This document shows, in pieces, positions 1 through 64,000 of a DNA stretch of 64,000 nucleotides. The position numbers and the translations under genes are program-made. The DNA comes from Fibrobacter sp. UWB16 (GTDB lineage Bacteria > Fibrobacterota > Fibrobacteria > Fibrobacterales > Fibrobacteraceae): positions 992,001-1,056,000 of the forward strand of contig NZ_OCMS01000001.1 of assembly GCF_900215325.1 (NCBI RefSeq). The letters run 5' to 3'. Positions within the stretch are counted from its first letter, which is position 1, and each line of letters begins with the position of its first letter. A model generated the notes under the pieces. The model searched no databases, was not told where the DNA came from, and saw only the letters and a program-made list of their open reading frames with translations.

Positions 1-503
1 AATTCCATGGAGTTGGACTTGGTCATGCCGATCACACCAGCCTTAGCAGCAGCGTAGTTGGCCTGGCCAGCCTGAGTTCTGATACCGTTCAAGCTTGCAA
101 TGTTCACGATGCTGCCTTTGCGGGCGCCCATCATCGTCCTGAGGACGGCTCTGGTGCAGAGGAACGTCGAGCGGAGGTCCGTTGCGATAACGTTATCGAA
201 ATCTTCGTCCTTCATGCGAAGTACGAGGCCGTCACGGGTGATGCCAGCGTTGTTCACGAGGCAGTCCACGCCACCCAGTGCGTCGATAGCTTGTTTGAAA
301 GCGTCCTTCACGGATTCGGAGTTGCTCACGTCGCATGCGAACGTGAACGTCTTGACACCGAATTCCTTGGCGATAGCTTCTGCCTGTTCCGGACAGCCAC
401 CACGGGAAATAAGAACAACGTCAGAGCCGCGAGCAGCGAGTTCTCTTGCAATGGCAAGACCGATACCACGAGATGCGCCAGTCACAATAGACTTCGTAGG
501 CAT
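1..503 (-). CDS. fabG: 3-oxoacyl-ACP reductase FabG, C-terminus cut by window edge
   Basis: NADPH-dependent reductase of the fatty-acid elongation cycle (short-chain dehydrogenase family, cytoplasm). The visible 167 residues start MPTKSIVTGASRGIG and contain the nucleotide-binding TGASRGIG motif, the NNAGITRD motif, a Ser in NIASLNG at the usual catalytic position, and the YAAAKAG active-site motif. These are the FabG hallmarks. The ATG is preceded by a strong AGGAGG about 9 nt upstream, so the start is secure. The rest of the gene lies beyond base 1. It lies downstream of yceD-rpmF-plsX on the same strand, where fab genes commonly sit, but a plus-strand gene separates them here. Confidence 0.93.
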   Translation of the reverse strand, partial: MPTKSIVTGASRGIGLAIARELAARGSDVVLISRGGCPEQAEAIAKEFGVKTFTFACDVSNSESVKDAFKQAIDALGGVDCLVNNAGITRDGLVLRMKDEDFDNVIATDLRSTFLCTRAVLRTMMGARKGSIVNIASLNGIRTQAGQANYAAAKAGVIGMTKSNSME

Positions 504-636
504 TATAAATTGACCTCCTGTATGACATTAAGTGTCATGGATGAATACAAATGATTTAAGCTTAGAATAGCCGTCACACCACCGGTGCCAGACGGTTCGT
601 CCAAAGCATATTTATTTGTTATTTAAGATAATAAAT

Positions 637-664
637 GAGACGAGAGACGAGAGACGAGAGACGA
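637..664. repeat. Four tandem copies of the 7-mer GAGACGA
   Basis: Four perfect GAGACGA units lie head to tail in the spacer between fabG and the 760-1251 gene, followed by a partial unit. The same word family recurs inside the coding sequence at 48342-48370, at 54224-54235 and, inverted, near 1318-1330. It is therefore a dispersed repeat and not a one-off. The remainder of the 504-759 spacer is AT-rich, with no gene visible. Confidence 0.85.
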
Positions 665-759
665 AAGAATGTAGGCAGTAAACAGTAGACAGTGGTTAGT
701 GGTTAGAGCATTCAATTTTCAAGAAACTATTCTTTTTTCTAAAATTTGTACGAGACTTC

Positions 760-1251
760 TTGAGGTTACTGATTTTGTTTTATTTGAGACAATTGCTACT
801 AATCATTTTCCTTTTACTAGGGAATACCTTCGCTGCAAATTTTGATGAACGTAAAATTGACCTACTTACAGATTCAACAACAATATATGAAAGACTGATT
901 GCTGAAGAAAAAAACGAAATATCTCCAGTGGGAGGAAGCCTAGCACTAGGTTTTGGAGGCGGATTGACCTTTATAGGAGGTATAGCTTTCTATAATGCAA
1001 TAACTTTTAAGAGCAACGAAGGATTTAACGGAGCCGCAATCATCGCTCCTTTAGCAGTCATTGGTATTCCATTGATGATTTACGGTATTTACGATATCTT
1101 TGCATCAAAAGCACACACTCGCAAACTAGAACAACTAGAACAACAATACGATCGCTATAAAAAGCGAAAGCAAACCGCACAAATTTTCATAGCTCCATTA
1201 ATAGGAGTTCTCTACCCACAAGCGGGTATCGGAATGCACGTAAGTTTTTAA
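760..1251 (+). CDS. Small membrane/exported protein of unknown function
   Basis: 163 residues, family not recognised. It begins with a hydrophobic stretch (residues about 9-25, LLLIIFLLLGNTFAA) that could be a signal peptide ending near NTFAA. Two further hydrophobic, glycine-rich segments follow (about residues 61-83 and 96-117). A basic, Gln-rich helix (KLEQLEQQYDRYKKRKQ) precedes a last hydrophobic segment that ends the protein in phenylalanine. The only usable start is TTG at 760, with no clear Shine-Dalgarno, so the N-terminus is uncertain. The gene sits alone on the plus strand between plsX and fabG and is more AT-rich than its neighbours, which suggests late arrival. Expression is unproven. 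Confidence 0.55.
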   Translation: MRLLILFYLRQLLLIIFLLLGNTFAANFDERKIDLLTDSTTIYERLIAEEKNEISPVGGSLALGFGGGLTFIGGIAFYNAITFKSNEGFNGAAIIAPLAVIGIPLMIYGIYDIFASKAHTRKLEQLEQQYDRYKKRKQTAQIFIAPLIGVLYPQAGIGMHVSF

Positions 1252-1275
1252 GCACCCTAAATCCCCCATACCTTT

Positions 1276-1305
1276 ACTGGATCCTTCACTACGTTCAGGA
1301 TGACA
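1276..1305. repeat. Dispersed GGATCC-containing repeat, intergenic copy
   Basis: The segment contains CTGGATCCTTCACTACG followed by TTCAGGATGACA. It is the inverted form of a unit also found at 28918-28992, 34772-34840, 39442-39487 and 54731-54762. Here it lies in the spacer downstream of plsX, harming no gene. Confidence 0.8.
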
Positions 1306-1333
1306 GTGCTAAATCTCTACTCTCTCGTCTGTA

Positions 1334-1371
1334 GGACCGCAGGTCCGTTCTTTCGTCTAAAAAGAAACGGA
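1334..1371. other. Overlapping short hairpins between plsX and the 760-1251 gene
   Basis: GGACC-GCA-GGTCC (1334-1346) is a perfect small hairpin. An overlapping longer stem pairs TCCGTTCTTT with AAAGAAACGGA (1344-1371). These could terminate the convergent transcripts of plsX and the plus-strand gene, but no clean U-tract follows. Confidence 0.4.
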
Positions 1372-1426
1372 CCTAGCGTTCACTAGATCCGTCTAATTGC
1401 AACTAAAGTCTTAATGCAGACAAAAG

Positions 1427-2410
1427 CTATGCTTTAGGAGCTTCCTCGGACTTGATTGCAGCGAGGCGAGCGTTGACCTTATTGGCAACGTCGGCTTCGG
1501 CATACTTGGCAGCCACTTCAACAGCCTTTTCGATAGCGAGAGCGTCGGAACGACCGTGAGCGATGATGCCAATACCATTGAGGCCAAGCAACAAGGCGCC
1601 ACCCGTAGCGCGATAGTCCCACATTTCGGCAAAGCGCTTGCCAGCCGGAGTGTCGATTGTGCCGAACATTTCCTGGTGCATTTCGAAGAAGCCTTCCAGG
1701 AGCTTGAGCACAACGTTACCCGTATAGCCAGAAGTCGCAACAACGTCGGCCTTACCTGCGATGAGGTCGCGGCCTTCGATGTTACCCATAAAGTTAACCG
1801 GGGCGGACTTGAGGAGCTGGTATGTTTCCTGGAGAACCGCCGGGCCCTTGTGTTCTTCTTCGCCCATGTTCAAGAGGCCAACCTTCGGATTTTCGATTCC
1901 GAGGTAAGCTTCGGCGAATGCAGAACCTGCAATGGCAAAGTCAACGAGAGTGGAAGCACGTTCATCAACGTTTGCACCGCCATCGACCAACACAATGCGG
2001 CGATCCTTTGTCGGAAGTGCAACCCCGATAGGCGGACGGGAGAACTCGTCGCAAGTCTTACCGAGGATCATGAGGCAGCTAGCCATCATAGCGCCAGAGT
2101 TACCGGCACTGACAGAAGCGTCCACAAGACCTTTCTTCTGCAAGGCAACGCAAGTCACCAAGCCAGAATGTTGCTTCTTCTTGACCACCATGACAGGATG
2201 TTCATCCATAGCCACAGGATCCGGAGCATCAACTACGGAAATCTGATTGCCGGTGTAACCAAGCTTCTCGAGAGAAGCCTTGACCTCGGCCTCCGGTCCG
2301 CAGAGAACCACATGAATATTGGGGTTTTTCTTGACTGCGCTAACGGCGCCTTCAATGCAAACACTCGGGGCGTAATCGCCACCCATGGCATCCAGTGCAA
2401 CTTTGATCAC
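1427..2410 (-). CDS. plsX: Phosphate acyltransferase PlsX
   Basis: Makes acyl-phosphate from acyl-ACP, the first step feeding PlsY in glycerophospholipid synthesis (peripheral membrane enzyme). 327 residues is the normal family length. The N-terminus MIKVALDAMGGDYAP is the PlsX signature, and GANVDERASTLVDFA and ATGGALLLGLNG are further typical segments. The start codon is GTG at 2410 with an excellent GGAGGAA 6 nt upstream. It lies 14 nt downstream of rpmF in the widespread yceD-rpmF-plsX order, presumably co-transcribed from the promoter upstream of yceD. Confidence 0.96.
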   Translation of the reverse strand: MIKVALDAMGGDYAPSVCIEGAVSAVKKNPNIHVVLCGPEAEVKASLEKLGYTGNQISVVDAPDPVAMDEHPVMVVKKKQHSGLVTCVALQKKGLVDASVSAGNSGAMMASCLMILGKTCDEFSRPPIGVALPTKDRRIVLVDGGANVDERASTLVDFAIAGSAFAEAYLGIENPKVGLLNMGEEEHKGPAVLQETYQLLKSAPVNFMGNIEGRDLIAGKADVVATSGYTGNVVLKLLEGFFEMHQEMFGTIDTPAGKRFAEMWDYRATGGALLLGLNGIGIIAHGRSDALAIEKAVEVAAKYAEADVANKVNARLAAIKSEEAPKA

Positions 2411-2424
2411 GGATTCCTCCTAGA

Positions 2425-2613
2425 TTAAGCTTCGGCACCCTTCATGTCAACAACTTCCACACCGTTGTAGAAGCCGCAAACCGGGCACACGCGATGCGGA
2501 CGCTTCACGGAACCGCAATGATCGCAGGTAGCCATAGCCGGCACTTCCATCTTCCAGTGGGTGCGGCGCTTGTCACGACGAGCGGTCGAAGTTTTTCTCT
2601 TAGGTACTGCCAT
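2425..2613 (-). CDS. rpmF: 50S ribosomal protein L32
   Basis: Large-subunit ribosomal protein. 62 residues, with the canonical start [17 protein letters not shown] and a zinc-binding pair of CxxC motifs (CDHCG and CPVCG), i.e. the C+ form of L32. The ATG sits two bases after the yceD stop, and the AGGAGT Shine-Dalgarno is built from the last codons of yceD, so translation is coupled. The family is short and well conserved, so the call is secure. Confidence 0.97.
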
Positions 2614-2615
2614 TT

Positions 2616-3143
2616 TTAACTCCTGTTTTCCATTTTGCTCTTAAGAGCTTTGAGTTTTTCCCAGCGTGGGTCGAGCGGCTTTTCAGCATCGGCTCCATCG
2701 CCAGCTTGATTGTTTGTTACAAAGATAAAATCTTCGTCAGGATTTTTCACGGGCGCAATGGGTTCCTGTAGGGTCACCAGCTGTCGGACGCACTCGGAAA
2801 CATCTACGAAGTCCTGTGTCTGCGGAATCGTGTAGGCGAAAACATCATCGTCGTCGTCATGAAGTTCCTGTGCAGCGCATGCTCCGCGTTCCACCTCGAC
2901 AACAATCTCGGTTTCGAACGGACGGTCAAAAAGATCCAGGCTGCGGACACAAGTGAGTGTTTGCACTCCAGAGATAGTACCGGTCACAAGGCACTTGCCG
3001 TTGCCTTCGGGGCTAACCAGCACCTCGGCTACCAGATCGCCCTTGAGGTGCAGTTCGTCGAAGATTTCAGGAGCGTCGGCATGGGACCAGACCACTCGTT
3101 GGTCTTCGGAATCAGTAAGTTTTTGTGCGATATTTATTCTCAA
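2616..3143 (-). CDS. yceD: YceD/DUF177 family protein
   Basis: 175 residues. Homologues in other bacteria and plastids are linked to 23S rRNA or ribosome maturation. The conserved C-x-R-S-L segment is seen as [15 protein letters not shown], followed by an acidic stretch (DDDDDVFAY) and the conserved [16 protein letters not shown] segment. The only reasonable start is TTG at 3143, with no Shine-Dalgarno. A good promoter lies so close upstream that the leader would be only a few bases. It is the first gene of the yceD-rpmF-plsX operon. Confidence 0.85.
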
Positions 3144-3152
3144 AGTGGCACA

Positions 3153-3181
3153 AATGTAGTAAAATGGGAAAAAGGGGTCAA
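3153..3181 (-). promoter_or_regulatory. Promoter for yceD-rpmF-plsX
   Basis: On the minus strand TTGACC (3181-3176) is separated by exactly 17 bases from TACATT (3158-3153). The yceD TTG start follows 9 bases later, so the 5' leader would be almost absent. Confidence 0.65.
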
Positions 3182-3189
3182 GTTATTTC

Positions 3190-3215
3190 GGAATTAGGAG
3201 CCGGAATTAAGAGCC
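3190..3215. repeat. Tandem 13-bp repeat
   Basis: GGAATTAGGAGCC is followed directly by GGAATTAAGAGCC (12 of 13 identical), in the divergent spacer between yceD and the fibro-slime gene. Function unknown. Confidence 0.75.
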
Positions 3216-3337
3216 GGTTCACTATTCCACGATGGATGATGGCAAAACCTGATTCTTCGGGCGAAAGGAAATTAAAGATATATATTGACAGAAACTAGCA
3301 GTGGGAGCAAACGCAGATTTTCTGCAGGGGTATATGG

Positions 3338-6300
3338 ATGTGGTATCAAGGTTTTCTGAAAAAAGCCCTTTTTTCGGCTCTTTTATCGTTCGCAGTCGGC
3401 GCTGTGTACGCCGCAAACGGCAGTTCTTCTATATATAAAGATAGAAGCTCGACAAGTTTCACCAAAACCAGCAAAAAGGTCGTTAGATTCCTGACGCCCT
3501 GGACAAACACATCCGCCATTCTTTACGTCAATGGCGATTCGGCAGCCGTAATGCACAAGATTGACAATTACTGCGGCTGGTTCGAAGCCAAAGCGGACTA
3601 TTCCAACAGCGGATTGTCCGTATCGTTCAAGCAAACCATCGGCAACAAGTATTACGGCGCAGAAGGCGTCGTCAACAGCAAAGTCGATATCGGAAGCGAA
3701 ATTTCGCTCGACAGCGTCGCCGCCCTCGCCGACACCATCTGGGTCCGCAGCTATCAATGGGACGCACCACAGCTCTTTACGCAATACCCCGGCGTTCTTG
3801 GCGATTGCCCCACCAAAAAGCTGCCCGTCATGATGTTTGACTGGTACGACGGCAGCTATAAGAATGTAGCCAAATACCACCCCGAAACGCGAAGTGCAGC
3901 ACTTGGCGGCACAACTGTCCGCGGCGGAACCGGAATCAGCTCCGATTTCGGCGGCGACAACGTTCACTTATGCTGGCCTACCGTACCCGCCGCAGGGCAA
4001 AAAGGCGAAGAGTACGAAGGTTTTGACTACAGAACAGAATACGCCCCGAGTATCGGAAAGTCGATTCAGGGCATGGTGGAAAGCACCTTGGGCCCCAACG
4101 GAGTCCCCGTTCGCAACGAATCCTTCGATTGGGCAGGAAGCTGCCGCAATGCGGAATATTTAAACCATTGGTTTATCCCCGAAACGCTGGTGGTGAAAAA
4201 CGGAATATCCTATACCAACGCAGCATGCAGGGATTTGACTCTTATTTTGGACGACGATGGCATTTGGCGAGGCCAGATGGACATGCAGGCCGATAGCTCG
4301 ACTGGCGAAAAACTGGGCGGAATGTTCTTGTTAGACGACTTCCAATATCTGGACAGCGCAAAGACTATCCCCAACCCGCATTACGATTCAATCCCCAACA
4401 ATGACGCTGGCGACGGAACATACCATAACTACGGTATATCCATGAAGGTCCAGGCAAAATTTGAATATGTAAGGGGCCAGTATTTTGAATTCTTGGGTGA
4501 CGACGATGTTTGGGTATTCATCAACAATAAATTAGTGGTTGATATTGGCGGTGTACATGACCGTCGAAACGGTGCCGTAGACTTGGATACCTTAGGGCTT
4601 GTTGAAGGCAAAGAATATACATTCCATATTTTCTATACCGAACGCTACAAGTACCAAGGCAACTTCAAAATGCGCACTTCGATGGACTTGAAGACCGAAG
4701 CAAGCTTGATCTTGGTTTCGGATATTCGAGATAACATCAAGAATTACGACATTTGGCAAGCGAACAAGAAGGAAGCCCTTTCTTGCGATTTCTCGGCGAA
4801 CGCGCTGATGGACACCACCGGCGGACATTCGACATATAAACTCTCTGGAGGCTCCCTTGCGGAACCTGAAAATCTCAATATTGGCGTTTGGTACGAAGGC
4901 ATCAACATTACAAGCGATACGACATTCTCTATCGATTCTGCCGCCATCGCCGAACATTACGCTTTGAGCCCCGGACACTACTTTATCGAAATCACGCTCA
5001 AGTCCGACCCCTCGCAGACGCAGAAGGTAGAATTCGTCGTTCCGCCCTATTCCATTCCGAGCATCGCATTTGCCGATTCCAGCTGGAAGATTCTCGGCAA
5101 CGAAGTTTCGGGCGACACATTGCAAATTGGCAAGTTGGCCTACGAAATATACCCGGTGCATATTTCGTTCCTTGAAGAATGGGCTCAAGTCAACAATTAC
5201 AACAAGAAAGTCAACTTGACCGTTTCGGATACATTGATTGACATTCTCGATGCAAGCGGCAGCAAGATTTCTACCGTCTCGCTCGATTCCGATGGACACG
5301 CCACTTTCTACCTACGCGCCAATGGCGAAGTTTCTAACGCCACGCTCACCGCACAAGGCGCTGCGGCAACTGCATCTCATTGGGTCAATCTCAAATTCGA
5401 ATTACCTCCGATTCCGCAAGTCGTTGCAGCCAAGATTTTCGACAGAAACGGCGATGGACGAGGCGATAGTCTGCATGTAAAATTCGACAGAGTCGTCGGC
5501 GCTGGCAGCACCCTTGACTCCTTGCAATTCAAGTTCGGTGAGAACTTCCCCGTATATGGCGCAAGCCGTATCGTCGTCAACGGCGACGAAGTCATTGTGA
5601 CGTCCAATGCGAATTGCGCACCGGAAACCGCTTGTGGCTTTGGCAGCAAGCAGTTTACAGGCGGTGAATCCGAAATCTATACAGGTTCCATGACAACATG
5701 GTTCACCTATGTCGACTCGGATCGCAAAAGCTACCATTTCCAGATTGCAAACACCCCCGTCGAAGACCACATCGGCCCCATCATTCTTGCTGCCGAAAGC
5801 CAGAAGAACAATAGCGGAGGACGCCTGTTAAGCCTCACGTTCAGTGAAGCAATTTCGGACAGCACAAGGGCTTATTATGCCAGCATGTTTGAATTCACAT
5901 GCAACAGGAATGGTACAAGCACCACTCCGGATAGTCCGATTACGGCTCTTGGGCATGGCAGCACCATGACTCTTGTTTACGCCGCATCCATAAACGACGA
6001 TGCCATCCCGACGAGCGGCGACCTCATCCGCTTTGCGCCAGAATGGAACCTGACATGTGCCCGCGACTTGTCCAATAACGCCCCGCATTTGAACAACCCC
6101 TGGGTTTTCATCACGGGTGAGCAGAGCCTTTCTGTCGAAAGCCCCAACTTGGTGACGATTTCTGCCGAGAACCCCATTATTGCAAATACAAAGACGACCC
6201 AGCCAATTTTAATTACGGACAATTCTTTAACGGCTCAACAAATCGGCGATTCGCTTGGCGTACAGGGTAACTTGATTGATTTCGACATCTATAAAGTCAT

Positions 6301-7087
6301 TCAGGAAGAAACCCAAAAGGAAATTTCTGCATTGGACGCCTACTTCGACAAGCTCATTGTCGAAGCCGAAGACGATACGGTCTACAGTACTTCTACAATA
6401 AGCGAAGCTGAGGCTTTAAAGCAGCTCTTTGACGACATCGCAAGCGGTATCGTTACAGAATCCTACGGCATTAGCGCAACCGTCATCGAAGCGGTCCAAA
6501 CAGGAGCGCTGACTTCCGAGAATTACAAGAGCAGCAGCCTCTTGACCGCGCTTGACATTGCCGCCATCGACAACTTGAAGCAGAAAAACATTGACGAAAG
6601 CCGTCAAACGAACATGACGATTATCCCTGCTTCGAATGTTACGACGAGCGACATATTCGCCGCAATCATTAGCGGAGCCATCTCGGAAAGCGATCTTTTG
6701 AGCGCCGGTATCAGCAAGGATGTCATCAGTGCCATCAAGGACGGAACGATTACGGCCGACAACATCTCTAGCTACAGAACGGCAGAACAAACGCTGATGA
6801 GCGCAGACCAGGTCACCCTTGCGTACACGACAAGATATTACAGCCATCTTGGACATTACATTGACAAGTCCTCTGGCACAATATCTTGCAGCACAGCTGA
6901 GGTCTACGGTGAAGGTGGCTGCGCCGCCAACAAGGGAAGGCTATTCCTCGCTTGGAACATGCGCAGTAAAAGCGGTAGGCTTGTCGGAACGGGCGTCTAT
7001 ATCGCAAGGCTCCACATCAAGCTCTATGTTGCCGGTCAAAAGAAAATGGACATGACGATGGACAAGTCCTGGGGCGTACGCCGATAA
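3338..7087 (+). CDS. Secreted fibro-slime domain protein (1249 aa)
   Basis: Large exported surface protein. A signal peptide (about residues 1-25, ending AVGAVYAA) is followed by a long N-terminal region and then the fibro-slime domain around residues 380-450. Its hallmark is GDDDVWVFINNKLVVDIGG, a PA14-like beta fold found in Fibrobacter surface slime and adhesion proteins. Beta-rich Ig-like segments follow (VAAKIFDRNGDGRGDSL begins one). Residues about 1025-1145 hold an alpha-helical region with a repeated GAIS/GTIT-type motif. The last 60 residues (GRLVGTGVYIARLHIKL, then SWGVRR) match the end of the other fibro-slime protein at 40363-45213, so they are a shared C-terminal module. ATG at 3338 has AGGGG 8 nt upstream. 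The exact ligand is unknown; its position before pectinase genes is suggestive only. Confidence 0.88.
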   Translation: MWYQGFLKKALFSALLSFAVGAVYAANGSSSIYKDRSSTSFTKTSKKVVRFLTPWTNTSAILYVNGDSAAVMHKIDNYCGWFEAKADYSNSGLSVSFKQTIGNKYYGAEGVVNSKVDIGSEISLDSVAALADTIWVRSYQWDAPQLFTQYPGVLGDCPTKKLPVMMFDWYDGSYKNVAKYHPETRSAALGGTTVRGGTGISSDFGGDNVHLCWPTVPAAGQKGEEYEGFDYRTEYAPSIGKSIQGMVESTLGPNGVPVRNESFDWAGSCRNAEYLNHWFIPETLVVKNGISYTNAACRDLTLILDDDGIWRGQMDMQADSSTGEKLGGMFLLDDFQYLDSAKTIPNPHYDSIPNNDAGDGTYHNYGISMKVQAKFEYVRGQYFEFLGDDDVWVFINNKLVVDIGGVHDRRNGAVDLDTLGLVEGKEYTFHIFYTERYKYQGNFKMRTSMDLKTEASLILVSDIRDNIKNYDIWQANKKEALSCDFSANALMDTTGGHSTYKLSGGSLAEPENLNIGVWYEGINITSDTTFSIDSAAIAEHYALSPGHYFIEITLKSDPSQTQKVEFVVPPYSIPSIAFADSSWKILGNEVSGDTLQIGKLAYEIYPVHISFLEEWAQVNNYNKKVNLTVSDTLIDILDASGSKISTVSLDSDGHATFYLRANGEVSNATLTAQGAAATASHWVNLKFELPPIPQVVAAKIFDRNGDGRGDSLHVKFDRVVGAGSTLDSLQFKFGENFPVYGASRIVVNGDEVIVTSNANCAPETACGFGSKQFTGGESEIYTGSMTTWFTYVDSDRKSYHFQIANTPVEDHIGPIILAAESQKNNSGGRLLSLTFSEAISDSTRAYYASMFEFTCNRNGTSTTPDSPITALGHGSTMTLVYAASINDDAIPTSGDLIRFAPEWNLTCARDLSNNAPHLNNPWVFITGEQSLSVESPNLVTISAENPIIANTKTTQPILITDNSLTAQQIGDSLGVQGNLIDFDIYKVIQEETQKEISALDAYFDKLIVEAEDDTVYSTSTISEAEALKQLFDDIASGIVTESYGISATVIEAVQTGALTSENYKSSSLLTALDIAAIDNLKQKNIDESRQTNMTIIPASNVTTSDIFAAIISGAISESDLLSAGISKDVISAIKDGTITADNISSYRTAEQTLMSADQVTLAYTTRYYSHLGHYIDKSSGTISCSTAEVYGEGGCAANKGRLFLAWNMRSKSGRLVGTGVYIARLHIKLYVAGQKKMDMTMDKSWGVRR

Positions 7088-7177
7088 ACACTTGAAGTTT
7101 TCGCCCCGGTGTCCACAGACAACGCTTTATTTTAACCAATCTTGCTTTTTCCAAAATAGAATGTAATTTAAACACAT

Positions 7178-7199
7178 CGAGGCCTCTGCAGGGGCCTCG
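7178..7199 (+). terminator. Strong hairpin between the fibro-slime gene and the pectate lyase
   Basis: CGAGGCC and GGCCTCG pair around an 8-base loop, 90 bases after the fibro-slime stop. No U-tract follows; AAAAGG and the lyase start come directly after it. It could terminate the upstream transcript or be a 5' leader structure that shields or sets the lyase mRNA end. Confidence 0.5.
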
Positions 7200-7211
7200 A
7201 AAAGGTTGTTT

Positions 7212-8969
7212 ATGGGATATTTTTGGAATTTTAGGCGAAATTTCGCGGTTTCGGCGCTCTGTTTATCGTTTTGGTGTATAGAAGCTAGCGCCGAGCCGCT
7301 CGCGTTTCCTGAAGCGCTGGGATTTGGCGCAAACGTTACGGGTGGCCGCGCGGGTACCGTTTACCACGTAACAAACTTGAACGATGACGGCGCAGGCTCA
7401 TTCCGCGATGCAGTCAGTCAAGGGAACCGCATTGTCGTTTTTGACGTTGGCGGCATCATCAATATCAAAACTGCCGTTTCGATCAAGTCGAACATCACTA
7501 TTGCCGGGCAGACAGCCCCAGGCGAAGGTATCGCCATTCACGGCGGAAAACTTTCGACAGGCAAGCAGAGCAATATCATCATCCGTTACTTGCGCATCCG
7601 TCCGGGCGAAAATACGGCGAGCACCAAAGACGACGCGCTCAACCTCTACGATGCCAAAAACGTCATTGTGGACCATTGCTCGGTAGAACTTGCTCCGTGG
7701 AATAACTTCGGAGGCTCTTCGGACAACGCAGATTACCGTGTCACTGGCATCACTGTGCAGAATTCGCTCATTGCAAACCCGATTGGCCAGCAGTTCGGCG
7801 CCCACATCGAATCCATTGACGGTACTTGGGCGTGGTACTACAACGCCTTCGTGAATACGCACAACAGAAACCCGCTCGACAAGATTAACGACATTTTCGT
7901 CAACAACATCCTTTACAACTTCGAAGCGGGCTACACGACACACACTAGTGCAAAATTCAAGCACGACATCGTGAACAACTACTTTGTCTATGGTCCAGAA
8001 GGCAAAAACGAGTGGTTTCAGGTCGATAAAAACCAGAGCATTTACGCAAACGGAAACCTAATCGACAAGAACCGCGACGGAGTGCTCAATGGCGGGCCAA
8101 CAAGCATTTATTACTACCAGGGACCTGGCGAAGAACTGAAAAATCCGTGGAACGAGCTCACGACAAAAGGACCGATGCTGAGTGCGGCAAGCGCCTGGCG
8201 CTACGTGACCTCGCAAAGTGGCGTCCTCCCCTACGACGACATTGATTCGCTTATCTGGCACCAGGTCGGCACGCTCGGCAAGGAAGGCGCGCTCGTAAAA
8301 TCCGTAGGCGCTATGGGCCTCAAAACAAACAACGGCTGGGGTGAAGTCATCGCCGAGAAAGCAGCCACAGATAGCGACAAAGACGGCATGCCGGACTACT
8401 TCGAAGAAGCAATGGGCTATGACACCGCAAAAGACGACGCCATGACCAAGGAAGACGACGGCTATGTGCGCATTGAAAAGTACATCAACTGGCTCGGCGC
8501 GATGCACGCACAAATGGCTGGCAACGGGACGCTCGATTTTGACTTGCGCACAATCACGCGTGGGTTCCAGGAAGTAAAGCCGTCTTACACCGTATCGGCT
8601 GCAGAAAACGGCTCGGTTGAATTACAGAAAGACGGCTATACCGCCCGATTCACTCCTGACAAAGATTTCAAGGGACTCGCCTCGTTCAAGTACACGGTCA
8701 AAGGGAACGACAACACCGAATACACGGGCCGCGTAGAAATACTCGTCGAAAAGTCCGCAAACGCAAGCGAGCCGCCGGAACAGCCGCGAGACTCCAGCGA
8801 AACTGCGCGAGACTCTAGCAAAACGGCGCAAGAATCCACAACGGCAATTCGAGATGTTTTCCGAGATGCGCGCACAATCCGCAACGCGCCTCAAACGCAC
8901 AAAAATTCGTTCCACGATCTGAAAGGCCGCCGATTCGAAAAGCAAATTCCGTACAGGGTAATGTTTTAA
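7212..8969 (+). CDS. Secreted pectate lyase, PL1-type parallel beta-helix
   Basis: Cleaves de-esterified homogalacturonan by beta-elimination outside the cell. 585 residues: signal peptide (ending IEASA), then LGFGANVTGGRAGTVYHVTNLNDDGAGSF-like N-terminal beta-helix turns, TIAGQTAPGEG and IIIRYLRIRPG rungs, and the DHCSVELAPWNN segment, all typical of bacterial PL1-like lyases. A Ca-binding-like stretch (DSDKDGMPDYFEE) follows, then an Ig-like domain, a low-complexity RDSSETARDSSKTA linker and the tail FHDLKGRRFEKQIPYRVMF. ATG at 7212 is chosen because AAAGG lies 6 nt upstream; a TTG at 7206 would overlap that site. The tail is nearly identical to that of the lyase at 16496-19156. A terminator follows. 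Confidence 0.87.
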   Translation: MGYFWNFRRNFAVSALCLSFWCIEASAEPLAFPEALGFGANVTGGRAGTVYHVTNLNDDGAGSFRDAVSQGNRIVVFDVGGIINIKTAVSIKSNITIAGQTAPGEGIAIHGGKLSTGKQSNIIIRYLRIRPGENTASTKDDALNLYDAKNVIVDHCSVELAPWNNFGGSSDNADYRVTGITVQNSLIANPIGQQFGAHIESIDGTWAWYYNAFVNTHNRNPLDKINDIFVNNILYNFEAGYTTHTSAKFKHDIVNNYFVYGPEGKNEWFQVDKNQSIYANGNLIDKNRDGVLNGGPTSIYYYQGPGEELKNPWNELTTKGPMLSAASAWRYVTSQSGVLPYDDIDSLIWHQVGTLGKEGALVKSVGAMGLKTNNGWGEVIAEKAATDSDKDGMPDYFEEAMGYDTAKDDAMTKEDDGYVRIEKYINWLGAMHAQMAGNGTLDFDLRTITRGFQEVKPSYTVSAAENGSVELQKDGYTARFTPDKDFKGLASFKYTVKGNDNTEYTGRVEILVEKSANASEPPEQPRDSSETARDSSKTAQESTTAIRDVFRDARTIRNAPQTHKNSFHDLKGRRFEKQIPYRVMF

Positions 8970-9000
8970 TTCTAATCATTCTCATCGAACCCAAAATCAA

Positions 9001-9031
9001 AGCACCTCGGGAAATACCGGGGTGCTTTTTA
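9001..9031 (+). terminator. Rho-independent terminator after the pectate lyase gene
   Basis: AGCACCTCGG pairs with CCGGGGTGCT around a 6-base loop and is followed by a run of T. It ends the 7212-8969 transcript. Its sequence and the bases after it are echoed at 14024-14090. Confidence 0.85.
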
Positions 9032-9033
9032 TT

Positions 9034-9142
9034 GACAAAGTCAATTCTAAGCACTGCGCCTCGGTCATGGGCAAGCAAGCTTGCCCGCGACTCTCGGCTT
9101 GGGTGCGTTTTCGATGAAGTTAATTCTAAGCTCAGCGCCTTA
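9034..9142. repeat. Copies of an AAGTCAATTCTAA element after the terminator
   Basis: GACAAAGTCAATTCTAAGC with the following CTGCGCCTCGGTCA (9034-9066) recurs with few changes at 14057-14090. A more diverged copy (GATGAAGTTAATTCTAAGC, then GCGCCTTA) lies at 9113-9142. The copy at 14057 likewise follows a terminator, so the block duplicated together with the gene end. Confidence 0.75.
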
Positions 9143-9185
9143 GCATGTTAACATGCGCAAGCGAAATTGACACTTTGCGCACACT

Positions 9186-10583
9186 TTAAGGCTTCAGCCG
9201 CTCATACATGGCATTGATCCATTCAGGGCTACGGGCGATTGATTCAACGCGAACTTCGTCAATCACACCATTCCAAGTTTCAGTCCCAATTTCGTCGCCA
9301 CCAATGCGGAAGGGGACGTTACGATTCAGCTCGTTCGGCACAAATTCCCCTGCAAATTCAGCTCCATCGGAACCTGCGATCGCTACCGCTTTACCGTTCA
9401 CATACATGCTCACCATGTGATTCTTGGAAACGAGCACAAGGAAAGCCCACTCCCCAACAGGCACGGATGTTGAATCCCCGAAATACACTGCCCCAGGGTA
9501 GTCCGGCATACCCTTCATTACGGCAAACGTTCCGCTATTCACCTCATAATGCCACTGGAATCGCGATGTAGAATCACTCCAATAAGCTCGCTGGCAAAAC
9601 AACACCTGGTGTTCGCCGTTGGGGCCATTCCACTTGGTCCAAAGCGAAAGTGTAAAGTCGCCGCCCGTTGGATTAAGCGTATCCAAGTCGATAAATTGTC
9701 CCGGTTCCAAAAGCACCGCCTTGCCGTTCACACCATCTACATAGTTTACGTTTTCCGCAACAGAAGAATCATGGTTGAGCACATTGATATCGCGGTTCAT
9801 GCCGAGATAAACTTCAATTTCCGGGTCGCCATACCCATTCGGGAGATTTTCTGGATAATCATACGGAAGGTAATAATGGAAACCATAGTATTCCGCAATA
9901 ACAGGCATATCGTTGCTCGTAAGCCATTCCCCATTGACCGAAAGTTCAGGCAACTTAAGCGAATCCTTCGATTCCAGCGCCGTGAATTCGAGCTGCGCAA
10001 TTGCCGAATCATTCTGCATGTACACAAGGTCCATTCTATAGCCCGCCGGAATGGAATCGAACGCAAATGAGCCATCTTCACTGATAGGAGAACGCAAATG
10101 AGTTCCCTGAATGCGCATATAACCAGAAGTCGCCCCGGCAATTTTTCCACTTACAGTCTTATGCGGACCAATACAAATCGTATCCAACCTTACGTCAGAG
10201 AGTCCATCGCCACGCAAACCGGACAGCCCTTTGGATTCCGCATAGAAACGCGGAGAACCTTTCGCCGAGATCCTTGGAATCGGACCTAGCTTAAAGAACC
10301 CTGTAGAATCAGCGACCGTTTCAAGCGAATCCACAATTTCTTTCGAATTATCCAAGTAGGCAACGACACGCGCAGCAGGAACAGCACGCCCCTGCAAGTC
10401 CTGCACTACACCGGAATACCTCAGCGTATCAGACAAATCCGCAATTGAATTTCCGATATCGGTCACTCCACCGGCCACATCATCGCTATCCGAGCAAGCC
10501 AGGAACGACAACGAAAACGCAAGCGACATCACGCACGCAACGCAATTACGCGATAACTTTAGATAAACTTGTCTATTTTTCAT
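9186..10583 (-). CDS. Surface lipoprotein with carboxypeptidase-regulatory-like and LamG domains
   Basis: 465 residues. The lipoprotein signal ends in SFLAC (Cys30). Residues about 52-120 form a CarboxypepD-regulatory-like beta-sandwich (GVVQDLQGRAVPAARVVAY, then DSTGFFKLGPIP). The C-terminal 200 residues form a LamG/concanavalin-like domain (FTLSLWTKWNGPNGEHQVLF, then WNGVIDEVRVESIARSPEW), usual for glycan binding. The start overlaps the end of the TIGR02147 gene by 11 bases, so the two are translationally coupled. A second protein of this design is at 22807-24477. Probable role: outer-membrane sensing or binding of polysaccharide (inferred). Confidence 0.8.
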   Translation of the reverse strand: MKNRQVYLKLSRNCVACVMSLAFSLSFLACSDSDDVAGGVTDIGNSIADLSDTLRYSGVVQDLQGRAVPAARVVAYLDNSKEIVDSLETVADSTGFFKLGPIPRISAKGSPRFYAESKGLSGLRGDGLSDVRLDTICIGPHKTVSGKIAGATSGYMRIQGTHLRSPISEDGSFAFDSIPAGYRMDLVYMQNDSAIAQLEFTALESKDSLKLPELSVNGEWLTSNDMPVIAEYYGFHYYLPYDYPENLPNGYGDPEIEVYLGMNRDINVLNHDSSVAENVNYVDGVNGKAVLLEPGQFIDLDTLNPTGGDFTLSLWTKWNGPNGEHQVLFCQRAYWSDSTSRFQWHYEVNSGTFAVMKGMPDYPGAVYFGDSTSVPVGEWAFLVLVSKNHMVSMYVNGKAVAIAGSDGAEFAGEFVPNELNRNVPFRIGGDEIGTETWNGVIDEVRVESIARSPEWINAMYERLKP

Positions 10584-11424
10584 TTTCCGCCTCCTTCCCT
10601 ATTTTCTTGCTCATCGGGAACGCCACAAACATCATTTCGTAAACGCGTTCCACTTCCGAATCATTTGCCGCACGGGCAATAATTTTCTTGCGGGCTTCTT
10701 CCAGCACCTCTACCGCATAATTGTAGGATTTTTCACTCATCGCAAGAGTCGTGAACGCAGCAAAGCGCTCATCTTTGGGCATGGATTCCACAGCCCCCAT
10801 CGCATGCTGCATATACTCATGACGGATTCGCCGCAGCGCCATTGGCGGGATTTCCGAAGCATCAAGCATTTGCGATGTTTCAACATAGCGTTCACCCTCT
10901 TTTTTCAAGAGTCCCCATTCCAGCAGCTTTTTCACCGCATCGCGAGCCTCATCCGTCGTTATCTGCGGCACAACAGAACGCGCAAGCACACGGAAGTCAC
11001 CTTCCCAATCCGATGACACCGCCAACTCGCGCACAATCGGGTAATACCACTTTTCAAAGTATCCCTGTTCACGAGTCGTGACATGTGTAAATTCTATCTG
11101 CTTGCGAATTTGGACAATCTGGTTCCAAGCATTTTCGCGCTCATCAACTTGTTGAGCCTGGTTGTACTGCACCAGCGCTTCGAAATACGTCCTTTGCAAC
11201 GGTTCAAATTCCATCGCCTTTGAAATTTTCTCGATGGATTTCGGAGTCAAATTGAAACGGCCACGGATAACATTCAGACAATAAGAAGAGCTACTGAATC
11301 CCGCTTTTGCCGCAAAAAATCGATGCGAAAACACCGACCGCATTTTCTTCTGTTCCTCAAAATAGTCTTGCAGGAACTTGCGGAAGTCGTCATAGTCAAA
11401 CAAGTGTTCAAGCGCAATGCACAT
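10573..11424 (-). CDS. TIGR02147-family protein (DUF4423-like, putative regulator)
   Basis: 283 residues, soluble, no signal peptide. The N-terminus (DYDDFRKFLQDYFEEQK, then FSHRFFAAKAGFSSSSYCLN) is the family signature and resembles an XRE-type helix-turn-helix, with SHRFFAAKAGF as the likely first helices. A long alpha-helical C-terminal part follows, with a winged-helix-like segment (DEARDAVKKLLEWGLLKKEGERY). The family is expanded in Fibrobacter and has no proven function known to me; a regulatory role is inferred from the fold. It is the first gene of a two-gene operon with the LamG lipoprotein and diverges from the secreted HExxH gene. No Shine-Dalgarno precedes the ATG. Confidence 0.85.
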   Translation of the reverse strand: MCIALEHLFDYDDFRKFLQDYFEEQKKMRSVFSHRFFAAKAGFSSSSYCLNVIRGRFNLTPKSIEKISKAMEFEPLQRTYFEALVQYNQAQQVDERENAWNQIVQIRKQIEFTHVTTREQGYFEKWYYPIVRELAVSSDWEGDFRVLARSVVPQITTDEARDAVKKLLEWGLLKKEGERYVETSQMLDASEIPPMALRRIRHEYMQHAMGAVESMPKDERFAAFTTLAMSEKSYNYAVEVLEEARKKIIARAANDSEVERVYEMMFVAFPMSKKIGKEAENEK

Positions 11425-11445
11425 GGTTTTAAACTATAATATTTT

Positions 11446-11522
11446 TACACAAAAATCAATAAAATACACAAAATTACAATCAAATCAATATATTTCATTA
11501 ATTATTCTTACACATTTACACA
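11446..11522. promoter_or_regulatory. Cluster of four TACACA boxes in a divergent AT-rich spacer
   Basis: TACACA occurs at 11446-11451, 11465-11470, 11509-11514 and 11517-11522, between the divergent TIGR02147 gene and the 11618 gene. Repeated words in a very AT-rich divergent promoter region could be binding sites for a regulator, possibly the TIGR02147 protein. Chance is possible given the composition. Confidence 0.35.
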
Positions 11523-11617
11523 TTTCTAACACAGAAAATCATTCCATTTTTCTTAAAAATTTGCATTAGGACGCACCAAAAATTATTTCTCTGAATAGCA
11601 TAAAAATGGAGTGTGTT

Positions 11618-14008
11618 ATGCAAAAAAGTTGTTTGGGATGGATTCCGGGCGCCGTTTTGTCGGCTGCCCTAGGTGTTCACACATACGCGGCGTCGGGTGA
11701 TGCTTACACATGGCCCGGCTATCGCAGCGACCTGGATTACGATACGAAATCGAATCTGGGCGATATCCAACCGCCGACCAAGTTCAACAACAATTGTTCG
11801 GGCGTTACCGGAAAGAAGGCCGGTAAGTGGTGGGCGTTTTACTGGGGCAAGGATCGCGACAGCCGCATTACCGATGTGACGATTGATTCGATTCTTAAGA
11901 AGTACGATACCGATTTTGAGTATTTGTACAATGAGATGGGATGGGCGCCGGATGCCCAGGCGCAAGAAGGCCAGTACAGCGCCATTTATTACTACGGTTC
12001 GGGGACATGTGCCGGTGGCGCAAAGACGGATACTACGGGCGGTTGGCAGACATGGGTAGCAGGCTACACGGCCGTGGCCGCTTCGTTTTATCCGCTGTAC
12101 AGTTTTAATACGAGTTGCCCTTACCGTGATCGCGTGGCGCAGATGGATGCGATGATTCATGAGGGAATTCACTCGATGACGAATGGTTACCCAGGCGCAA
12201 AGGATGCGCACTGGTTCCAAGAAGCGGGCAACACCTGGATTCAGCAGGATATGTTCAGCCACCGCGACGGTGTTTACAGCGGTATGGGATTCTTGAACGC
12301 GGCGACGGTCATTGCGCCGTTTATGCCAATTGAAACTTATTCGGGCTGGCTCATTGACGGTACTTTCGGTGGCCCTGGCGGCGGTGCCGATGGCGGTGGC
12401 GTGACCGGCAAGAATCAGCGTTACCTGCTGGGGGGCTCGCAGTACAGCAACATCTTCCCGACATTTATCGGCACATGGATTGGAACGGGTGCGGTTCGCT
12501 GGATTTACGGAAACGCTTACGGCAAGACCAAATACCTGCTTGAAACTTACGGCCTCGACAAGGGTCTTGGCGATGCGGGCGTGCGCAGGCTCATTACCGA
12601 ATTCCGCGCAAGGCTTGCAATGCTCGACATGAAAAAATGGTCCGGCGAAATCAAGAATTTGCTGAACCAGCATTTTGGAAGCGACACCTACTGGGAACAG
12701 GACATGTGGGACAATAACAGGAAAAGCTACACCTGGACCATGACGCCCTACCAGACGGTGACGGAAAGCAACGGCTACCTTGTTCCGAATCAGGAAACGA
12801 CTCCGGGATGGTCGGGCTCGAATGTGGTGCCGCTGAAGGTGCAAAGCGGCGCTAAAGAAGTGACGGTGAGTTTCTACCCGAACGGCGCAAATTCCAATAA
12901 CAAGAACATGAATTTCTTGCTGTGCTACCGCGCGACCGACGGTACACCTGTGTACAGCGAACCCATTACAGGCGAAGGTTCCGCGACGCTTCGCCTGGAC
13001 AAGACGCCTTCTTCGACGAACGGCACGCCGATGGTTTTCGCGGTCATCGTGAATACCGATTACCAGTACACCGGCAATACGGGAATTCGCAAGTTGCATT
13101 ACGATTATAAGTTGAAACTGGAAACGGGCGTCAGCGGCGCTGGTGCTGCAAACGTCAAGTATTACAATGACTTCAAGCTAGATTACGCATGGCCTGAAAT
13201 CGGAGACGCACCGACAAGTTCGAGCAGTTCCGTATCGCCGAAATCTTCGAGCAGCAGCGAGATGCCCGCGAGCTCCAGCAGTTCTGCAAAAATCGTCACG
13301 GACGGTGCCACGACATATTCTATCTCAGTGACGCTTCCGATTGACGACAACTACGCCACCATTTCTGCAAAATTTGATATCAGCGAGGTTGCGAAGAAAC
13401 TCGGACTCACCACAGCAACGCTCACGCAGGCACAATTCTTCGCACTAGAAAGCGACGGTAATATCGTGACCAACAGTACCGCTACCGCTCCGGGTCATTG
13501 GTTTGGTAAAGACAGCAAGGTGGTGGAATGGGGCGAGTCCGCCTACATATTCAGCGAAACAGATTTATCAAGCGGTACACTCGCAATAGGCCACTACCCC
13601 AACCGAGTCAGCAATGGTGACAAATTTAACTTTACGCAGGGACTCACTTACAATGGAAAAACGGTCCTTTTCAAAGTCATGGTCAGCATTACCAACGGGT
13701 TAGGCAGTGACGAAAGCGGAAAGACCACAGCTCTGATGTACGGACTTGATAAAGTTTCGACACACATGAACCTCGCCCTCCGTAATGGAAATCTCGAAAT
13801 CCGTTACACGCTCCCTCAGCGCGACAATGTGAAGATAAGCCTATTCAACGGATTCGGAGCATTGCTCGCACAAGAAATCACGGGAATGCAAAACGCAGGC
13901 TTGCACAAGCGTTCGCTCAACATGAGCCAAATACCGCGCGGCACCTACATCGTAAAAATCACAACGGGCAGTTACCGCGAAGCAAGACCGATTAACATCA
14001 CAAGATAA
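11618..14008 (+). CDS. Secreted HExxH protein with DUF4859-like domain and sorting tail
   Basis: 796 residues. A signal peptide (MQKSCLGWIPGAVLSAALGV, then HTYAA) precedes a catalytic-looking domain of about 500 residues with HEGIH at 181-185 and a downstream Glu202 in HWFQEAGN. That is the arrangement of gluzincin-type zinc metallopeptidases. The domain may correspond to a DUF6055-like family. A Ser-rich linker (about 525-550) leads to a beta domain resembling DUF4859 (APGHWFGKDSKVVEWG), then a type IX-like tail (PRGTYIVKITTG). The upstream ATG at 11606 is rejected because GGAG at 11608 is the Shine-Dalgarno for ATG 11618. It heads the run leading to the PL11 and PL1 genes. The substrate is unknown; peptidase activity is inferred from motifs only. 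Confidence 0.75.
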   Translation: MQKSCLGWIPGAVLSAALGVHTYAASGDAYTWPGYRSDLDYDTKSNLGDIQPPTKFNNNCSGVTGKKAGKWWAFYWGKDRDSRITDVTIDSILKKYDTDFEYLYNEMGWAPDAQAQEGQYSAIYYYGSGTCAGGAKTDTTGGWQTWVAGYTAVAASFYPLYSFNTSCPYRDRVAQMDAMIHEGIHSMTNGYPGAKDAHWFQEAGNTWIQQDMFSHRDGVYSGMGFLNAATVIAPFMPIETYSGWLIDGTFGGPGGGADGGGVTGKNQRYLLGGSQYSNIFPTFIGTWIGTGAVRWIYGNAYGKTKYLLETYGLDKGLGDAGVRRLITEFRARLAMLDMKKWSGEIKNLLNQHFGSDTYWEQDMWDNNRKSYTWTMTPYQTVTESNGYLVPNQETTPGWSGSNVVPLKVQSGAKEVTVSFYPNGANSNNKNMNFLLCYRATDGTPVYSEPITGEGSATLRLDKTPSSTNGTPMVFAVIVNTDYQYTGNTGIRKLHYDYKLKLETGVSGAGAANVKYYNDFKLDYAWPEIGDAPTSSSSSVSPKSSSSSEMPASSSSSAKIVTDGATTYSISVTLPIDDNYATISAKFDISEVAKKLGLTTATLTQAQFFALESDGNIVTNSTATAPGHWFGKDSKVVEWGESAYIFSETDLSSGTLAIGHYPNRVSNGDKFNFTQGLTYNGKTVLFKVMVSITNGLGSDESGKTTALMYGLDKVSTHMNLALRNGNLEIRYTLPQRDNVKISLFNGFGALLAQEITGMQNAGLHKRSLNMSQIPRGTYIVKITTGSYREARPINITR

Positions 14009-14023
14009 ACGAGCAAAAAGCAC

Positions 14024-14053
14024 AGCACCTCGGCGAAAGTCGAGGTGCTTTTT
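14024..14053 (+). terminator. Rho-independent terminator after the HExxH gene
   Basis: AGCACCTCG and CGAGGTGCT pair around an 8-base loop and are followed by TTTTT. Near copy of the terminator at 9001-9031, including the following 34 bases (14057-14090). A small hairpin GTTGTC-CGCA-GACAAC follows at 14091-14106. Confidence 0.85.
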
Positions 14054-14206
14054 ATTGACGAAGTCAATTCTAAACACTGCGCCTCGGTCAGTTGTCCGCA
14101 GACAACGAGAAATCGAGCTCATTAGGCACACCACCAATATCCAGGTTTATATTAATCTTGCCGGATTATTGTTGTTTGGTTTTTCGGCTAATAAAAGGGA
14201 TAGGAT

Positions 14207-16483
14207 ATGAACAAAATTTGGTGTTTGGGATTGTCCCTAGCGCTTGGGCTAGGGAGTGCGCAGGCTGCGCGACAGATGGAATGGCTGAATCGCGGCTTGG
14301 TCGCTGTCAAGACGACTAACGGAGTTTTCCTCAGTTGGCGAGTTCTCGGAACAGACGGCAATACGACCGGTTTTAACCTGTACCGCGATGGCGAGAAAAT
14401 CGCTAGTTTTACGGGTTCACAGGCAAGCAACTACACAGATACAAAAGGAACAGCATCGAGCAAATACTCAGTGAAGGCTGTTGTCGGCGGCAAGGAAATG
14501 GCGGCGGATGCAGCAGTTTCTGTTTGGAGTAATCAATATCTGACCGTAAATCTTGACCGTCCGAATGGTGGGAGCGATTACACCTACAGCCCGAACGATA
14601 TCGCGGTAGGCGATGTAGACGGCGATGGAGAATTTGAGCTGATTCTCAAGTGGGATCCGAGCAATTCTAAAGACAATTCGCAGAAGGGCAAAACCGGCAA
14701 CGTCATCATCGATTGCTACAAAATGAATGGCAAAAAGTTGTGGCGCGTTGACCTCGGCGTAAATATTCGCGCAGGGGCGCATTACACGCAGATGCTCGTG
14801 GGCGACTATGATGGCGACGGCAAGGCAGAATTTGCCGTAAAAACAGCGCCCGGAACAAAGGACGGTAGCGGCAATTACTTGTCACTCGGTTCTGCAAAAG
14901 GCGCAGACCACAGCAAGGATTACAGGAATTCAAACGGCTACATTCTTTCAGGTCCCGAATGGCTCACGATTTTTAACGGCGAAACCGGCAAGGAAATGGC
15001 GACGGTTGATTACAATCCAGGTCGTGGCACCGTCAAGAGCTGGGGCGATAGCTACGGCAACCGCGTTGACAGATTCCTCGCGACAAACGCCTACCTTGAT
15101 GGTAAAAAGCCGAGTATGGTATTTCAGCGCGGTTACTACACCCGAATGGCAATTACCGCCTACGATTGGGACGGCAAAACGCTTTCACAGCGCTGGTATT
15201 ACAACGCGGCAACGAGCGGACAGGAATGTTACGGGCAAGGCAATCACAACATTTCCGCAGGCGACGTGGATGGCGACGGTTTCGATGAAATCATTGAAGG
15301 TAGCAGCGCCATTGACCACAACGGGAAATTCATGTACCGCACAGGCAAGGGTCACGGCGATGCCATGCACTTGAGCGATCTCGACCCCGATAATCCCGGT
15401 CTTGAAGTTTGGCAAGTTCACGAAGAAAAGCCCTACGGCTACGATTTGCACGATGCCCGCACCGGCAAGTTGCTTTTTAGCGAAACGAGCTCCGGGGACA
15501 ACGGGCGCGGCGTCGCAGGTGACGTAGATTCACTAAACCGCGGACACGAACTTTGGTCTGCCGCAAACTGGAACACCTATACCGTAAAAGGAAAAATTTG
15601 GAAAGCAGACAAGCGCCCCGCTTATAACTTCCGTATTTATTGGGATGGCGACTTGCTTGATGAACTGTTGGACAATACGACCATCAGCAAGTGGGACCAT
15701 GCCAAGCAACAGAGCAATACGCTTTTTCAGATGCAGGGCAACAGCTGCAACACCACCAAGGCAACGCCGAACTTTAGCGGTGATATTTTAGGCGACTGGC
15801 GCGAAGAAGTCATTTTGCATGATGGAGCTTCCAAGCTCTACATCTACACGACCACCATTCCGACGGAACACCGTATGTACACGCTTGCGCATGACCCGAT
15901 TTACCGTCTCGGCATGAGCTGGCAAAACACGGCCTACAACCAGCCTCCACATTTGGGATTCTGGCTGTACGGTAACAAGGACAAGTTCCCGACGCCTGAC
16001 ATTACGCTCGTCGGCGATCATACACCGAAACCCGCCGCGATTATCAAGCAGGGCGCAGGTTCCAGCAGCCAAGCCATTGCGCTCGGTGATTCGATTGTCC
16101 CGTTCACTTTTGCAATCCAGAATGCCGATGGTGCAACAGTCAAAAACCTCCCTGCAGGCGTAACAGCCAAATGGAACGCACAGACAAATTCTCTATACTT
16201 CAGCGGAACTCCGACCGTCAGCGGAGAGTTCACCTACACGATCACCACAAAGGGAGGCAACGCGGAATACGGCGAAGCAACCCGCAGCGGGAAATTTACA
16301 ATTACCGACACAAATGCCCCTATTATTCCTGCGGATAGTACAAATGGCATAGCGGATTCCACGACAACATCGCTAAAGTCCCATGTGCAAAGAATGCTGA
16401 TGAATGGTTCCGGGCGAATTTATGATTTGCGAGGTCGTCTCGTGAAACAACGTAAACATAGAGGTGTTTACTTGACGCGATAA
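14207..16483 (+). CDS. Secreted rhamnogalacturonan lyase, PL11-type
   Basis: Cleaves the rhamnogalacturonan-I backbone of pectin outside the cell. 758 residues: signal peptide (ending GSAQAA), then a short N-terminal Fn3-like beta domain (GLVAVKTTNGVFLSWRVLG), then the eight-bladed beta-propeller of PL11. The blades carry repeated Ca-binding DxDGDGxxE loops (VGDVDGDGEFELILKWDPS, VGDYDGDGKAEFAVKTAPG, AGDVDGDGFDEIIEG). WREEVILHDG and HRMYTLAHDPIYR are also typical. A C-terminal Ig-like segment and a tail YDLRGRLVKQRKHRGVYLTR end the protein. The Shine-Dalgarno-like GGGATAGGAT precedes the ATG. The next gene starts 12 bases after the stop, so the two form an operon. Confidence 0.92.
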   Translation: MNKIWCLGLSLALGLGSAQAARQMEWLNRGLVAVKTTNGVFLSWRVLGTDGNTTGFNLYRDGEKIASFTGSQASNYTDTKGTASSKYSVKAVVGGKEMAADAAVSVWSNQYLTVNLDRPNGGSDYTYSPNDIAVGDVDGDGEFELILKWDPSNSKDNSQKGKTGNVIIDCYKMNGKKLWRVDLGVNIRAGAHYTQMLVGDYDGDGKAEFAVKTAPGTKDGSGNYLSLGSAKGADHSKDYRNSNGYILSGPEWLTIFNGETGKEMATVDYNPGRGTVKSWGDSYGNRVDRFLATNAYLDGKKPSMVFQRGYYTRMAITAYDWDGKTLSQRWYYNAATSGQECYGQGNHNISAGDVDGDGFDEIIEGSSAIDHNGKFMYRTGKGHGDAMHLSDLDPDNPGLEVWQVHEEKPYGYDLHDARTGKLLFSETSSGDNGRGVAGDVDSLNRGHELWSAANWNTYTVKGKIWKADKRPAYNFRIYWDGDLLDELLDNTTISKWDHAKQQSNTLFQMQGNSCNTTKATPNFSGDILGDWREEVILHDGASKLYIYTTTIPTEHRMYTLAHDPIYRLGMSWQNTAYNQPPHLGFWLYGNKDKFPTPDITLVGDHTPKPAAIIKQGAGSSSQAIALGDSIVPFTFAIQNADGATVKNLPAGVTAKWNAQTNSLYFSGTPTVSGEFTYTITTKGGNAEYGEATRSGKFTITDTNAPIIPADSTNGIADSTTTSLKSHVQRMLMNGSGRIYDLRGRLVKQRKHRGVYLTR

Positions 16484-16495
16484 AAGGAGTTTATT

Positions 16496-19156
16496 ATGGG
16501 ATGTTTTGGACTAAAAATGTTGACTAGCGCGCTCGCCGTTTGGCTCGCAGGGGCATCGCATGCCTTCGCGGGTTCGCCAATCGTCAAAGTTGATTTTGAC
16601 ATGAGCGGCCGCAATTCGAGCGAGGTGACAGAGCCGAATTACATTCCTTGGGTGGTTTCGGGCGTCACATCTAAAGACACGACTCTTTCAGGCGTGAAAG
16701 TAAATGTCTCGGGTAGCGGTAACCTCAGGGCAAATTGGTACAAGGCCGGGGTACAGTCACCTTCCTATGCAAAACTAGTGTGCGATGGTGTGATGGTCGA
16801 AGGCGGCGGAAACATTACTCTCACGTTCTCAAATCTTGCAGCAGGGACGCACAGCCTCCTTTTGTACCTGAACAACGTCGATGGCGTTGTGGCAAGCAAC
16901 AGCATTGATGTCTACGTGAACAATTCAAAGCAAGCCTCGGTCAAACCAACAAATCGCGCACTTTCGACAGGCGAGGCGGCGATTGCCTACGTGACTTTTA
17001 ATGTGGGCGGGACGAGCGCATCGACTGCCATAAAGCTAAACACAGGTACGATTACCCTAAACGGTTTTGAATTGAATGTGCCCAATGCGGCGGCGCAGGC
17101 AACCGGCCCTTCTCCGACGGATTTGGATTACCACGCACCGCACGAAAACGGAGCCTTGACACTTTCATGGACGGCGGCGAAATCCGCAAAAAAACATCAG
17201 GTTTATTTTGGTACGGATTCTGCAACGGTTTTAAAGGCGACAGCCTCGACAGCCGACGTTTACAAAGGCGAGCAGACGGCCGCGACATACAAAGTTTCGG
17301 ACACAAATCCATTGCAGACCTACTACTGGCGCGTAGATGAGGTCGATGCGAACGGAACGGTTACAGCAGGAAATATCTGGTCATTCAAACCAGGGCGTTT
17401 AGCGTTTGAAGGAGCCGAGGGCTATGGTCGTAACGCGGTCGGTGGCCGTGGCGGAAAAGTCGTGTACGTAACAAATCTGAACGACGATGGAGCCGGCAGT
17501 TTGCGAGAGGCATGTACGGCAGACATCGGTCCACGAACCATCATGTTCAAAGTCGCAGGCGTAATACAACTCAAAAGTCGTTTGGTCTGCAATCAGGATT
17601 ACGTGACGATTGCGGGGCAGACGTCTCCCGGCAAGGGTATTACCATCAAGAGCGCCCCCATCGGCTTTACGGGCAAGGATATGGTTATCCGCTTTATGCG
17701 CGTGCGCTTAGGTTACGGCACAACTTACGATGGCATGGGCCTTACAGGTGGCGACCACAGCATTCTTGATCACGCAAGTATCAGCTGGACAATTGACGAA
17801 GCTTTTTCTAGTCGCGGCGGCAAAAACCTGACGCTACAGCGCACTTTGATTTCGGAAGCCTTGGATGTTGCTGACCACCAAAATTATGCAGCAGGAACAG
17901 GGCATGGATACGCAGCAACAATCGGCGGCGACATCGGGAGTTTCCACCACAACTTGCTGGCGCACAACGCAGGGCGCAATTGGAGTCTTGGCGGCGGACT
18001 AGACGGTAACGGCTATTATGCAGGTCGCTTGGACATTTTCAACAACGTGGTCTATAACTGGAAAAGCCGCGTGACCGATGGCGGAGCGCACGAAGTGAAC
18101 TTTGTCGGAAACTACTACAAGGAAGGCGCAGGCACAACTCTTCACGGCTATACGTTGCGCGCCCAATTTGAAGGAACTGGCAAAGGTTCGCAAGCTTACT
18201 ATTACCACAACAACATTTTGCAAGCCGCAAACGGTTCATTCACTTGCAATGGGAACAACGACAACTGCGGACGCGAATACACACTGAGCGGCGGGCAAGT
18301 TCTCGATTGGGAACCATGGAATAGCAAACCTTTCTTTGATTCTTACGCCACAGTGCAGAGCGCATCGGCAGCATACAAGGACGTGCTGAGCGATGTAGGC
18401 CAAACCATGCCTATTCTCGATAATCATGACCAACGCATGATTCGGGAAACCAAAAACGGAACTTACAGCGTCGTGGGTTCTGTCGGCAAAACCAAAGGAA
18501 TTCCCGACCGCGAAACGGACGCCGTTGACACAGCGAATATCAAGGGCTGGGAACCGTATCCGAGCACAAGCTGGGCAAACGATTACGACTCCGATCTCGA
18601 TGGTCTTCCGGACTGGTGGGAAAATATGTACGGTTACAATCCGAAATCCAAGAGCGGTGACTTTAGCGAATCTAACAAAGACCGATTGGGTGACGGTTGG
18701 ACAGAACTGGAACGCTACCTGGAATGGATGGCTCGCGCGCACTACACCTTCGCGAAAGGTGAAACCCAAGTCATTGACCTTGCTCAATTTACCAAGGGCT
18801 ACGACAACGGCTCCTATACCGTGAACGCCCCGACAGGCGTAACCGCAACCGTGAGCGGATCCAAGATGACTGTAAAACTTGCCGATAACTTCGGCGGCGT
18901 GGGCTACATCAAATTTACGCTCAAGGACAATGCAGGCGACACCTTTAGCCGCAACATCGGCGTGACGCAACAGCTCGCAATATCAACTATTGTTGCAGGA
19001 GACTCCACAGAAGTCGGTGATTCAACAACTACCGCAATTATGAATCGACAAGCGGCAAACCGCAATGATTTACGTCTGTTCCCTCGCAAGCAAGGTTTCC
19101 ACGACTTGAAAGGCCGCCGCTTCGAAAAGCAAATTCCATACAGAGTAATGTTTTAA
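16496..19156 (+). CDS. Multidomain secreted pectate lyase (binding domain, Fn3-like, PL1)
   Basis: 886 residues: signal peptide (ending ASHAFAG), an N-terminal beta-sandwich of about 170 residues that resembles a malectin/carbohydrate-binding module (PIVKVDFDMSGRNSS, then AAGTHSLLLYLNNVDG), and an Fn3-like domain (HENGALTLSWTAAKSAKKHQ). The PL1 beta-helix follows from about residue 300 (FEGAEGYGRNAVGGRGGKVV, VTIAGQTSPGKG, LDHASISWTIDEAF). Then come a Ca-binding-like segment (DSDLDGLPDWWENMYGYNP), an Ig-like region and the tail FHDLKGRRFEKQIPYRVMF. AAAGGAG lies upstream of the ATG. The gene is co-transcribed with the PL11 gene and followed by a terminator. Together they would degrade the smooth and hairy regions of pectin. 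Confidence 0.9.
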   Translation: MGCFGLKMLTSALAVWLAGASHAFAGSPIVKVDFDMSGRNSSEVTEPNYIPWVVSGVTSKDTTLSGVKVNVSGSGNLRANWYKAGVQSPSYAKLVCDGVMVEGGGNITLTFSNLAAGTHSLLLYLNNVDGVVASNSIDVYVNNSKQASVKPTNRALSTGEAAIAYVTFNVGGTSASTAIKLNTGTITLNGFELNVPNAAAQATGPSPTDLDYHAPHENGALTLSWTAAKSAKKHQVYFGTDSATVLKATASTADVYKGEQTAATYKVSDTNPLQTYYWRVDEVDANGTVTAGNIWSFKPGRLAFEGAEGYGRNAVGGRGGKVVYVTNLNDDGAGSLREACTADIGPRTIMFKVAGVIQLKSRLVCNQDYVTIAGQTSPGKGITIKSAPIGFTGKDMVIRFMRVRLGYGTTYDGMGLTGGDHSILDHASISWTIDEAFSSRGGKNLTLQRTLISEALDVADHQNYAAGTGHGYAATIGGDIGSFHHNLLAHNAGRNWSLGGGLDGNGYYAGRLDIFNNVVYNWKSRVTDGGAHEVNFVGNYYKEGAGTTLHGYTLRAQFEGTGKGSQAYYYHNNILQAANGSFTCNGNNDNCGREYTLSGGQVLDWEPWNSKPFFDSYATVQSASAAYKDVLSDVGQTMPILDNHDQRMIRETKNGTYSVVGSVGKTKGIPDRETDAVDTANIKGWEPYPSTSWANDYDSDLDGLPDWWENMYGYNPKSKSGDFSESNKDRLGDGWTELERYLEWMARAHYTFAKGETQVIDLAQFTKGYDNGSYTVNAPTGVTATVSGSKMTVKLADNFGGVGYIKFTLKDNAGDTFSRNIGVTQQLAISTIVAGDSTEVGDSTTTAIMNRQAANRNDLRLFPRKQGFHDLKGRRFEKQIPYRVMF

Positions 19157-19178
19157 ATATTCTCATCAACCTAACCAA

Positions 19179-19207
19179 AACACCTCGGCGAACGCCGAGG
19201 TGTTTCG
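19179..19207. terminator. Bidirectional terminator hairpin
   Basis: AACACCTCGGCG and CGCCGAGGTGTT form a perfect 12-bp stem with a 2-base spacer, between the converging lyase (end 19156) and TIGR02147 (end 19233) genes. Confidence 0.82.
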
Positions 19208-19232
19208 TTGTAGGATTTGATAGAGAGAAAAA

Positions 19233-20081
19233 TTATTTTCCGCCGACAGGGAACAGCGCAAATTGCAACTGAAAAACTTTATCTGAATTCTTATCTTCTT
19301 CGGCGATGAGCGCAATTTCCTTGCGGAAGGCGTTGATGCGCTCCACGATGCGTTCGTAACCTTCCTGGCTAATGCCTAGCGTAAGCCCAGAAACATGACG
19401 CGAGCCCGGCGGGTCGCGATCAATAGAATCCGCAGCAAGCTTTAGACAATGCTGGTGGAAACCGCGCAGCGCAAGTTTTGACGTGCGGTCCCCCGTGCTA
19501 ATCGCGCTCTCGGTGAGCACGTATTTGCCGTCATCCCCTTTCTTGATAAGTTCACAGTCTTCGAGCAACTTGACCGATTTTTTTGCCTCGTCCGCCGTCA
19601 CATGCGGGTGGACCATTTTCGCAAGCGCTTCATAATCGCCGTCAAAACCGAACATGCCGATAAGACTGCGAATAATCAGGTGCCGCCAATGCGAATACAC
19701 CATGTACTGCGCATGCCCGAGAATATGCTGTTTCTCGGAAAAGCGCACCACCTTGAGCGCCGCCTGCATTTCTTCAAACGCAGCATTGCGCTCCTCCATC
19801 GTATCCGCCTGATTGAACTTCACAAGCCCAATAAAAAACTCGGTCTCGTGCTTACCCAAGCGAAGTCCAGAAGCCACTTTCGGGATGCTCGCGCTCGAAA
19901 GATTCTTGTCACCGTTCATCACGCGACTGATGAAATCTTTGGCCTTGAACCCGATTTTATCCGAGAAAACGCGGAGCGAAAAGGCAGGGTTCGCCTCCTT
20001 CTTTGCGCTATAATAATCCTTCAAAAAATCCCGGTAGTCCAGGTATTCGAAGATTTTTTTCCCTAGTTTCTTTTCGCCCAT
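19233..20081 (-). CDS. TIGR02147-family protein (DUF4423-like, putative regulator)
   Basis: 282 residues. Same design as the copies at 10573 and 53251: DYRDFLKDYYSAKKEANPAF, then SLRVFSDKIGFKAKDFISRV as the helix-turn-helix-like region, an internal winged-helix-like stretch (DEAKKSVKLLEDCELIKKGD), and a C-terminal half with SGLTLGISQEGYERI. This copy has no lipoprotein gene behind it; it faces the end of the lyase operon. It diverges from the pectate lyase at 20367. No Shine-Dalgarno is present. TACATT at 20088-20093 lies 6 nt before the ATG, which suggests a leaderless transcript. A role in controlling the neighbouring pectinases is inferred only. Confidence 0.84.
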   Translation of the reverse strand: MGEKKLGKKIFEYLDYRDFLKDYYSAKKEANPAFSLRVFSDKIGFKAKDFISRVMNGDKNLSSASIPKVASGLRLGKHETEFFIGLVKFNQADTMEERNAAFEEMQAALKVVRFSEKQHILGHAQYMVYSHWRHLIIRSLIGMFGFDGDYEALAKMVHPHVTADEAKKSVKLLEDCELIKKGDDGKYVLTESAISTGDRTSKLALRGFHQHCLKLAADSIDRDPPGSRHVSGLTLGISQEGYERIVERINAFRKEIALIAEEDKNSDKVFQLQFALFPVGGK

Positions 20082-20366
20082 GCCATAAATGTAAGAAAAT
20101 TATGTTTTGCGGAGTATAAAAAAGCGACTTTAGCGTTGTCCAGAAACAACGAGAAATTTGGCTTAACGAGAAAAGCGCTTTGAAGTGCGCGCCGCAAGAT
20201 TTAGATTATGGGTATGGGGGAATAATCCCCCTAATTGCAGCCCGCTTCGCGGTCTTCCATTACCCCCAATGCGGGCTTCAAACGCCAGCCCGCAACGCCT
20301 GGCTTAATTGCTATAAAGGGATGGAACAAGCCAAAAGTTGGGTAATCGCAAAAAAAGTGAGGAACA
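20082..20366. promoter_or_regulatory. Divergent spacer with G/C hairpin
   Basis: 285 bases without a gene. GGGGG-AATAAT-CCCCC at 20216-20231 is a perfect hairpin. AGCCCGC occurs several times between 20239 and 20300 and can pair with an intervening GCGGGCT. GTTGTCCAGAAACAACGAG (20134-20152) repeats the small hairpin seen at 14091. TACATT at 20088-20093 is the probable -10 box for the minus-strand TIGR02147 gene. These are possible leader structures for the 20367 lyase. Confidence 0.5.
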
Positions 20367-22745
20367 ATGGGTATGAAAGGTTTTGGTCACATCGCTCTTG
20401 CAAGCGTTGTCTCAATTTTCGGAATTTCCGCAGTACACGCGGCAGATGCGGCTGCAAAAATTCAAACCTCTGAAGTCGTTACGCTCCCGTCCGATGCCGC
20501 TTACGGCGGTGGCGATAAAATCGGTTCACAGCTGATAGCAGCCACTTACAATGCAGGGAATGGTCCTGGCATTTGGATTGTCGCCGATGGCGGCTACAGG
20601 CTTTACCACAACGGTTCACTCCTCGCCGAAGATAACCAGGCAGGCCGAGTGCGCTTTATCCCGATGACATTCCTGCCCGGCGAAAACGCCATTTCTGTCG
20701 TGAGCGCGAACGGCAAAGGCGCCCCGGGCGTTCTCGTGCAAATCGACGACCTCGACAAATCTTACTATTCCGGCAGTGGCTGGAAGTCAAAGCCCGTTGT
20801 CAGCAACAACTCCTGGAAAAACAAGGGCCGCGACCTTTCGCAATGGGGAGGCGCCACAACGCTTTCTTACGCAAACAACAAGCTCCCGAGTGGCGGTGCG
20901 CTCGAAAATTTCGCCACAAAAACACAAGCGAAATGGATTTGGACAAGCGATGAATCCGACCCAACAGCAGTGCTCCTTTTCACGTTCAATGTGAAGGCCG
21001 AAGGCTTCGGTGTCACCACAACGGGTGGCGACGCAGGCAAAGTCGTCATTGCAAGCGATTCCGCAAGCATTCGCAAGCACTTGCAGAGTAACGACGCCGT
21101 TACAATCCTCGTGCCCGAAGGCACTTACGACTTTAGACAGTTCCGCAACGCCGTCACCGAAGCCAAAAGCAAAGGCCGCACCTGGTGCAAGACCACCTGC
21201 ACTGAGAAAAACCGCGTCACCGGCAAGACTAACACGTTCTACCGCATCACTTTCAAGGCGAACAGCTGCAGCGACCTCACCGAAGCCGGCGTGCAGATTG
21301 TGCAAGAAAGCGAAAATCTGCAGGCGTGGAGCAACTGGATTACCACCAAGCCGAACAAGAGTCTCGTGGGCATGGGCCGTGGCGCAAATCTCCGCGGAGC
21401 ATCCATCGCCGTGCGCAGTAACGAAGGTTCTGGGAACCACATCTACCGCAACCTCGCGATTTACGATGTGAACCCGCACTTGATCGAAGGCGGCGACGGC
21501 CTTGAAACCGTAGGCACCGCCAGCAAGCACGTAGACAAATTCTGGGCCGACCATATCAGCTACAAATGGATTTCCGATGGCATGGATATGGAATTTGTTG
21601 ACAACGCCACCATCAGTTATCTCGATTTTGACGGAGCCAACGAATACAACTGCTGGGGTACCGACCCTTACATGGCTCTCGTTGAAGACGCCCATTTAAC
21701 TTACGCCAACAACTACTGGCACAACACTTACGGTCGCGTCCCGAAAGTCACCGGTGAAAACAACGGCTCGCAAGTTCATTTGTACAACCAGTACGTCGAT
21801 TACAACCGCTTCTTTATCGCAGGCGCAAACGGTCACAGCGCAAACGCCAAGGCTTACGTGCGCTACGAAAACAGCTACATCAGCGATGGTCAAGGCTACC
21901 TCGCCGAATGGGGCGATAACGGCTACGTTTACTTTAGCGGAGTTACGTTCGGGAACGGCACTAAGCAACAGCACCGCTACAACGGCACCGTGAAAAGCGG
22001 AGTCCCACAAGCCGAAACATTCAACCCGAGCTACAGTTTTGAAAAGCGCAATGTTGCAGACCTCCCGAAAGAAATTCCGAACCTCTCGGGCGTGGGCGGA
22101 CGCTACGGCAAAATGCCCGAATACAACCAGGGCTTCGGTCAAAGCAACAAGGCTGCAAGCGTAACGCTCACCGCACCTGCCGCTGGCGCAAAAATCACTG
22201 CAAGCGCAGACGTGACCTTAAAAGCCGACGCCAAGGACAACGACGGCTCCGTGAAAAGCGTTGCATTCTACGTCGGCAACACGCTCGTCGGAACCGCCAC
22301 CGCAGCGCCTTACCAGGTAAACGCGAGCGGTTTCGAGCCGGGCACACATTCCGCAGTCGCCGTCGTGACGGACAATTCTGGACTCACATGGATGTCTGAA
22401 TACGTAACGTTCACCGTCGAAGGTGCGGCAGAATCTAGTTCCAGTGCGACTCCCGCAAGCAGCTCAGCGGTCGCGGAATCTAGCTCTAGCGAAGTTTCTT
22501 CATCGAGCGTCGCGGAATCTAGCTCCAGTGCGACTCCCGCAAGCAGCTCCAGCGAAGGGACCATCGGCATCGCCTCCCCCATGCAGCGCGCGACCGAAGC
22601 CGAAGCAGGCTTCTACCGCATCTTTGACATTCAAGGACGCCCGCTGTACTCCGGCAACAGCAAGCCCGCCAGGATGCCCGCTGCGCACGTCATCGTGATT
22701 GAATACTCCAAAACAGGCAAAACATTACGTCACTATATCCAATAA
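20367..22745 (+). CDS. Secreted pectate lyase (PL1-type) with Ig-like module and Ser linkers
   Basis: 792 residues: signal peptide (ending SAVHAAD), then an N-terminal beta domain of about 170 residues and the PL1 beta-helix (LVPEGTYDFRQFRNAVTEAK, SLVGMGRGANLRGASIAVRS, WADHISYKWISDGMDMEFVD). After the catalytic part comes a bacterial Ig-like domain (SVTLTAPAAGAKITASADVT, VAFYVGNTLVGTATAAPYQV), two Ser-rich linkers and a tail with YRIFDIQGRPLYSGNSK. GTGAGG precedes the ATG. The DNA encoding the Ser linkers contains direct repeats (GAATCTAGCTC units). It differs from the other two lyases and is probably a distinct PL1 subfamily. Confidence 0.87.
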   Translation: MGMKGFGHIALASVVSIFGISAVHAADAAAKIQTSEVVTLPSDAAYGGGDKIGSQLIAATYNAGNGPGIWIVADGGYRLYHNGSLLAEDNQAGRVRFIPMTFLPGENAISVVSANGKGAPGVLVQIDDLDKSYYSGSGWKSKPVVSNNSWKNKGRDLSQWGGATTLSYANNKLPSGGALENFATKTQAKWIWTSDESDPTAVLLFTFNVKAEGFGVTTTGGDAGKVVIASDSASIRKHLQSNDAVTILVPEGTYDFRQFRNAVTEAKSKGRTWCKTTCTEKNRVTGKTNTFYRITFKANSCSDLTEAGVQIVQESENLQAWSNWITTKPNKSLVGMGRGANLRGASIAVRSNEGSGNHIYRNLAIYDVNPHLIEGGDGLETVGTASKHVDKFWADHISYKWISDGMDMEFVDNATISYLDFDGANEYNCWGTDPYMALVEDAHLTYANNYWHNTYGRVPKVTGENNGSQVHLYNQYVDYNRFFIAGANGHSANAKAYVRYENSYISDGQGYLAEWGDNGYVYFSGVTFGNGTKQQHRYNGTVKSGVPQAETFNPSYSFEKRNVADLPKEIPNLSGVGGRYGKMPEYNQGFGQSNKAASVTLTAPAAGAKITASADVTLKADAKDNDGSVKSVAFYVGNTLVGTATAAPYQVNASGFEPGTHSAVAVVTDNSGLTWMSEYVTFTVEGAAESSSSATPASSSAVAESSSSEVSSSSVAESSSSATPASSSSEGTIGIASPMQRATEAEAGFYRIFDIQGRPLYSGNSKPARMPAAHVIVIEYSKTGKTLRHYIQ

Positions 22746-22806
22746 CGATTACTATAGCGATTAATAGCCCACCCGCTTTTAGCAAATCTTATATATATTG
22801 GTATCA

Positions 22807-24477
22807 ATGAAGTTCTGCAAAAACATATTGGCTGTTTCAATTGCGTCCGCCGCAATTTTTGGAGGTTGCTCCTCCGACAGCCATATTGCAGGCAACAGCG
22901 CCGAGACGGGTTCTCCTGAACTCGCCGGCATTTTCCTTTTGGATAACGGCAAGCCCGCCGCATTTGCGCGCGTGCATTGCGTCCCTAGCGACTTTGACGC
23001 GGCCTCAGGCGAGCTCCCCGCCGCCTACACCACGGAAACAGATTCCACAGGCTACTACAGCCTCGATTCCATTCCTGCAGGCACTTACGCCGTCGAAACT
23101 TTCCATGAAGAATCCGGCAAGCGGTTCCTCGAACAAAACGTAAGCATCACCGAAGACGATTCCATCGCCGTTAGCGACACACTCCGCGCACCAGGCTCTG
23201 TCGAAATCGCGTTCAACAGCCTCATTGAAGACGGCACGTCCGCCGTGGTCACAATCCCAGGAACGACCATTTTACGCAAAGTGACAGTCCTCGGGCAAAA
23301 AGCCATTATCGACAGCTTACCCACCGACACGCTCGGTCTCAGAATTTATATAGAAAACGACACGTTGGATTACGGGGATGTCTACGTCAAATCAGATACG
23401 ACCGTCCAGACGCTCGTCAACTATCCCCACATCGAATACACGTTCGTCGCCCCGCTTGCACTCCCCGAAGGCGAAGACACGCTCTCGTCTTTTGTGAGCG
23501 ACATTCCGCTTGCGCTCCGCCTGACCGCAGAAAACAGCGACATCGATACACTCGCTCGCTTGCAAGGCCGCTGGGAAGTTGTACGCATTTCAAAAGATGG
23601 CAAGCGCAGCAAAAAGCTCCCGATTGTGAATTCAGCCTTTGACGAAAAAGAAGCTATTTTCTGGGTAAGCGTGGATTCTCTAAACGTCTCCGACTCACTC
23701 GAACTTTCATTCAACAACGCGCTTGAATCAGGTTACGCTCACGACGTATTCCCGACTAACCGCAGCTATTCTCTCGTGTACCATTTCGATAGCGGAACCG
23801 ACATCAAGGACGATGCCGAAAAGGGCTATTTCGACGGATCGCTAACCGCCACAGAAACGGGAACCGAAACGGTGGCAAATCTCAACGCAGACGGCGTTCT
23901 CGGCACATCCATCGCGCTAGACGCGACAACATCAATCACCGCGACAAACTCCGCCAAGATAGACTCATCTCGCAAGGTTAATTTGTCCTTTGACGGCAAG
24001 CAATTCTGTTTCTCGCTGTGGGTTAACCTCGAATCGCTAAAGCAACAGACCATCTTTGAAAAAGCAAACGAATATGCGCTCCGCTACGAGCCAGACCAGG
24101 GCTTTGTCGTAGAATTCTACCACGTTGCCACCAAAAAAACAGGCGACGAAAACTCCACGGACACCACAAGTTACAAACAAACGTGGACATCCGGTACAAA
24201 AGGAATTGAAGCAGGCAAATGGATATTCATTGCATTCAGCAAGCATTCCATACCACAAACAAGTTACTTTATCAACGGCGTTAAAATCGAAGCCGAAGAA
24301 ACCCGCAGCGATTGGGATGGCAACCGCGAGCTCACAGACTTTAAAATCGGTGGATTCACCGGGAAAATAGACGAGCTCATGCTCGGTAGCGCATTCCGCG
24401 ACGATTCCTGGACTCGCCTCACCTACCTCAATCAAAAGCCCGAAGATTCCTGGCCAAAACTTTCCGCAAAAAAGTAA
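22807..24477 (+). CDS. Surface lipoprotein with carboxypeptidase-regulatory-like and LamG domains
   Basis: 556 residues. The lipobox is FGGC (Cys21). Then comes a CarboxypepD-regulatory-like domain (GIFLLDNGKPAAFARVHCVP, DSTGYYSLDSIPAGTYAVE), a central beta region, and a LamG domain (FCFSLWVNLESLKQQTIFEK, GKIDELMLGSAFRDDSW). It is a paralogue in layout of the lipoprotein at 9186-10583 and lies downstream of a pectate lyase. ATG at 22807 is preferred to TTG at 22798 because it gives a clean lipoprotein signal. There is no Shine-Dalgarno, and TATATT at 22794-22799 is 7 nt upstream, which suggests a leaderless mRNA. Probable glycan-binding outer-membrane lipoprotein. Confidence 0.78.
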   Translation: MKFCKNILAVSIASAAIFGGCSSDSHIAGNSAETGSPELAGIFLLDNGKPAAFARVHCVPSDFDAASGELPAAYTTETDSTGYYSLDSIPAGTYAVETFHEESGKRFLEQNVSITEDDSIAVSDTLRAPGSVEIAFNSLIEDGTSAVVTIPGTTILRKVTVLGQKAIIDSLPTDTLGLRIYIENDTLDYGDVYVKSDTTVQTLVNYPHIEYTFVAPLALPEGEDTLSSFVSDIPLALRLTAENSDIDTLARLQGRWEVVRISKDGKRSKKLPIVNSAFDEKEAIFWVSVDSLNVSDSLELSFNNALESGYAHDVFPTNRSYSLVYHFDSGTDIKDDAEKGYFDGSLTATETGTETVANLNADGVLGTSIALDATTSITATNSAKIDSSRKVNLSFDGKQFCFSLWVNLESLKQQTIFEKANEYALRYEPDQGFVVEFYHVATKKTGDENSTDTTSYKQTWTSGTKGIEAGKWIFIAFSKHSIPQTSYFINGVKIEAEETRSDWDGNRELTDFKIGGFTGKIDELMLGSAFRDDSWTRLTYLNQKPEDSWPKLSAKK

Positions 24478-24628
24478 GCTAGCATTTCACCGCACTTAGC
24501 GGATTCATTTTTTTGAGCAAAGACCTCTTGCCAATCGACTTTTGCAAGTTTATATTTCAAATGCTCAAATGAGCAAAGAAAATCAAAATTTTTCGCAGTT
24601 TCACGCTTGTCTGCGAAAAGGAGTCAAA

Positions 24629-24889
24629 ATGCCGGAATTATGCCGTTTTTTAGGTATCATCATACAAATGTACTTCAACGACCACATGCCTCCGCACTTC
24701 CATGCAATATACAACGACTTGGAAGGAATCTTCGAATTATCTACATTTCAAATGCTAGAAGGCAATCTTCCAGCAAGGGTCAAAGGTCTCGTTATTGAGT
24801 GGGCGACACTCCATAAGCAGGAATTGATTGACAACTGGAATTCGTTAACAAAAACGGGGATGTATAAAAAAATAGCTCCGTTGGTTTAA
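24629..24889 (+). CDS. DUF4160 domain protein
   Basis: 86 residues starting MPELCRFLGIIIQMYFNDH, with the family signature MPPHFHAIYNDLEG and a Leu/Trp-rich helix (EWATLHKQELIDNWN). ATG at 24629 is chosen over the in-frame ATG at 24569 because AAAGGAG lies 6 nt upstream and DUF4160 proteins begin MPE or MPT. It is followed after 3 bases by a DUF2442 gene. Such pairs are common and often behave like small toxin-antitoxin-type modules, but no activity is established from sequence. Confidence 0.85.
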   Translation: MPELCRFLGIIIQMYFNDHMPPHFHAIYNDLEGIFELSTFQMLEGNLPARVKGLVIEWATLHKQELIDNWNSLTKTGMYKKIAPLV

Positions 24890-24892
24890 ACA

Positions 24893-25126
24893 ATGCTGCA
24901 TGTGATAGACGCAAAATATATTGACAATTACAAGATATCCGTCACATTCAATGACGGATATCATTTTGTTGCAGATTTTGAGAAAGTCATCAAATCAGAC
25001 CATCGAGCAATAGTGAAGCAACTCGCAGACCTAAACGTGTTCAAGGATTTCTGCTTGCAAGCCCACACAATTACGTGGTCAAATGGTGTAGATTTTGCGC
25101 CAGAGTTTATCAAGAGCTTGCACTAG
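24893..25126 (+). CDS. DUF2442 domain protein
   Basis: 77 residues, MLHVIDAKYIDNYKISVTF, then NDGYHFVADFEKVI. This is the small alpha/beta DUF2442 fold, which in many genomes accompanies DUF4160. The C-terminal WSNGVDFAPEFIKSL is the family's conserved W-x-N-G-x-D-x-x-P-E segment. It starts 3 bases after the DUF4160 stop, so the two are co-translated. Confidence 0.87.
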   Translation: MLHVIDAKYIDNYKISVTFNDGYHFVADFEKVIKSDHRAIVKQLADLNVFKDFCLQAHTITWSNGVDFAPEFIKSLH

Positions 25127-25249
25127 TCACTGCCCACGTGTTCAGCACTTAGTTACTTACTATTATATTATATACGCAAAAATGCCCCGCGATTTTGAGG
25201 GAGCGTTTTAAACTTTCAAAAAAACCTTATTACATTTTGCCGAAGAACA

Positions 25250-26380
25250 ATGTTCCTTACGGTTTTGACATACGTAGCCATCGGGCTTTTGGCAATACTC
25301 GCCATCTTCTATCTCGGGTTAGAAGTGCGGTTCTACCGTGCGCTCGGGCGAGTGCGCGAAGGCTTTGCCGATCCGGAACCGCTCCCGAAGGTAAGCATCC
25401 TGATTGCAGCGCGTAACGAATCCGAAGGCATCCGCGAAACGCTCGATTCCGTCCTCTCGCAAGATTACGAGGGCGAATGGGAGGTCTGGGTAGCCGATGA
25501 CCGCTCCACGGACGACACCCCGAAGATTCTCGCGGAATACGAAGCAAAGTTTGAACGCCTCCATGTGCTCACGATTGATTCCATCCCCGAAGGCGTGAGC
25601 CCTAAAAAGCAGGCTCTTTCGAAGCTCATTGACGCCTGCAACGGTGAAATTCTCTGCCTCACAGACGCCGACTGCATCGTACAGCCGTCCTGGATCAAGT
25701 TCCTCGTCAAGGAATTTGAACCGGGGATTGAACTTGTCGCCGGGCATTCGTACATCCCAACAGACAAGAGTTCGCCGTTCATCATCTGCATGCAGGCGGT
25801 TGAAACGCTGATTTACCGCATCGCAGGCACAGCAGGCCTCGCCATGCACCTCCCGCTCACAAGCACTGGCAACAACCTCGCCTACCGCAAGAGCTTCTTC
25901 CAGAGCGTGAATGGCTTTACAGGCGTCATCAAGATCCAGAGCGGAGACGATGACCTCCTGATGCAAAAACTGGCAGCCGACCGTCCATGGGCCATGCGCT
26001 ACTGCATCACGCCCGCCACGTTCGTCACCACAAACGGCAAGGAAACACTCAAGGCCCTCTGGGAACAGCGCAAGCGCTGGGCATCAAAGACCATCTACTA
26101 CACTCCCAAAATCGTCTTTGTGCTCTCGATGGTATTCCTGTTTCTCACCATGCTCTGCATCACCGCAGCATTCTCGATTTTCAGTTTCAAAATTTTCGTC
26201 GCCACATTGATAGCGTTCTTGTGCAAGAGCGTTGGCGACATGGTTCTCATTATTCGCGGGCTCAAAATATTCAAGCAGGAACACCTCCTCAAGTGGTGCA
26301 TCCCGGTTGAGTTCATCCACGCCCCCTTTACCGTACTGGCCGTACTGTTCGGACTGTTCGGACGTTTTAAGTGGAAATAA
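25250..26380 (+). CDS. Membrane family 2 glycosyltransferase
   Basis: 376 residues. One N-terminal transmembrane helix (about 5-24), then a GT-A domain: PKVSILIAARNESEGIRETL, VADDRSTDDT, the metal-binding DAD in LTDADC, the acceptor-site motif GDDD and the QRKRW box (EQRKRWASK) seen in processive GT2 enzymes. Three C-terminal transmembrane helices follow (about 285-370). It probably transfers a sugar from a nucleotide-sugar to a lipid or growing polysaccharide at the inner membrane; donor and acceptor are unknown. The stop is separated by only two bases from the topB start. Confidence 0.85.
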   Translation: MFLTVLTYVAIGLLAILAIFYLGLEVRFYRALGRVREGFADPEPLPKVSILIAARNESEGIRETLDSVLSQDYEGEWEVWVADDRSTDDTPKILAEYEAKFERLHVLTIDSIPEGVSPKKQALSKLIDACNGEILCLTDADCIVQPSWIKFLVKEFEPGIELVAGHSYIPTDKSSPFIICMQAVETLIYRIAGTAGLAMHLPLTSTGNNLAYRKSFFQSVNGFTGVIKIQSGDDDLLMQKLAADRPWAMRYCITPATFVTTNGKETLKALWEQRKRWASKTIYYTPKIVFVLSMVFLFLTMLCITAAFSIFSFKIFVATLIAFLCKSVGDMVLIIRGLKIFKQEHLLKWCIPVEFIHAPFTVLAVLFGLFGRFKWK

Positions 26381-26382
26381 AA

Positions 26383-28905
26383 ATGGCAACGACTAAAACA
26401 ACAACTAAGGCGACAACTAAAACCACTACAAAGAAGACCGCCACCAAAACGGCAAAAGCGGCCGTCGAAGGTAAGACGCTCATCATCGCGGAAAAACCCA
26501 GCGTGGCAGCCGACCTCGTCAAAGTGCTCGGTGCAAAGTCCTTCAAGAAAGAAACCGCCTATTACGAAAGCGACACGACCATCGTAAGCCATGCGATCGG
26601 TCACCTTGTTGGTATCGCCGACCCGAAGGATATTGACGAACGCTACAAGGCATGGGACATGAAGACGCTCCCCATGCTCCCCGAAAAGTTCCCGCTCGTC
26701 GCCCTCCCGACCACTAGAGCCCATCTCTCCGCCCTCGGCAAGCTCATCAAGCGCAAGGACGTGACGACGATTATAAACGCATGCGATGCGGGCCGCGAAG
26801 GTGAACTGATTTTCTATTACATCGTGGACTACATCCTCAAGGGGAACTTCAAGGGCAAGACGTTCAAGAGACTTTGGATGCAGAGCATGACGCCTGCCGC
26901 CATCAAGGACGCCTTTGAACACCTCCGCACCGAAGAAGACATGGTGAACTTGAGGAACGCCGCCCTCTGCCGCAGCGAAGCCGACTGGCTCGTAGGCATG
27001 AACGGCAGCCGTGGCCTCACCGCCTACAACAGCTCTATGGGCGGCTTCCAGATTACGCCGTGCGGACGCGTGCAGACCCCAACGCTTGCCATCATCGTGA
27101 AGCGCGAAGAAGAACGCAACCGCTTTGTTCCGCAAAAGTTCTGGACCATTGAAGCCTCGTTCGATAACTCCGGCGCCGGTTACCAAGGCAAGTGGTTCAC
27201 CGTCGATAAAGAAAATAACAAGGACCGCGTCAAACAGATTTTTGACGAAGCTCGCGCTCAGGAAATTCTCGCCAAATGCAAGGGCAAAACAGGCTCCATC
27301 GAAGAGACCACCGCCCCGAGCCTGCAGAAGTGCGGCCAGCTCTATGACCTTACCACGCTCCAGCGCGAAGCGAACAACCGCTTTGGATTCAGCGCCAAGA
27401 CAACGCTTTCCATTGCGCAATCGCTTTACGAACATTACAAAGCAACCACGTACCCGCGTACCGACAGCCGCTGCCTGCCCGAAGACTACGTGGCTCCGGT
27501 GAAGGCAACCCTCGGAAAAATCGAAGGTCCGCTCGCCAAGTTCGCTCAAGAAGCTTTGGACAAGAACTACGTGAAGCGTACGCCGAAGGTCTTTGACAAC
27601 TCGAAGATTTCGGACCACTTCGCCATCATCCCGACAGGCGTCGTGCCGAAGGGACTCTCCGAAGCCGAAGAAAAAATCTACACGATGATTTGCCAGCGCT
27701 TTATCGCGGTGTTCTTCCCGCCAGCGCAGTACTTGAACACGACCCGCATCACGACCGTCGAAAACGAGACCTTCATCACCGAAGGCAAGATTCTCGTGGA
27801 CCCGGGCTTCAAGGCTATTTACGGCAAGGAATCCGACGAAGAATCGAACATTCCGAAGCTGAACGGCAACACCGCCAAGACGCTCGAAATTGACGCTAAA
27901 GAAGACTTTACCAAGCCGCCTGCACACTACACCGAAAGCACGCTTTTGTCGATGATGGAAAGTGCAGGTAAACTTGTGGAAGACGACGAACTGCGTGACG
28001 CCATGAAGGAACGCGGTCTCGGAACGCCAGCCACACGCGCCGCCATCATTGAAAAGCTCGTGAGCGACAAGTACGTTGTCCGCGATGGCAAGGAAATGAT
28101 CCCGACCGCAAAGGCTTTCGACCTCATCAGAGTTCTCTCCGCCATGAACTGCGAAGCCCTTACCAGCCCGGAACTCACCGGCGAATGGGAATACAAGATG
28201 GACCTCATCTCGAAAGGCAAGGAATCTCGCGAAACGTTCATGAACGGCATCGTTGAAATGACAAAGACGATGGTGAAAAACATCAAGGGATTCAAGGAAG
28301 AAAGCACGACCGACGAAGCAAGCTTCAGCCCCGTGAACGGCAAGAAGGTTTTCGAAACGGTCAGCCGCTATACCACCGAAGATGGCATCGTCATCCGCAA
28401 GATTATTGGTGGCAAGCACCTCACCGAAAGCGAAATCGTAGAGCTCTTGACCAAGCGCAAGATTGGACCGCTCACAGGTTTCCGCAGCAAGAAGGGCGCT
28501 GAATTCTCGGCCGTTCTCATCATTAACGACGAGAACAAGGTTGAATTTGTCTTTGACGAAAAGCCCGAAGAAATCGAACTCGGTGAAGTTATCGGCAAGT
28601 CTCCGGTAGACGGCTCCGACGTTTACGAAACGCTCACAGGCTACGTCTCCGAAAGCTACGTGAAAAAAGAACCGAGTGGCATTACGCTCCCGAAGATTCT
28701 TTTGGGCAAGGAACTCCCGCTCGACGACATCAAGAAACTGCTCGCCGGCGAAAAGACTTCGCTCATCAAGGGTTTCCGCAGCAATAAGACACGCCGCCTG
28801 TTCGATGCGTACCTCACGCTTGTGAAAGGCAAGCTCAAGTTCGAATTCCCACCGCGTGAATTCAAGCCCCGCCGATTCGGTGTAAAGAAGAAAAGTGAAG
28901 AGTAA
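26383..28905 (+). CDS. topB: DNA topoisomerase III-like type IA topoisomerase
   Basis: Single-strand passage enzyme for relaxing and decatenating DNA. 840 residues. It starts with a low-complexity Thr/Lys tract (about residues 2-26), followed by the Toprim domain (KTLIIAEKPSVAADLVKVLG, NACDAGREGELIFYY). The active-site Tyr is in TTYPRTDSRCLPED. GLGTPATRAAIIEKL is typical of domain IV. Two copies of a topoisomerase C-terminal repeat (about 647-725 and 735-825, each with GFRS) end the protein in place of zinc fingers. ATG 26383 is preferred to GTG 26371 because GGAA lies upstream and homologues start near here. It may be translationally coupled to the glycosyltransferase, with no obvious functional link. 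Confidence 0.93.
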   Translation: MATTKTTTKATTKTTTKKTATKTAKAAVEGKTLIIAEKPSVAADLVKVLGAKSFKKETAYYESDTTIVSHAIGHLVGIADPKDIDERYKAWDMKTLPMLPEKFPLVALPTTRAHLSALGKLIKRKDVTTIINACDAGREGELIFYYIVDYILKGNFKGKTFKRLWMQSMTPAAIKDAFEHLRTEEDMVNLRNAALCRSEADWLVGMNGSRGLTAYNSSMGGFQITPCGRVQTPTLAIIVKREEERNRFVPQKFWTIEASFDNSGAGYQGKWFTVDKENNKDRVKQIFDEARAQEILAKCKGKTGSIEETTAPSLQKCGQLYDLTTLQREANNRFGFSAKTTLSIAQSLYEHYKATTYPRTDSRCLPEDYVAPVKATLGKIEGPLAKFAQEALDKNYVKRTPKVFDNSKISDHFAIIPTGVVPKGLSEAEEKIYTMICQRFIAVFFPPAQYLNTTRITTVENETFITEGKILVDPGFKAIYGKESDEESNIPKLNGNTAKTLEIDAKEDFTKPPAHYTESTLLSMMESAGKLVEDDELRDAMKERGLGTPATRAAIIEKLVSDKYVVRDGKEMIPTAKAFDLIRVLSAMNCEALTSPELTGEWEYKMDLISKGKESRETFMNGIVEMTKTMVKNIKGFKEESTTDEASFSPVNGKKVFETVSRYTTEDGIVIRKIIGGKHLTESEIVELLTKRKIGPLTGFRSKKGAEFSAVLIINDENKVEFVFDEKPEEIELGEVIGKSPVDGSDVYETLTGYVSESYVKKEPSGITLPKILLGKELPLDDIKKLLAGEKTSLIKGFRSNKTRRLFDAYLTLVKGKLKFEFPPREFKPRRFGVKKKSEE

Positions 28906-28917
28906 TACTCCAAGAAC

Positions 28918-28992
28918 GTCATTCTGAGTCCACAAGGACGAAGAATCCAGTTAAACTTCACTGGATCCTTCCACTTTCAGTGTCAGGATGAC
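28918..28992. repeat. Inverted pair of the dispersed CATTCTGAG/GGATCC repeat
   Basis: GTCATTCTGAG with GAAGAATCCAG on the left is followed after 8 bases by the inverted counterpart CACTGGATCCTTCC with CAGGATGAC. The two halves can fold into one long hairpin just after topB and may act as its terminator. Same repeat family as at 1276, 34772, 39442 and 54683. Confidence 0.82.
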
Positions 28993-29034
28993 AAATGAAT
29001 TTCTGTGTCAAGAAGACACAATGAATATTAATAC

Positions 29035-30486
29035 ATGACCTTTAGACTTTTACTTACACTTGTTCTTTTCGCGACTTGTTCTGCGCTTGCTTCGGGAAAC
29101 ATTCCTAAAGCTAAAGCGCCGTTGGCCATCGAAGATAGCATCATCATGCCCGCAACAAGCGCTTCTGCAAAGAACACAGCCCCTGTTGCACAGAACGAAA
29201 CGCTATTGTACGCTAGTTCATCGTCCGAAGAGACCATGTGCGTGATAGAATCCTCGTCAAGCGTACAGCAGATGACGCCCGCCGTGAGCAGTTCGTCCGC
29301 GACTCTCGCGACATCAAGCTCTTCCGCGACCTCTAGTTCCGCGACTCTCGCAAAAGACTCAACGAATCTCACAACCTCCAGCTCGTCCACAACAGTACAG
29401 TCTTCGTCGAGCGTTGCTAAGTCCGGCAAAAATCCGTACAACTTGCCCGATGAACTCATGCCGTTGTGGAATTCCATGTCCATGCGCCAAAAAGCAGGCC
29501 AAATGATCATGGTGTTCCTCACCTCTCCGCAATTCATAATCGAGAACGAACTCGGCGGCGTGCTCATCACAGGCAAGCACCTCCGCAGTTTCGACAATTA
29601 CAAAGAACGAATGGACGAAATCGACAGGAACTTGAAGATTCCTCTTTTCACGGCACTCGACCAAGAAGGCGGCCTCGTTAACCGTTTAGTATCGTATTCA
29701 AAGCAATGGGAAGGCCTCCCGAGCGCCCGCGAAATGCGCCGTATGGACACCACGCAAATTTACACACTCACGAAGAAAATCGGGCGTACACTCAAAGACA
29801 TCAAAATCAATATGAATCTGGCCCCGGTTCTGGACCCGTCCAAAGACCACCGCGGCACAAATTCGTTCATGGAAGAAAGCCGCCGCTCCTGGGGTAACGA
29901 CACCACGAACGCATACAAAGTCAGAGCATTCGTCAACGGCATGCGCGACAACGGCGTCATCTGCGTTTCAAAGCACTTCCCCGGTTATGATTCCTGGACC
30001 AACAGCGACTTGCAAATCGCCATCAGCGCCTCGCCCAAAGAAAGAATCAACCAGAACGCGAGCTTTTTCAGGACTCTCTCCAAAGACATCCCCGTCACAA
30101 TGATGTCGAGCGTCCACTTTTTGCGCATTTCCAGCCGCCCCGCCGTCTTTGACGCCAACATAGTCAAAATGGCACGCCGTGGATTCCCGGACATGGTCGT
30201 GCTTACCGATGACCTCTGGGGCACCTCGCTTCGCGCCTGGGCAAGCGGCAAAACGCAAATTCCTCCTCGCAAAAACTATCCGGAAAAAGATTTCAAGCGC
30301 CTCATCACTGCCATCATCGACGCAGGCAATGACATTCTCATGATTTCTTACACGTCCAAAGCCAAGGACATGCTCGACATCATGATGGAACTTTCCGATA
30401 AAAGTTCAAAATACAAGCGACGGATTGAAGAATCCGCCGCCCGCATCCTGAAGCTCAAATATAAAGCTGGAATATTAAAGCTTTAA
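29035..30486 (+). CDS. Exported GH3-family protein, atypical catalytic loop
   Basis: 483 residues. A signal peptide (ending SALASG) is followed by a very Ser-rich spacer (about 58-130). A single GH3 TIM barrel of the NagZ type fills residues 140-483: MSMRQKAGQMIM, LGGVLITGKHL, FTALDQEGGLVNRL, MNLAPVLDP, KHFPG and VVLTDDLWG. The nucleophile Asp392 is in place. However, the loop after KHFPG reads YDSWTNSD (318-325) where NagZ enzymes have a GDT-x-x-DSH catalytic Asp/His dyad, so the usual acid/base is missing. Either it uses a different acid/base, as some GH3 enzymes do, or it is a binding protein. It converges with the 30483 gene, sharing 4 bases. Confidence 0.83.
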   Translation: MTFRLLLTLVLFATCSALASGNIPKAKAPLAIEDSIIMPATSASAKNTAPVAQNETLLYASSSSEETMCVIESSSSVQQMTPAVSSSSATLATSSSSATSSSATLAKDSTNLTTSSSSTTVQSSSSVAKSGKNPYNLPDELMPLWNSMSMRQKAGQMIMVFLTSPQFIIENELGGVLITGKHLRSFDNYKERMDEIDRNLKIPLFTALDQEGGLVNRLVSYSKQWEGLPSAREMRRMDTTQIYTLTKKIGRTLKDIKINMNLAPVLDPSKDHRGTNSFMEESRRSWGNDTTNAYKVRAFVNGMRDNGVICVSKHFPGYDSWTNSDLQIAISASPKERINQNASFFRTLSKDIPVTMMSSVHFLRISSRPAVFDANIVKMARRGFPDMVVLTDDLWGTSLRAWASGKTQIPPRKNYPEKDFKRLITAIIDAGNDILMISYTSKAKDMLDIMMELSDKSSKYKRRIEESAARILKLKYKAGILKL

Positions 30487-31292
30487 TTAGCGCATGTGCC
30501 ATAGACTCCGACTTTTTCGATATCAAATCGAATTGCCACATCATAATCAGAATTTTGAGTGAAAACAACTTGAATTGCATGCATATGAGCCACAGCATCA
30601 GCTATGGTATACGCTTCATTTGCATAGTATTCATTAGTCGTAAAATCAGTCCAAGCCACATTCAAGACCCTTAATTCGCCTTTGTTGCCTGTAATTAAAT
30701 TTTCGTCAACTTCATATCCAAATTTTGCATTGTAATTACGAGAAGACACATAATTATCAGCAACTTCCAATCGTACTTGCATTGATTGAAGTGCATTAAG
30801 ATAATCTACAGAGCTTCCTGAATATACAGCTTTATATCTTATACAAACCCCTAGCACAGAAGAAAAATTGTATCCTTCCAAACTATCTGGTCCAAGAAAG
30901 TATTGGAGAAGCAAAGCGTTCCAAGAGCCATCTGTAGCCGTCAAATATACCTTGCCACAAACGCCGCCATTACAGCGAACCAAAACTTGCTGGTCAACAG
31001 GCTTACCATCGCCGGGAGTATACTCATCAACAATCGCAGCCTGATCAGGATTCGGTCCCCATTTTACATCAGCATTTTCATTTCCAGCATCTATAAAGTA
31101 GTACCATAATCCATTAAGGTCAGCACTACTCGTTGATACCGCAGAACTACTGCTTTCATTAAGAATCATGCCACTACTTACTGTCGGTGCAGAAGGCTTG
31201 GCATCCGAACTATCATCTCCACAAGCCACGAAAGCCATTGTAGAGAAAGACACCGCAGCAATCGCTGCCATTTTTAACAGTTTCTTATTCAT
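30483..31292 (-). CDS. Surface lipoprotein, C-terminal domain shared with the collagen-like neighbour
   Basis: 269 residues. The lipobox is AFVAC (Cys24), followed by an acidic/Ser-rich linker and then one beta-sandwich-like domain of about 190 residues that ends IEKVGVYGTC. The neighbour at 31323-32933 ends IEKIGAYGTC and shares the WTDF/WSDF and FDIEK segments, so the two are paralogues. The fold may be a galactose-binding-like carbohydrate module (CBM11/30-type), inferred from predicted beta content and the ending only. SD-like GGGGAGC precedes the ATG. It is the second gene of a two-gene operon. Confidence 0.72.
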   Translation of the reverse strand: MNKKLLKMAAIAAVSFSTMAFVACGDDSSDAKPSAPTVSSGMILNESSSSAVSTSSADLNGLWYYFIDAGNENADVKWGPNPDQAAIVDEYTPGDGKPVDQQVLVRCNGGVCGKVYLTATDGSWNALLLQYFLGPDSLEGYNFSSVLGVCIRYKAVYSGSSVDYLNALQSMQVRLEVADNYVSSRNYNAKFGYEVDENLITGNKGELRVLNVAWTDFTTNEYYANEAYTIADAVAHMHAIQVVFTQNSDYDVAIRFDIEKVGVYGTCAN

Positions 31293-31322
31293 AAGCTCCC
31301 CGCTTGTTGAGTTGTTAGTTTG

Positions 31323-32933
31323 TTAATCTTCACAAGTGCCGTAGGCACCGATTTTTTCAATATCAAATTTTATTTCACCGGCATCGTCCCACAGTGAGAA
31401 ATAAAATCTTATCGTATACAAATGTTGTACAGTTTCATTAATTGTTTTCCATTCGTTTCTAGGAACCCAATTGACACGAGAAAAATCAGACCAGCGGATA
31501 TTTATGACATCCCCATCTCCAAATGTTTCTGGCAACATATAAGAAAGCGATTCAAATTCTTCACCCGCTTCCATAGAAAGCAAAGCAAGTCTCATGTCCG
31601 GCTTATCCGCTTTATACTTTAAACATAAACCAAGCCAAGAGGAAACATCCGAGCCATTATTTTCATCTGGAGTTACATTAAAGCCCATCCAGAAGTTTTC
31701 TGTCTTTTCGCCGTCTACATTTTCATCATAATTATCAGGCTCAGGCTGAACAACCTTAACCGATATGATATTATGCCCCTCATGGACAAGCTCTTGATCG
31801 TCATTTACTTCAAAATACATATCTGCAAAATACTTACCCTGTTCAGGATCTTCTTCAATTACCTCATCATAATTAGGCCCCCAATAGGCCTCGGTTACAC
31901 CCGATTTTCCCATATACCACCAGCCACCATTCCAGTCAACATTTTCACCCACAAGTTCACAATCCGCAAAATTATCAGGATCAGTTATACCACTGGAGAG
32001 GACGCGATGATTGGGGCTACAAAATCCATCCGCACTATTCTTTCCATAGTACCAGGCATCGAAACCAACACCGCGGACCTTCTCTACATCCTTGCCATTC
32101 TTGATGATGCCAACGCTCTCACCACCACACATCAGTTCAAAACCAGAACCATCTTCGAGAGCAGAAGCCGTACAGCTAGAACCATTCCTGCCTTTAACAC
32201 CATTGGTCCCATTTTTGATTATACCGACAACATTTCCACCACAAGAAAGTTCAAAGCCAGATTCATCAGCAAGCGCCGTAGCATTACAACTGGAGCCTTC
32301 TTCACCTTTTTTACCATTTTCACCATTCTTTATGGTACCAACCACCTTGCCACCACAAGTCAGTTCAAAACCGGAGTTATCGGCCAGAGGCTCCGCACTG
32401 CAACTTGTGCCGTTTTTTCCATTGGAGCCATTCTTAACCATTCCGACAACTTCACCACCACAGATTAATTCATAACCAGATTTATCATCAAGAGCCTTAG
32501 CACTACAGCTTGTGCCATTCTCGCCATTTGTTCCATTAATACCATTGGCTCCATTCGAACCATTCTTGATAACGCCAACAACTTCGCCATCACAAGAGAG
32601 TTCAAAGCCCGATTTGTCCGTCAAGGCCTTTGCCGTGCAGCTTGAGCCATTGACACCATTGACGCCGTTTGTTCCATTTTTACCATTAGTTCCATTGGTG
32701 CCATTCTTTATGGTGCCGACCACCTTGCCACCACAAGTCAATTCATAACCGGAGTCATCGTCCAAAGCTTTAGCACTGCAACTAGTGCCATTCTCTCCAT
32801 TTTTGCCAGCAACGCCTTGTTCTCCTGCAGGTCCCTGAGGGCCTTCAGAATCTTCACCGCATGCGTTAAACGCAAGCATGGACACGAACGAAAACGCAGC
32901 AACCGCTGCATATTTTTTAAGCTTGATAGACAT
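31323..32933 (-). CDS. Collagen-like lipoprotein with six Cys-bracketed repeats
   Basis: 536 residues. The lipobox is AFNAC (Cys25). After EGPQGPAGEQGVAG there are six modules of about 28 residues (SC-x-A-x-x-L-x-D-x-SGFEL-x-C-G-G, then VG-x-IKNG), joined by collagen-like Gly-Xaa-Asn triplets such as GTNGTNGKNGTNG. Each module has two Cys able to form a disulfide. The C-terminal 230 residues hold the same beta domain as the neighbour (ending IEKIGAYGTC). Start 32933 is chosen because AGAGGAGC precedes this ATG; a longer reading frame to 32978 lacks support. Likely a stalk that projects a ligand-binding domain from the outer membrane. Confidence 0.8.
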   Translation of the reverse strand: MSIKLKKYAAVAAFSFVSMLAFNACGEDSEGPQGPAGEQGVAGKNGENGTSCSAKALDDDSGYELTCGGKVVGTIKNGTNGTNGKNGTNGVNGVNGSSCTAKALTDKSGFELSCDGEVVGVIKNGSNGANGINGTNGENGTSCSAKALDDKSGYELICGGEVVGMVKNGSNGKNGTSCSAEPLADNSGFELTCGGKVVGTIKNGENGKKGEEGSSCNATALADESGFELSCGGNVVGIIKNGTNGVKGRNGSSCTASALEDGSGFELMCGGESVGIIKNGKDVEKVRGVGFDAWYYGKNSADGFCSPNHRVLSSGITDPDNFADCELVGENVDWNGGWWYMGKSGVTEAYWGPNYDEVIEEDPEQGKYFADMYFEVNDDQELVHEGHNIISVKVVQPEPDNYDENVDGEKTENFWMGFNVTPDENNGSDVSSWLGLCLKYKADKPDMRLALLSMEAGEEFESLSYMLPETFGDGDVINIRWSDFSRVNWVPRNEWKTINETVQHLYTIRFYFSLWDDAGEIKFDIEKIGAYGTCED

Positions 32934-33084
32934 AAGCTCCTCTCCTGTTGTCTTTTTTAAAGTAAACAAAAAAAACAAAATCGTATCAATTTATTTCAAA
33001 GCATGACCAAAAACATGTTGATAAAGAGTTGGTAAACTATAGTTGTCACACTTTTTTGCGCGATTTACGCAATTTTGTCAAGCC

Positions 33085-33651
33085 CTACTTACTAAACGCC
33101 TGTTTCTTGGCAACGGAGATATTCACGACGTTTTTCATCACGCCAGCCTCGCCGACCTTCTCCAAAGCCGATTTCAAAATGGCGGCCGCAGCAAGCGTAT
33201 CGTCCAAGGCACGGTGATGGTTAAAGTCTGGAAGCCCCAGCGATTCCGTGAGTTTGTGCAAACTGTAACTCGGCTGCCCCGGGAACACACGCCGCGAAAG
33301 CTTTACCGTACAAAGTCTCGCTGGGTTGAACTTAATACAGCAGCGCTTCAGTTCCGCAGTCATGTACTTGCAGTCGAACTGGACGTTGTGTGCTACAAAA
33401 ATGCGGTCTTGCAAAAGTGCTGCCACATGTTCTGCAATCGCTCCAAATTGCGGTTGTCCACTCACCATCTCGTCGGTGATGCCCGTCAGTTCGCGGACAA
33501 ACGGCGTAATCGGCGTTCCTGGATCTACAAGCGCGTGGTACGTTTCAACAATTTCGGAACCGTCCATCAGGGCGATTCCGATTTCCATTATACGATTATC
33601 TTCACCATGTCCGCCGGTCGTTTCGAGATCGACTACCGCAAATTTTAGCAA
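33085..33651 (-). CDS. DEDDh 3'-5' exonuclease (DnaQ/PolC epsilon-like)
   Basis: 188 residues forming one exonuclease domain. Visible motifs: Exo I FAVVDLETTGG (D8, E10), Exo II HNVQFD and Exo III HRALDD, the last giving the His of the DEDDh type. It could proofread or trim DNA or RNA 3' ends; a stand-alone DnaQ-like domain cannot be assigned a substrate from sequence. The start is TTG at 33651, six bases after the stop of the upstream gene, so the two are probably one operon. Confidence 0.88.
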   Translation of the reverse strand: MLKFAVVDLETTGGHGEDNRIMEIGIALMDGSEIVETYHALVDPGTPITPFVRELTGITDEMVSGQPQFGAIAEHVAALLQDRIFVAHNVQFDCKYMTAELKRCCIKFNPARLCTVKLSRRVFPGQPSYSLHKLTESLGLPDFNHHRALDDTLAAAAILKSALEKVGEAGVMKNVVNISVAKKQAFSK

Positions 33652-33657
33652 TGCAAA

Positions 33658-34242
33658 TTACCTAACGGGGATATCGATATCGAGCGTCTCCATCCCGTCT
33701 CGAGCCTGCACACGCGCAAGCATCACATTGGACTTCGGGTGCCCGTAAACAGGGACGACGAGCAGGTTAGAAACGCCTCTCTGTTCACTCGGAACCGCAT
33801 CGGTATCGTAAGCTGTTTTCGTAAATATAGGTTTCTTGCTGCCATCGTACAACGAGTACGTCAACTTGCGGGGCATTCCCTTCTTGATTTGCGACGTTTT
33901 CACCTGGAAATAGATGTAACCGCCCTTCGGAACGGCTCTCAGGCTGTCACGAATTTCTTCTTCAGTCGCATAGGCGGCTTCCATAGCAAGGCGAACATTA
34001 TTGCGCACGCGGTCCGGAGATTCGTATTCCACCATCACATTGAACTTCGCATCTTCGGGAATAGCGCTCTGGCGCACATCGCGAATATTGCTGTTGTTCT
34101 GATGATACTCCCATCGACCATTGTCATGTAATATTACCGTTGCGCCGTTCGAAGCCGTAGCGACAACATCGTTAGCGAAAGCATTTGCTGCAAACGCAAA
34201 GAACAGAGCCACACAGGCTCTAGAAAGACTCATTCCACCCAT
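33658..34242 (-). CDS. Periplasmic protein with DUF3157-like N-terminus
   Basis: 194 residues. Signal peptide (CVALFFAFAANAFA) precedes a short motif ATVILHDNGRWEYH, like the DUF3157-type beta hairpin, followed by a beta-rich C-terminal domain of unknown function. ATG at 34242 has GGAG 7 nt upstream. A longer form from 34266 would follow a TATATT box at 8 nt (a leaderless option), so two starts are possible. Upstream of and probably co-transcribed with the exonuclease gene. Confidence 0.68.
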   Translation of the reverse strand: MGGMSLSRACVALFFAFAANAFANDVVATASNGATVILHDNGRWEYHQNNSNIRDVRQSAIPEDAKFNVMVEYESPDRVRNNVRLAMEAAYATEEEIRDSLRAVPKGGYIYFQVKTSQIKKGMPRKLTYSLYDGSKKPIFTKTAYDTDAVPSEQRGVSNLLVVPVYGHPKSNVMLARVQARDGMETLDIDIPVR

Positions 34243-34396
34243 AAATACTCCAGTTTGACATCCCATCGTTTATTAATATATCATAAGAAATGGCGTTTTG
34301 ACGCAAAAAACAAAATAAATATGTTTTTTCATAGAATTTGTGTGACTTTAGTAACATTTTTACAACTTATATTTGCTCCGTAACTACATTTGCACC

Positions 34397-35320
34397 ATGT
34401 CTGGAAAAATTCGATTCGCACCGAGCCCCACGGGTTACCTTCACGAAGGCCACTTGCTTTCGGCTCTTTATGTGTGGGCGGCTGCCAAAAAATGGGATTT
34501 AAAAATCCATCTGAGAATCGAAGACCATGACCAGAGTCGCGCGCGCCCCGCTTACATCGCAGGCATCCGAGAAGATTTGGAGTGGCTTGGATTCAAGTAC
34601 GATTCCGAGAGCATACAAAGTGCCCGCGGACCTATCTACGAAGCCGCCCTCCAAAAACTTGTCGACAAGTCGCTCGTTTATCCGTGCTATTGCAGCCGCA
34701 AGCAACTCCTCGCCGAAAATCCGCAAAGCGAAACCGGTGAAATCATTTATCAGGGAAAATGCAAACATCTCGTCATCCTGAGCGAAGCAATTCGTCATCC
34801 TGAACGAAGTGAAGGATCCAGTGAAGTTTTGAGTAGCAACTCAGCGCCGCATAACCTTCGTTTTATCGTCCCCAATAAAGTTATCGACTGGCACGACCTG
34901 CGCCTCGGGGACTTTCACGAGAACCCAAAACTCCAGTGTGGCGACTTCCCGATCCGCGACCGCGACAACCAATGGACCTACCAGTTTGCCGTTTGTGTCG
35001 ACGACATCGACGAGCAAATCACACATATCGTCCGCGGAGAAGATATCCGCAACTCCACAGCCCGCCAAATAGCGCTCATGGAAGCACTTGGCCGCAAAGA
35101 ACGCGCTGTCTACCTGCACCACCCGCTCATCGTGGACGACAACAACAAGAAGCTTTCCAAACGCGAGCTCGCCCATAGCCTGCGCCAAGACAAAGAAGCC
35201 GGCATCACCCCCGAGATGCTCTTCGGACGAGTCTGCCACAAGGCGCATCTGACAGAATCGGACTCCCCGATTACCCTCATTGACGCTATATCCATAATTA
35301 TGGATCAAATTCCAACCTAG
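34397..35320 (+). CDS. gluQ: Glutamyl-Q tRNA(Asp) synthetase, carrying a translated repeat insertion
   Basis: Attaches glutamate to queuosine at position 34 of tRNA-Asp. 307 residues forming the catalytic half of a class I GluRS without the anticodon-binding domain. RFAPSPTGYLHEGHL is the HIGH region, IEDHDQSRARP and YPCYCSRKQLL with the later Cys of YQGKCKH form the zinc site, and KLSKRE is the KMSKS-like loop. Right after the zinc site about 22 residues (126-147, VILSEAIRHPERSEGSSEVL) come from a dispersed DNA repeat and have no place in the family. The frame is kept, so the enzyme may still work. ATG 34397 has no Shine-Dalgarno; TACATT lies 6 nt upstream. Confidence 0.88.
   Translation: MSGKIRFAPSPTGYLHEGHLLSALYVWAAAKKWDLKIHLRIEDHDQSRARPAYIAGIREDLEWLGFKYDSESIQSARGPIYEAALQKLVDKSLVYPCYCSRKQLLAENPQSETGEIIYQGKCKHLVILSEAIRHPERSEGSSEVLSSNSAPHNLRFIVPNKVIDWHDLRLGDFHENPKLQCGDFPIRDRDNQWTYQFAVCVDDIDEQITHIVRGEDIRNSTARQIALMEALGRKERAVYLHHPLIVDDNNKKLSKRELAHSLRQDKEAGITPEMLFGRVCHKAHLTESDSPITLIDAISIIMDQIPT
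34772..34840. repeat. Dispersed repeat inside gluQ, in frame
   Basis: GTCATCCTGAGCGAAGC is followed at once by GTCATCCTGAACGAAG and GGATCCAGTGAAG, i.e. one partial and one full unit of the intergenic repeat family found at 1276, 28918 and 39442. It encodes residues 126-148 of the gluQ product without stop codon or frameshift. Confidence 0.85.
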
Positions 35321-35337
35321 ATAGGTTAAAAAAAATT

Positions 35338-35343
35338 TATATT
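35338..35343 (+). promoter_or_regulatory. TATATT box 6 nt before the 35350 start codon
   Basis: TATATT is followed by CGAGAC and then ATG. A -10 element here would place the transcription start at or within a base of the A of the ATG, giving a leaderless mRNA. No Shine-Dalgarno is present and no good -35 is visible. The same arrangement recurs at several genes in this window. Confidence 0.5.
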
Positions 35344-35349
35344 CGAGAC

Positions 35350-38300
35350 ATGGCATCAACGTCAGTGTCCGCAACCATTGAAAAAATCCGCGAAGAGGCA
35401 GCAGTCTTTGAAAGCAAAGACCGCTTGCTCAATTTTTCTCAAAAGAACAAGTTCCAGTCTCCACTGCTTTTAGGCAACGGCGACCAATTTTTTGAAGCAT
35501 GGCAAAAAGAGCCCACGCCGCGCGCACTTGCCGAGTTTTTCCCCGTATCCTCAAAATACGATGAAGAAAAGCAAGCAGCCGATCTTCAAAAATTCTGCAA
35601 TATTTTAAAGACAAAAGTCGAGGACTTTTGCAATCAGGATTTATACATGGCAACGGGATTCATCAAATGGGGCGAAAAGTCCCTTGCCCCGGCCATCCTC
35701 ATCCCGCTGACCTACGATGCCGAAAACGACACCGTCGCTATTTCCACACGTGCCCCTGTCGAAAACATTGCGCTTCCGATGCTTGATAAAAACATCAAGT
35801 TTCCAAAGGCTTTAGACTTTATCAAGAATGGCACTTTTGGAATTCAGAAATTTTTCGATACGCTCGAAAAAAGAATTGAGCCCAAAACAGATTGGAAGTT
35901 TACACGTAACGGCTATTGCATCACGTTCTACAGCACAAACAAGCTCCTCCTCAAAAAGAAGCTCACAAACGAATGCTGGGCAACAGCCAAAGCAGCAAAC
36001 AACGAATTTTTCATAGCAACGATTGGTAATGACGGATTTTTGCCAAAGCCATCGCTTTTTGAAGAAATCCCCTACGACCACGTTTATAACCCTGCCGATC
36101 ACTTTTTCCCCTACACAACCGATTCGCAGACGAACAAGGCTGTCATTGACGCTCTAGACGGAGATAGCGCCTACGCTATTCAAACGCTCCCAGGAAGCGA
36201 AAAATCTAAAGTCGCTGTCAACATCGTCGCAGACCTTATCCAACAAAAGAAAAAAGTCTGTGTAGTATGCCGCAGGGCCATCACCAAGTTCAACTTTGAA
36301 AACGCCTGGAACCCGCCGTTCCGTTCGTTCCAAGGTCCTGACCGCGATACGCTCAAGACATCGCTCAGCGACACCCGAGCAAAACTCGTCTCGTATTACG
36401 ATGCCGTCAATTTCCCGCTCAAGCCCAGTGGAGTGACGCTCACCGAGCTGCTTGATGAAATTGCAAAATTAAAATCGGTCAAGACAAAGTTTGCAAGCGA
36501 TCTTTTCAAGAACATCGAAGATGTGCGCTATAAAAAGTTCAAGTCCATGCAAACGAGCTTGGAACAAATAGAGCAACTATTCTTCAACGAAAACGGAATC
36601 GAAATTTATAACGCCTTCCAGGGAATCACGCTACCAGCTGTATCGCAAGATCGCAAGACCCAAATTGGCGAAGACCTGGAACAAGCTAAAGCATTAGTCG
36701 AAACCATCAAGCCGTTTGTCGAATGCATGAACAAATCCAAGCTTTACCTCGATGGGATTAAGCTTTCGGATGTTTTTGCACTCGCAAGTGTCTTCAAGAA
36801 AAACTTCGACAACGAGATGCCCGGTTTTGAAGACTGGGACCTGCATTCAAACGGTTGGATAGCCTATCAAGATGACCTGAACGATTTACCGAACGCAGGA
36901 GCTCGCTGGTCAAGCTACCGTCGCAAAGGTTCCGACATTTTCACGGACGAAGCCATCGATGCCAACGTCCTTGCTGCTCGTAAAGAATTTGAAGAAAGCT
37001 TGAGTTCTGCACTCAAGGCACTCTCGGATCATTACCGTAGGCCAAAGCGCATTTTGCTCAGTGTTTTCAAAGACCCTAAGAACATCACCTCCGATGACAT
37101 GCTTATCGAGCAAATCGACAAGCTTATCGAAATGCAGGAATACAGGCGCAAGTACAAAGACTCCTCTGTACTTGCCGCTCGTTTGTTCGGTAGAGACTGG
37201 AAATACGAAAAAACTGACTGGAAGGACTTGGCCGATAAAATCCGCCATTACTACGTCTTCCGAGCACGCATCAAGAATAGCGACCAGCACGACTACCTGC
37301 TTCAGCTTCTCGCCAAGTGGCACCTGTTCAGGCAGCACTTTGAAAAGCTGGACCGCATCTTGGTCAGCGCCGAAGAATTGCAGAAGAAGCTCCAAAGCAT
37401 AAGCAAATCGTTCAACTTGAGCACATCCATGGAAACGCAAAACGTGGATTCATGGCTCGAAAAGATTGAACGCTGGTCCGTATTGTGGAATGCACAGGAC
37501 ATTTACTTGCAGCTCCGCGAGCACATGGAAAACATCAGCGATTCGCCATGCGAAAACCTGGCCCAGTTCGTAAGCGATACCAAGAATGCGAACAAGGATA
37601 TTCCCATGGCATTTGCCCGCGCCTGGACCAACAGCCAAATGCAGGCCGCAACCGCCAAATGCCCTGAACTTTTCAGCCCGTCATCGAAGAATCGAAAGCA
37701 ACAGGGCAAGTTATTCCGAACGCAGCTAGATCAGTTCTGCAACGCAAATTTCCGTGCCGCGCACGAATGCATCAAGGATTCGCCAGCACAGCTCCAGATC
37801 GTTACGTTATCGCAAACATACGACTGTGATTTCGAGTCGTTTGACGCAACGCTATTTTTGGATGCCGATTGCATGACAATTGCCGAAGCCATGCCAGGGA
37901 TTTTAAAGACAAAGAAAGCTATTCTCTTTGGAAACCCATGCGCCCCGGCACTCGAAATGCTACCGACAGACGCATGCAACATGGATATTTCGTCGCAGTC
38001 CATTTTCTTCAAGGACAATGTACTTTCGGCTGCGCTCCGCAAGGGAATCCCGACTCGTGTGATTGGCTACACAGCGCAATACGCAGATCCGTCGTTATTC
38101 AGTTTTGCCAACAGCAAAATCTACAATAACGAAATGGCCCAGTTCCCGAATTCGACATTATCCACAAGCAAAATGCAGACGATTAAAACCGTCCGCGACA
38201 AAGTCTTGTCCATTGCAGAAAAAGCGGTTCAGCACGCGACAAAGAACCCAAGCCAGACTCTTGGAATTGTAGCATCGACCCAAAATCTTTGCAGTGAAAT

Positions 38301-39426
38301 CGAAAACGCCATTCAGGCGCTTTTGCAAAAGAATCCTAGCCTGGTTCCGTTCTTTACGCAAGGGAACCTTTCAAATAAATTCTACATCAAGACCATTGAA
38401 CGCGCTGTAGATCTTTACCGCGATGTCATCTTTGTCTGCGCCGATATCGACTGCATTTCAAGTGTTGCCAGCACCCGCAAGCTTTCAATTTGCACAACGC
38501 TTGCCAAACAAAGCCTTACGCTTTTCATCTCGGACGATGATGCGGACAAGCTTGCAACTGTGAAGCCCAATCTTTTCCAGGAATGGGTCAGTTCTCTAAA
38601 GAGCTCGAAATGTGCAACCGCGAACAACGACGCACCCGAATCCATTCTTGACACACAAATTAAGGAACTGTTTGTAAAGCAAAGCATTCCTTTCAAGGAC
38701 TGCATTTCGACAGGCAACATTCCGGTAGGTCCAGTCGTCATTGACGCAAACAACTCAAAGCGTTTCCTCGCCGTTATCGAAAGCGACTGCAGCAGAGCCC
38801 CTTACAAGGAATCCATCGAAGATCGCGAATACACACGCCCCAATGCACTCTCAAGATTCGGATGGAAGGTCCTTAACATGTGGCTCCCGCTTTGGAATAT
38901 TTCGAATGCCGACGAAAAGGAAAACCTCATCGCCACAATTGCGATCGAACAAAGCGTCGCACCGCCACCGCAAGAAGACATTCCTCTCGATGATGCTGAA
39001 ACAGGCATTTCTGTGAAAATCGAACCGTACTGCGTAAAGCACCCCGCCATTGCAGGGACGGAGAATCAATCCATCTCCGAGCTTCCAAAAGAGGCTCTCA
39101 TCGAGCAGCTGAAGTTCTACATCGACAGCGAATCGCCCATCCACGGCGAGGTCTTATTGCAAAGGATGCTGGAACTGCACCACGTCGAACGCACAAGCGC
39201 AAAGATCAGCGCCGCATTGAACGAAGCCATCAAGCAAGCACTGCACCAGAAGCTGTTCGTCAAAACGGGGCCGTTCTTCTATTCTCTCACAAACAAGAAC
39301 GTCGTGCTGCGCGACCGCTCCAAGAGGCCTGACAGCGAACGCAAGATATCATACATATCGCCCGAAGAACGCGCCCTCCTCAAGCTCGATGACCACAGCA
39401 TCAAGCAGATGCTCGGCGTGCTGTAA
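35350..39426 (+). CDS. Giant DUF4011/SF1-helicase-like protein with eroded ATPase motifs
   Basis: 1358 residues, no signal peptide. The layout follows DUF4011-type SF1 helicases. The N-terminal DUF4011-like region contains SKDRLLNFSQKN (family: LLDLS-x-RN-LLNF). The split helicase core spans about 255-1060. A restriction-endonuclease-like MTES_1575-type segment (AVIESDCSRAPY, then RFGWKVLNMWLPLW) lies at about 1141-1185. A DUF3320-like end (SESPIHGEVLLQRMLEL) starts at about 1260. Motifs are eroded: Walker A is TLPGSEKS (279-286) instead of GPPGTGKS, the DEASQ box is DADCM (838-842), GDPKQLPP is GNPCAPAL (861-868), and the TRA(R/K) box is TTLAK. The Lys of Walker A survives. It is most likely a non-hydrolysing relative kept for binding, since the reading frame of 4 kb is intact. 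It stands alone after gluQ. Confidence 0.75.
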   Translation: MASTSVSATIEKIREEAAVFESKDRLLNFSQKNKFQSPLLLGNGDQFFEAWQKEPTPRALAEFFPVSSKYDEEKQAADLQKFCNILKTKVEDFCNQDLYMATGFIKWGEKSLAPAILIPLTYDAENDTVAISTRAPVENIALPMLDKNIKFPKALDFIKNGTFGIQKFFDTLEKRIEPKTDWKFTRNGYCITFYSTNKLLLKKKLTNECWATAKAANNEFFIATIGNDGFLPKPSLFEEIPYDHVYNPADHFFPYTTDSQTNKAVIDALDGDSAYAIQTLPGSEKSKVAVNIVADLIQQKKKVCVVCRRAITKFNFENAWNPPFRSFQGPDRDTLKTSLSDTRAKLVSYYDAVNFPLKPSGVTLTELLDEIAKLKSVKTKFASDLFKNIEDVRYKKFKSMQTSLEQIEQLFFNENGIEIYNAFQGITLPAVSQDRKTQIGEDLEQAKALVETIKPFVECMNKSKLYLDGIKLSDVFALASVFKKNFDNEMPGFEDWDLHSNGWIAYQDDLNDLPNAGARWSSYRRKGSDIFTDEAIDANVLAARKEFEESLSSALKALSDHYRRPKRILLSVFKDPKNITSDDMLIEQIDKLIEMQEYRRKYKDSSVLAARLFGRDWKYEKTDWKDLADKIRHYYVFRARIKNSDQHDYLLQLLAKWHLFRQHFEKLDRILVSAEELQKKLQSISKSFNLSTSMETQNVDSWLEKIERWSVLWNAQDIYLQLREHMENISDSPCENLAQFVSDTKNANKDIPMAFARAWTNSQMQAATAKCPELFSPSSKNRKQQGKLFRTQLDQFCNANFRAAHECIKDSPAQLQIVTLSQTYDCDFESFDATLFLDADCMTIAEAMPGILKTKKAILFGNPCAPALEMLPTDACNMDISSQSIFFKDNVLSAALRKGIPTRVIGYTAQYADPSLFSFANSKIYNNEMAQFPNSTLSTSKMQTIKTVRDKVLSIAEKAVQHATKNPSQTLGIVASTQNLCSEIENAIQALLQKNPSLVPFFTQGNLSNKFYIKTIERAVDLYRDVIFVCADIDCISSVASTRKLSICTTLAKQSLTLFISDDDADKLATVKPNLFQEWVSSLKSSKCATANNDAPESILDTQIKELFVKQSIPFKDCISTGNIPVGPVVIDANNSKRFLAVIESDCSRAPYKESIEDREYTRPNALSRFGWKVLNMWLPLWNISNADEKENLIATIAIEQSVAPPPQEDIPLDDAETGISVKIEPYCVKHPAIAGTENQSISELPKEALIEQLKFYIDSESPIHGEVLLQRMLELHHVERTSAKISAALNEAIKQALHQKLFVKTGPFFYSLTNKNVVLRDRSKRPDSERKISYISPEERALLKLDDHSIKQMLGVL

Positions 39427-39441
39427 GCGTTAGTATAAAAA

Positions 39442-39487
39442 GTCATTCTGAGCGACAGCCAAGGAGCGAAGAATCCAGTAAAGTCTT
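39442..39487. repeat. Dispersed CATTCTGAG repeat, intergenic copy
   Basis: GTCATTCTGAGCGACAGCC, then GGAGCGAAGAATCCAGTAAAG, directly after the helicase-like gene. Same family as at 28918 and 34772. Confidence 0.82.
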
Positions 39488-39503
39488 GGTCTAAAAACGA
39501 AGC

Positions 39504-39529
39504 AAGAGCAGGCTATTGCCTGCTCTTTG
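39504..39529. terminator. Terminator between convergent genes
   Basis: AAGAGCAGGC and GCCTGCTCTT form a perfect stem with a TATT loop. It lies between the ends of the helicase-like gene (39426) and the SPOR gene (39553). Confidence 0.75.
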
Positions 39530-39552
39530 TGCGTTAAACGCGTTGAATCGCT

Positions 39553-39954
39553 TTATCGAATCTTGACGACAAAGGCGTTGATGTTATAAGCGGAGAGTTC
39601 GCGAGCCTTATCCTCGGCGACCTTGCGCTTTGTCCATCCACCACCGCGAAGCTTGTAGAACGGCGTATCGAAGACAACCTGGATGGTATAACCTGTACTT
39701 GCAGAGAGCTGAGCCTTACGACGCTGAGCGGCGTCAAAGTCACCCACGGCTTCGAACTGGAGCATGTAGAATCCATCGGACTTATCGTTCTTGCCCGTGA
39801 CCTTAGCAGGGACGGCAGAATTACTCGTCGTATCGCGAAGCGAAGCACTGAGCGTCGGCTTGTATTCGTTACCGCGGAAAAGAGAATCCATATCAGTTGG
39901 CGATCCGGCCCAAGCCAAAGCGCATAAAGAAGCTGCAATTAAAAACTTTCGCAT
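39553..39954 (-). CDS. Exported SPOR-domain protein
   Basis: 133 residues. A short signal peptide (MRKFLIAASLCALAWAG) is followed by a linker and a C-terminal SPOR domain (DGFYMLQFEAVGDFDAAQR to the end), the fold that binds denuded peptidoglycan at division sites. Start 39954 is chosen because it gives a proper signal peptide, and TATATT lies 7 nt upstream. A longer frame to 40134 runs into repeat sequence and is rejected. Likely periplasmic, role in cell envelope or division inferred from the domain. Confidence 0.82.
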   Translation of the reverse strand: MRKFLIAASLCALAWAGSPTDMDSLFRGNEYKPTLSASLRDTTSNSAVPAKVTGKNDKSDGFYMLQFEAVGDFDAAQRRKAQLSASTGYTIQVVFDTPFYKLRGGGWTKRKVAEDKARELSAYNINAFVVKIR

Positions 39955-39995
39955 GTGTTGAAATATAGAAATTGATAAAAAAAAAGTGTATGGAG

Positions 39996-40296
39996 ATTCC
40001 CGCTCGGAGGCGGGAATGACATGCAAGGCGAGTGCAGCAAGAATGAGTATACTCATTCTTATTGCCGAGCCGCAGCTGTCATGCCACGAAGTGGAATGAC
40101 AAAGGAGCCGAGTGATGCAGAAACATGCTTGCATGTTTCTATATCCGAGGCGAACAAGTCAGACCCCTTTAGGGGAATGACATGCAAGGGTATCAAGCGA
40201 GAGGTCTCTTGTGATTTCGCATTTGATACCCGCAGCAGTCAGACCTCGAAGAGGAATGACTGTATCGTAGCGGGAATGAAGAAAGCTTGGGTGACA
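39996..40296. repeat. Composite cluster of palindromes ending in GGAATGAC
   Basis: About 300 gene-free bases made almost wholly of nested inverted repeats. Perfect palindromes lie at 40039-40060 (11-bp arms) and 40119-40140 (10-bp arms). A long stem joins GGGTATCAA (40188-40196) with TTGATACCC (40223-40231). GGAATGACATGCAAGG occurs twice (near 40014 and 40174), and GTCAT/GAATGAC ends recur five times. It resembles piled-up insertions of REP-like elements. An open frame of 93 codons across it is repeat-derived and not called. Confidence 0.8.
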
Positions 40297-40304
40297 GAGT
40301 AAAA

Positions 40305-40328
40305 AAAGCCTCCCCGAAGGGAGGCTTT
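40305..40328 (-). terminator. Terminator of the large fibro-slime gene
   Basis: AAAGCCTCCC-CGAA-GGGAGGCTTT hairpin, followed on the minus strand by a run of seven T. It lies 35 bases beyond the stop of the 40363-45213 gene. Confidence 0.88.
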
Positions 40329-40362
40329 CTGAAATTCTAATAAGTGAGTTTTAAGTCACCGA

Positions 40363-43300
40363 TTACTTTTTTCTCTTGGAGCGGACACCCCACATTTCAG
40401 ACTTTTCGTGCTTGTACTTCTTATCGACGTTACCAAGCTTAACGAATGTCTTGATCTTGGAGATGAATGCGCCAGTACCCACAAAGCGAGACTTTGCATT
40501 CTTGTTGTTCCAAACAACGAAGAAGCTTCTACGGACGTCAACGCAGTTCTTACCTTCGAAGTAGTATCTGCCGTGTTCGACCTTGTTCTTTTCGTCATCG
40601 CAGTAGATGCGCTTGTGTTCGCTCAAGACATGAGCACCCAAGTTCGAATAAATGTGAAGATCGTAATCGAGGTACGTATCTTCCTTCTTGACCTTAGCGT
40701 ACTTATCCTTAGAGAGTAATGAGCCCATATCGCTCATGATGAACCAGCCGTTCGGAGCAAAGCCATACTTAGCCATAGCCGGGTCGACAGAGCTCTTAGC
40801 AATCATAGCTTCCATGAACTGACCTTCATCCTTGTTTGCATCAAACGGGATGACTTCGGTCGGCGGGAGCGCAGCGGCTTCAGCCATAGTCAGCGGGACG
40901 AAACCGATACCATCTTTACGAATTCTCTTGACATAGGAATCCACGTCACCCGTAACCTTGACCCACGGAGACGGCAGACGAACTGTTGCATCGTAAGCCG
41001 GAGCGGTATTCCAGCCAACGGTAGCGTCATCAGCAGACCAAGCGTTACGGAGAGAATCAGCAATCTTATAATCGGACTGGTCTTCCATAAAGCCAATGCC
41101 ATCAAGGCCTCTGAAGTGGACATAGTCATTAGCCTGTGGGAAGGTCGTAGACTTGCTGAAGAGCAATGTAAACGTTTCATCAATTTTGTCTGCAAGCGTA
41201 ATGTTCGGTGCAAGCGGAATGAAGTCTACATACTGGGAGTTCTTACCATTGTTGATGTAGTAAGAGAACACATTGTTACCCTCGAGAGAGCCCTGAGCGG
41301 TCTTCTGGACCTTTTCAGAGAACTTGAGCTTCAACTGAGCCAAATCACCGGCAGTACCGTCAGCAATCATTTCAGCGGAGAGGATGATCGGAGCAATACG
41401 GTCATAAATGATGCCTTCATAGTTGGCAGTCACAGGATCCGTTGCGCAAGTCTTACCGTCGTCGTTAAACTTCGGACAGTAGGTAGCCCAGGACTTGACC
41501 GTACCCGTACCAGTCGTCTTCACATTCTTAGAAAGCGTGATATGTTCGCCTTTTTCATCAACGCGGCTAAGAGCAATTCTATTCAAGCAGACATCTTCAT
41601 CAAGACCGAATGCTGCACCGCAAGAAACACCTCTTGCAATATCAGTTTCATCAAAGACTACAGAATCCTTCTTATCGTCGCTCCAATAGACGACAATCTT
41701 ATTCGGGAGAGAGTCCCTGTTGAACTGACGATGGTAGTAAACAACGAGGGAGTCGCCCTTACCATCAAGATACTTCCCAGTCTTTGACAAGAGAGTGTCC
41801 GGCATATTCAATTCAACCTGAGACGGAACACCGTACACGTCAAAGATATCAGCAAACTGCGGAGTCGGAACCGGCGGTTCCTGGAACTGCATGTTCGTGT
41901 AAGAAGCAGACATCAACTTTGTGCTCGGGCCAAGAATCGTAAACGTTGCAGTACCATTACCAGCGTCATCTCTTAAGTAGACCACAGAAGAACGGATGGT
42001 AAATGTAGCACGGCCATTCACGACTTCGGCAGCAGAAATGAGATCGACACCGGTAGAAGACAAGGAAGCACTTCTGAGCAACGAGAAGTTACAATCCGTG
42101 CAAATTGTCGTGTCCGGGTTGAGAGCGACAACGTAGAAGTTGTAAGACTGACCCTTCATACGAATGTAGCTATCAGCATCCTTCGTGATGACCTTGAATG
42201 TAGAGTCAGAATCCACAAACTTGAGCGTCGGCACAAAGAAGTCGACATTTGCAGTACGAGTAGTACCAGAAACACTGATGCTAACAGTTTCGACAGCAGA
42301 CTTCATTTCATCGAACGGAATCGTCACGTAAATCGTATCGACACCGCCATCGCCAATCTTGCGGTTGTCCGTGGGCTTAAACGGAGAGAGAACGCCATTC
42401 TTCAATTCATAGAAGAGGGCCTTATCATTGGTTACGGTCAGCGTGTAAGGAGAACCCTTAGCAGAAGAAAGTTCGAGATTCTTGTCGCAAGCGCCTTCAC
42501 CAGTGCAAGGATCGCTGATAGCGGCGATGTAAAGCGGAACCATCTGGTTGAGAGCGATAGAACCATCGTCAGCCGGATTGGAAGCCATAGCGCGGCCCTT
42601 GAAATCAAAGCCCGGAATATGGTTATCATTGTCATCCACGAATTCTGCACTGCGATCAGCAATACCAATAGAACCCGAAATCTTAACTTCGATAGCTCTG
42701 GTCTGGTTGCCGATATGGATCAAAAGATAGAACTGACCGCCCTTGGCAAAGTAGTTCTTCAAGATATCCTTGTTGATAATCGGTTCACCCGGCTTAGAGA
42801 CATCGATACCACCACCATACTGCTTGGGAGAAGTCTTAAAGTCTTCGGCAGAGACAACCACATCAGCGGGATTAGCACCAGTCTTATCCTTCGTGAATTC
42901 GTAGGTAATCGGCTGCTTAATGTTGGAACCGCAAGTAGAGTCTGCAACAGAGGCGCTCAAAGCAGCAGCGCAAGAACCGTCACCAGATTCGGTATAGCAG
43001 ATGAGGTAATGGTTGTTACCATTTTCAAAGTAGTCAGCCTTATCCTGGTTTGCAAGCGGGTCGATACCGTTCTTCTGTTCGATGAACATGTTCGTCTTGA
43101 TATGGACGTTACTCATCGTCGTACGACGGTCGCAGAAGAAGATGTCAATCGGATAAGTATCGCCAACCTTAGCATCCGGCATGAACTTGTCCAAGTCTAC
43201 GAAGCCCGGAGCAGCCAAGTGCGTACCACCGAGGTCCACAGCCAACTTGTTATTGATAAATACCCAAATATCGTCGTCACCACGGAAGCTGAACTTCAAG

Positions 43301-45213
43301 TTCTTCTTGAAGCGGAACGTAGCGTGAGATTCGAAGCAGAAATGCTGGTTACGACCGGCCTTGGTGAAGCCTTTACCGTCATCACCATTACCGCCTTCCG
43401 TAGAAGTCCAACGATGCTTACCCGAATTCTGTCCCTGAGCATTCGGTTTTGCAATGTTTTCTGTACCTTCATCATATAAAGCAGGCCAAGTATCCGGAAT
43501 AGCACCAGCCATCCATTCGCAGGACCAGCCCCAGCCATCGCCACCCCAGGTGACGTTCTTGCCATAGGACTTCTTGAATGCAGCCTGAATTCTTTCACCA
43601 TCTTCGGTCGGAGTGCCATCCTTACTGAATTCAGAACCAGCAGAGAAGAGGCCTTCGCAGTCAATGCCGCCTTCCCAGCCGCCACCATTACAGATAAGGT
43701 CGCTCAGAGGAACACCTTGTTCTTCATGAAGGGTACGGAGGCCCATCGGAGTCTGAGAAGTCTTATTGTTCGGATCATCCGGGCAGAAGAATGTCGGGCC
43801 TTCAGCCTTGCGCTTCGTTTCGGCAGCAGCCAAACGAGGAGAAATCATCATCGTTGCATCCGGTTCTTGTTCAGCCGGATAGAAACCGCCAGTAACCGGA
43901 GCACCGGGGCTCTTGTAATTGTCAGATTCGAATTCAAACTTGCCATCTTTAGCCTGGCTAAAGGCCATATTGAAGCAGTACTGTTCGTTCACACCTTCGG
44001 TGTAGTTAAACATAGCCTTGAAAGCGGCTTCGGCCTGAGCACCGAAGCACTGCTTACCCTTTGCGGTAAGGACCATGTACTTTTTCTTAGTCGTCGGGTC
44101 AGTGGCGAGAGTGCTTTCGACCATGCCCTTAGTCACGCCAACGCACGGAACAACAGCTTCACCCGTGGAATTGACCGGGAACTTTGCTGTATTGTAGTAG
44201 CAAGCATTGTACTTGACCTTCTCAGTACCATCAATAGCCTGAGACCAGTTCGGAGCGCAAGTAAATGCACCATGCAAAGAAGCGTCAGTATCATAAATAA
44301 TAGCAGCCAAATCGTAACCGCAAGTACCTTGTGCGGCCGGGCGCGTTGTAGACCAACCCGGATTGGACTTGTTGGCAAGCTTTTTAGCTTCTTCTTCGTC
44401 AGCAACAAAGTAGACAGCGCCCTGGAAGTCCTCAGGCGGAACGAAAGCTTCCATAAAGTCATACAAAGGAATCGGCGTTGCAGTCGGGTTTTCTTCCCAA
44501 GCACCATTCTGACCTATAGCATCTGCTCTATCTTCATCGTCATCGCGATGAATGAGGACGCTCTTCGGAATGTCTTCATCGATATAGCGTCTGTAATACC
44601 ATCCGCAGTTATCGGCATCGTTGTACATCTTTGTGTCAACAGCCTTGCCGTCGGCAGCCACTTCATAGAGCATCGGTTCTGCGCTCTTCCATGTCGTATT
44701 GTTCGGCAAGAAGACGTAGAAATCTCTAATGACCGGCATAGAGTTTTTCGTATAAATAGCCCCTTCTTTCTTCACGTCCGGATGGGCCATAATCCAGAAA
44801 TCCATGCCATCGTCTTTACCAATAGAGCTGCAGGTAAAGCCTACGCTATTGGCATCGCCATTCAGGCCAGTGATAATGCCCGATGTCGTCACGCATCTGC
44901 TGTTATTGCAAGCACTGTTGTTGACGTCGTTGATGAAGAACGTAGCACCGTCATTCGTCTTTGTGGCGCCAAGGTCAATCATAGACCAGCCATCAGCATC
45001 AGCCTTAGGGAATGCTACACCCTGACCGCCAATCATCAAATATGCGGTAGTCCAACCATCAGGAAGTTGGAAGTGAATCTTGGGTGAACAAACGTCATTG
45101 CCCATCTGTGATTTTTTCAAGTCTGCCCATGCTCCTGACACTCCAACGAGAAGCAGACTCATCATCAATGCAAAACTTTGCAAAGCGTTATAACGTATTT
45201 TCATATTTTTCAT
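40363..45213 (-). CDS. Giant secreted fibro-slime protein (1616 aa)
   Basis: Surface protein with a signal peptide (about 1-30, ending SGAWA) and a Cys-rich N-terminal half of about 600 residues. The fibro-slime domain lies near residues 625-710 (FRGDDDIWVFINNKLAVDLG, then FVDLDKFMPDAKVGDTYPID), followed by Ig-like beta domains. The final module of about 70 residues (SRFVGTGAFISKIKTF, then MWGVRSKRKK) is shared with the 3338-7087 protein. GDDDxWVFINN is the PA14-like Ca-binding signature. It is among the largest genes here and has its own terminator. Probably part of the slime or adhesion layer used to stick to plant fibre; the ligand is unknown. Confidence 0.88.
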   Translation of the reverse strand: MKNMKIRYNALQSFALMMSLLLVGVSGAWADLKKSQMGNDVCSPKIHFQLPDGWTTAYLMIGGQGVAFPKADADGWSMIDLGATKTNDGATFFINDVNNSACNNSRCVTTSGIITGLNGDANSVGFTCSSIGKDDGMDFWIMAHPDVKKEGAIYTKNSMPVIRDFYVFLPNNTTWKSAEPMLYEVAADGKAVDTKMYNDADNCGWYYRRYIDEDIPKSVLIHRDDDEDRADAIGQNGAWEENPTATPIPLYDFMEAFVPPEDFQGAVYFVADEEEAKKLANKSNPGWSTTRPAAQGTCGYDLAAIIYDTDASLHGAFTCAPNWSQAIDGTEKVKYNACYYNTAKFPVNSTGEAVVPCVGVTKGMVESTLATDPTTKKKYMVLTAKGKQCFGAQAEAAFKAMFNYTEGVNEQYCFNMAFSQAKDGKFEFESDNYKSPGAPVTGGFYPAEQEPDATMMISPRLAAAETKRKAEGPTFFCPDDPNNKTSQTPMGLRTLHEEQGVPLSDLICNGGGWEGGIDCEGLFSAGSEFSKDGTPTEDGERIQAAFKKSYGKNVTWGGDGWGWSCEWMAGAIPDTWPALYDEGTENIAKPNAQGQNSGKHRWTSTEGGNGDDGKGFTKAGRNQHFCFESHATFRFKKNLKFSFRGDDDIWVFINNKLAVDLGGTHLAAPGFVDLDKFMPDAKVGDTYPIDIFFCDRRTTMSNVHIKTNMFIEQKNGIDPLANQDKADYFENGNNHYLICYTESGDGSCAAALSASVADSTCGSNIKQPITYEFTKDKTGANPADVVVSAEDFKTSPKQYGGGIDVSKPGEPIINKDILKNYFAKGGQFYLLIHIGNQTRAIEVKISGSIGIADRSAEFVDDNDNHIPGFDFKGRAMASNPADDGSIALNQMVPLYIAAISDPCTGEGACDKNLELSSAKGSPYTLTVTNDKALFYELKNGVLSPFKPTDNRKIGDGGVDTIYVTIPFDEMKSAVETVSISVSGTTRTANVDFFVPTLKFVDSDSTFKVITKDADSYIRMKGQSYNFYVVALNPDTTICTDCNFSLLRSASLSSTGVDLISAAEVVNGRATFTIRSSVVYLRDDAGNGTATFTILGPSTKLMSASYTNMQFQEPPVPTPQFADIFDVYGVPSQVELNMPDTLLSKTGKYLDGKGDSLVVYYHRQFNRDSLPNKIVVYWSDDKKDSVVFDETDIARGVSCGAAFGLDEDVCLNRIALSRVDEKGEHITLSKNVKTTGTGTVKSWATYCPKFNDDGKTCATDPVTANYEGIIYDRIAPIILSAEMIADGTAGDLAQLKLKFSEKVQKTAQGSLEGNNVFSYYINNGKNSQYVDFIPLAPNITLADKIDETFTLLFSKSTTFPQANDYVHFRGLDGIGFMEDQSDYKIADSLRNAWSADDATVGWNTAPAYDATVRLPSPWVKVTGDVDSYVKRIRKDGIGFVPLTMAEAAALPPTEVIPFDANKDEGQFMEAMIAKSSVDPAMAKYGFAPNGWFIMSDMGSLLSKDKYAKVKKEDTYLDYDLHIYSNLGAHVLSEHKRIYCDDEKNKVEHGRYYFEGKNCVDVRRSFFVVWNNKNAKSRFVGTGAFISKIKTFVKLGNVDKKYKHEKSEMWGVRSKRKK

Positions 45214-45519
45214 CCATTTGGGTTTTTAATCCAATGAGGCATAGCAAAAAGACTGGCCTTCTTGATAAGCCACACAGACACGAAATCTACTTTTTTAATT
45301 GAAAAAAGGAAATTTTTTCTTTTAAAGATATGTGAAAAAAAATTTATATAGGCGAACGCTATAAAATATCAACACGTTTTCAACACTAAAATCACGTTTT
45401 AAAATTTGCTTTACAATAAGTAAAATTTCACTTACAAAATAGTGCGTATCATAATTGTATTATAACGCTTTGGTCCATTAAGACTTCCTATATTTGGGTC
45501 GGGATTTACAAGGGATTTT
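45214..45519. promoter_or_regulatory. AT-rich divergent spacer
   Basis: 306 bases without a gene. TATATT at 45490-45495 with a leader of about 20 nt and AAGGGA is the likely promoter and ribosome site for the FHA-GGDEF gene. CACGTTTT occurs twice (45373-45380 and 45397-45404), and an imperfect palindrome AAGTAAAATTTCACTT lies near 45418. No other structure stands out. Confidence 0.45.
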
Positions 45520-46335
45520 ATGGAAATTTTAAAACCGATGACCGTTCATCCGCACTTGATCGTGCTGTACCCTCAAAGCGAGTTCGCAGAGCTTCCGCTC
45601 GAATTAGGGACCGTGGTGCTCGGTCGTGGACAAGACGCCGACATCCGTTTCGAAGACGAGCTAGTGAGCCGCAGGCATTGCGCGCTCACGTTTGATGGCC
45701 AGAGCGTGACGGTCGAAGACCTCGGTAGCACGAACGGAACGTTCGTCGACGGCAACTACATTCACAAGCAGATTCTCGATTCGGACAACAGGCTCCAGAT
45801 TGGCAAGATGGTATTGAAGATTGCCTACAAGGATCCGAACGAGGAGGCTTTTAGCCGTGAGCTGTACGAAGCGGCGACAATGGACGAACTGACGGGAGTC
45901 CTGAACCGGCAGGCTTTTTTGGACCGTTCGGCAGGCGAACTTGTCAGCGCCCGCCGCGGGGGCTCATTTATCCATGTGGCGATGATCCGCGTGGACAACT
46001 TTAAGCACTTGACGGATTCTTGTGGTGAAATGTGCGGAGACCTGATTTTGAAGGAAGTCGTACGTTTGCTGAACGACGAGAAGCGCGATTCGGACTTGCT
46101 CGCACGCTACGAGGGCGAAAAGTTCCTGCTCCTCATGAACGGGATTTCGCCAGAAGACGCAACAAAGCGCGCCGAAAAGTTGCGTCTGGTGATTGAACGC
46201 CACATATTCTCGTGGATGGATTCGAGAATCCCAGTAACGATTTCCATTGGGCTTGTATCGCGCCAAGGCGCCGAAGTTTCGCAGATGAACGAGCTCATCG
46301 CCGAAAGCGATGGATTGCTCAACACTGCGCCCTAG
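45520..46335 (+). CDS. FHA-GGDEF protein with degenerate GGDEF motif
   Basis: 271 residues, cytoplasmic. The N-terminal FHA domain (about 15-105) has GRGQDADIRF, SRRHC and DLGSTNGTFVDG, all residues needed to bind phosphothreonine peptides. A GGDEF domain follows (about 115-271): MDELTGVLNRQAFL, RVDNFKHLTD, GDLILKEVV, and VTISIGLV at the end. The signature loop reads YEGEKF (197-202), so the first Gly is Glu and the fourth-position Glu is Lys. Diguanylate cyclase activity is therefore doubtful; it may bind GTP or c-di-GMP, or act by protein contact. AAGGGA precedes the ATG. Its end overlaps the end of the convergent MATE gene by 4 bases. Confidence 0.87.
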   Translation: MEILKPMTVHPHLIVLYPQSEFAELPLELGTVVLGRGQDADIRFEDELVSRRHCALTFDGQSVTVEDLGSTNGTFVDGNYIHKQILDSDNRLQIGKMVLKIAYKDPNEEAFSRELYEAATMDELTGVLNRQAFLDRSAGELVSARRGGSFIHVAMIRVDNFKHLTDSCGEMCGDLILKEVVRLLNDEKRDSDLLARYEGEKFLLLMNGISPEDATKRAEKLRLVIERHIFSWMDSRIPVTISIGLVSRQGAEVSQMNELIAESDGLLNTAP

Positions 46336-47726
46336 ATGCGCGGGATGTTTTTGAGTTCAGCGCGGAGCATGATTATGGCGATAACGGCCGTCACAAAGTC
46401 TGCAATGGGCTGTGCCATGAACACTCCACGAAGTCCGAAGAAACGCGGCATAATAAACAGGAACGGAATCAGCAAAATGAGCTGACGGCAAGCGTTCAGG
46501 AACATCGAACGCCAGGCTTTGCCCGTTCCCTGGAAAAAGTTACCCGACACCATACCTAGCGGTACAAACGGCATCATGCAAATGAAGGTGCGGAGAGCTT
46601 TGCACGTGAGCTGTTGCATATTCTGGTCGTTCGGGACAAACGGCTTCACAAAGGCAAGCGTATTCGTCATCACGAGTAGCCATGCAACCACGATGAACGC
46701 AATTGCATAAAGCATGGTGAACTTGACAGTATCGCGCACACGGTTGTTGTACTTGGCACCGTAATTGTACCCGATAATCGGTTGAGAGCCCGTCACAAAG
46801 CCCATAAGTGGCAAAACAATCATGGAGACGACACTCATCAAGATTCCGAATGCGGCAATTGCCTGGTCGCCACCCGTCATACCGTTCACGATCGGCAAGT
46901 CACGAGTACCATACGATGTGAGGCTGCGGGCCAAAATGGCGTTCACAAGGCTGTTGCTAATCTGCATAATGCTCGGCGGAAGGCCAAGAATGAAGATTTT
47001 GCGCACGTACGGGAGGCGGAGCTTCATGTAACGGCGGTTGACCTTGATAGGCGTCGTCTTTTTCACGAAGAACTGCATCACGGCAAGGCCGCCGATGAAC
47101 TGGCTCAAGACGGTCGCCCAGGCAGCGCCCTCGATACCCCAGTTGAACTTCATGATGAAAAGCCAGTCTAGAATCACGTTACTGCCGGCGCCAATCATCA
47201 CGCGGGTCATGGCCGTTTTCGGGTGGCCCATGCTGCGGATAAAGTGGTTCATGCCGGGGACAATCGTCTGGAAAATCGCACCGCACAAGATGATGCGCAT
47301 GTAACTCGAGGCCACAGGCAAAAGCTGGTCGCTAGCGCCAAAGAGCTTGAGGAGCGGCTCCATGAAAATCTGGCCAAGCGTAAAGGAGCTCACCGCCATA
47401 ATGATGAGCAATACAAAGGAGTTGTTGAGGATAATGGCTGCCTGCTGGTACTTGCGTTCGCCGAGACGGATGGCAAAAAGCGTGTTGCCACCCACGCCAA
47501 CCATCATGGACATCGCCATAATGAAAAGGGCTATCGGGAAGCAGATAGTGATGCCGCCGATGCCAAGGCTACCGACGCCCTGGCCTACGAAATAGCGGTC
47601 CACAATGTTGTAGAGCGCTTCGACGAGCATACTGATGATAGCCGGGACCGAAAACTGCAAGACAATCTTCGGGATGCTAGCCGTCCCCATCGCGTTAAGT
47701 TTTTTATTGTTTATTACATCTTCCAT
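46332..47726 (-). CDS. MATE-family efflux transporter
   Basis: 464 residues with about 12 transmembrane helices in two halves. The N-terminal segment (VPAIISMLVEALYNIVDRYF, GIGGITICFPI) and the mid-protein repeat (PPSIMQISNSLVNAILARSL, MPLMG-like VLPLMGFVTGSQPIIGYNYG) are typical of bacterial MATE proteins of the DinF/NorM-like group. It exchanges cations for drugs or metabolites across the inner membrane. Start 47726 is chosen because MEDVINNKK is a normal MATE N-terminus; a longer frame to 47756 has no support. Confidence 0.9.
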   Translation of the reverse strand: MEDVINNKKLNAMGTASIPKIVLQFSVPAIISMLVEALYNIVDRYFVGQGVGSLGIGGITICFPIALFIMAMSMMVGVGGNTLFAIRLGERKYQQAAIILNNSFVLLIIMAVSSFTLGQIFMEPLLKLFGASDQLLPVASSYMRIILCGAIFQTIVPGMNHFIRSMGHPKTAMTRVMIGAGSNVILDWLFIMKFNWGIEGAAWATVLSQFIGGLAVMQFFVKKTTPIKVNRRYMKLRLPYVRKIFILGLPPSIMQISNSLVNAILARSLTSYGTRDLPIVNGMTGGDQAIAAFGILMSVVSMIVLPLMGFVTGSQPIIGYNYGAKYNNRVRDTVKFTMLYAIAFIVVAWLLVMTNTLAFVKPFVPNDQNMQQLTCKALRTFICMMPFVPLGMVSGNFFQGTGKAWRSMFLNACRQLILLIPFLFIMPRFFGLRGVFMAQPIADFVTAVIAIIMLRAELKNIPRI

Positions 47727-47876
47727 AAACACACCCGTGAGGCCCGCAAGACGCAAATGGTTGGACTAGATGCGCGGAGCCGCTCAAAATAACCGCAAAA
47801 TGCGGAAAACTTCGTAAAAGCCTCAATTTTCGGGCGCAAAGATAGAAAATTTGGGGGCAAATGCCAAGTTTATTTA

Positions 47877-48674
47877 TTAGTGCTTTTTCTCAAGAATCTG
47901 GAGCGCCTGCTCGATGATGGAAGGCGAAAGCTTGAAGATATCGCTGAGGGTCTGCACGCGATCGGCGGGCTCAATTTTCGTCATTTTCGAGCCTGTGCTG
48001 CTGCGAACGACGAGGTTTCCCTTCTGGTAGTAATACTGGATGCCTTTTTCGCGGTCAAGGCGGTTCAAGACCGGGTAGGTCATCATTTCGCGGTAGAAAC
48101 TCTCGTTCCAGTGGTGTTTGAATTCTTCGACAGAGACGCCTTCGACGGGGTACTCGAAGCGGAGCTTCATTGGCGCGCCTGCGCCACCTGTCCAGAGTTC
48201 CATCGATTCGAGCGTCGGGCGCACGAGACGCACGCAGTTCGGGGAAAGCGGGAAAAACGCTTCGCCGGAGCCAAACGGCTGCGGGAGCGGCATCTGGAGC
48301 GGGTCGAAAATCAAGTAACCCGGGTCAAGAAGGTAGGAATTAGACGAGAGACTAGAGACGAGATACGAGAGGTCGTCGGGGTCCGGCAAGATAAGCGCGC
48401 AGTGGATGTTGCGCTCTTTGCGTTTGTGGCCCATCACAAGACGCGGCTTGAAACCCATATCCGTGAGCGTCTGGTACAGGTGCCACGTCATACTGAAGCA
48501 GGTGCCGCCGCCCATCCAGGAGTCGATATCGTTCTGATCGCTATCGTCAAGCTTGCGGGCGCCGGTGGCGCTCCCCGTCTGTTCCAGACGGATGATTTTC
48601 GTCAAATTCTCGTAGGTGATGTTCGAAATCTGGTTGCAGAGATCGACGACCTTTTTCATATTCTCGGGGGTCAT
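47877..48674 (-). CDS. Arylamine N-acetyltransferase-like cysteine enzyme with repeat insertion
   Basis: 265 residues. A Cys-His-Asp triad in the order of arylamine N-acetyltransferases and transglutaminase-like folds is visible: Cys59 in GGGTCFSM, His91 in RNIHCALIL and Asp117 in YLLDPGY. The remaining C-terminal part is beta-rich. Between His91 and Asp117 the residues SYLVSSLSSN are encoded by the GAGACGA-type DNA repeat (48342-48370), which places a repeat-derived loop beside the active site. The acyl donor and acceptor are unknown. The gene is single, with no operon partner evident. Confidence 0.78.
   Translation of the reverse strand: MTPENMKKVVDLCNQISNITYENLTKIIRLEQTGSATGARKLDDSDQNDIDSWMGGGTCFSMTWHLYQTLTDMGFKPRLVMGHKRKERNIHCALILPDPDDLSYLVSSLSSNSYLLDPGYLIFDPLQMPLPQPFGSGEAFFPLSPNCVRLVRPTLESMELWTGGAGAPMKLRFEYPVEGVSVEEFKHHWNESFYREMMTYPVLNRLDREKGIQYYYQKGNLVVRSSTGSKMTKIEPADRVQTLSDIFKLSPSIIEQALQILEKKH
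48342..48370. repeat. GAGACGA-type repeat within the NAT-like coding sequence
   Basis: AGACGAGAGACTAGAGACG, then AGATACGAGA, a slightly decayed version of the tandem GAGACGA seen at 637-664. Read on the minus strand it encodes SYLVSSLSS without breaking the frame. Confidence 0.8.
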
Positions 48675-48729
48675 CGAGATTCCTTCAAATGTACTGTGTA
48701 AGGCGCCCCCGTCCCCATACGCGGATCAT

Positions 48730-48760
48730 GACCACATAAGAACTAAAGTTCTAAGTGGTC
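48730..48760. other. Long inverted repeat between two minus-strand genes
   Basis: GACCAC with inner AGAACT pairs with AGTTCT and GTGGTC, nearly perfect (one bulge). No U-tract follows on either strand. A fragment GGCCGGGGTGACA (48770-48782) of the GGGTGAC-type repeat family follows it. Confidence 0.6.
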
Positions 48761-48788
48761 AAAGAGCACAAAGGCCGGGGTGACAGAA

Positions 48789-49967
48789 TTAATCTATTTC
48801 AGCGGGGATGCCACCAAGCATGCTGCAAATTTCAGGGCCAATGACGCCATTTTGGATAGCGATGGTGAGCAAGCGCTGTTCAATTTCTTGCGGCGGGAAA
48901 TGGAGACCATCTTCGAGAGTCGCGGCTTCTTGAACCAAGCGTTCGGCAAGGGCGGCATGGAGCGCAAGCGATGTTTCAATGTACTTCAAGTGCGTCGGTT
49001 CTTCGAGGATGAAATTCAACGATCCCTTGCCATTGAGCACCTTTTCGGCAGGAATGGCCTCGCCGTATTCATCTTCGACACCCATATTGGCAAGTTTCGC
49101 CTGGGTCGAGAGAAGTGCTTCCGTCAATTCCGGGGCCGCAAGAGCGTTTTTGACTCCCGTCGCCGTCACAACAAAATCGGAATTTTCAATCAAAGAGGCG
49201 ACAGTTGCATAATCATGGCAGTCCACGACAGCCACGTCATTTTGCTCAAGGACGGCAGAAAAATCGCCTGCGGGCATTGTTTCAGGAGCCGCGGAATGTT
49301 CAGCATTTTCGGAATTCGCTGTTTGAGACTGCCCGCGCTTCAAATCCGTCACAACGGTCACATTGCAACCTCGGCGCACACCCTGGAGCGCAATTCCCGA
49401 ACCAACTTTGCCACTACCAAAAACCAAGAACTTCTTGCCTTCGAAATCGCCACCAAAGCCTAACTTTTCGAGAGCACGGAAATAGCCATCGCCCGTGCCC
49501 AAGGAAGTCTCGATGCGCTTGACGATACCACTATCGGCAACGTAAACCGGTTTTTCGGCATTTTTATAATAGTGTACACCCGAACGCGTGAGTTCCACAA
49601 AGCCAATTTTCGGGTGGAGCACCGCAAAAGGTCCCGCACAGTCGAGTACCAAGTCTACAAACTCGCCGTGGGATTCAGCTTCGAGCATTTCGGCAGGCGT
49701 TACAACGGGCACGCCCCATTCCCTCATAAAGTCCACGACATCGGGGTCGTTAAATTCCGAAAAACCAACGAGAAGGTCGGCACCGCCCGCCACGAGAGCC
49801 CGGTATTCGGTCATGGTGTTGCGGTAAATCGGGGTTGCCACCAGCACGCGGAGGCCATCGAACGGACGGGTATGTGTCCATTCGCTTTCAAGCGCCGCAA
49901 GTGCGGGGTATTCGTTTTTTTCGTAAACTTCGTCCAGAACGGAGGAGAGAATAGATTGCAGGTTCAT
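48789..49967 (-). CDS. Adenosylhomocysteinase-like NAD-binding protein
   Basis: 392 residues. The overall order matches S-adenosyl-L-homocysteine hydrolases: an N-terminal segment with VATPIYRNTMTEYRALVAGG, a central YVADSGIVKRIETSLGTGDG, a Rossmann domain (KFLVFGSGKVGSGIALQGV), VVTATGVKNAL as the NAD-site loop, and a C-terminal helix. Sequence is clearly divergent: in my ungapped reading the catalytic Lys/Asp of the KSKFD segment appear changed. Activity on SAH is therefore uncertain; a related dehydrogenase or regulatory role is possible. Its start follows an intergenic region facing the CE4 gene. Confidence 0.7.
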   Translation of the reverse strand: MNLQSILSSVLDEVYEKNEYPALAALESEWTHTRPFDGLRVLVATPIYRNTMTEYRALVAGGADLLVGFSEFNDPDVVDFMREWGVPVVTPAEMLEAESHGEFVDLVLDCAGPFAVLHPKIGFVELTRSGVHYYKNAEKPVYVADSGIVKRIETSLGTGDGYFRALEKLGFGGDFEGKKFLVFGSGKVGSGIALQGVRRGCNVTVVTDLKRGQSQTANSENAEHSAAPETMPAGDFSAVLEQNDVAVVDCHDYATVASLIENSDFVVTATGVKNALAAPELTEALLSTQAKLANMGVEDEYGEAIPAEKVLNGKGSLNFILEEPTHLKYIETSLALHAALAERLVQEAATLEDGLHFPPQEIEQRLLTIAIQNGVIGPEICSMLGGIPAEID

Positions 49968-50096
49968 AGAGGGAAATATAGAATTTACCCCTCCCCTGTT
50001 GCATTACTATACAACAAAAAGAAATTTAACGTGGGACGGTTCTTTATATATGGGGGTAAATTATTTTCGCATAATACTATTAACAAGGTGTGGATA

Positions 50097-51425
50097 ATGA
50101 ACTACAAAAAAATTTCTATTGCCTCTGTCGCAGTTGGGATGTTCGCAGCGGGCGCAGCTTTCGCTCAGAATGCAGAAATTGCAACCTGGTCGGGCTTCCG
50201 CAAGGGGGCCGCCTCCTTTACATTTGACGACGGCGCACCGAGCCACGTGACCGATGCAGGTCCGACGTTCAAGAAATATGGCTACAAGGCCACCTTCAAC
50301 CTCGTTGTAAACTGGAACCCCAACTGGAGCGGATTCCAGGGTTTGGCCGACGAAGGTCACGAAATCGCAAGCCACAGCAATAGCCACGGCAATAACATGA
50401 GTGGCGAAGAAGCTTCTTCGAAAAAGAGCATCGAAAACCATATCACGCAGAAATACGGCATCATCACGGTCGCCTACCCGAACTGCAACGTACCCAACGA
50501 AAGCGCCGTCAAGCAGAACTACATTGTGGGCCGTATCTGCAACGGCAGCTGGAAGGGCATGAATGATGAAATGGGCAAGGACGGTCCATCCAACTGGGCT
50601 CAGGTCCCCGCCACCATGACTGGTGCCGAAGGCCAGATCAAGAGCACGAACGACTTTACCGGCAGAATGCAGAAAGTTATCCAGAGCAATGGCTGGGCAG
50701 CATTCCTCACTCACGGTTTCCAGGGCAAGAACAACGGCAACGCCAACTACTCCCCGACCGACCTCAACGCTATCGATGGAGCCCTCAAGTGGGCAAAGGA
50801 GAACGATAAGGACATTTGGGTTGCCCCAATGGGCCATGTCGCTATGTACCTTAAGGAACGCAATGCCTCCAAGATTGAATCGAAGGATGGCGGTGCAGCA
50901 AACACCATGTCGTTCGAACTCAAGCACAATATTGCCGACAACATTTCCAAGTATGACTACCCGCTTTCCATCAAGGTGAAGACAGACTGGACCAAGGTAG
51001 AAGTTACTCAGGGCGAAGCAAAGCTTGAATCCAAAGTAGATGGCGGTTACGTTTACTTTGACGCAGTCCCGAACGCAGGCACAATTATCGTGAAGAACGC
51101 AAACGCTGCTGCTCCGGAATCTTCCAGCAGTTCTGAGCCGCCGGCAAGTTCTAGCTCCAGCGAAGTCGCCTCTTCTAGCTCGAACGGCACAATCGCTCTC
51201 CCGATGCAATCACTTGACGGTCGCCACCTCGCCGCCTACGTGGACGCAAGTGGCTACATCACGGTTCAGAACGCCCAGGGCTTGAACATCACCGTGTTCA
51301 ACAGCCTCGGTAACGTTGTCCGTACCACCAAGGGTATCGGCATGTTGCAGAAAGTCTATACCGGTGCCAAGGGCATGTATGTCGTAAAAATCGGCAACAG
51401 AGCTTGGACAATGAACATCAAGTAG
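50097..51425 (+). CDS. Secreted CE4 polysaccharide deacetylase
   Basis: Removes acetyl groups from polysaccharide (acetyl-xylan or chitin-type substrates) outside the cell. 442 residues: signal peptide (ending AGAAFAQ), NodB domain with motif 1 TFDDG (42-46) and motif 2 HSNSH (93-97), the catalytic Asp and metal-binding His residues. Then come a beta domain of about 90 residues, a Ser-rich linker and a type IX-like tail (GMYVVKIGNRAWTMNIK). ATG 50097 has AAGGTG 6 nt upstream. A much longer frame beginning at 49572 runs over the neighbouring gene's complement and is rejected. Likely acts with hemicellulases or pectinases on plant cell wall. Confidence 0.9.
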   Translation: MNYKKISIASVAVGMFAAGAAFAQNAEIATWSGFRKGAASFTFDDGAPSHVTDAGPTFKKYGYKATFNLVVNWNPNWSGFQGLADEGHEIASHSNSHGNNMSGEEASSKKSIENHITQKYGIITVAYPNCNVPNESAVKQNYIVGRICNGSWKGMNDEMGKDGPSNWAQVPATMTGAEGQIKSTNDFTGRMQKVIQSNGWAAFLTHGFQGKNNGNANYSPTDLNAIDGALKWAKENDKDIWVAPMGHVAMYLKERNASKIESKDGGAANTMSFELKHNIADNISKYDYPLSIKVKTDWTKVEVTQGEAKLESKVDGGYVYFDAVPNAGTIIVKNANAAAPESSSSSEPPASSSSSEVASSSSNGTIALPMQSLDGRHLAAYVDASGYITVQNAQGLNITVFNSLGNVVRTTKGIGMLQKVYTGAKGMYVVKIGNRAWTMNIK

Positions 51426-51452
51426 TTCAAAAAAGTTTGTGGTTTAGGGAAC

Positions 51453-51477
51453 GCCCGCTCCAATCGGAGCGGGCTTC
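51453..51477. terminator. Terminator after the CE4 gene
   Basis: GCCCGCTCC and GGAGCGGGC pair around AATC, followed by TTCTAC. It lies between converging genes (51425 and 51496) and probably serves both. Confidence 0.75.
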
Positions 51478-51495
51478 TACGTTTTCAAGGAATTC

Positions 51496-52206
51496 TTAGA
51501 GGATTTCCTCTTCGGTTTTACAATGATCAATAAGCTTTGAAACCCATTTTTTCCAATATGGATCATAATAGACATCCGTTTTCGCAAAAACTTTGCAAAC
51601 AGCATTTGCTCTAAAAGTTCCATCATCAAGATCAACCCTCCCTACTGCAGATTCTGAATAAGAGCCGTTTTCGATAATACAATCCGCCTTAAATTCCATC
51701 TCATCGTCAAAATCGTAAGTGTACAAGGACTTGTAAAAGACGACTCCATCCGCAGTAGCAACCGCACCAAGCTTATACAATTCGGGTTGTTTTTTTTCAA
51801 GTTCAAACTTCAAACTACATCTAAATTCTTTTAAAGAAGCATAACTTATCATTTCCACAGGCAAATGCACAACACCAGATTCTTCCTTCATCGAGACAAA
51901 AGAAAAATAGTACAGCGGATCAAGATCAGGATTATCAGCCGGACTCGGTTCGCAAGACATACAAGAATCAACAAAACCATTTTCCAAAAACGACTGAACC
52001 AATCTATTATAGGATTCTTGAGTATCAACAGAATCAATAAATTTCTGACTGCCTACGCCTCCCATAGCATACGCTTTACCAGATTGAGTTTTATAAATAT
52101 CAACCATCATTTCTGGAGCTGTATTTTCCAGATCGGAACAAGCACAGAATATCGCCATGACACTCAATGTTACAATCGAAAGAAAAATGTTTTTTGAAAG
52201 ATTCAT
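51496..52206 (-). CDS. Lipoprotein, paralogue of the 52326 gene product
   Basis: 236 residues. The signal ends IFCAC (lipidated Cys21 or Cys23). The rest is a soluble domain of unknown family. The segment YYDPYWKKWVSKLIDHCK near the C-terminus matches TYTDPYWKKYATYIIERC of the neighbour, and both contain a MKEE/MKDED stretch after about residue 110, so the two are tandem paralogues. It is the third gene of the TIGR02147-lipoprotein cassette, with two hairpins in the 119-base gap before it. Function unknown. Confidence 0.7.
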   Translation of the reverse strand: MNLSKNIFLSIVTLSVMAIFCACSDLENTAPEMMVDIYKTQSGKAYAMGGVGSQKFIDSVDTQESYNRLVQSFLENGFVDSCMSCEPSPADNPDLDPLYYFSFVSMKEESGVVHLPVEMISYASLKEFRCSLKFELEKKQPELYKLGAVATADGVVFYKSLYTYDFDDEMEFKADCIIENGSYSESAVGRVDLDDGTFRANAVCKVFAKTDVYYDPYWKKWVSKLIDHCKTEEEIL

Positions 52207-52227
52207 AGAAGTTTGTATTCAAATGAT

Positions 52228-52310
52228 AGCCCACTACGATAGAAGTGGGCTTCTTGTTCGGTTGATAGGGTAAATGAATAGCTCCCGCTCATTCGAGTGG
52301 GAGTTTTTTT
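52228..52310 (+). terminator. Two hairpins between the paralogous lipoprotein genes
   Basis: AGCCCACT with AGTGGGCT (52228-52251), and CTCCCGCTC with GAGTGGGAG (52282-52303) followed by TTTTTTT. The second has the U-tract for plus-strand transcription, although the flanking genes run minus. No plus-strand gene ends here. On the minus strand it may only reduce read-through. Confidence 0.6.
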
Positions 52311-52325
52311 CTTTATATAAAAATT

Positions 52326-53240
52326 TTAAAATAACTGAATAAAATCATAGATGCTTTGATTTGATACGCAACGTTCAATTATATACGTAGCATACTTTTT
52401 CCAATAAGGATCTGTGTAAGTTTCAATGCCGTCCTTCAATTCAGCATTCGTGGCCCAACATGTCATTCGGAAGCCATCGTTCTGAACAAGTTCACCGTTT
52501 TCGAGAGTACAATCCTTTTTGAATTCCTCTCTAACAGTAGAATCAGTCGATTCCAAATATTTTATAACGGTAAGGGCTTTACGCATTGGATGATCTTTTT
52601 CCCTAAAGTAAACTTCATAACGAGACGAAAAACCCAAATAATGACTGTTATCATAATAGGTTTTGCGATAATCTTCGAAACTCATTTGCACGGAGTTTCC
52701 ACCAACATACGTAATTCCACAGCTAACATCTTTTCCAAGTCCAACAGCAGACTTATAGCTATCTCTAAACGAAATATCTCCATGAATCAAACCATCCTCA
52801 TCCTTCATTGCCACGTAGGTTGTATGATTCTTTTCGAAATCACCAGGATCATCGGGATATATAGTTGCAAAATGCACGGTAGGATCATTGGGATTTACAT
52901 CTACAAGACGTACGGTAGGATCGATATTAAGGATTGATTGAACAGCCCTATCAAAGGATTCATGTGCAGTAACAGAATCTGTTTGATAACCGGTTTCTCC
53001 TGCTACATGACTATAAGTCACCGCAGTTCCTCTACTAACACCTACAAGAGCTACTATTGCACTTTCTTCTTTTAGGTACGGAATTCCTTTTAGAGAATTT
53101 GATGACCCCGGCTTTGTCCCCTGAGCCATCGTGTTCGTTTGTTCATCAGCCCCCACCACCTTATTATCGGAACAAGCGGTAAAGGCGCCCATCACGCTCA
53201 TGGCTGCGAGCGAAAGCGGAATGATTTTTTTGATATTCAT
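52326..53240 (-). CDS. Lipoprotein of unknown function in the TIGR02147 cassette
   Basis: 304 residues. Lipobox GAFTAC (Cys23), a linker (VVGADEQTNTMAQGTKPGSS), then a soluble domain. Conserved with the 51496 paralogue are the ESFDRAVQSIL / ESYNRLVQSFL helix, MKDEDG/MKEESG, and YTDPYWKKYATYIIERC. It begins 10 bases after the stop of the TIGR02147 gene with GGAGG before its ATG, so they are one operon. The arrangement mirrors the TIGR02147-LamG pair at 9186-11424. No ligand can be inferred. Confidence 0.72.
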   Translation of the reverse strand: MNIKKIIPLSLAAMSVMGAFTACSDNKVVGADEQTNTMAQGTKPGSSNSLKGIPYLKEESAIVALVGVSRGTAVTYSHVAGETGYQTDSVTAHESFDRAVQSILNIDPTVRLVDVNPNDPTVHFATIYPDDPGDFEKNHTTYVAMKDEDGLIHGDISFRDSYKSAVGLGKDVSCGITYVGGNSVQMSFEDYRKTYYDNSHYLGFSSRYEVYFREKDHPMRKALTVIKYLESTDSTVREEFKKDCTLENGELVQNDGFRMTCWATNAELKDGIETYTDPYWKKYATYIIERCVSNQSIYDFIQLF

Positions 53241-53250
53241 GGTTTCCTCC

Positions 53251-54066
53251 TTATACTTTTTCCGACAGCGGGAAAAGCTGTAAATTTAAACGATAAACTT
53301 GGTTGATTTTTTTGGATTCGCCAGCAATGGCAATAACTTGTTTGCGGAAACGGTCCACCTCTTCGGAGAGGCGTATTACCGTAGCTTCGTCCACGCCTAT
53401 CGTCACACCCGAGATGTTACGTTCACCCGGAGCGATTTTTTCGATAGCTTCGCGGGCAAGATCAATCATTTGACCATTCATGGAGCGGAGAGCAAGCGTT
53501 AGAGATTCTCCAGAACCCGTAATAACTTTATCCGTTTGTTCATAAACGTTTTCACCAAGCGCCTTGAGCAAATCGAGTTTCACCAAAAGCTTTAGCGAAT
53601 CGCGGACTTGCTGCGCCGTAAACGTATGCTTGATTTTTTTGACAATTTCACCTGGAAGCGCGCCAGGCATCAACGGCGCAAGTTCACGAACAACAGAATT
53701 CACCGCCGATTCATAATAATCAAATGCATCCGCATTCAACACTCGAGCATGCTGTTCACTTGCAAGCCCCTTCATCTTGAGGAATGCCTCTTTTTTCTTG
53801 TCATCGTCTTTGGCATTCGTAAATTCAACCATGAGCTTGAAATACTCGCATTCAAATTCATTCAGCCCCATCGCAGCAGCCACAAGCGGGACGCCCACGC
53901 GGCTCAGCGAGCTCTTGCCATCGCATACAAGTTTCAAGTACGATGGCGACGAGAACCCGGCGATCTTGGAAAATTCGCGCCACGAAAACGCAGAACTTCT
54001 TTTTCGCCAGTCGAAATAATCAAGCATGTACTTTCGGTAATCTTGATATTCGGTTATCGGTTTCAT
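53251..54066 (-). CDS. TIGR02147-family protein (DUF4423-like, putative regulator)
   Basis: 271 residues. YQDYRKYMLDYFDWRKRSSA, then FSWREFSKIAGFSSPSYLKL, form the helix-turn-helix-like N-terminus, followed by a C-terminal helical region (RDSLKLLVKLDLLKALGENV, NISGVTIGVDEATVIRLSEE). Unlike the other two copies it has a full Shine-Dalgarno AAGGAGG (54074-54080) and a promoter with 17-bp spacing upstream. It is followed by two lipoprotein genes. An inverted repeat in the promoter could be its own binding site (speculative). Confidence 0.85.
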   Translation of the reverse strand: MKPITEYQDYRKYMLDYFDWRKRSSAFSWREFSKIAGFSSPSYLKLVCDGKSSLSRVGVPLVAAAMGLNEFECEYFKLMVEFTNAKDDDKKKEAFLKMKGLASEQHARVLNADAFDYYESAVNSVVRELAPLMPGALPGEIVKKIKHTFTAQQVRDSLKLLVKLDLLKALGENVYEQTDKVITGSGESLTLALRSMNGQMIDLAREAIEKIAPGERNISGVTIGVDEATVIRLSEEVDRFRKQVIAIAGESKKINQVYRLNLQLFPLSEKV

Positions 54067-54073
54067 GTTTTAA

Positions 54074-54118
54074 CCTCCTTACAAACTCAAATATACGTCA
54101 TTTGTATACACCTCGCAA
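54074..54118 (-). promoter_or_regulatory. Promoter, dyad and ribosome site of the TIGR02147 gene
   Basis: On the minus strand TTGCGA (54118-54113), 17 bases, TATATT (54095-54090), then AAGGAGG (54080-54074). A dyad with arms CAAAT and ATTTG (54088-54104, 7-base centre) covers the -10 box, the place expected for a repressor site. Confidence 0.6.
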
Positions 54119-54223
54119 TAGGCAAGATGATACAAAATTCTTGATTTTTTGCAGAAATACGCAAATTTTATAAATTTCGAAAATTTTTAAAATTTAATGA
54201 ATCAGTAGTAGATGTAGATGAAT

Positions 54224-54353
54224 CAGAGACGAAAAGGAGATTCCCCATCAAGTGGGGAATGACAAAGCCGGGGTTCGCTCAAGATGACGATGCATAACGA
54301 GAGGGTGGTGCCCGCTTACTTCGACTGCGCTCAGCACAGGCTCCAGCGGGCAT
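54224..54353. repeat. Repeat remnants in the divergent spacer before the Nudix gene
   Basis: A GAGACGA unit (54226-54232); CCCCATCAAGTGGGG with AATGAC (54243-54262), of the hairpin-plus-GAATGAC type; and GCCCGC (54310-54315) pairing with GCGGGC (54346-54351) around a core TTCGACTGCGCTCAGCAC. These belong to the same dispersed families as the cluster at 39996-40296. The other bases of the 313-base gap are AT-rich with no gene. Confidence 0.75.
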
Positions 54354-54379
54354 GATATTGTATTTTCTAAATTTGAGGT

Positions 54380-55015
54380 ATGAAACCATGGAAATTGTTG
54401 GATTCTGAATTTTTGGTGGATGCGCCGTGGTTGAAGGTCGCAAAGGAAACGTGCGAACTGCCAAACGGCAAGGTCATCGATGATTTTTATACGTTATGGC
54501 AACCCGACTGGGTTTTGATTCTTGCACGCACAAAGGAAGGCAAGTGGGTCATGACGGAACAGTACCGCCACGGGACGGGAAAGATTGCGCTTGAGTTCCC
54601 GGCAGGGATTATAAACAAAGGCGAAACGCCGGAAGAAGCGGCAATCCGCGAATTACAGGAAGAATGCGGTTATCGCCTCGAAGAAGGGAGATGCCCGCTC
54701 AGTGGCGGGCATGACAAATCAAACGGAGACTTTACTGGATCCTTCGCTTCGCTAAGGATGACGAATAGCGCTGTAACATACATCGGGTCGTTCCCGGTGA
54801 ATCCGGATAGGCATCGCGGAAAATTCCATGTTGTGTTCATCGACGGTGTGGAACGCTTGGGCAAAACGAGCTTTGACGATACGGAAGACATCGAGACGTT
54901 CCTGTACACGGACGAAGAATTTCAGGCAAAAGTTGCCGACGGTACATTCAATCACCCGCTTCAAATCGCAGGCTATTTCAAGTGGAAATTATCGCAATCC
55001 GCCTCCCGATCTTAA
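54380..55015 (+). CDS. Nudix hydrolase with a translated repeat insertion
   Basis: 211 residues. ADP-ribose-pyrophosphatase-like: the N-terminal domain-swap beta strand (WKLLDSEFLVDAPWLKV) and a perfect Nudix box (residues 76-98, G-x5-E-x7-REL-x-EE-x-G-Y). It hydrolyses a nucleoside diphosphate linked to another group; the substrate is not fixed by sequence. Directly after the box about 28 residues (102-130, including GDFTGSFASLRMTNS) come from a dispersed DNA repeat; the family continues at TYIGSFPVNP. TAAATT lies 6 nt before the ATG, and GAGG could also serve as Shine-Dalgarno. Its 3' end overlaps the SDR gene by 34 bases. Confidence 0.86.
   Translation: MKPWKLLDSEFLVDAPWLKVAKETCELPNGKVIDDFYTLWQPDWVLILARTKEGKWVMTEQYRHGTGKIALEFPAGIINKGETPEEAAIRELQEECGYRLEEGRCPLSGGHDKSNGDFTGSFASLRMTNSAVTYIGSFPVNPDRHRGKFHVVFIDGVERLGKTSFDDTEDIETFLYTDEEFQAKVADGTFNHPLQIAGYFKWKLSQSASRS
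54683..54769. repeat. Dispersed repeats inside the Nudix gene, in frame
   Basis: ATGCCCGCTCAGTGGCGGGC with ATGACA (54691-54716) is the hairpin-GCATGAC type. It is followed by ACTGGATCCTTCGCTTCGC and AAGGATGACG (54733-54762), the GGATCC type also seen at 1276 and 28918. Two repeats sit side by side, with no stop codon or frameshift. Confidence 0.85.
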
Positions 55016-56061
55016 TTCTCGGGCTGAACGGCGTTCCAGGCTTTGCGCTTTTTAGGCATTTCAATAAACTGTACGGCAGCGTGACCGTTCGCGAGAACGT
55101 GCCGGGCGTTATTGGCATCCGGCCGATTAAACACCCTTGCGTTTTTGGCGAAAATGTCTTCGGCGTAGATGCCGAAGAGACCGAACGCTTGGGCGAGCTT
55201 TTCGAGAAATTCCGTTTTGGCACAGTCATTGACGCAAGCGGAAACTGTGCACTCAAGGCCTGCGAATGCGACCCCGCGCGCAGCCGACTTTTGAATTACA
55301 GTCAGGGCGTTGATGCCGCCACATTCGCCGCACGCTACAACGCAACGCTCATCCGCATTTCAGCCGACATGGTCTTTAGCGGAGACGAGAAGACAAAGCC
55401 AAACCGCCCTTACGTCGAAACCGACCCGAAAGACCCCATCCACAATTACGGCAAGCACCAGGCCGAAGCCGAAGATGCAATTACCGCCATCAAGCCTGAC
55501 GTCGTGATTTTACGCGTGCCGCTTCCGATGGACTACGCACCTGGCGGATGCGCCGGCGCCATTGACTGGATCACGTACCGGTTCCGCCCCGGCCGCCCAG
55601 CGACCTTGTTCACCGACGAATACCGCAATCCGCTTTCGGGTCCGGACCTTTGCCGCACCGTACAATACATCCTGGAACATAAATTTCCCGCAGGCATTTA
55701 CAACTGCGGCGGTCCACGTCGCGTTTCACTCTACAATGTCGGACAAATCGTGAACGCCGTTGGCGGCTACCCTGCCGAACTCCTCCACGGAGTGCCGCGA
55801 ATTGAAGGCGGTCCGATGCCTCCACGCGTGGGAGATATCAGCATCAATTCAGAAAAGCTCTACAAATTGCTGCCGCCAGGATTCATTAAGCCTTGGCCCG
55901 CTTTCGACTGGCTCGTGCCCGACAGCTTCGACTGGCACAAAACTTTTGGACGCAATATTAAAGACAAACGTAAAATGGGCAGCGACGAAGCAATCACCAA
56001 CTTACTTGTCAACGGAGTAAATACGTTTTTTATCCGCGAGTTAGGCGGAACAAGAGCGTAA
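54982..56061 (+). CDS. RmlD-like SDR, NAD(P)-dependent sugar reductase/epimerase
   Basis: 359 residues. N-terminal Rossmann motif (LPILILGLNGVPGFALF, GxxGxxG type), ISADMVFSGDEK, and the YGKHQAEAE active-site Y-x-x-x-K, as in dTDP-4-dehydrorhamnose reductases. The C-terminal substrate part (EYRNPLSGPDLCRTVQYILE, GIYNCGGP) supports the extended SDR RmlD group. The GTG start at 54982 lies inside the end of the Nudix gene (34-base overlap), so the two are probably coupled; the precise start is uncertain. The 3' end overlaps the convergent outer-membrane gene by 32 bases. Confidence 0.8.
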   Translation: MEIIAIRLPILILGLNGVPGFALFRHFNKLYGSVTVRENVPGVIGIRPIKHPCVFGENVFGVDAEETERLGELFEKFRFGTVIDASGNCALKACECDPARSRLLNYSQGVDAATFAARYNATLIRISADMVFSGDEKTKPNRPYVETDPKDPIHNYGKHQAEAEDAITAIKPDVVILRVPLPMDYAPGGCAGAIDWITYRFRPGRPATLFTDEYRNPLSGPDLCRTVQYILEHKFPAGIYNCGGPRRVSLYNVGQIVNAVGGYPAELLHGVPRIEGGPMPPRVGDISINSEKLYKLLPPGFIKPWPAFDWLVPDSFDWHKTFGRNIKDKRKMGSDEAITNLLVNGVNTFFIRELGGTRA

Positions 56062-56827
56062 ACGATTTGCGGCCGCCACCATCGCTACCATAGTAATCAT
56101 CTTCAAATCCGATAACACTCGTAAATGCGAGCGCAACGCCAATCGACCAGGTTTCACTCACCCACCAATCCTTACCCACTTCATAGCGCAAGAAGTAGCT
56201 TTCCGTCACCACATCATCGAAGTTGTCTTCTACACGGACACCTAAAATATCAAGCCCGCCGGAGAACCCAAAATAAAGTCCCCTCAACTGCGAAGACGGA
56301 TTGCGGAACGGATAAACAGAGAAACCGACACCAAACCAGCCATAAGCAGCAACCGCATCGAATTCACGCTTATAATAAGATTCGCTATTTTCCGACAGGA
56401 AAATCAAATGGCCATTTTCATCGGCGATATAACGTTGTTCAATATTATTTTCTTCGCGTATCGCAGAACCCCTGTAAAGGCCACCCATAAACGTAAAATA
56501 CAAGGAGACTACATTTCCAATTGCACCGCCAAATCTAAAATCTAGCGAAGGAAATTCGAAGCCACTAAAATTCCAATGTTTTTTCGGGCCCCAATATCTA
56601 ACACTTTTTACAACATATCTACCCAAAGTTTTATCCCAATCGCCTTTTTCATCACGATGAGAAATATACTCGTCTTTGGACAAACTCATATAGGATAAAC
56701 CAAGGCCTACACTGAAAAAACTGCCGCGATGTTCACAGGGAACCGCAGGCTTATTCTCTTCTGGGATTTGAGCCCAAGCTACCGACGCAGCCATTAACGC
56801 AACGATCAATACTTTAAATATCTTCAT
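56030..56827 (-). CDS. Outer-membrane beta-barrel protein
   Basis: 265 residues. Signal peptide (ending ASVAWAQ), then alternating hydrophobic/polar strands (SFFSVGLGLSYMSL, FTFMGGLYRGSA, WFGVGFSVYP, GLYFGFSGGLDILG) and a C-terminal strand SFTLLFRLTRG. The neighbour at 56834-57574 has the same design and ends FRMTRG, so they are tandem paralogues. The upstream stop is 6 bases before this ATG; a TTG at 56833 is less likely. The strand count suggests a small barrel of 8-10 strands. Function unknown. Confidence 0.75.
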   Translation of the reverse strand: MKIFKVLIVALMAASVAWAQIPEENKPAVPCEHRGSFFSVGLGLSYMSLSKDEYISHRDEKGDWDKTLGRYVVKSVRYWGPKKHWNFSGFEFPSLDFRFGGAIGNVVSLYFTFMGGLYRGSAIREENNIEQRYIADENGHLIFLSENSESYYKREFDAVAAYGWFGVGFSVYPFRNPSSQLRGLYFGFSGGLDILGVRVEDNFDDVVTESYFLRYEVGKDWWVSETWSIGVALAFTSVIGFEDDYYGSDGGGRKSFTLLFRLTRG

Positions 56828-56833
56828 TGTCAA

Positions 56834-57574
56834 TTAACCACGCGTCATACGGAACGAAAGCGACAGAACATTATCGGACCTATGGGATTTGACGGTTTCC
56901 CAAACCAAGCTGCTATGAGCAAAGCCTATTCCAAAGCCAATCGCATAGTGGTCATTAATCCACCATTCCTTGCCCGTTTCCAATTCAAAACCAAATCCGC
57001 CATTTCCGGTAGCACTATCATGACCACCATTTATCACAGCCACAAACAAGGTGTATCCCAACGAGCCACCAACAAAGAATCCATTCATTGGCGAATTCTT
57101 GTCGCGAATCGGATAGAAGGTTGCACCAAAGCCAAAATACGTTCTAAAGTTGTATGCATCGTTAGAAGTCGGAATATCTACATTTTCTATTTCAGGAACA
57201 TTGATACATCCAACTTCCGTGCAGCATTCATGATATTTCTCATTGAAATAATCTACCGTTCCCATAAAGAATCCGACATTAAAAACAGTATGGAAAGCTA
57301 CCAAATCAGCAATGGCGACACCGAACTTAAATTCACCGAGAGCAAAAGAACCGCCGCTAAACTCATAATATTCAACATCATGGCGTTGACGATCATTGTA
57401 TTTATCTGTATCGTCAAGGCTGTTGTAGAACCAGTTATAGGCCGTACCAAAGGAGGTGCTATTGTAGAATCCACGATGTTCACGCGGGGCATATTTGCCG
57501 ATTGTAGGGACAGACTGGGCGCAAGCAAATGTTGCAATGCACAAAGTAAATATCGCAATAAGTTTATTCTTCAT
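56834..57574 (-). CDS. Outer-membrane beta-barrel protein
   Basis: 246 residues. Signal peptide (ending CIATFACAQ), then EHRGFYNSTSFGTAYNWF, a Cys-containing loop (HECCTEVGC), and strands TYFGFGATFYPI and GFFVGGSLGYTLFV. It ends LSFRMTRG, with the neighbour's overall plan (EHRG after the signal, KEWW/KDWW before the last strands). It is the first gene of the pair. No Shine-Dalgarno is clear before the ATG; TATATT lies about 30 nt upstream. Confidence 0.75.
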   Translation of the reverse strand: MKNKLIAIFTLCIATFACAQSVPTIGKYAPREHRGFYNSTSFGTAYNWFYNSLDDTDKYNDRQRHDVEYYEFSGGSFALGEFKFGVAIADLVAFHTVFNVGFFMGTVDYFNEKYHECCTEVGCINVPEIENVDIPTSNDAYNFRTYFGFGATFYPIRDKNSPMNGFFVGGSLGYTLFVAVINGGHDSATGNGGFGFELETGKEWWINDHYAIGFGIGFAHSSLVWETVKSHRSDNVLSLSFRMTRG

Positions 57575-57636
57575 ATTTCTGACAAGAAACGTTTAATTTG
57601 AGCAAAATATAACAAATTCAATTAGACAAGAATCTA

Positions 57637-58434
57637 TTAAAAGATCTTGAGAAAGTCTCGGTGAAGTTGTTTATCACCGTACTTGTCTTCGGCACCGGGG
57701 GTTAAATCGGCCTCGGAATAGCCACTCGAAATACGCAAAAGCAAGACTTTGCGATTCGCATCATCATAGCGAAAGTGAATGCGGAACGTTCGATAAGCGA
57801 GCACGCCCGTTTTGGAATTTTCATCGACTGTCAAGCGACGGCGTGAACTGTCAAAAACATCTTTCGAAAAATTTCCACGAGAAAGTTGCACATGAGCAAA
57901 GCTTTCCAAATCAAAAGCGCTACGTTCTGCAATCCAGCGATTTTGTTTGGCAAACTCGGTAGACATTTCGACCGTCCACAGCTCCCCCACTTGCTCTTCG
58001 ACCCAGCCCGCTTTAGCATCCGGAAACGCATCCGCCATCGGGATGTACGGCTTGATGTCAAGCACGGGCGTTCCGTTCAGCAAGTCCGCCTCATCGACAT
58101 AAAGCGTCAGCCCTTCGACTTTCAGGAGTCGCACGCAACTAAGACCAATCGGATTTGGGCGATATGGACTGCGGCTAGCAAAAGTGCCTACGCGATCTTT
58201 GCCCTTGGGCGGTACAGGAGGGCGCGTTGTCGGACGCCAACCTTCATTTTCATGGAACTGGAAAATCACCCAGATGCGTTCAAAGCCATCCAAATCACGG
58301 AGGGCTGTTTCGAAATTCATCCCCGGCTTCAGCACAATGCGGCCAGGATGCCCAGCAAAAAGGCGCCCCTGTCGGGGTGCATCGTACTTGTAAACGGCAT
58401 TACCGTAAAATGTACCTATCGGACAAATCTGCAC
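57637..58434 (-). CDS. trmO: tRNA-Thr N6-threonylcarbamoyladenosine methylase TrmO-like
   Basis: Methylates N6-threonylcarbamoyladenosine at position 37 of tRNA-Thr with SAM. 265 residues: the beta-barrel TrmO domain (PIGTFYGNAVYKYDAPRQGR, HENEGW, VGTFASRSPYRPNPIGLSCV) is clear, with the family's R-P-N-P-IG-L signature. A C-terminal extension of about 100 residues follows. GTG at 58434 (QICPIGTF next) is preferred to ATG at 58482: TATATT lies exactly 6 nt before it, and family members start just before the PIG motif. In that reading the mRNA is leaderless. Confidence 0.87.
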   Translation of the reverse strand: MQICPIGTFYGNAVYKYDAPRQGRLFAGHPGRIVLKPGMNFETALRDLDGFERIWVIFQFHENEGWRPTTRPPVPPKGKDRVGTFASRSPYRPNPIGLSCVRLLKVEGLTLYVDEADLLNGTPVLDIKPYIPMADAFPDAKAGWVEEQVGELWTVEMSTEFAKQNRWIAERSAFDLESFAHVQLSRGNFSKDVFDSSRRRLTVDENSKTGVLAYRTFRIHFRYDDANRKVLLLRISSGYSEADLTPGAEDKYGDKQLHRDFLKIF

Positions 58435-58440
58435 AGCAGA

Positions 58441-58446
58441 AATATA
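58441..58446 (-). promoter_or_regulatory. TATATT box 6 nt before the trmO GTG
   Basis: On the minus strand TATATT is followed by TCTGCT and GTG. This would place the transcription start at the start codon. It decides the start codon for trmO, because the longer frame would begin upstream of the promoter. Confidence 0.5.
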
Positions 58447-58493
58447 GATAATAGAGGGAGTCGCCAAGATGTAGGGGATCAAACGCCTTTACG

Positions 58494-59714
58494 TCAATCG
58501 CTGTAATAACCGCGAAGATCGTAAACCAAGTTGACCGAAACTCGGCCAGAATTCGAAAAAGACTTTCCCAAGGTCCAATCGTAGCGCAACATCAACGAAA
58601 GCCAATGAGACTTGGAACTAGACGCTAAAAGGTTATACCCGATATCGCCACCCAAGAACCAACCTTTATACGATCTATCATATGCGCCGCCCCAAACGAT
58701 ATCGACAAAGAGCCCCTTACGCTGCGAAAACCTGTGAACGGATTCAAGCGCCCATCTAGATTGCGTTTGGCCCATGGTGCCCGCATAATCCAGTTCCCAA
58801 AGCCAAGAGTGATGATCCGAAAAGCCCCACACAAAAGCGAAACGCATATTCGGATACCATTTACCATAAAGATCCTTGCCACCAGCCGCAACCTCCAATC
58901 CAACATAATCAGAAAGATAGCACAACAGATCGGCAGCAATCCCCGCAAAGACGCCACCGGCAGTACTCGCAGATTCTGTAGCTCGACACTGAGCCTCATG
59001 GGTATTGGAGTAATCCACCACTTCGGTATTGGGGCTATCGGGCTCCACATCCTGATTCATGACCAAACACGTCAACGAATAAACAACGGATTGCAGATTT
59101 TCGTCTTGCGAGAACTTTTTATGAACGCCCTTGACGACTTTGGAACCGTGCAAGCGCACCATCCCCGCCCAATAATAATCTTTCAATTTTATCAGGAATA
59201 GCTGAACATTGACCTTGTTGCTGTTTTCGGAAAGCTTATACCCAAGCACCCCAAGAGCCGATTCCGCCCTTTGAGTTGCAAGATTCGCCTTACGATCTTC
59301 AACATTTACAAATACGGGATCCATAAAATATACTTCGTCCGGTTTTTCGCCTTTGTAAATCTTTGACGCCTTTCCAAAAGACATCTTCAGCATGGTTTCC
59401 ACGGCGTTGTCAACGTCATCCACTTCCGCGACCACAGAAGAATCCGTTTCGATTTGACCATCTGCCAAGAACTTTTTCATCTGTATATGATGCATCACTG
59501 GATTAGACGACGAAAAAGAAACACCTATTTTTTCAACATTAGGGCTAGGAACATATCCCAATTCCGCCAAATAGACCGTCGCCATAGCCTTCAGCTTTTT
59601 CGCCGAAAGGTCTCGTGGGCCACGGCTATCGCCTTCAATGACCTGCACTTCAACCGCTCCCGCAAATGCAGCAAGGAACACCAACAAAGAAAAAATACGA
59701 GAAAACAAGGACAT
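58494..59714 (-). CDS. Exported envelope protein with C-terminal beta-barrel-like region
   Basis: 406 residues. Signal peptide (ending AAFAGA), an N-terminal alpha/beta part of about 230 residues (DLSAKKLKAMATVYLAELGY; conserved tryptophan-rich stretch LIKLKDYYWAGMVRL), then GVFAGIAADLLCYLSDYVGL and alternating beta strands (MRFAFVWGFSDHHSWLWELD, GWFLGGDIGYNLLA), ending VNLVYDLRGYY. The layout suggests a periplasmic domain plus an outer-membrane barrel. No family recognised. TATTTT lies 6 nt before the ATG, and no Shine-Dalgarno is seen. Confidence 0.68.
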   Translation of the reverse strand: MSLFSRIFSLLVFLAAFAGAVEVQVIEGDSRGPRDLSAKKLKAMATVYLAELGYVPSPNVEKIGVSFSSSNPVMHHIQMKKFLADGQIETDSSVVAEVDDVDNAVETMLKMSFGKASKIYKGEKPDEVYFMDPVFVNVEDRKANLATQRAESALGVLGYKLSENSNKVNVQLFLIKLKDYYWAGMVRLHGSKVVKGVHKKFSQDENLQSVVYSLTCLVMNQDVEPDSPNTEVVDYSNTHEAQCRATESASTAGGVFAGIAADLLCYLSDYVGLEVAAGGKDLYGKWYPNMRFAFVWGFSDHHSWLWELDYAGTMGQTQSRWALESVHRFSQRKGLFVDIVWGGAYDRSYKGWFLGGDIGYNLLASSSKSHWLSLMLRYDWTLGKSFSNSGRVSVNLVYDLRGYYSD

Positions 59715-59797
59715 TGGATTAAAATACTAAATATCAATTGCTAATTCGCACAAAATATAGATAAAAGAGATGAGTGGTAAATTAGGATAGATGATGT

Positions 59798-59828
59798 ACA
59801 AAAAAGGACTGCAGAGATGCAGTCCTTT
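59798..59828. terminator. Terminator of carB
   Basis: GGACTGCA-GAGA-TGCAGTCC, a perfect 8-bp stem flanked by A-tracts on the left and T on the right, so it works for both strands. On the minus strand it is followed by TTTTTT. It lies about 60 bases past the carB stop. Confidence 0.82.
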
Positions 59829-59854
59829 GAATGTTTTGATACGTTTTTAAAGGC

Positions 59855-59880
59855 GACCCCGGCACAGGCCCGGGGTAACA
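59855..59880. repeat. CCCCGG...CCGGGG TAACA repeat
   Basis: GACCCCGG-CACAGGC-CCGGGGTAACA, a hairpin with an ATGAC-like 3' end. It belongs to the hairpin-plus-GAATGAC families at 39996-40296 and 54243-54262. Located just behind the carB stop. Confidence 0.65.
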
Positions 59881-59889
59881 CTTTAGGCG

Positions 59890-62800
59890 TTAAACTTCCT
59901 CGATAGAGGCGTGATATTCCTGAAGAGATTTAACCGCGCCGTGGCCATTCCTTGCGGCGGCGATGCCCTTGACGGTGTTGTAGGCACCGGCGAGCGTCGT
60001 GATGTACGGGACCTTGTACTTGATGGCTGCCTTGCGGATAGCGCTTTCGTCCTTGATGGCGTCGCGCTTTGCCCATGGCGTGTTGATGATGAGGTTCACC
60101 TGCTTGTTCAGGATGATATCGAGAACGTTCGGGCGGCCTTCAGCAATCTTGTTCACCACTTCGCACTTGACACCGGCGGCTTCATAGAACTTGGCGGTGC
60201 CTTCGGTAGCGTAGATCTTGAAGCCGAGTTTCTGGAATTCCTTGCCGATTTCGATGGCCTGTTCAGACAAGTTAACCTTGTCGGAGAGGCTAATCAGCAC
60301 GGCACCTTCGTTCGGGAGGAAGGAACCTGCGGCTTCCTGGCTCTTGTAGTAGGCCAGAGCGTAGTCGTCGGAGAGGCCGAGGACTTCGCCGGTGGAGCGC
60401 ATTTCGGGGCCGAGAACCGGGTCCACCTTCGGGAACTTGTCGAACGGGAACACAGCTTCCTTGGCACCGTGGTGGTTGAACTTCTTGTCCTTGAGCTTCA
60501 AGTCTTCGAGCTTGGCACCGAGCATCAGGCGGGTAGCGAGGCGAGCCATCTGGGTGTTGCAAACCTTGGAGACCAGAGGTACCGTGCGGGATGCGCGCGG
60601 GTTTGCTTCGAGCACGAACACCTTGCCGTCTTCGATAGCGTACTGCATGTTCATGAGGCCGCAAACGTGGAGGGCTTCGGCAATCTTGCGGGTATAATCC
60701 TTGATGGTTGCCAAGTTTTCCTTCGTGATGGTCACCGGCGGGATAATGCAAGCGGAGTCACCGGAGTGGACACCGGCAAGTTCGACGTGTTCCATCACGG
60801 ACGGGATGTAAACATGTTCGCCGTCAGAGAGGGCGTCGGCTTCACATTCGAGAGCATTGTGAAGGAAGCGGTCGATGAGGAGCGGACGATCCGGGGTCAC
60901 ACCAACAGCCTTGGCAACGTATTCGCGGAGCATGTTTTCGTCGTAGATGACTTCCATGCCGCGGCCGCCAAGCACGAAGCTCGGGCGGATCATCACCGGG
61001 TAGCCGCCAATCTGCTTGACGCAAGCGAGGGCTTCGTCGATGTTCGTGGCCATGCCGCTTTCCGGCATCGGGATGCCGAGCTGGTCCATCATCTTGCGGA
61101 ACAGGTCGCGGTCTTCGGCGATGTCGATGGAGTCGATGCTCGTACCGAGAATCTTGACGCCTTCGTCGGAGAGGGCGCGGGCGATGTTCAACGGGGTCTG
61201 GCCACCGAACTGCACGATCACGCCAGCCGGCTTTTCCTTGTGGTAAATCTGGAGCACGTCTTCGAGGCTGACCGGTTCAAAGTACAGCTTGTCGCTGGTA
61301 TCGTAGTCGGTAGAAACCGTTTCCGGGTTGCAGTTCACCATGATGGTTTCGTAACCCATTTCGCGGAGGGCCATGGCAGCATGGCAGCAGCAGTAGTCGA
61401 ATTCGATACCCTGGCCGATTCTGTTCGGGCCACCGCCCAAAATCATGATCTTCTTCGGGTTGGTGGAAGCGGTAGATTCGTCCTTGCAGTTGTAGGTGCT
61501 GTAGTAGTAGTACTGGTTCTTCACGCCGCTCACCGGCACTGCGCACCAGCCTTCGACCACGCCGAGTTCGGTACGCTTCTTGCGCACGTCCTTCTCGCGG
61601 ATGCCGAGAATCTTCGCGATGTACTTGTCGCTGAAGCCGTCCTTCTTGGCCTTGATGAGGAGTTCGTCAGAAGGCAGGCGGCCCGGAGTCTTGAGCATTT
61701 CTTCTTCGAGTTCCACGAGTTCGCGCATCTGCTGCACGAAGTAGGCCTTCTCGTAGGTGGCGGCGAAGATTTCTTCGTCGGTAGCGCCCTTGCGGATGGC
61801 TTCGTACATCTGGAAGTGGCGTTCGGAGCTCGGGGTTTTGAGCATTTCCAGGAGCTCTTCCTTGCTCTTCTTGTTGAAGTCCTTCGCAAAGCCGAGGCCG
61901 GAACGACCGTTTTCGAGGCCGCGGATAGCCTTCTGAAGGGTTTCCTTGTAGGTCTTGCCGATAGCCATGACTTCGCCCACGGCCTTCATCTGGGTGCCGA
62001 GGCAGTCATCGACGCCACGGAACTTTTCGAATGCCCAGCGAGCGAACTTGAGCACCACGTAGTCACCGCTCGGGGTGTACTTTTCGAGGCTTCCGTCGCG
62101 CCAGTACGGAATCTGGTCGAGGGTGAGGCCTGCAGCGAGCTTTGCAGAAATGAGGGCGATCGGGAAGCCGGTAGCCTTGGAAGCGAGAGCGGAGGAACGA
62201 GAGGTACGCGGGTTGATTTCGATAATCACCACGCGGCCGGTCTTCGGATCGTGAGCGAACTGCACGTTGGTACCGCCAATCACGCCGATGGATTCCACAA
62301 TCTTGAAGGCCTTTTCCTTCAGTTCTTCTTCGAGCTTCTTGTCGATGGTGAGGAACGGGGCTGCGCAGAAGGAGTCGCCGGTATGCACGCCCACCGGGTC
62401 AATGTTTTCGATGAAGCAGATGGCGATCATCTGGTTCTTGGAATCGCGCACGACTTCGACTTCGAGTTCTTCCCAACCGAGGATGGATTCTTCGATGAGG
62501 CACTGGTGCGTCATGGAGAGTTCAAGACCGTTAGAGCAAATGGTGCGGAGTTCTTCCACGTTGTAGCAGAAACCGCCGCCTGCACCGCCCATGGTGTATG
62601 CCGGACGGACCACCACCGGGTAGCCGATTTCGGACACAATCTTTTCGGCTTCTTCCACAGAGTGGCAAATGCCGGAGCGCGGGGTGTCGATGCCGAGCTT
62701 CTGCATGGTTTCCTTGAAGATTTCACGGTCTTCGCCGCGTTCGATAGCGTCGAGGTTCACACCGATGACCTTCACGCCGTACTTGTCCAGCACGCCAGCC

Positions 62801-63108
62801 TTGCTCAAAGCAGAGGCGAGGTTCAGGCCGGTCTGACCGCCCAAGTTCGGGAGGAGTGCCTGCGGGCGTTCCTTTTCGATAATCTGGGTGAGGCGGGCGA
62901 CGTTCAGCGGTTCGATGTAGGTGGCATCGGCCATGACCGGGTCAGTCATGATGGTAGCCGGGTTAGAGTTCACGAGCACAATCTTGTAACCCTGTTCGCG
63001 CAGGGCCTTGCAAGCCTGGGTGCCGGAATAGTCGAATTCGCAAGCCTGACCGATCACGATCGGGCCAGAACCGATGATAAGGACTTTGTCGATGCCTTCA
63101 ATCTTCAT
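59890..63108 (-). CDS. carB: Carbamoyl-phosphate synthase large subunit
   Basis: Makes carbamoyl phosphate from ammonia (supplied by CarA), bicarbonate and two ATP, for pyrimidine and arginine synthesis. 1072 residues, normal length. First ATP-grasp half (GSGPIVIGQACEFDYSGTQA, VRPAYTMGGAGGGF), oligomerisation domain (about 400-550), second ATP-grasp half (GGGPNRIGQGIEFDYCCCHA, RPSFVLGGRGM) and an MGS-like allosteric domain at the end (ISLSDKVNLSEQAIEIGKEF, TEGTAKFYEAAG). GGAG precedes the ATG. carA is not adjacent in this window. A terminator-like hairpin stands in the leader. Confidence 0.97.
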   Translation of the reverse strand: MKIEGIDKVLIIGSGPIVIGQACEFDYSGTQACKALREQGYKIVLVNSNPATIMTDPVMADATYIEPLNVARLTQIIEKERPQALLPNLGGQTGLNLASALSKAGVLDKYGVKVIGVNLDAIERGEDREIFKETMQKLGIDTPRSGICHSVEEAEKIVSEIGYPVVVRPAYTMGGAGGGFCYNVEELRTICSNGLELSMTHQCLIEESILGWEELEVEVVRDSKNQMIAICFIENIDPVGVHTGDSFCAAPFLTIDKKLEEELKEKAFKIVESIGVIGGTNVQFAHDPKTGRVVIIEINPRTSRSSALASKATGFPIALISAKLAAGLTLDQIPYWRDGSLEKYTPSGDYVVLKFARWAFEKFRGVDDCLGTQMKAVGEVMAIGKTYKETLQKAIRGLENGRSGLGFAKDFNKKSKEELLEMLKTPSSERHFQMYEAIRKGATDEEIFAATYEKAYFVQQMRELVELEEEMLKTPGRLPSDELLIKAKKDGFSDKYIAKILGIREKDVRKKRTELGVVEGWCAVPVSGVKNQYYYYSTYNCKDESTASTNPKKIMILGGGPNRIGQGIEFDYCCCHAAMALREMGYETIMVNCNPETVSTDYDTSDKLYFEPVSLEDVLQIYHKEKPAGVIVQFGGQTPLNIARALSDEGVKILGTSIDSIDIAEDRDLFRKMMDQLGIPMPESGMATNIDEALACVKQIGGYPVMIRPSFVLGGRGMEVIYDENMLREYVAKAVGVTPDRPLLIDRFLHNALECEADALSDGEHVYIPSVMEHVELAGVHSGDSACIIPPVTITKENLATIKDYTRKIAEALHVCGLMNMQYAIEDGKVFVLEANPRASRTVPLVSKVCNTQMARLATRLMLGAKLEDLKLKDKKFNHHGAKEAVFPFDKFPKVDPVLGPEMRSTGEVLGLSDDYALAYYKSQEAAGSFLPNEGAVLISLSDKVNLSEQAIEIGKEFQKLGFKIYATEGTAKFYEAAGVKCEVVNKIAEGRPNVLDIILNKQVNLIINTPWAKRDAIKDESAIRKAAIKYKVPYITTLAGAYNTVKGIAAARNGHGAVKSLQEYHASIEEV

Positions 63109-63139
63109 TTTGTTTATCTCCGTTGACTAATTATTTATT

Positions 63140-63172
63140 AAAAAACAAAAAAGCTGAACCAAAAGGCTCAGC
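63140..63172 (-). terminator. Terminator or attenuator in the carB leader
   Basis: On the minus strand GCTGAGCC-TTTT-GGTTCAGC is followed by TTTTTTGTTTTTT, a textbook intrinsic terminator, ending about 32 bases before the carB ATG. It either ends the upstream transcript from the small lipoprotein gene or acts as an attenuator for carB. Confidence 0.75.
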
Positions 63173-63242
63173 ATCTTTAAAATCAAAAATGGAAATAGAA
63201 AAACCAGCGAACGGCGCAACATCGTGCATGTCACAGGTGTAC

Positions 63243-63259
63243 ATTACATTTTTTGTAAT
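63243..63259. promoter_or_regulatory. Palindrome upstream of carB
   Basis: ATTACA-TTTTT-TGTAAT is a perfect 6-bp-arm palindrome about 135 bases before carB. It could be an operator or part of a promoter. Rest of 63173-63357: AT-rich, no gene seen. Confidence 0.35.
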
Positions 63260-63357
63260 CACGTTCATCACTTTCCTATTTCGCAAAGACTTAAACTTGT
63301 GCAAATATAGAATAAGCGATAGTTCTTTTCAATATCGGGTTACAAAAAACGACTATT

Positions 63358-63534
63358 TTATAAGTTTTCATCCACAGAATCATCAAGATCATCCGGCTGC
63401 GGATTGTCCTGACAAATCGGAAGGCTCGGATCATCCAAGCATTCGTCCGGAGTATCCGTACCAGAATTAGAAGAACATGCCATAAGGCAAAAAGCCGCAG
63501 TGGCGAAAATCGAAGCGAGAATTTTGCGTCCCAT
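63358..63534 (-). CDS. Very small acidic lipoprotein (58 aa)
   Basis: Frame: MGRKILASIFATAAFCLMAC, then SSNSGTDTPDE and an acidic tail rich in Asp, Pro and Gln, ending DDSVDENL. Lipobox CLMAC with Cys20; the mature chain would be about 39 residues with two further Cys (CLDD, ICQD) able to form a disulfide. AGAGG lies 6 nt before the ATG. It sits between the HU gene and carB on the same strand and is followed by a terminator-like hairpin. Family not recognised. The lipoprotein signal and ribosome site make it credible, but expression is unproven. Confidence 0.65.
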   Translation of the reverse strand: MGRKILASIFATAAFCLMACSSNSGTDTPDECLDDPSLPICQDNPQPDDLDDSVDENL

Positions 63535-63593
63535 ATAAAACCTCTAAGTTGTTATCCGTCAATATAATAAACTCATCGCAAAAAATTTCTATC

Positions 63594-63623
63594 AAAATAA
63601 AAAGGGCCGCCCTAAAGCGACCC
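63594..63623 (-). terminator. Terminator of the HU gene
   Basis: On the minus strand GGGTCGC-TTTAGG-GCGGCCC is followed by TTTTTATTTT, just 33 bases past the HU stop. Confidence 0.85.
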
Positions 63624-63655
63624 AACCTTTGCAAAAAGCAAATCTAGCTCAGAAA

Positions 63656-63958
63656 TTACTTCTTAGCCGGCTTGTTCTTAGCAGCGGTTTCCTTGAGAGC
63701 TGCACCAGCCTTGAAGCCGACAGTCTTGGAAGCCTTGATCTTGATGGTAGCACCAGTCTGCGGGTTGCGGCCAGTACGTGCAGCGCGGGACTTCACAGTG
63801 AAAGTACCGAAACCGATGAGCTGAACGTTGCCGTCCTTCTTGATGCCAGCAGCAATGCCGTCGAGAACTGCGTCGATTGCGCGAGCAGCAGCAGCCTTGG
63901 ATTCAATGCCAGCTTCCTTGTTAGCGAGCACGGCTTCAATGAGATCTTGTTTGTTCAT
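63656..63958 (-). CDS. HU-family DNA-binding protein
   Basis: Small histone-like protein that bends and compacts DNA. 100 residues: MNKQDLIEAVLANKEAGIES, then the HU core with the conserved GFGTFTVKSRAARTGRNPQTG DNA-binding arm (residues about 49-70), and a Lys/Ala-rich tail. AAGGAGTTATAAAATG gives a strong Shine-Dalgarno. It is slightly longer than the usual 90 residues because of the ETAAKNKPAKK tail. Whether it is the main HU or a paralogue cannot be told. Confidence 0.95.
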   Translation of the reverse strand: MNKQDLIEAVLANKEAGIESKAAAARAIDAVLDGIAAGIKKDGNVQLIGFGTFTVKSRAARTGRNPQTGATIKIKASKTVGFKAGAALKETAAKNKPAKK

Positions 63959-64000
63959 TTTATAACTCCTTGAGTCAGATTTGTGAATTGTTTGGTAATA

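Follow-up and report, generated by a model that had tools for sequence, protein, structure and literature searches.

The gene that lies directly downstream from gluQRS in Fibrobacter sp. UWB16 encodes a protein with the architecture of known defence-type helicase-nucleases, in a new and fixed form that is predicted to be catalytically dead. We analysed a window of 64,000 nucleotides of this genome (contig NZ_OCMS01000001.1, positions 992,001 to 1,056,000 of the forward strand; coordinates below are those of the window). A preliminary description had pointed out an open frame of 1358 residues, and we found it with exactly the reported coordinates (35350-39426, forward strand) and an ATG start; every peptide quoted in that description is present in the translation. 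The protein, which we refer to as the pseudo-helicase-nuclease or simply pseudo-helicase (Table 1), has a pI of 6.3 and no overall positive charge.

Profile searches connect this protein to known families. The PADLOC profile PDC-S37 (PDLC05009) matches it with 355.5 bits (E = 1.7e-106) in three stretches, the best being residues 331-806, and the homology covers most of its length. NCBIfam ProA (NF058533) gives 216.4 bits (E = 5.6e-64), far under the curated cut-off of 1500 bits, which the best orthologue score (380.4 bits) does not reach either, and NCBIfam Hhe (NF042953; PADLOC PDLC02194) gives 56.9 bits against a cut-off of 2000. In Pfam, MTES_1575, DUF4011 and DUF3320 are detected in the right order, all three below the gathering cut-off. 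Since an orthologue from another genus (L070) exceeds the cut-offs for DUF4011 and MTES_1575, we consider these identities real, though remote, and the same holds for the DUF4011/SF1 helicase/MTES_1575/DUF3320 architecture proposed in the preliminary description. The RecC/AddB families PF04257 and PF12705 had no Pfam match in the window protein, a PDB sequence search with it gave no match, and a search of a limited collection of literature found no paper on PDC-S37 or on DUF4011 in Fibrobacter. In Pseudomonas aeruginosa, a DUF4011 gene has been reported as a core flank of a defence hotspot (PMC10250203).

PDC-S37 and ProA proteins share with the Fibrobacteraceae protein the order of DUF4011, SF1B helicase with a long helical insert, MTES_1575 REase and DUF3320. 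However, the relatives of this kind that we examined keep all helicase motifs, are 1537-1986 aa long and in several cases reside on plasmids, whereas the Fibrobacteraceae protein lacks the catalytic motifs, is shorter and is encoded by a core gene. With Hhe, it is weakly homologous in the helicase 2A, REase and DUF3320 parts, but again without the catalytic residues.

Table 1. Features of the pseudo-helicase-nuclease gene and its surroundings in the window
Feature	Coordinates	Strand	Remarks
Sigma-70-like promoter TTGACA-18-TATCAT before gluQRS	34255..34284	+	consensus match only
gluQRS (tRNA-Asp glutamyl-queuosine synthetase)	34373..35320	+	29-bp gap to pseudo-helicase
Pseudo-helicase-nuclease gene	35350..39426	+	1358 aa, single copy per genome
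DUF4011-like N-terminal region, ~residues 1-235	35350..36054	+	weak Pfam match 66-129
Ruined Walker A, residues 279-286, TLPGSEKS vs GPPGTGKS	36184..36207	+	alignment, 51 orthologues
Long helical insert, ~residues 331-770	36340..37659	+	part closest to PDC-S37
Ruined motif II, residues 836-841, FLDADC vs FDEASQ	37855..37872	+	D to L837, E to D838
Ruined motif III, residues 861-868, GNPCAPAL	37930..37953	+	Gln 0/51
Ruined motif V, residues 1018-1025, RAVDLYRD vs VQGDERD	38401..38424	+	Gln 0/51
Ruined motif VI, residues 1049-1053, TTLAK vs (T/S)RA(K/R)	38494..38508	+	Arg 0/51
MTES_1575 REase-like domain, ~residues 1108-1200	38671..38949	+	E1144/D1146 kept; first Asp and His lost
DUF3320-like C-terminal module, ~residues 1241-1358	39070..39423	+	most conserved part
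Terminator-like hairpin, 10 pairs, 3' of pseudo-helicase	39504..39527	.	scored on - strand; consensus match only

The extent of the catalytic loss is evident from an alignment of 51 orthologues, belonging to seven Fibrobacteraceae genera, with eight canonical relatives, three of them from Fibrobacter genomes and five from plasmids of other phyla. All eight canonical relatives retain GPPGTGKS, DEASQ, GDxxQ(L/M)PP, HYRS, VQGDERD and (T/S)R(A/S)(K/R). Among the orthologues, in contrast, the first and sixth Gly of Walker A are never present (0/51), the Ser/Thr after the Lys survives in three, and a workable Walker A is missing from all 51. The Asp of motif II is missing throughout (Leu in 50/51) and its Glu is replaced by Asp in 51/51; the Gln of motifs III and V and the Arg of motif VI are absent from all 51, and the Arg of motif IV is kept once. 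Neither the diagnostic residues of SF1B motifs I, II, III, V and VI (0/51) nor the active helicase motifs that the canonical PDC-S37-type relatives have (8/8) are found. In the window protein, HYRS of motif IV and VQGDERD of motif V are gone and motif Ib (LELHSxKANK) is deleted; the latter is also absent from the orthologues inspected. The preliminary description, which had listed eroded helicase boxes, was thus correct and even understated the losses, as these extend to motifs Ib, IV and V. Its reading of DADCM in place of DEASQ captured the erosion but was off by one residue: when aligned with intact relatives, VIF-D-E-A-S-Q pairs with LFL-D-A-D-C, which puts Leu837 in the position of the Mg-binding Asp and Asp838 in that of the catalytic Glu.

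With almost no nucleotide-handling residues left, the window protein is very unlikely to work as a motor, and from the residue losses we infer that it is without catalysis. The loss is old and fixed, given that all 51 orthologues are without catalytic residues while the eight canonical relatives keep the helicase ones. Orthologues with intact motifs, which according to the preliminary description would have revealed a copy that is simply decaying, are not found among the 51. In a midpoint-rooted FastTree phylogeny, a single long branch (1.49 substitutions per site; split support 0.38) separates the orthologues from the canonical proteins. A single inactivation preceding the radiation of the family would fit this topology.

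Although the motifs are ruined, the fold is predicted to persist. The AlphaFold2 model of residues 1-1200, built with 25 sequences, has a mean pLDDT of 87.7 and a pTM of 0.73, and its best Foldseek matches in the PDB are Aquarius, Senataxin, Dna2, Upf1, Sen1 and IGHMBP2 (E from 3.6e-10 to about 1e-7), with AddAB as a lower-ranked fold match only. According to this model, the core is an Upf1-like SF1B one, with two RecA-like domains; the preliminary description had suggested comparing a predicted structure with SF1 helicases, the absence of an SF1 core speaking against it, and the core is there in the prediction. The likeness to the Upf1-like helicases is one of predicted fold: identity to them is 8-16%, and the Fibrobacteraceae protein has lost all motifs. 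With a 440-residue insert and extra domains, low TM-scores over the full length are to be expected, and they amount to about 0.2-0.3 by query. For the C-terminal model (residues 1095-1358, pLDDT 77.8), the fold matches, including winged helices and Vsr-like endonucleases, were all non-significant.

The reading that we favour, and consider rather probable, is that of a domesticated pseudo-helicase-nuclease that would serve, independently of ATP, as a nucleic-acid-binding or scaffold subunit, in analogy to RecC/AddB but not as a member of that group. The Fibrobacteraceae ancestor would have fixed, directly 3' of gluQRS, an inactivated DUF4011/SF1B-helicase/REase/DUF3320 copy of the PDC-S37, ProA or Hhe kind. 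The whole fold would have been retained, whereas part of the nuclease site and almost all residues serving ATP binding, hydrolysis and coupling would have been lost. Nucleic acid, an active partner, or both would then be recognised by the former helicase groove together with the helical insert and the winged-helix-like module at the C-terminus, much as the dead helicase domains of RecC/AddB act as a scanner. Indeed, the dead SF1 domains of RecC and AddB, in RecBCD and AddAB, serve as ssDNA scanners (PMC4824097). The likeness, an SF1 fold without motifs, is by analogy; RecC and AddB are SF1A-type and have no family in common with the Fibrobacteraceae protein. We also considered the pseudo-helicase as a replacement for RecC and rejected it: the genome has its own recCBD cluster elsewhere, with recC (PF04257), a recB-like gene and one of recD size next to each other on contig C4.

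The predicted fold points to nucleic-acid binding, against which the lack of an overall positive charge can be held, and the distribution of the gene to a household role outside defence. This would probably be a non-enzymatic job, not described so far, and the structural partner suggested in the preliminary description is a plausible form of it. A very large helicase-nuclease would thus have undergone a near-total loss of catalytic residues once and then become a core gene of a whole bacterial family, which suggests that a protein of the defence type can be tamed and put to household use. It would also provide a second independent test case, besides RecC/AddB, for the use of a dead SF1 helicase fold.

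Directly upstream of the pseudo-helicase and on the same strand, gluQRS is found in 26 of 27 loci, from six genera, mostly 10-70 bp apart or overlapping, and this spacing makes it likely that the two genes form one operon. Further neighbours are partly conserved and comprise a SPOR protein, a fibro-slime/PA14 protein and a DnaQ-like exonuclease. On the minus strand of the window, we observed a stand-alone exonuclease of the DnaQ kind, similar to the N-terminal portion of DinG-type proteins (33085-33651), with related genes in many of the compared loci, a fibro-slime type protein of 1616 aa that contains a PA14 domain (40363-45213) and is a conserved neighbour in 17/27 loci, and a secreted-looking 551-aa protein with collagen-like repeats (PF01391; 31323-32978).

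The persistence of gluQRS at a small or zero gap, while other neighbours change, raises the possibility that the pseudo-helicase is a cofactor of GluQRS and queuosine metabolism, an RNA- or tRNA-binding protein through which tRNA-Asp (or ribosomes) would be presented to GluQRS, remodelled for it or protected. The Upf1-like SF1B matches in the PDB, which are mostly RNA helicases, also argue for it. We regard this explanation as doubtful. The adjacency could be a frozen gene order, and one genome that is 99% complete (G160) has the pseudo-helicase without a detectable GluQRS, whereas G165 and genus g17 have GluQRS and no pseudo-helicase. Co-occurrence of the two proteins, tested in its strict form, is thus imperfect. 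The link to GluQRS and tRNA is therefore a lead only. Just as tentative is the broader idea that an anti-phage-type helicase-nuclease became a dead housekeeping nucleic-acid binder working with GluQRS in one operon, and thus a novel type of factor for tRNA or translation, built on a defence protein fold.

In the rumen, Fibrobacter are major degraders of fibre. By direct protein search, the gene was detected in 37/37 genomes of the genus that were examined, at 41-82% identity and in full length save for one copy truncated at a contig end. The PDC-S37 profile has a match in 78 of 80 genomes of the genus; the two misses are genomes 65% and 71% complete, which also are without a GluQRS-sized gene. 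Other Fibrobacteraceae carry it at about 28-36% identity (g18, g19, including F. intestinalis, g20, g22, g23 and two of three g24), and it was not found in genera g15, g16, g17 and g21. A scan of 84,980 species, which was pattern-based and could miss remote forms, yielded 66 loci, all in Fibrobacteraceae. No relative was found on viral contigs, and these two results led us to reject horizontal transfer or a phage source within the family. The pseudo-helicase and GluQRS trees have 13 strongly supported splits in common and 3 conflicting pairs, and pairwise identities are correlated (r 0.85). Synteny, tree agreement and correlated identities thus indicate a vertically inherited core gene.

Given that the nearest named profiles are defence families, the protein could in principle still serve defence, as a ProA/PDC-S37 derivative that, without catalysis, acts as a sensor or decoy and is set off by phage proteins directed against helicase-nucleases. 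We find this unlikely. Unlike patchy defence genes, the pseudo-helicase is a single-copy gene of conserved synteny, present in nearly all genomes of the genus, vertically inherited, constrained, with low dN/dS, and located outside defence islands; moreover, bona fide PDC-S37 occurs separately in three of the genomes. The decoy suggested in the preliminary description is thus not supported. Profile-based tools could nonetheless list this core and probably non-defence Fibrobacter gene as anti-phage. The bona fide PDC-S37 proteins have intact motifs and are accessory, beside the dead core copy (L038/L040 in G033, L041/L084 in G133, L039/L042 in G006).

Some catalytic positions are still occupied. 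The Lys of Walker A is kept in 38/51 orthologues, and the remaining members of the clade have W, A, L, N, G, R or V. In one Fibrobacter subclade (L032-L036, from G028, G022, G017, G016 and G002), it is Trp (LPGTDW). In the REase-like site, the first Asp and the His are missing from all 51, and E1144 and D1146 are kept in 50/50; in the window protein, the upstream Asp is lost (IDLAV to PVGPV, G1127), together with the His of DG..YH. The endonuclease-like segment seen in the preliminary description therefore has its E-x-D pair, but not the full PD-(D/E)XK/Vsr-like set of the MTES_1575 site (first Asp, E-x-D and His). The Lys may allow weak nucleotide binding, and the invariant acidic pair some metal binding or nuclease activity. 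It is improbable, however, that Lys285, D838, G861, P866, R1024-D1025 and E1144/D1146 make up a divergent NTPase or nuclease site. Although D838 is invariant (51/51), like the REase pair, and the Lys is frequent, both Walker A Gly, the motif II Asp, the Gln of motifs III and V, the motif VI Arg and the first REase Asp were jointly lost, and the Lys itself varies within the clade.

Estimates of dN/dS were restricted to close pairs, as dS was otherwise saturated. The values (0.03-0.17) are far lower than the value near 1 that the preliminary description had named as contrary evidence, and they are low alike in the DUF4011, RecA1, insert, RecA2, REase and C-terminal parts, the linker 1201-1240 being the only part with looser constraint. 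In 9/13 pairs, dN/dS of the pseudo-helicase does not exceed that of the neighbouring gluQRS. Family-wide, the strongest conservation is not at the former ATP site but in the DUF3320-like module (mean top-residue frequency 0.68; 20/118 residues invariant; low dN/dS in close pairs) and in the core of the helical insert (21 invariant residues within 486-660). With frames intact, one copy per genome and such low dN/dS, the pseudo-helicase is not decaying. The SF1B fold, the lack of intact motifs in all 51 orthologues and the low dN/dS support the maintained non-ATPase, rather than pseudogene, of the preliminary description. A functionless relic in slow decay, of which the G028 copy might be taken as a sign, is practically out of the question, as it is already contradicted by dN/dS and by full-length frames in seven genera, except for that copy and the one at a contig end. 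In G028 (L032, a MAG), a single in-frame TAG lies at about residue 95 of an otherwise intact copy, either a sequencing error or a recent null. The pseudo-helicase is not especially slow-evolving, since its mean identity within the genus is 53% versus 69% for GluQRS.
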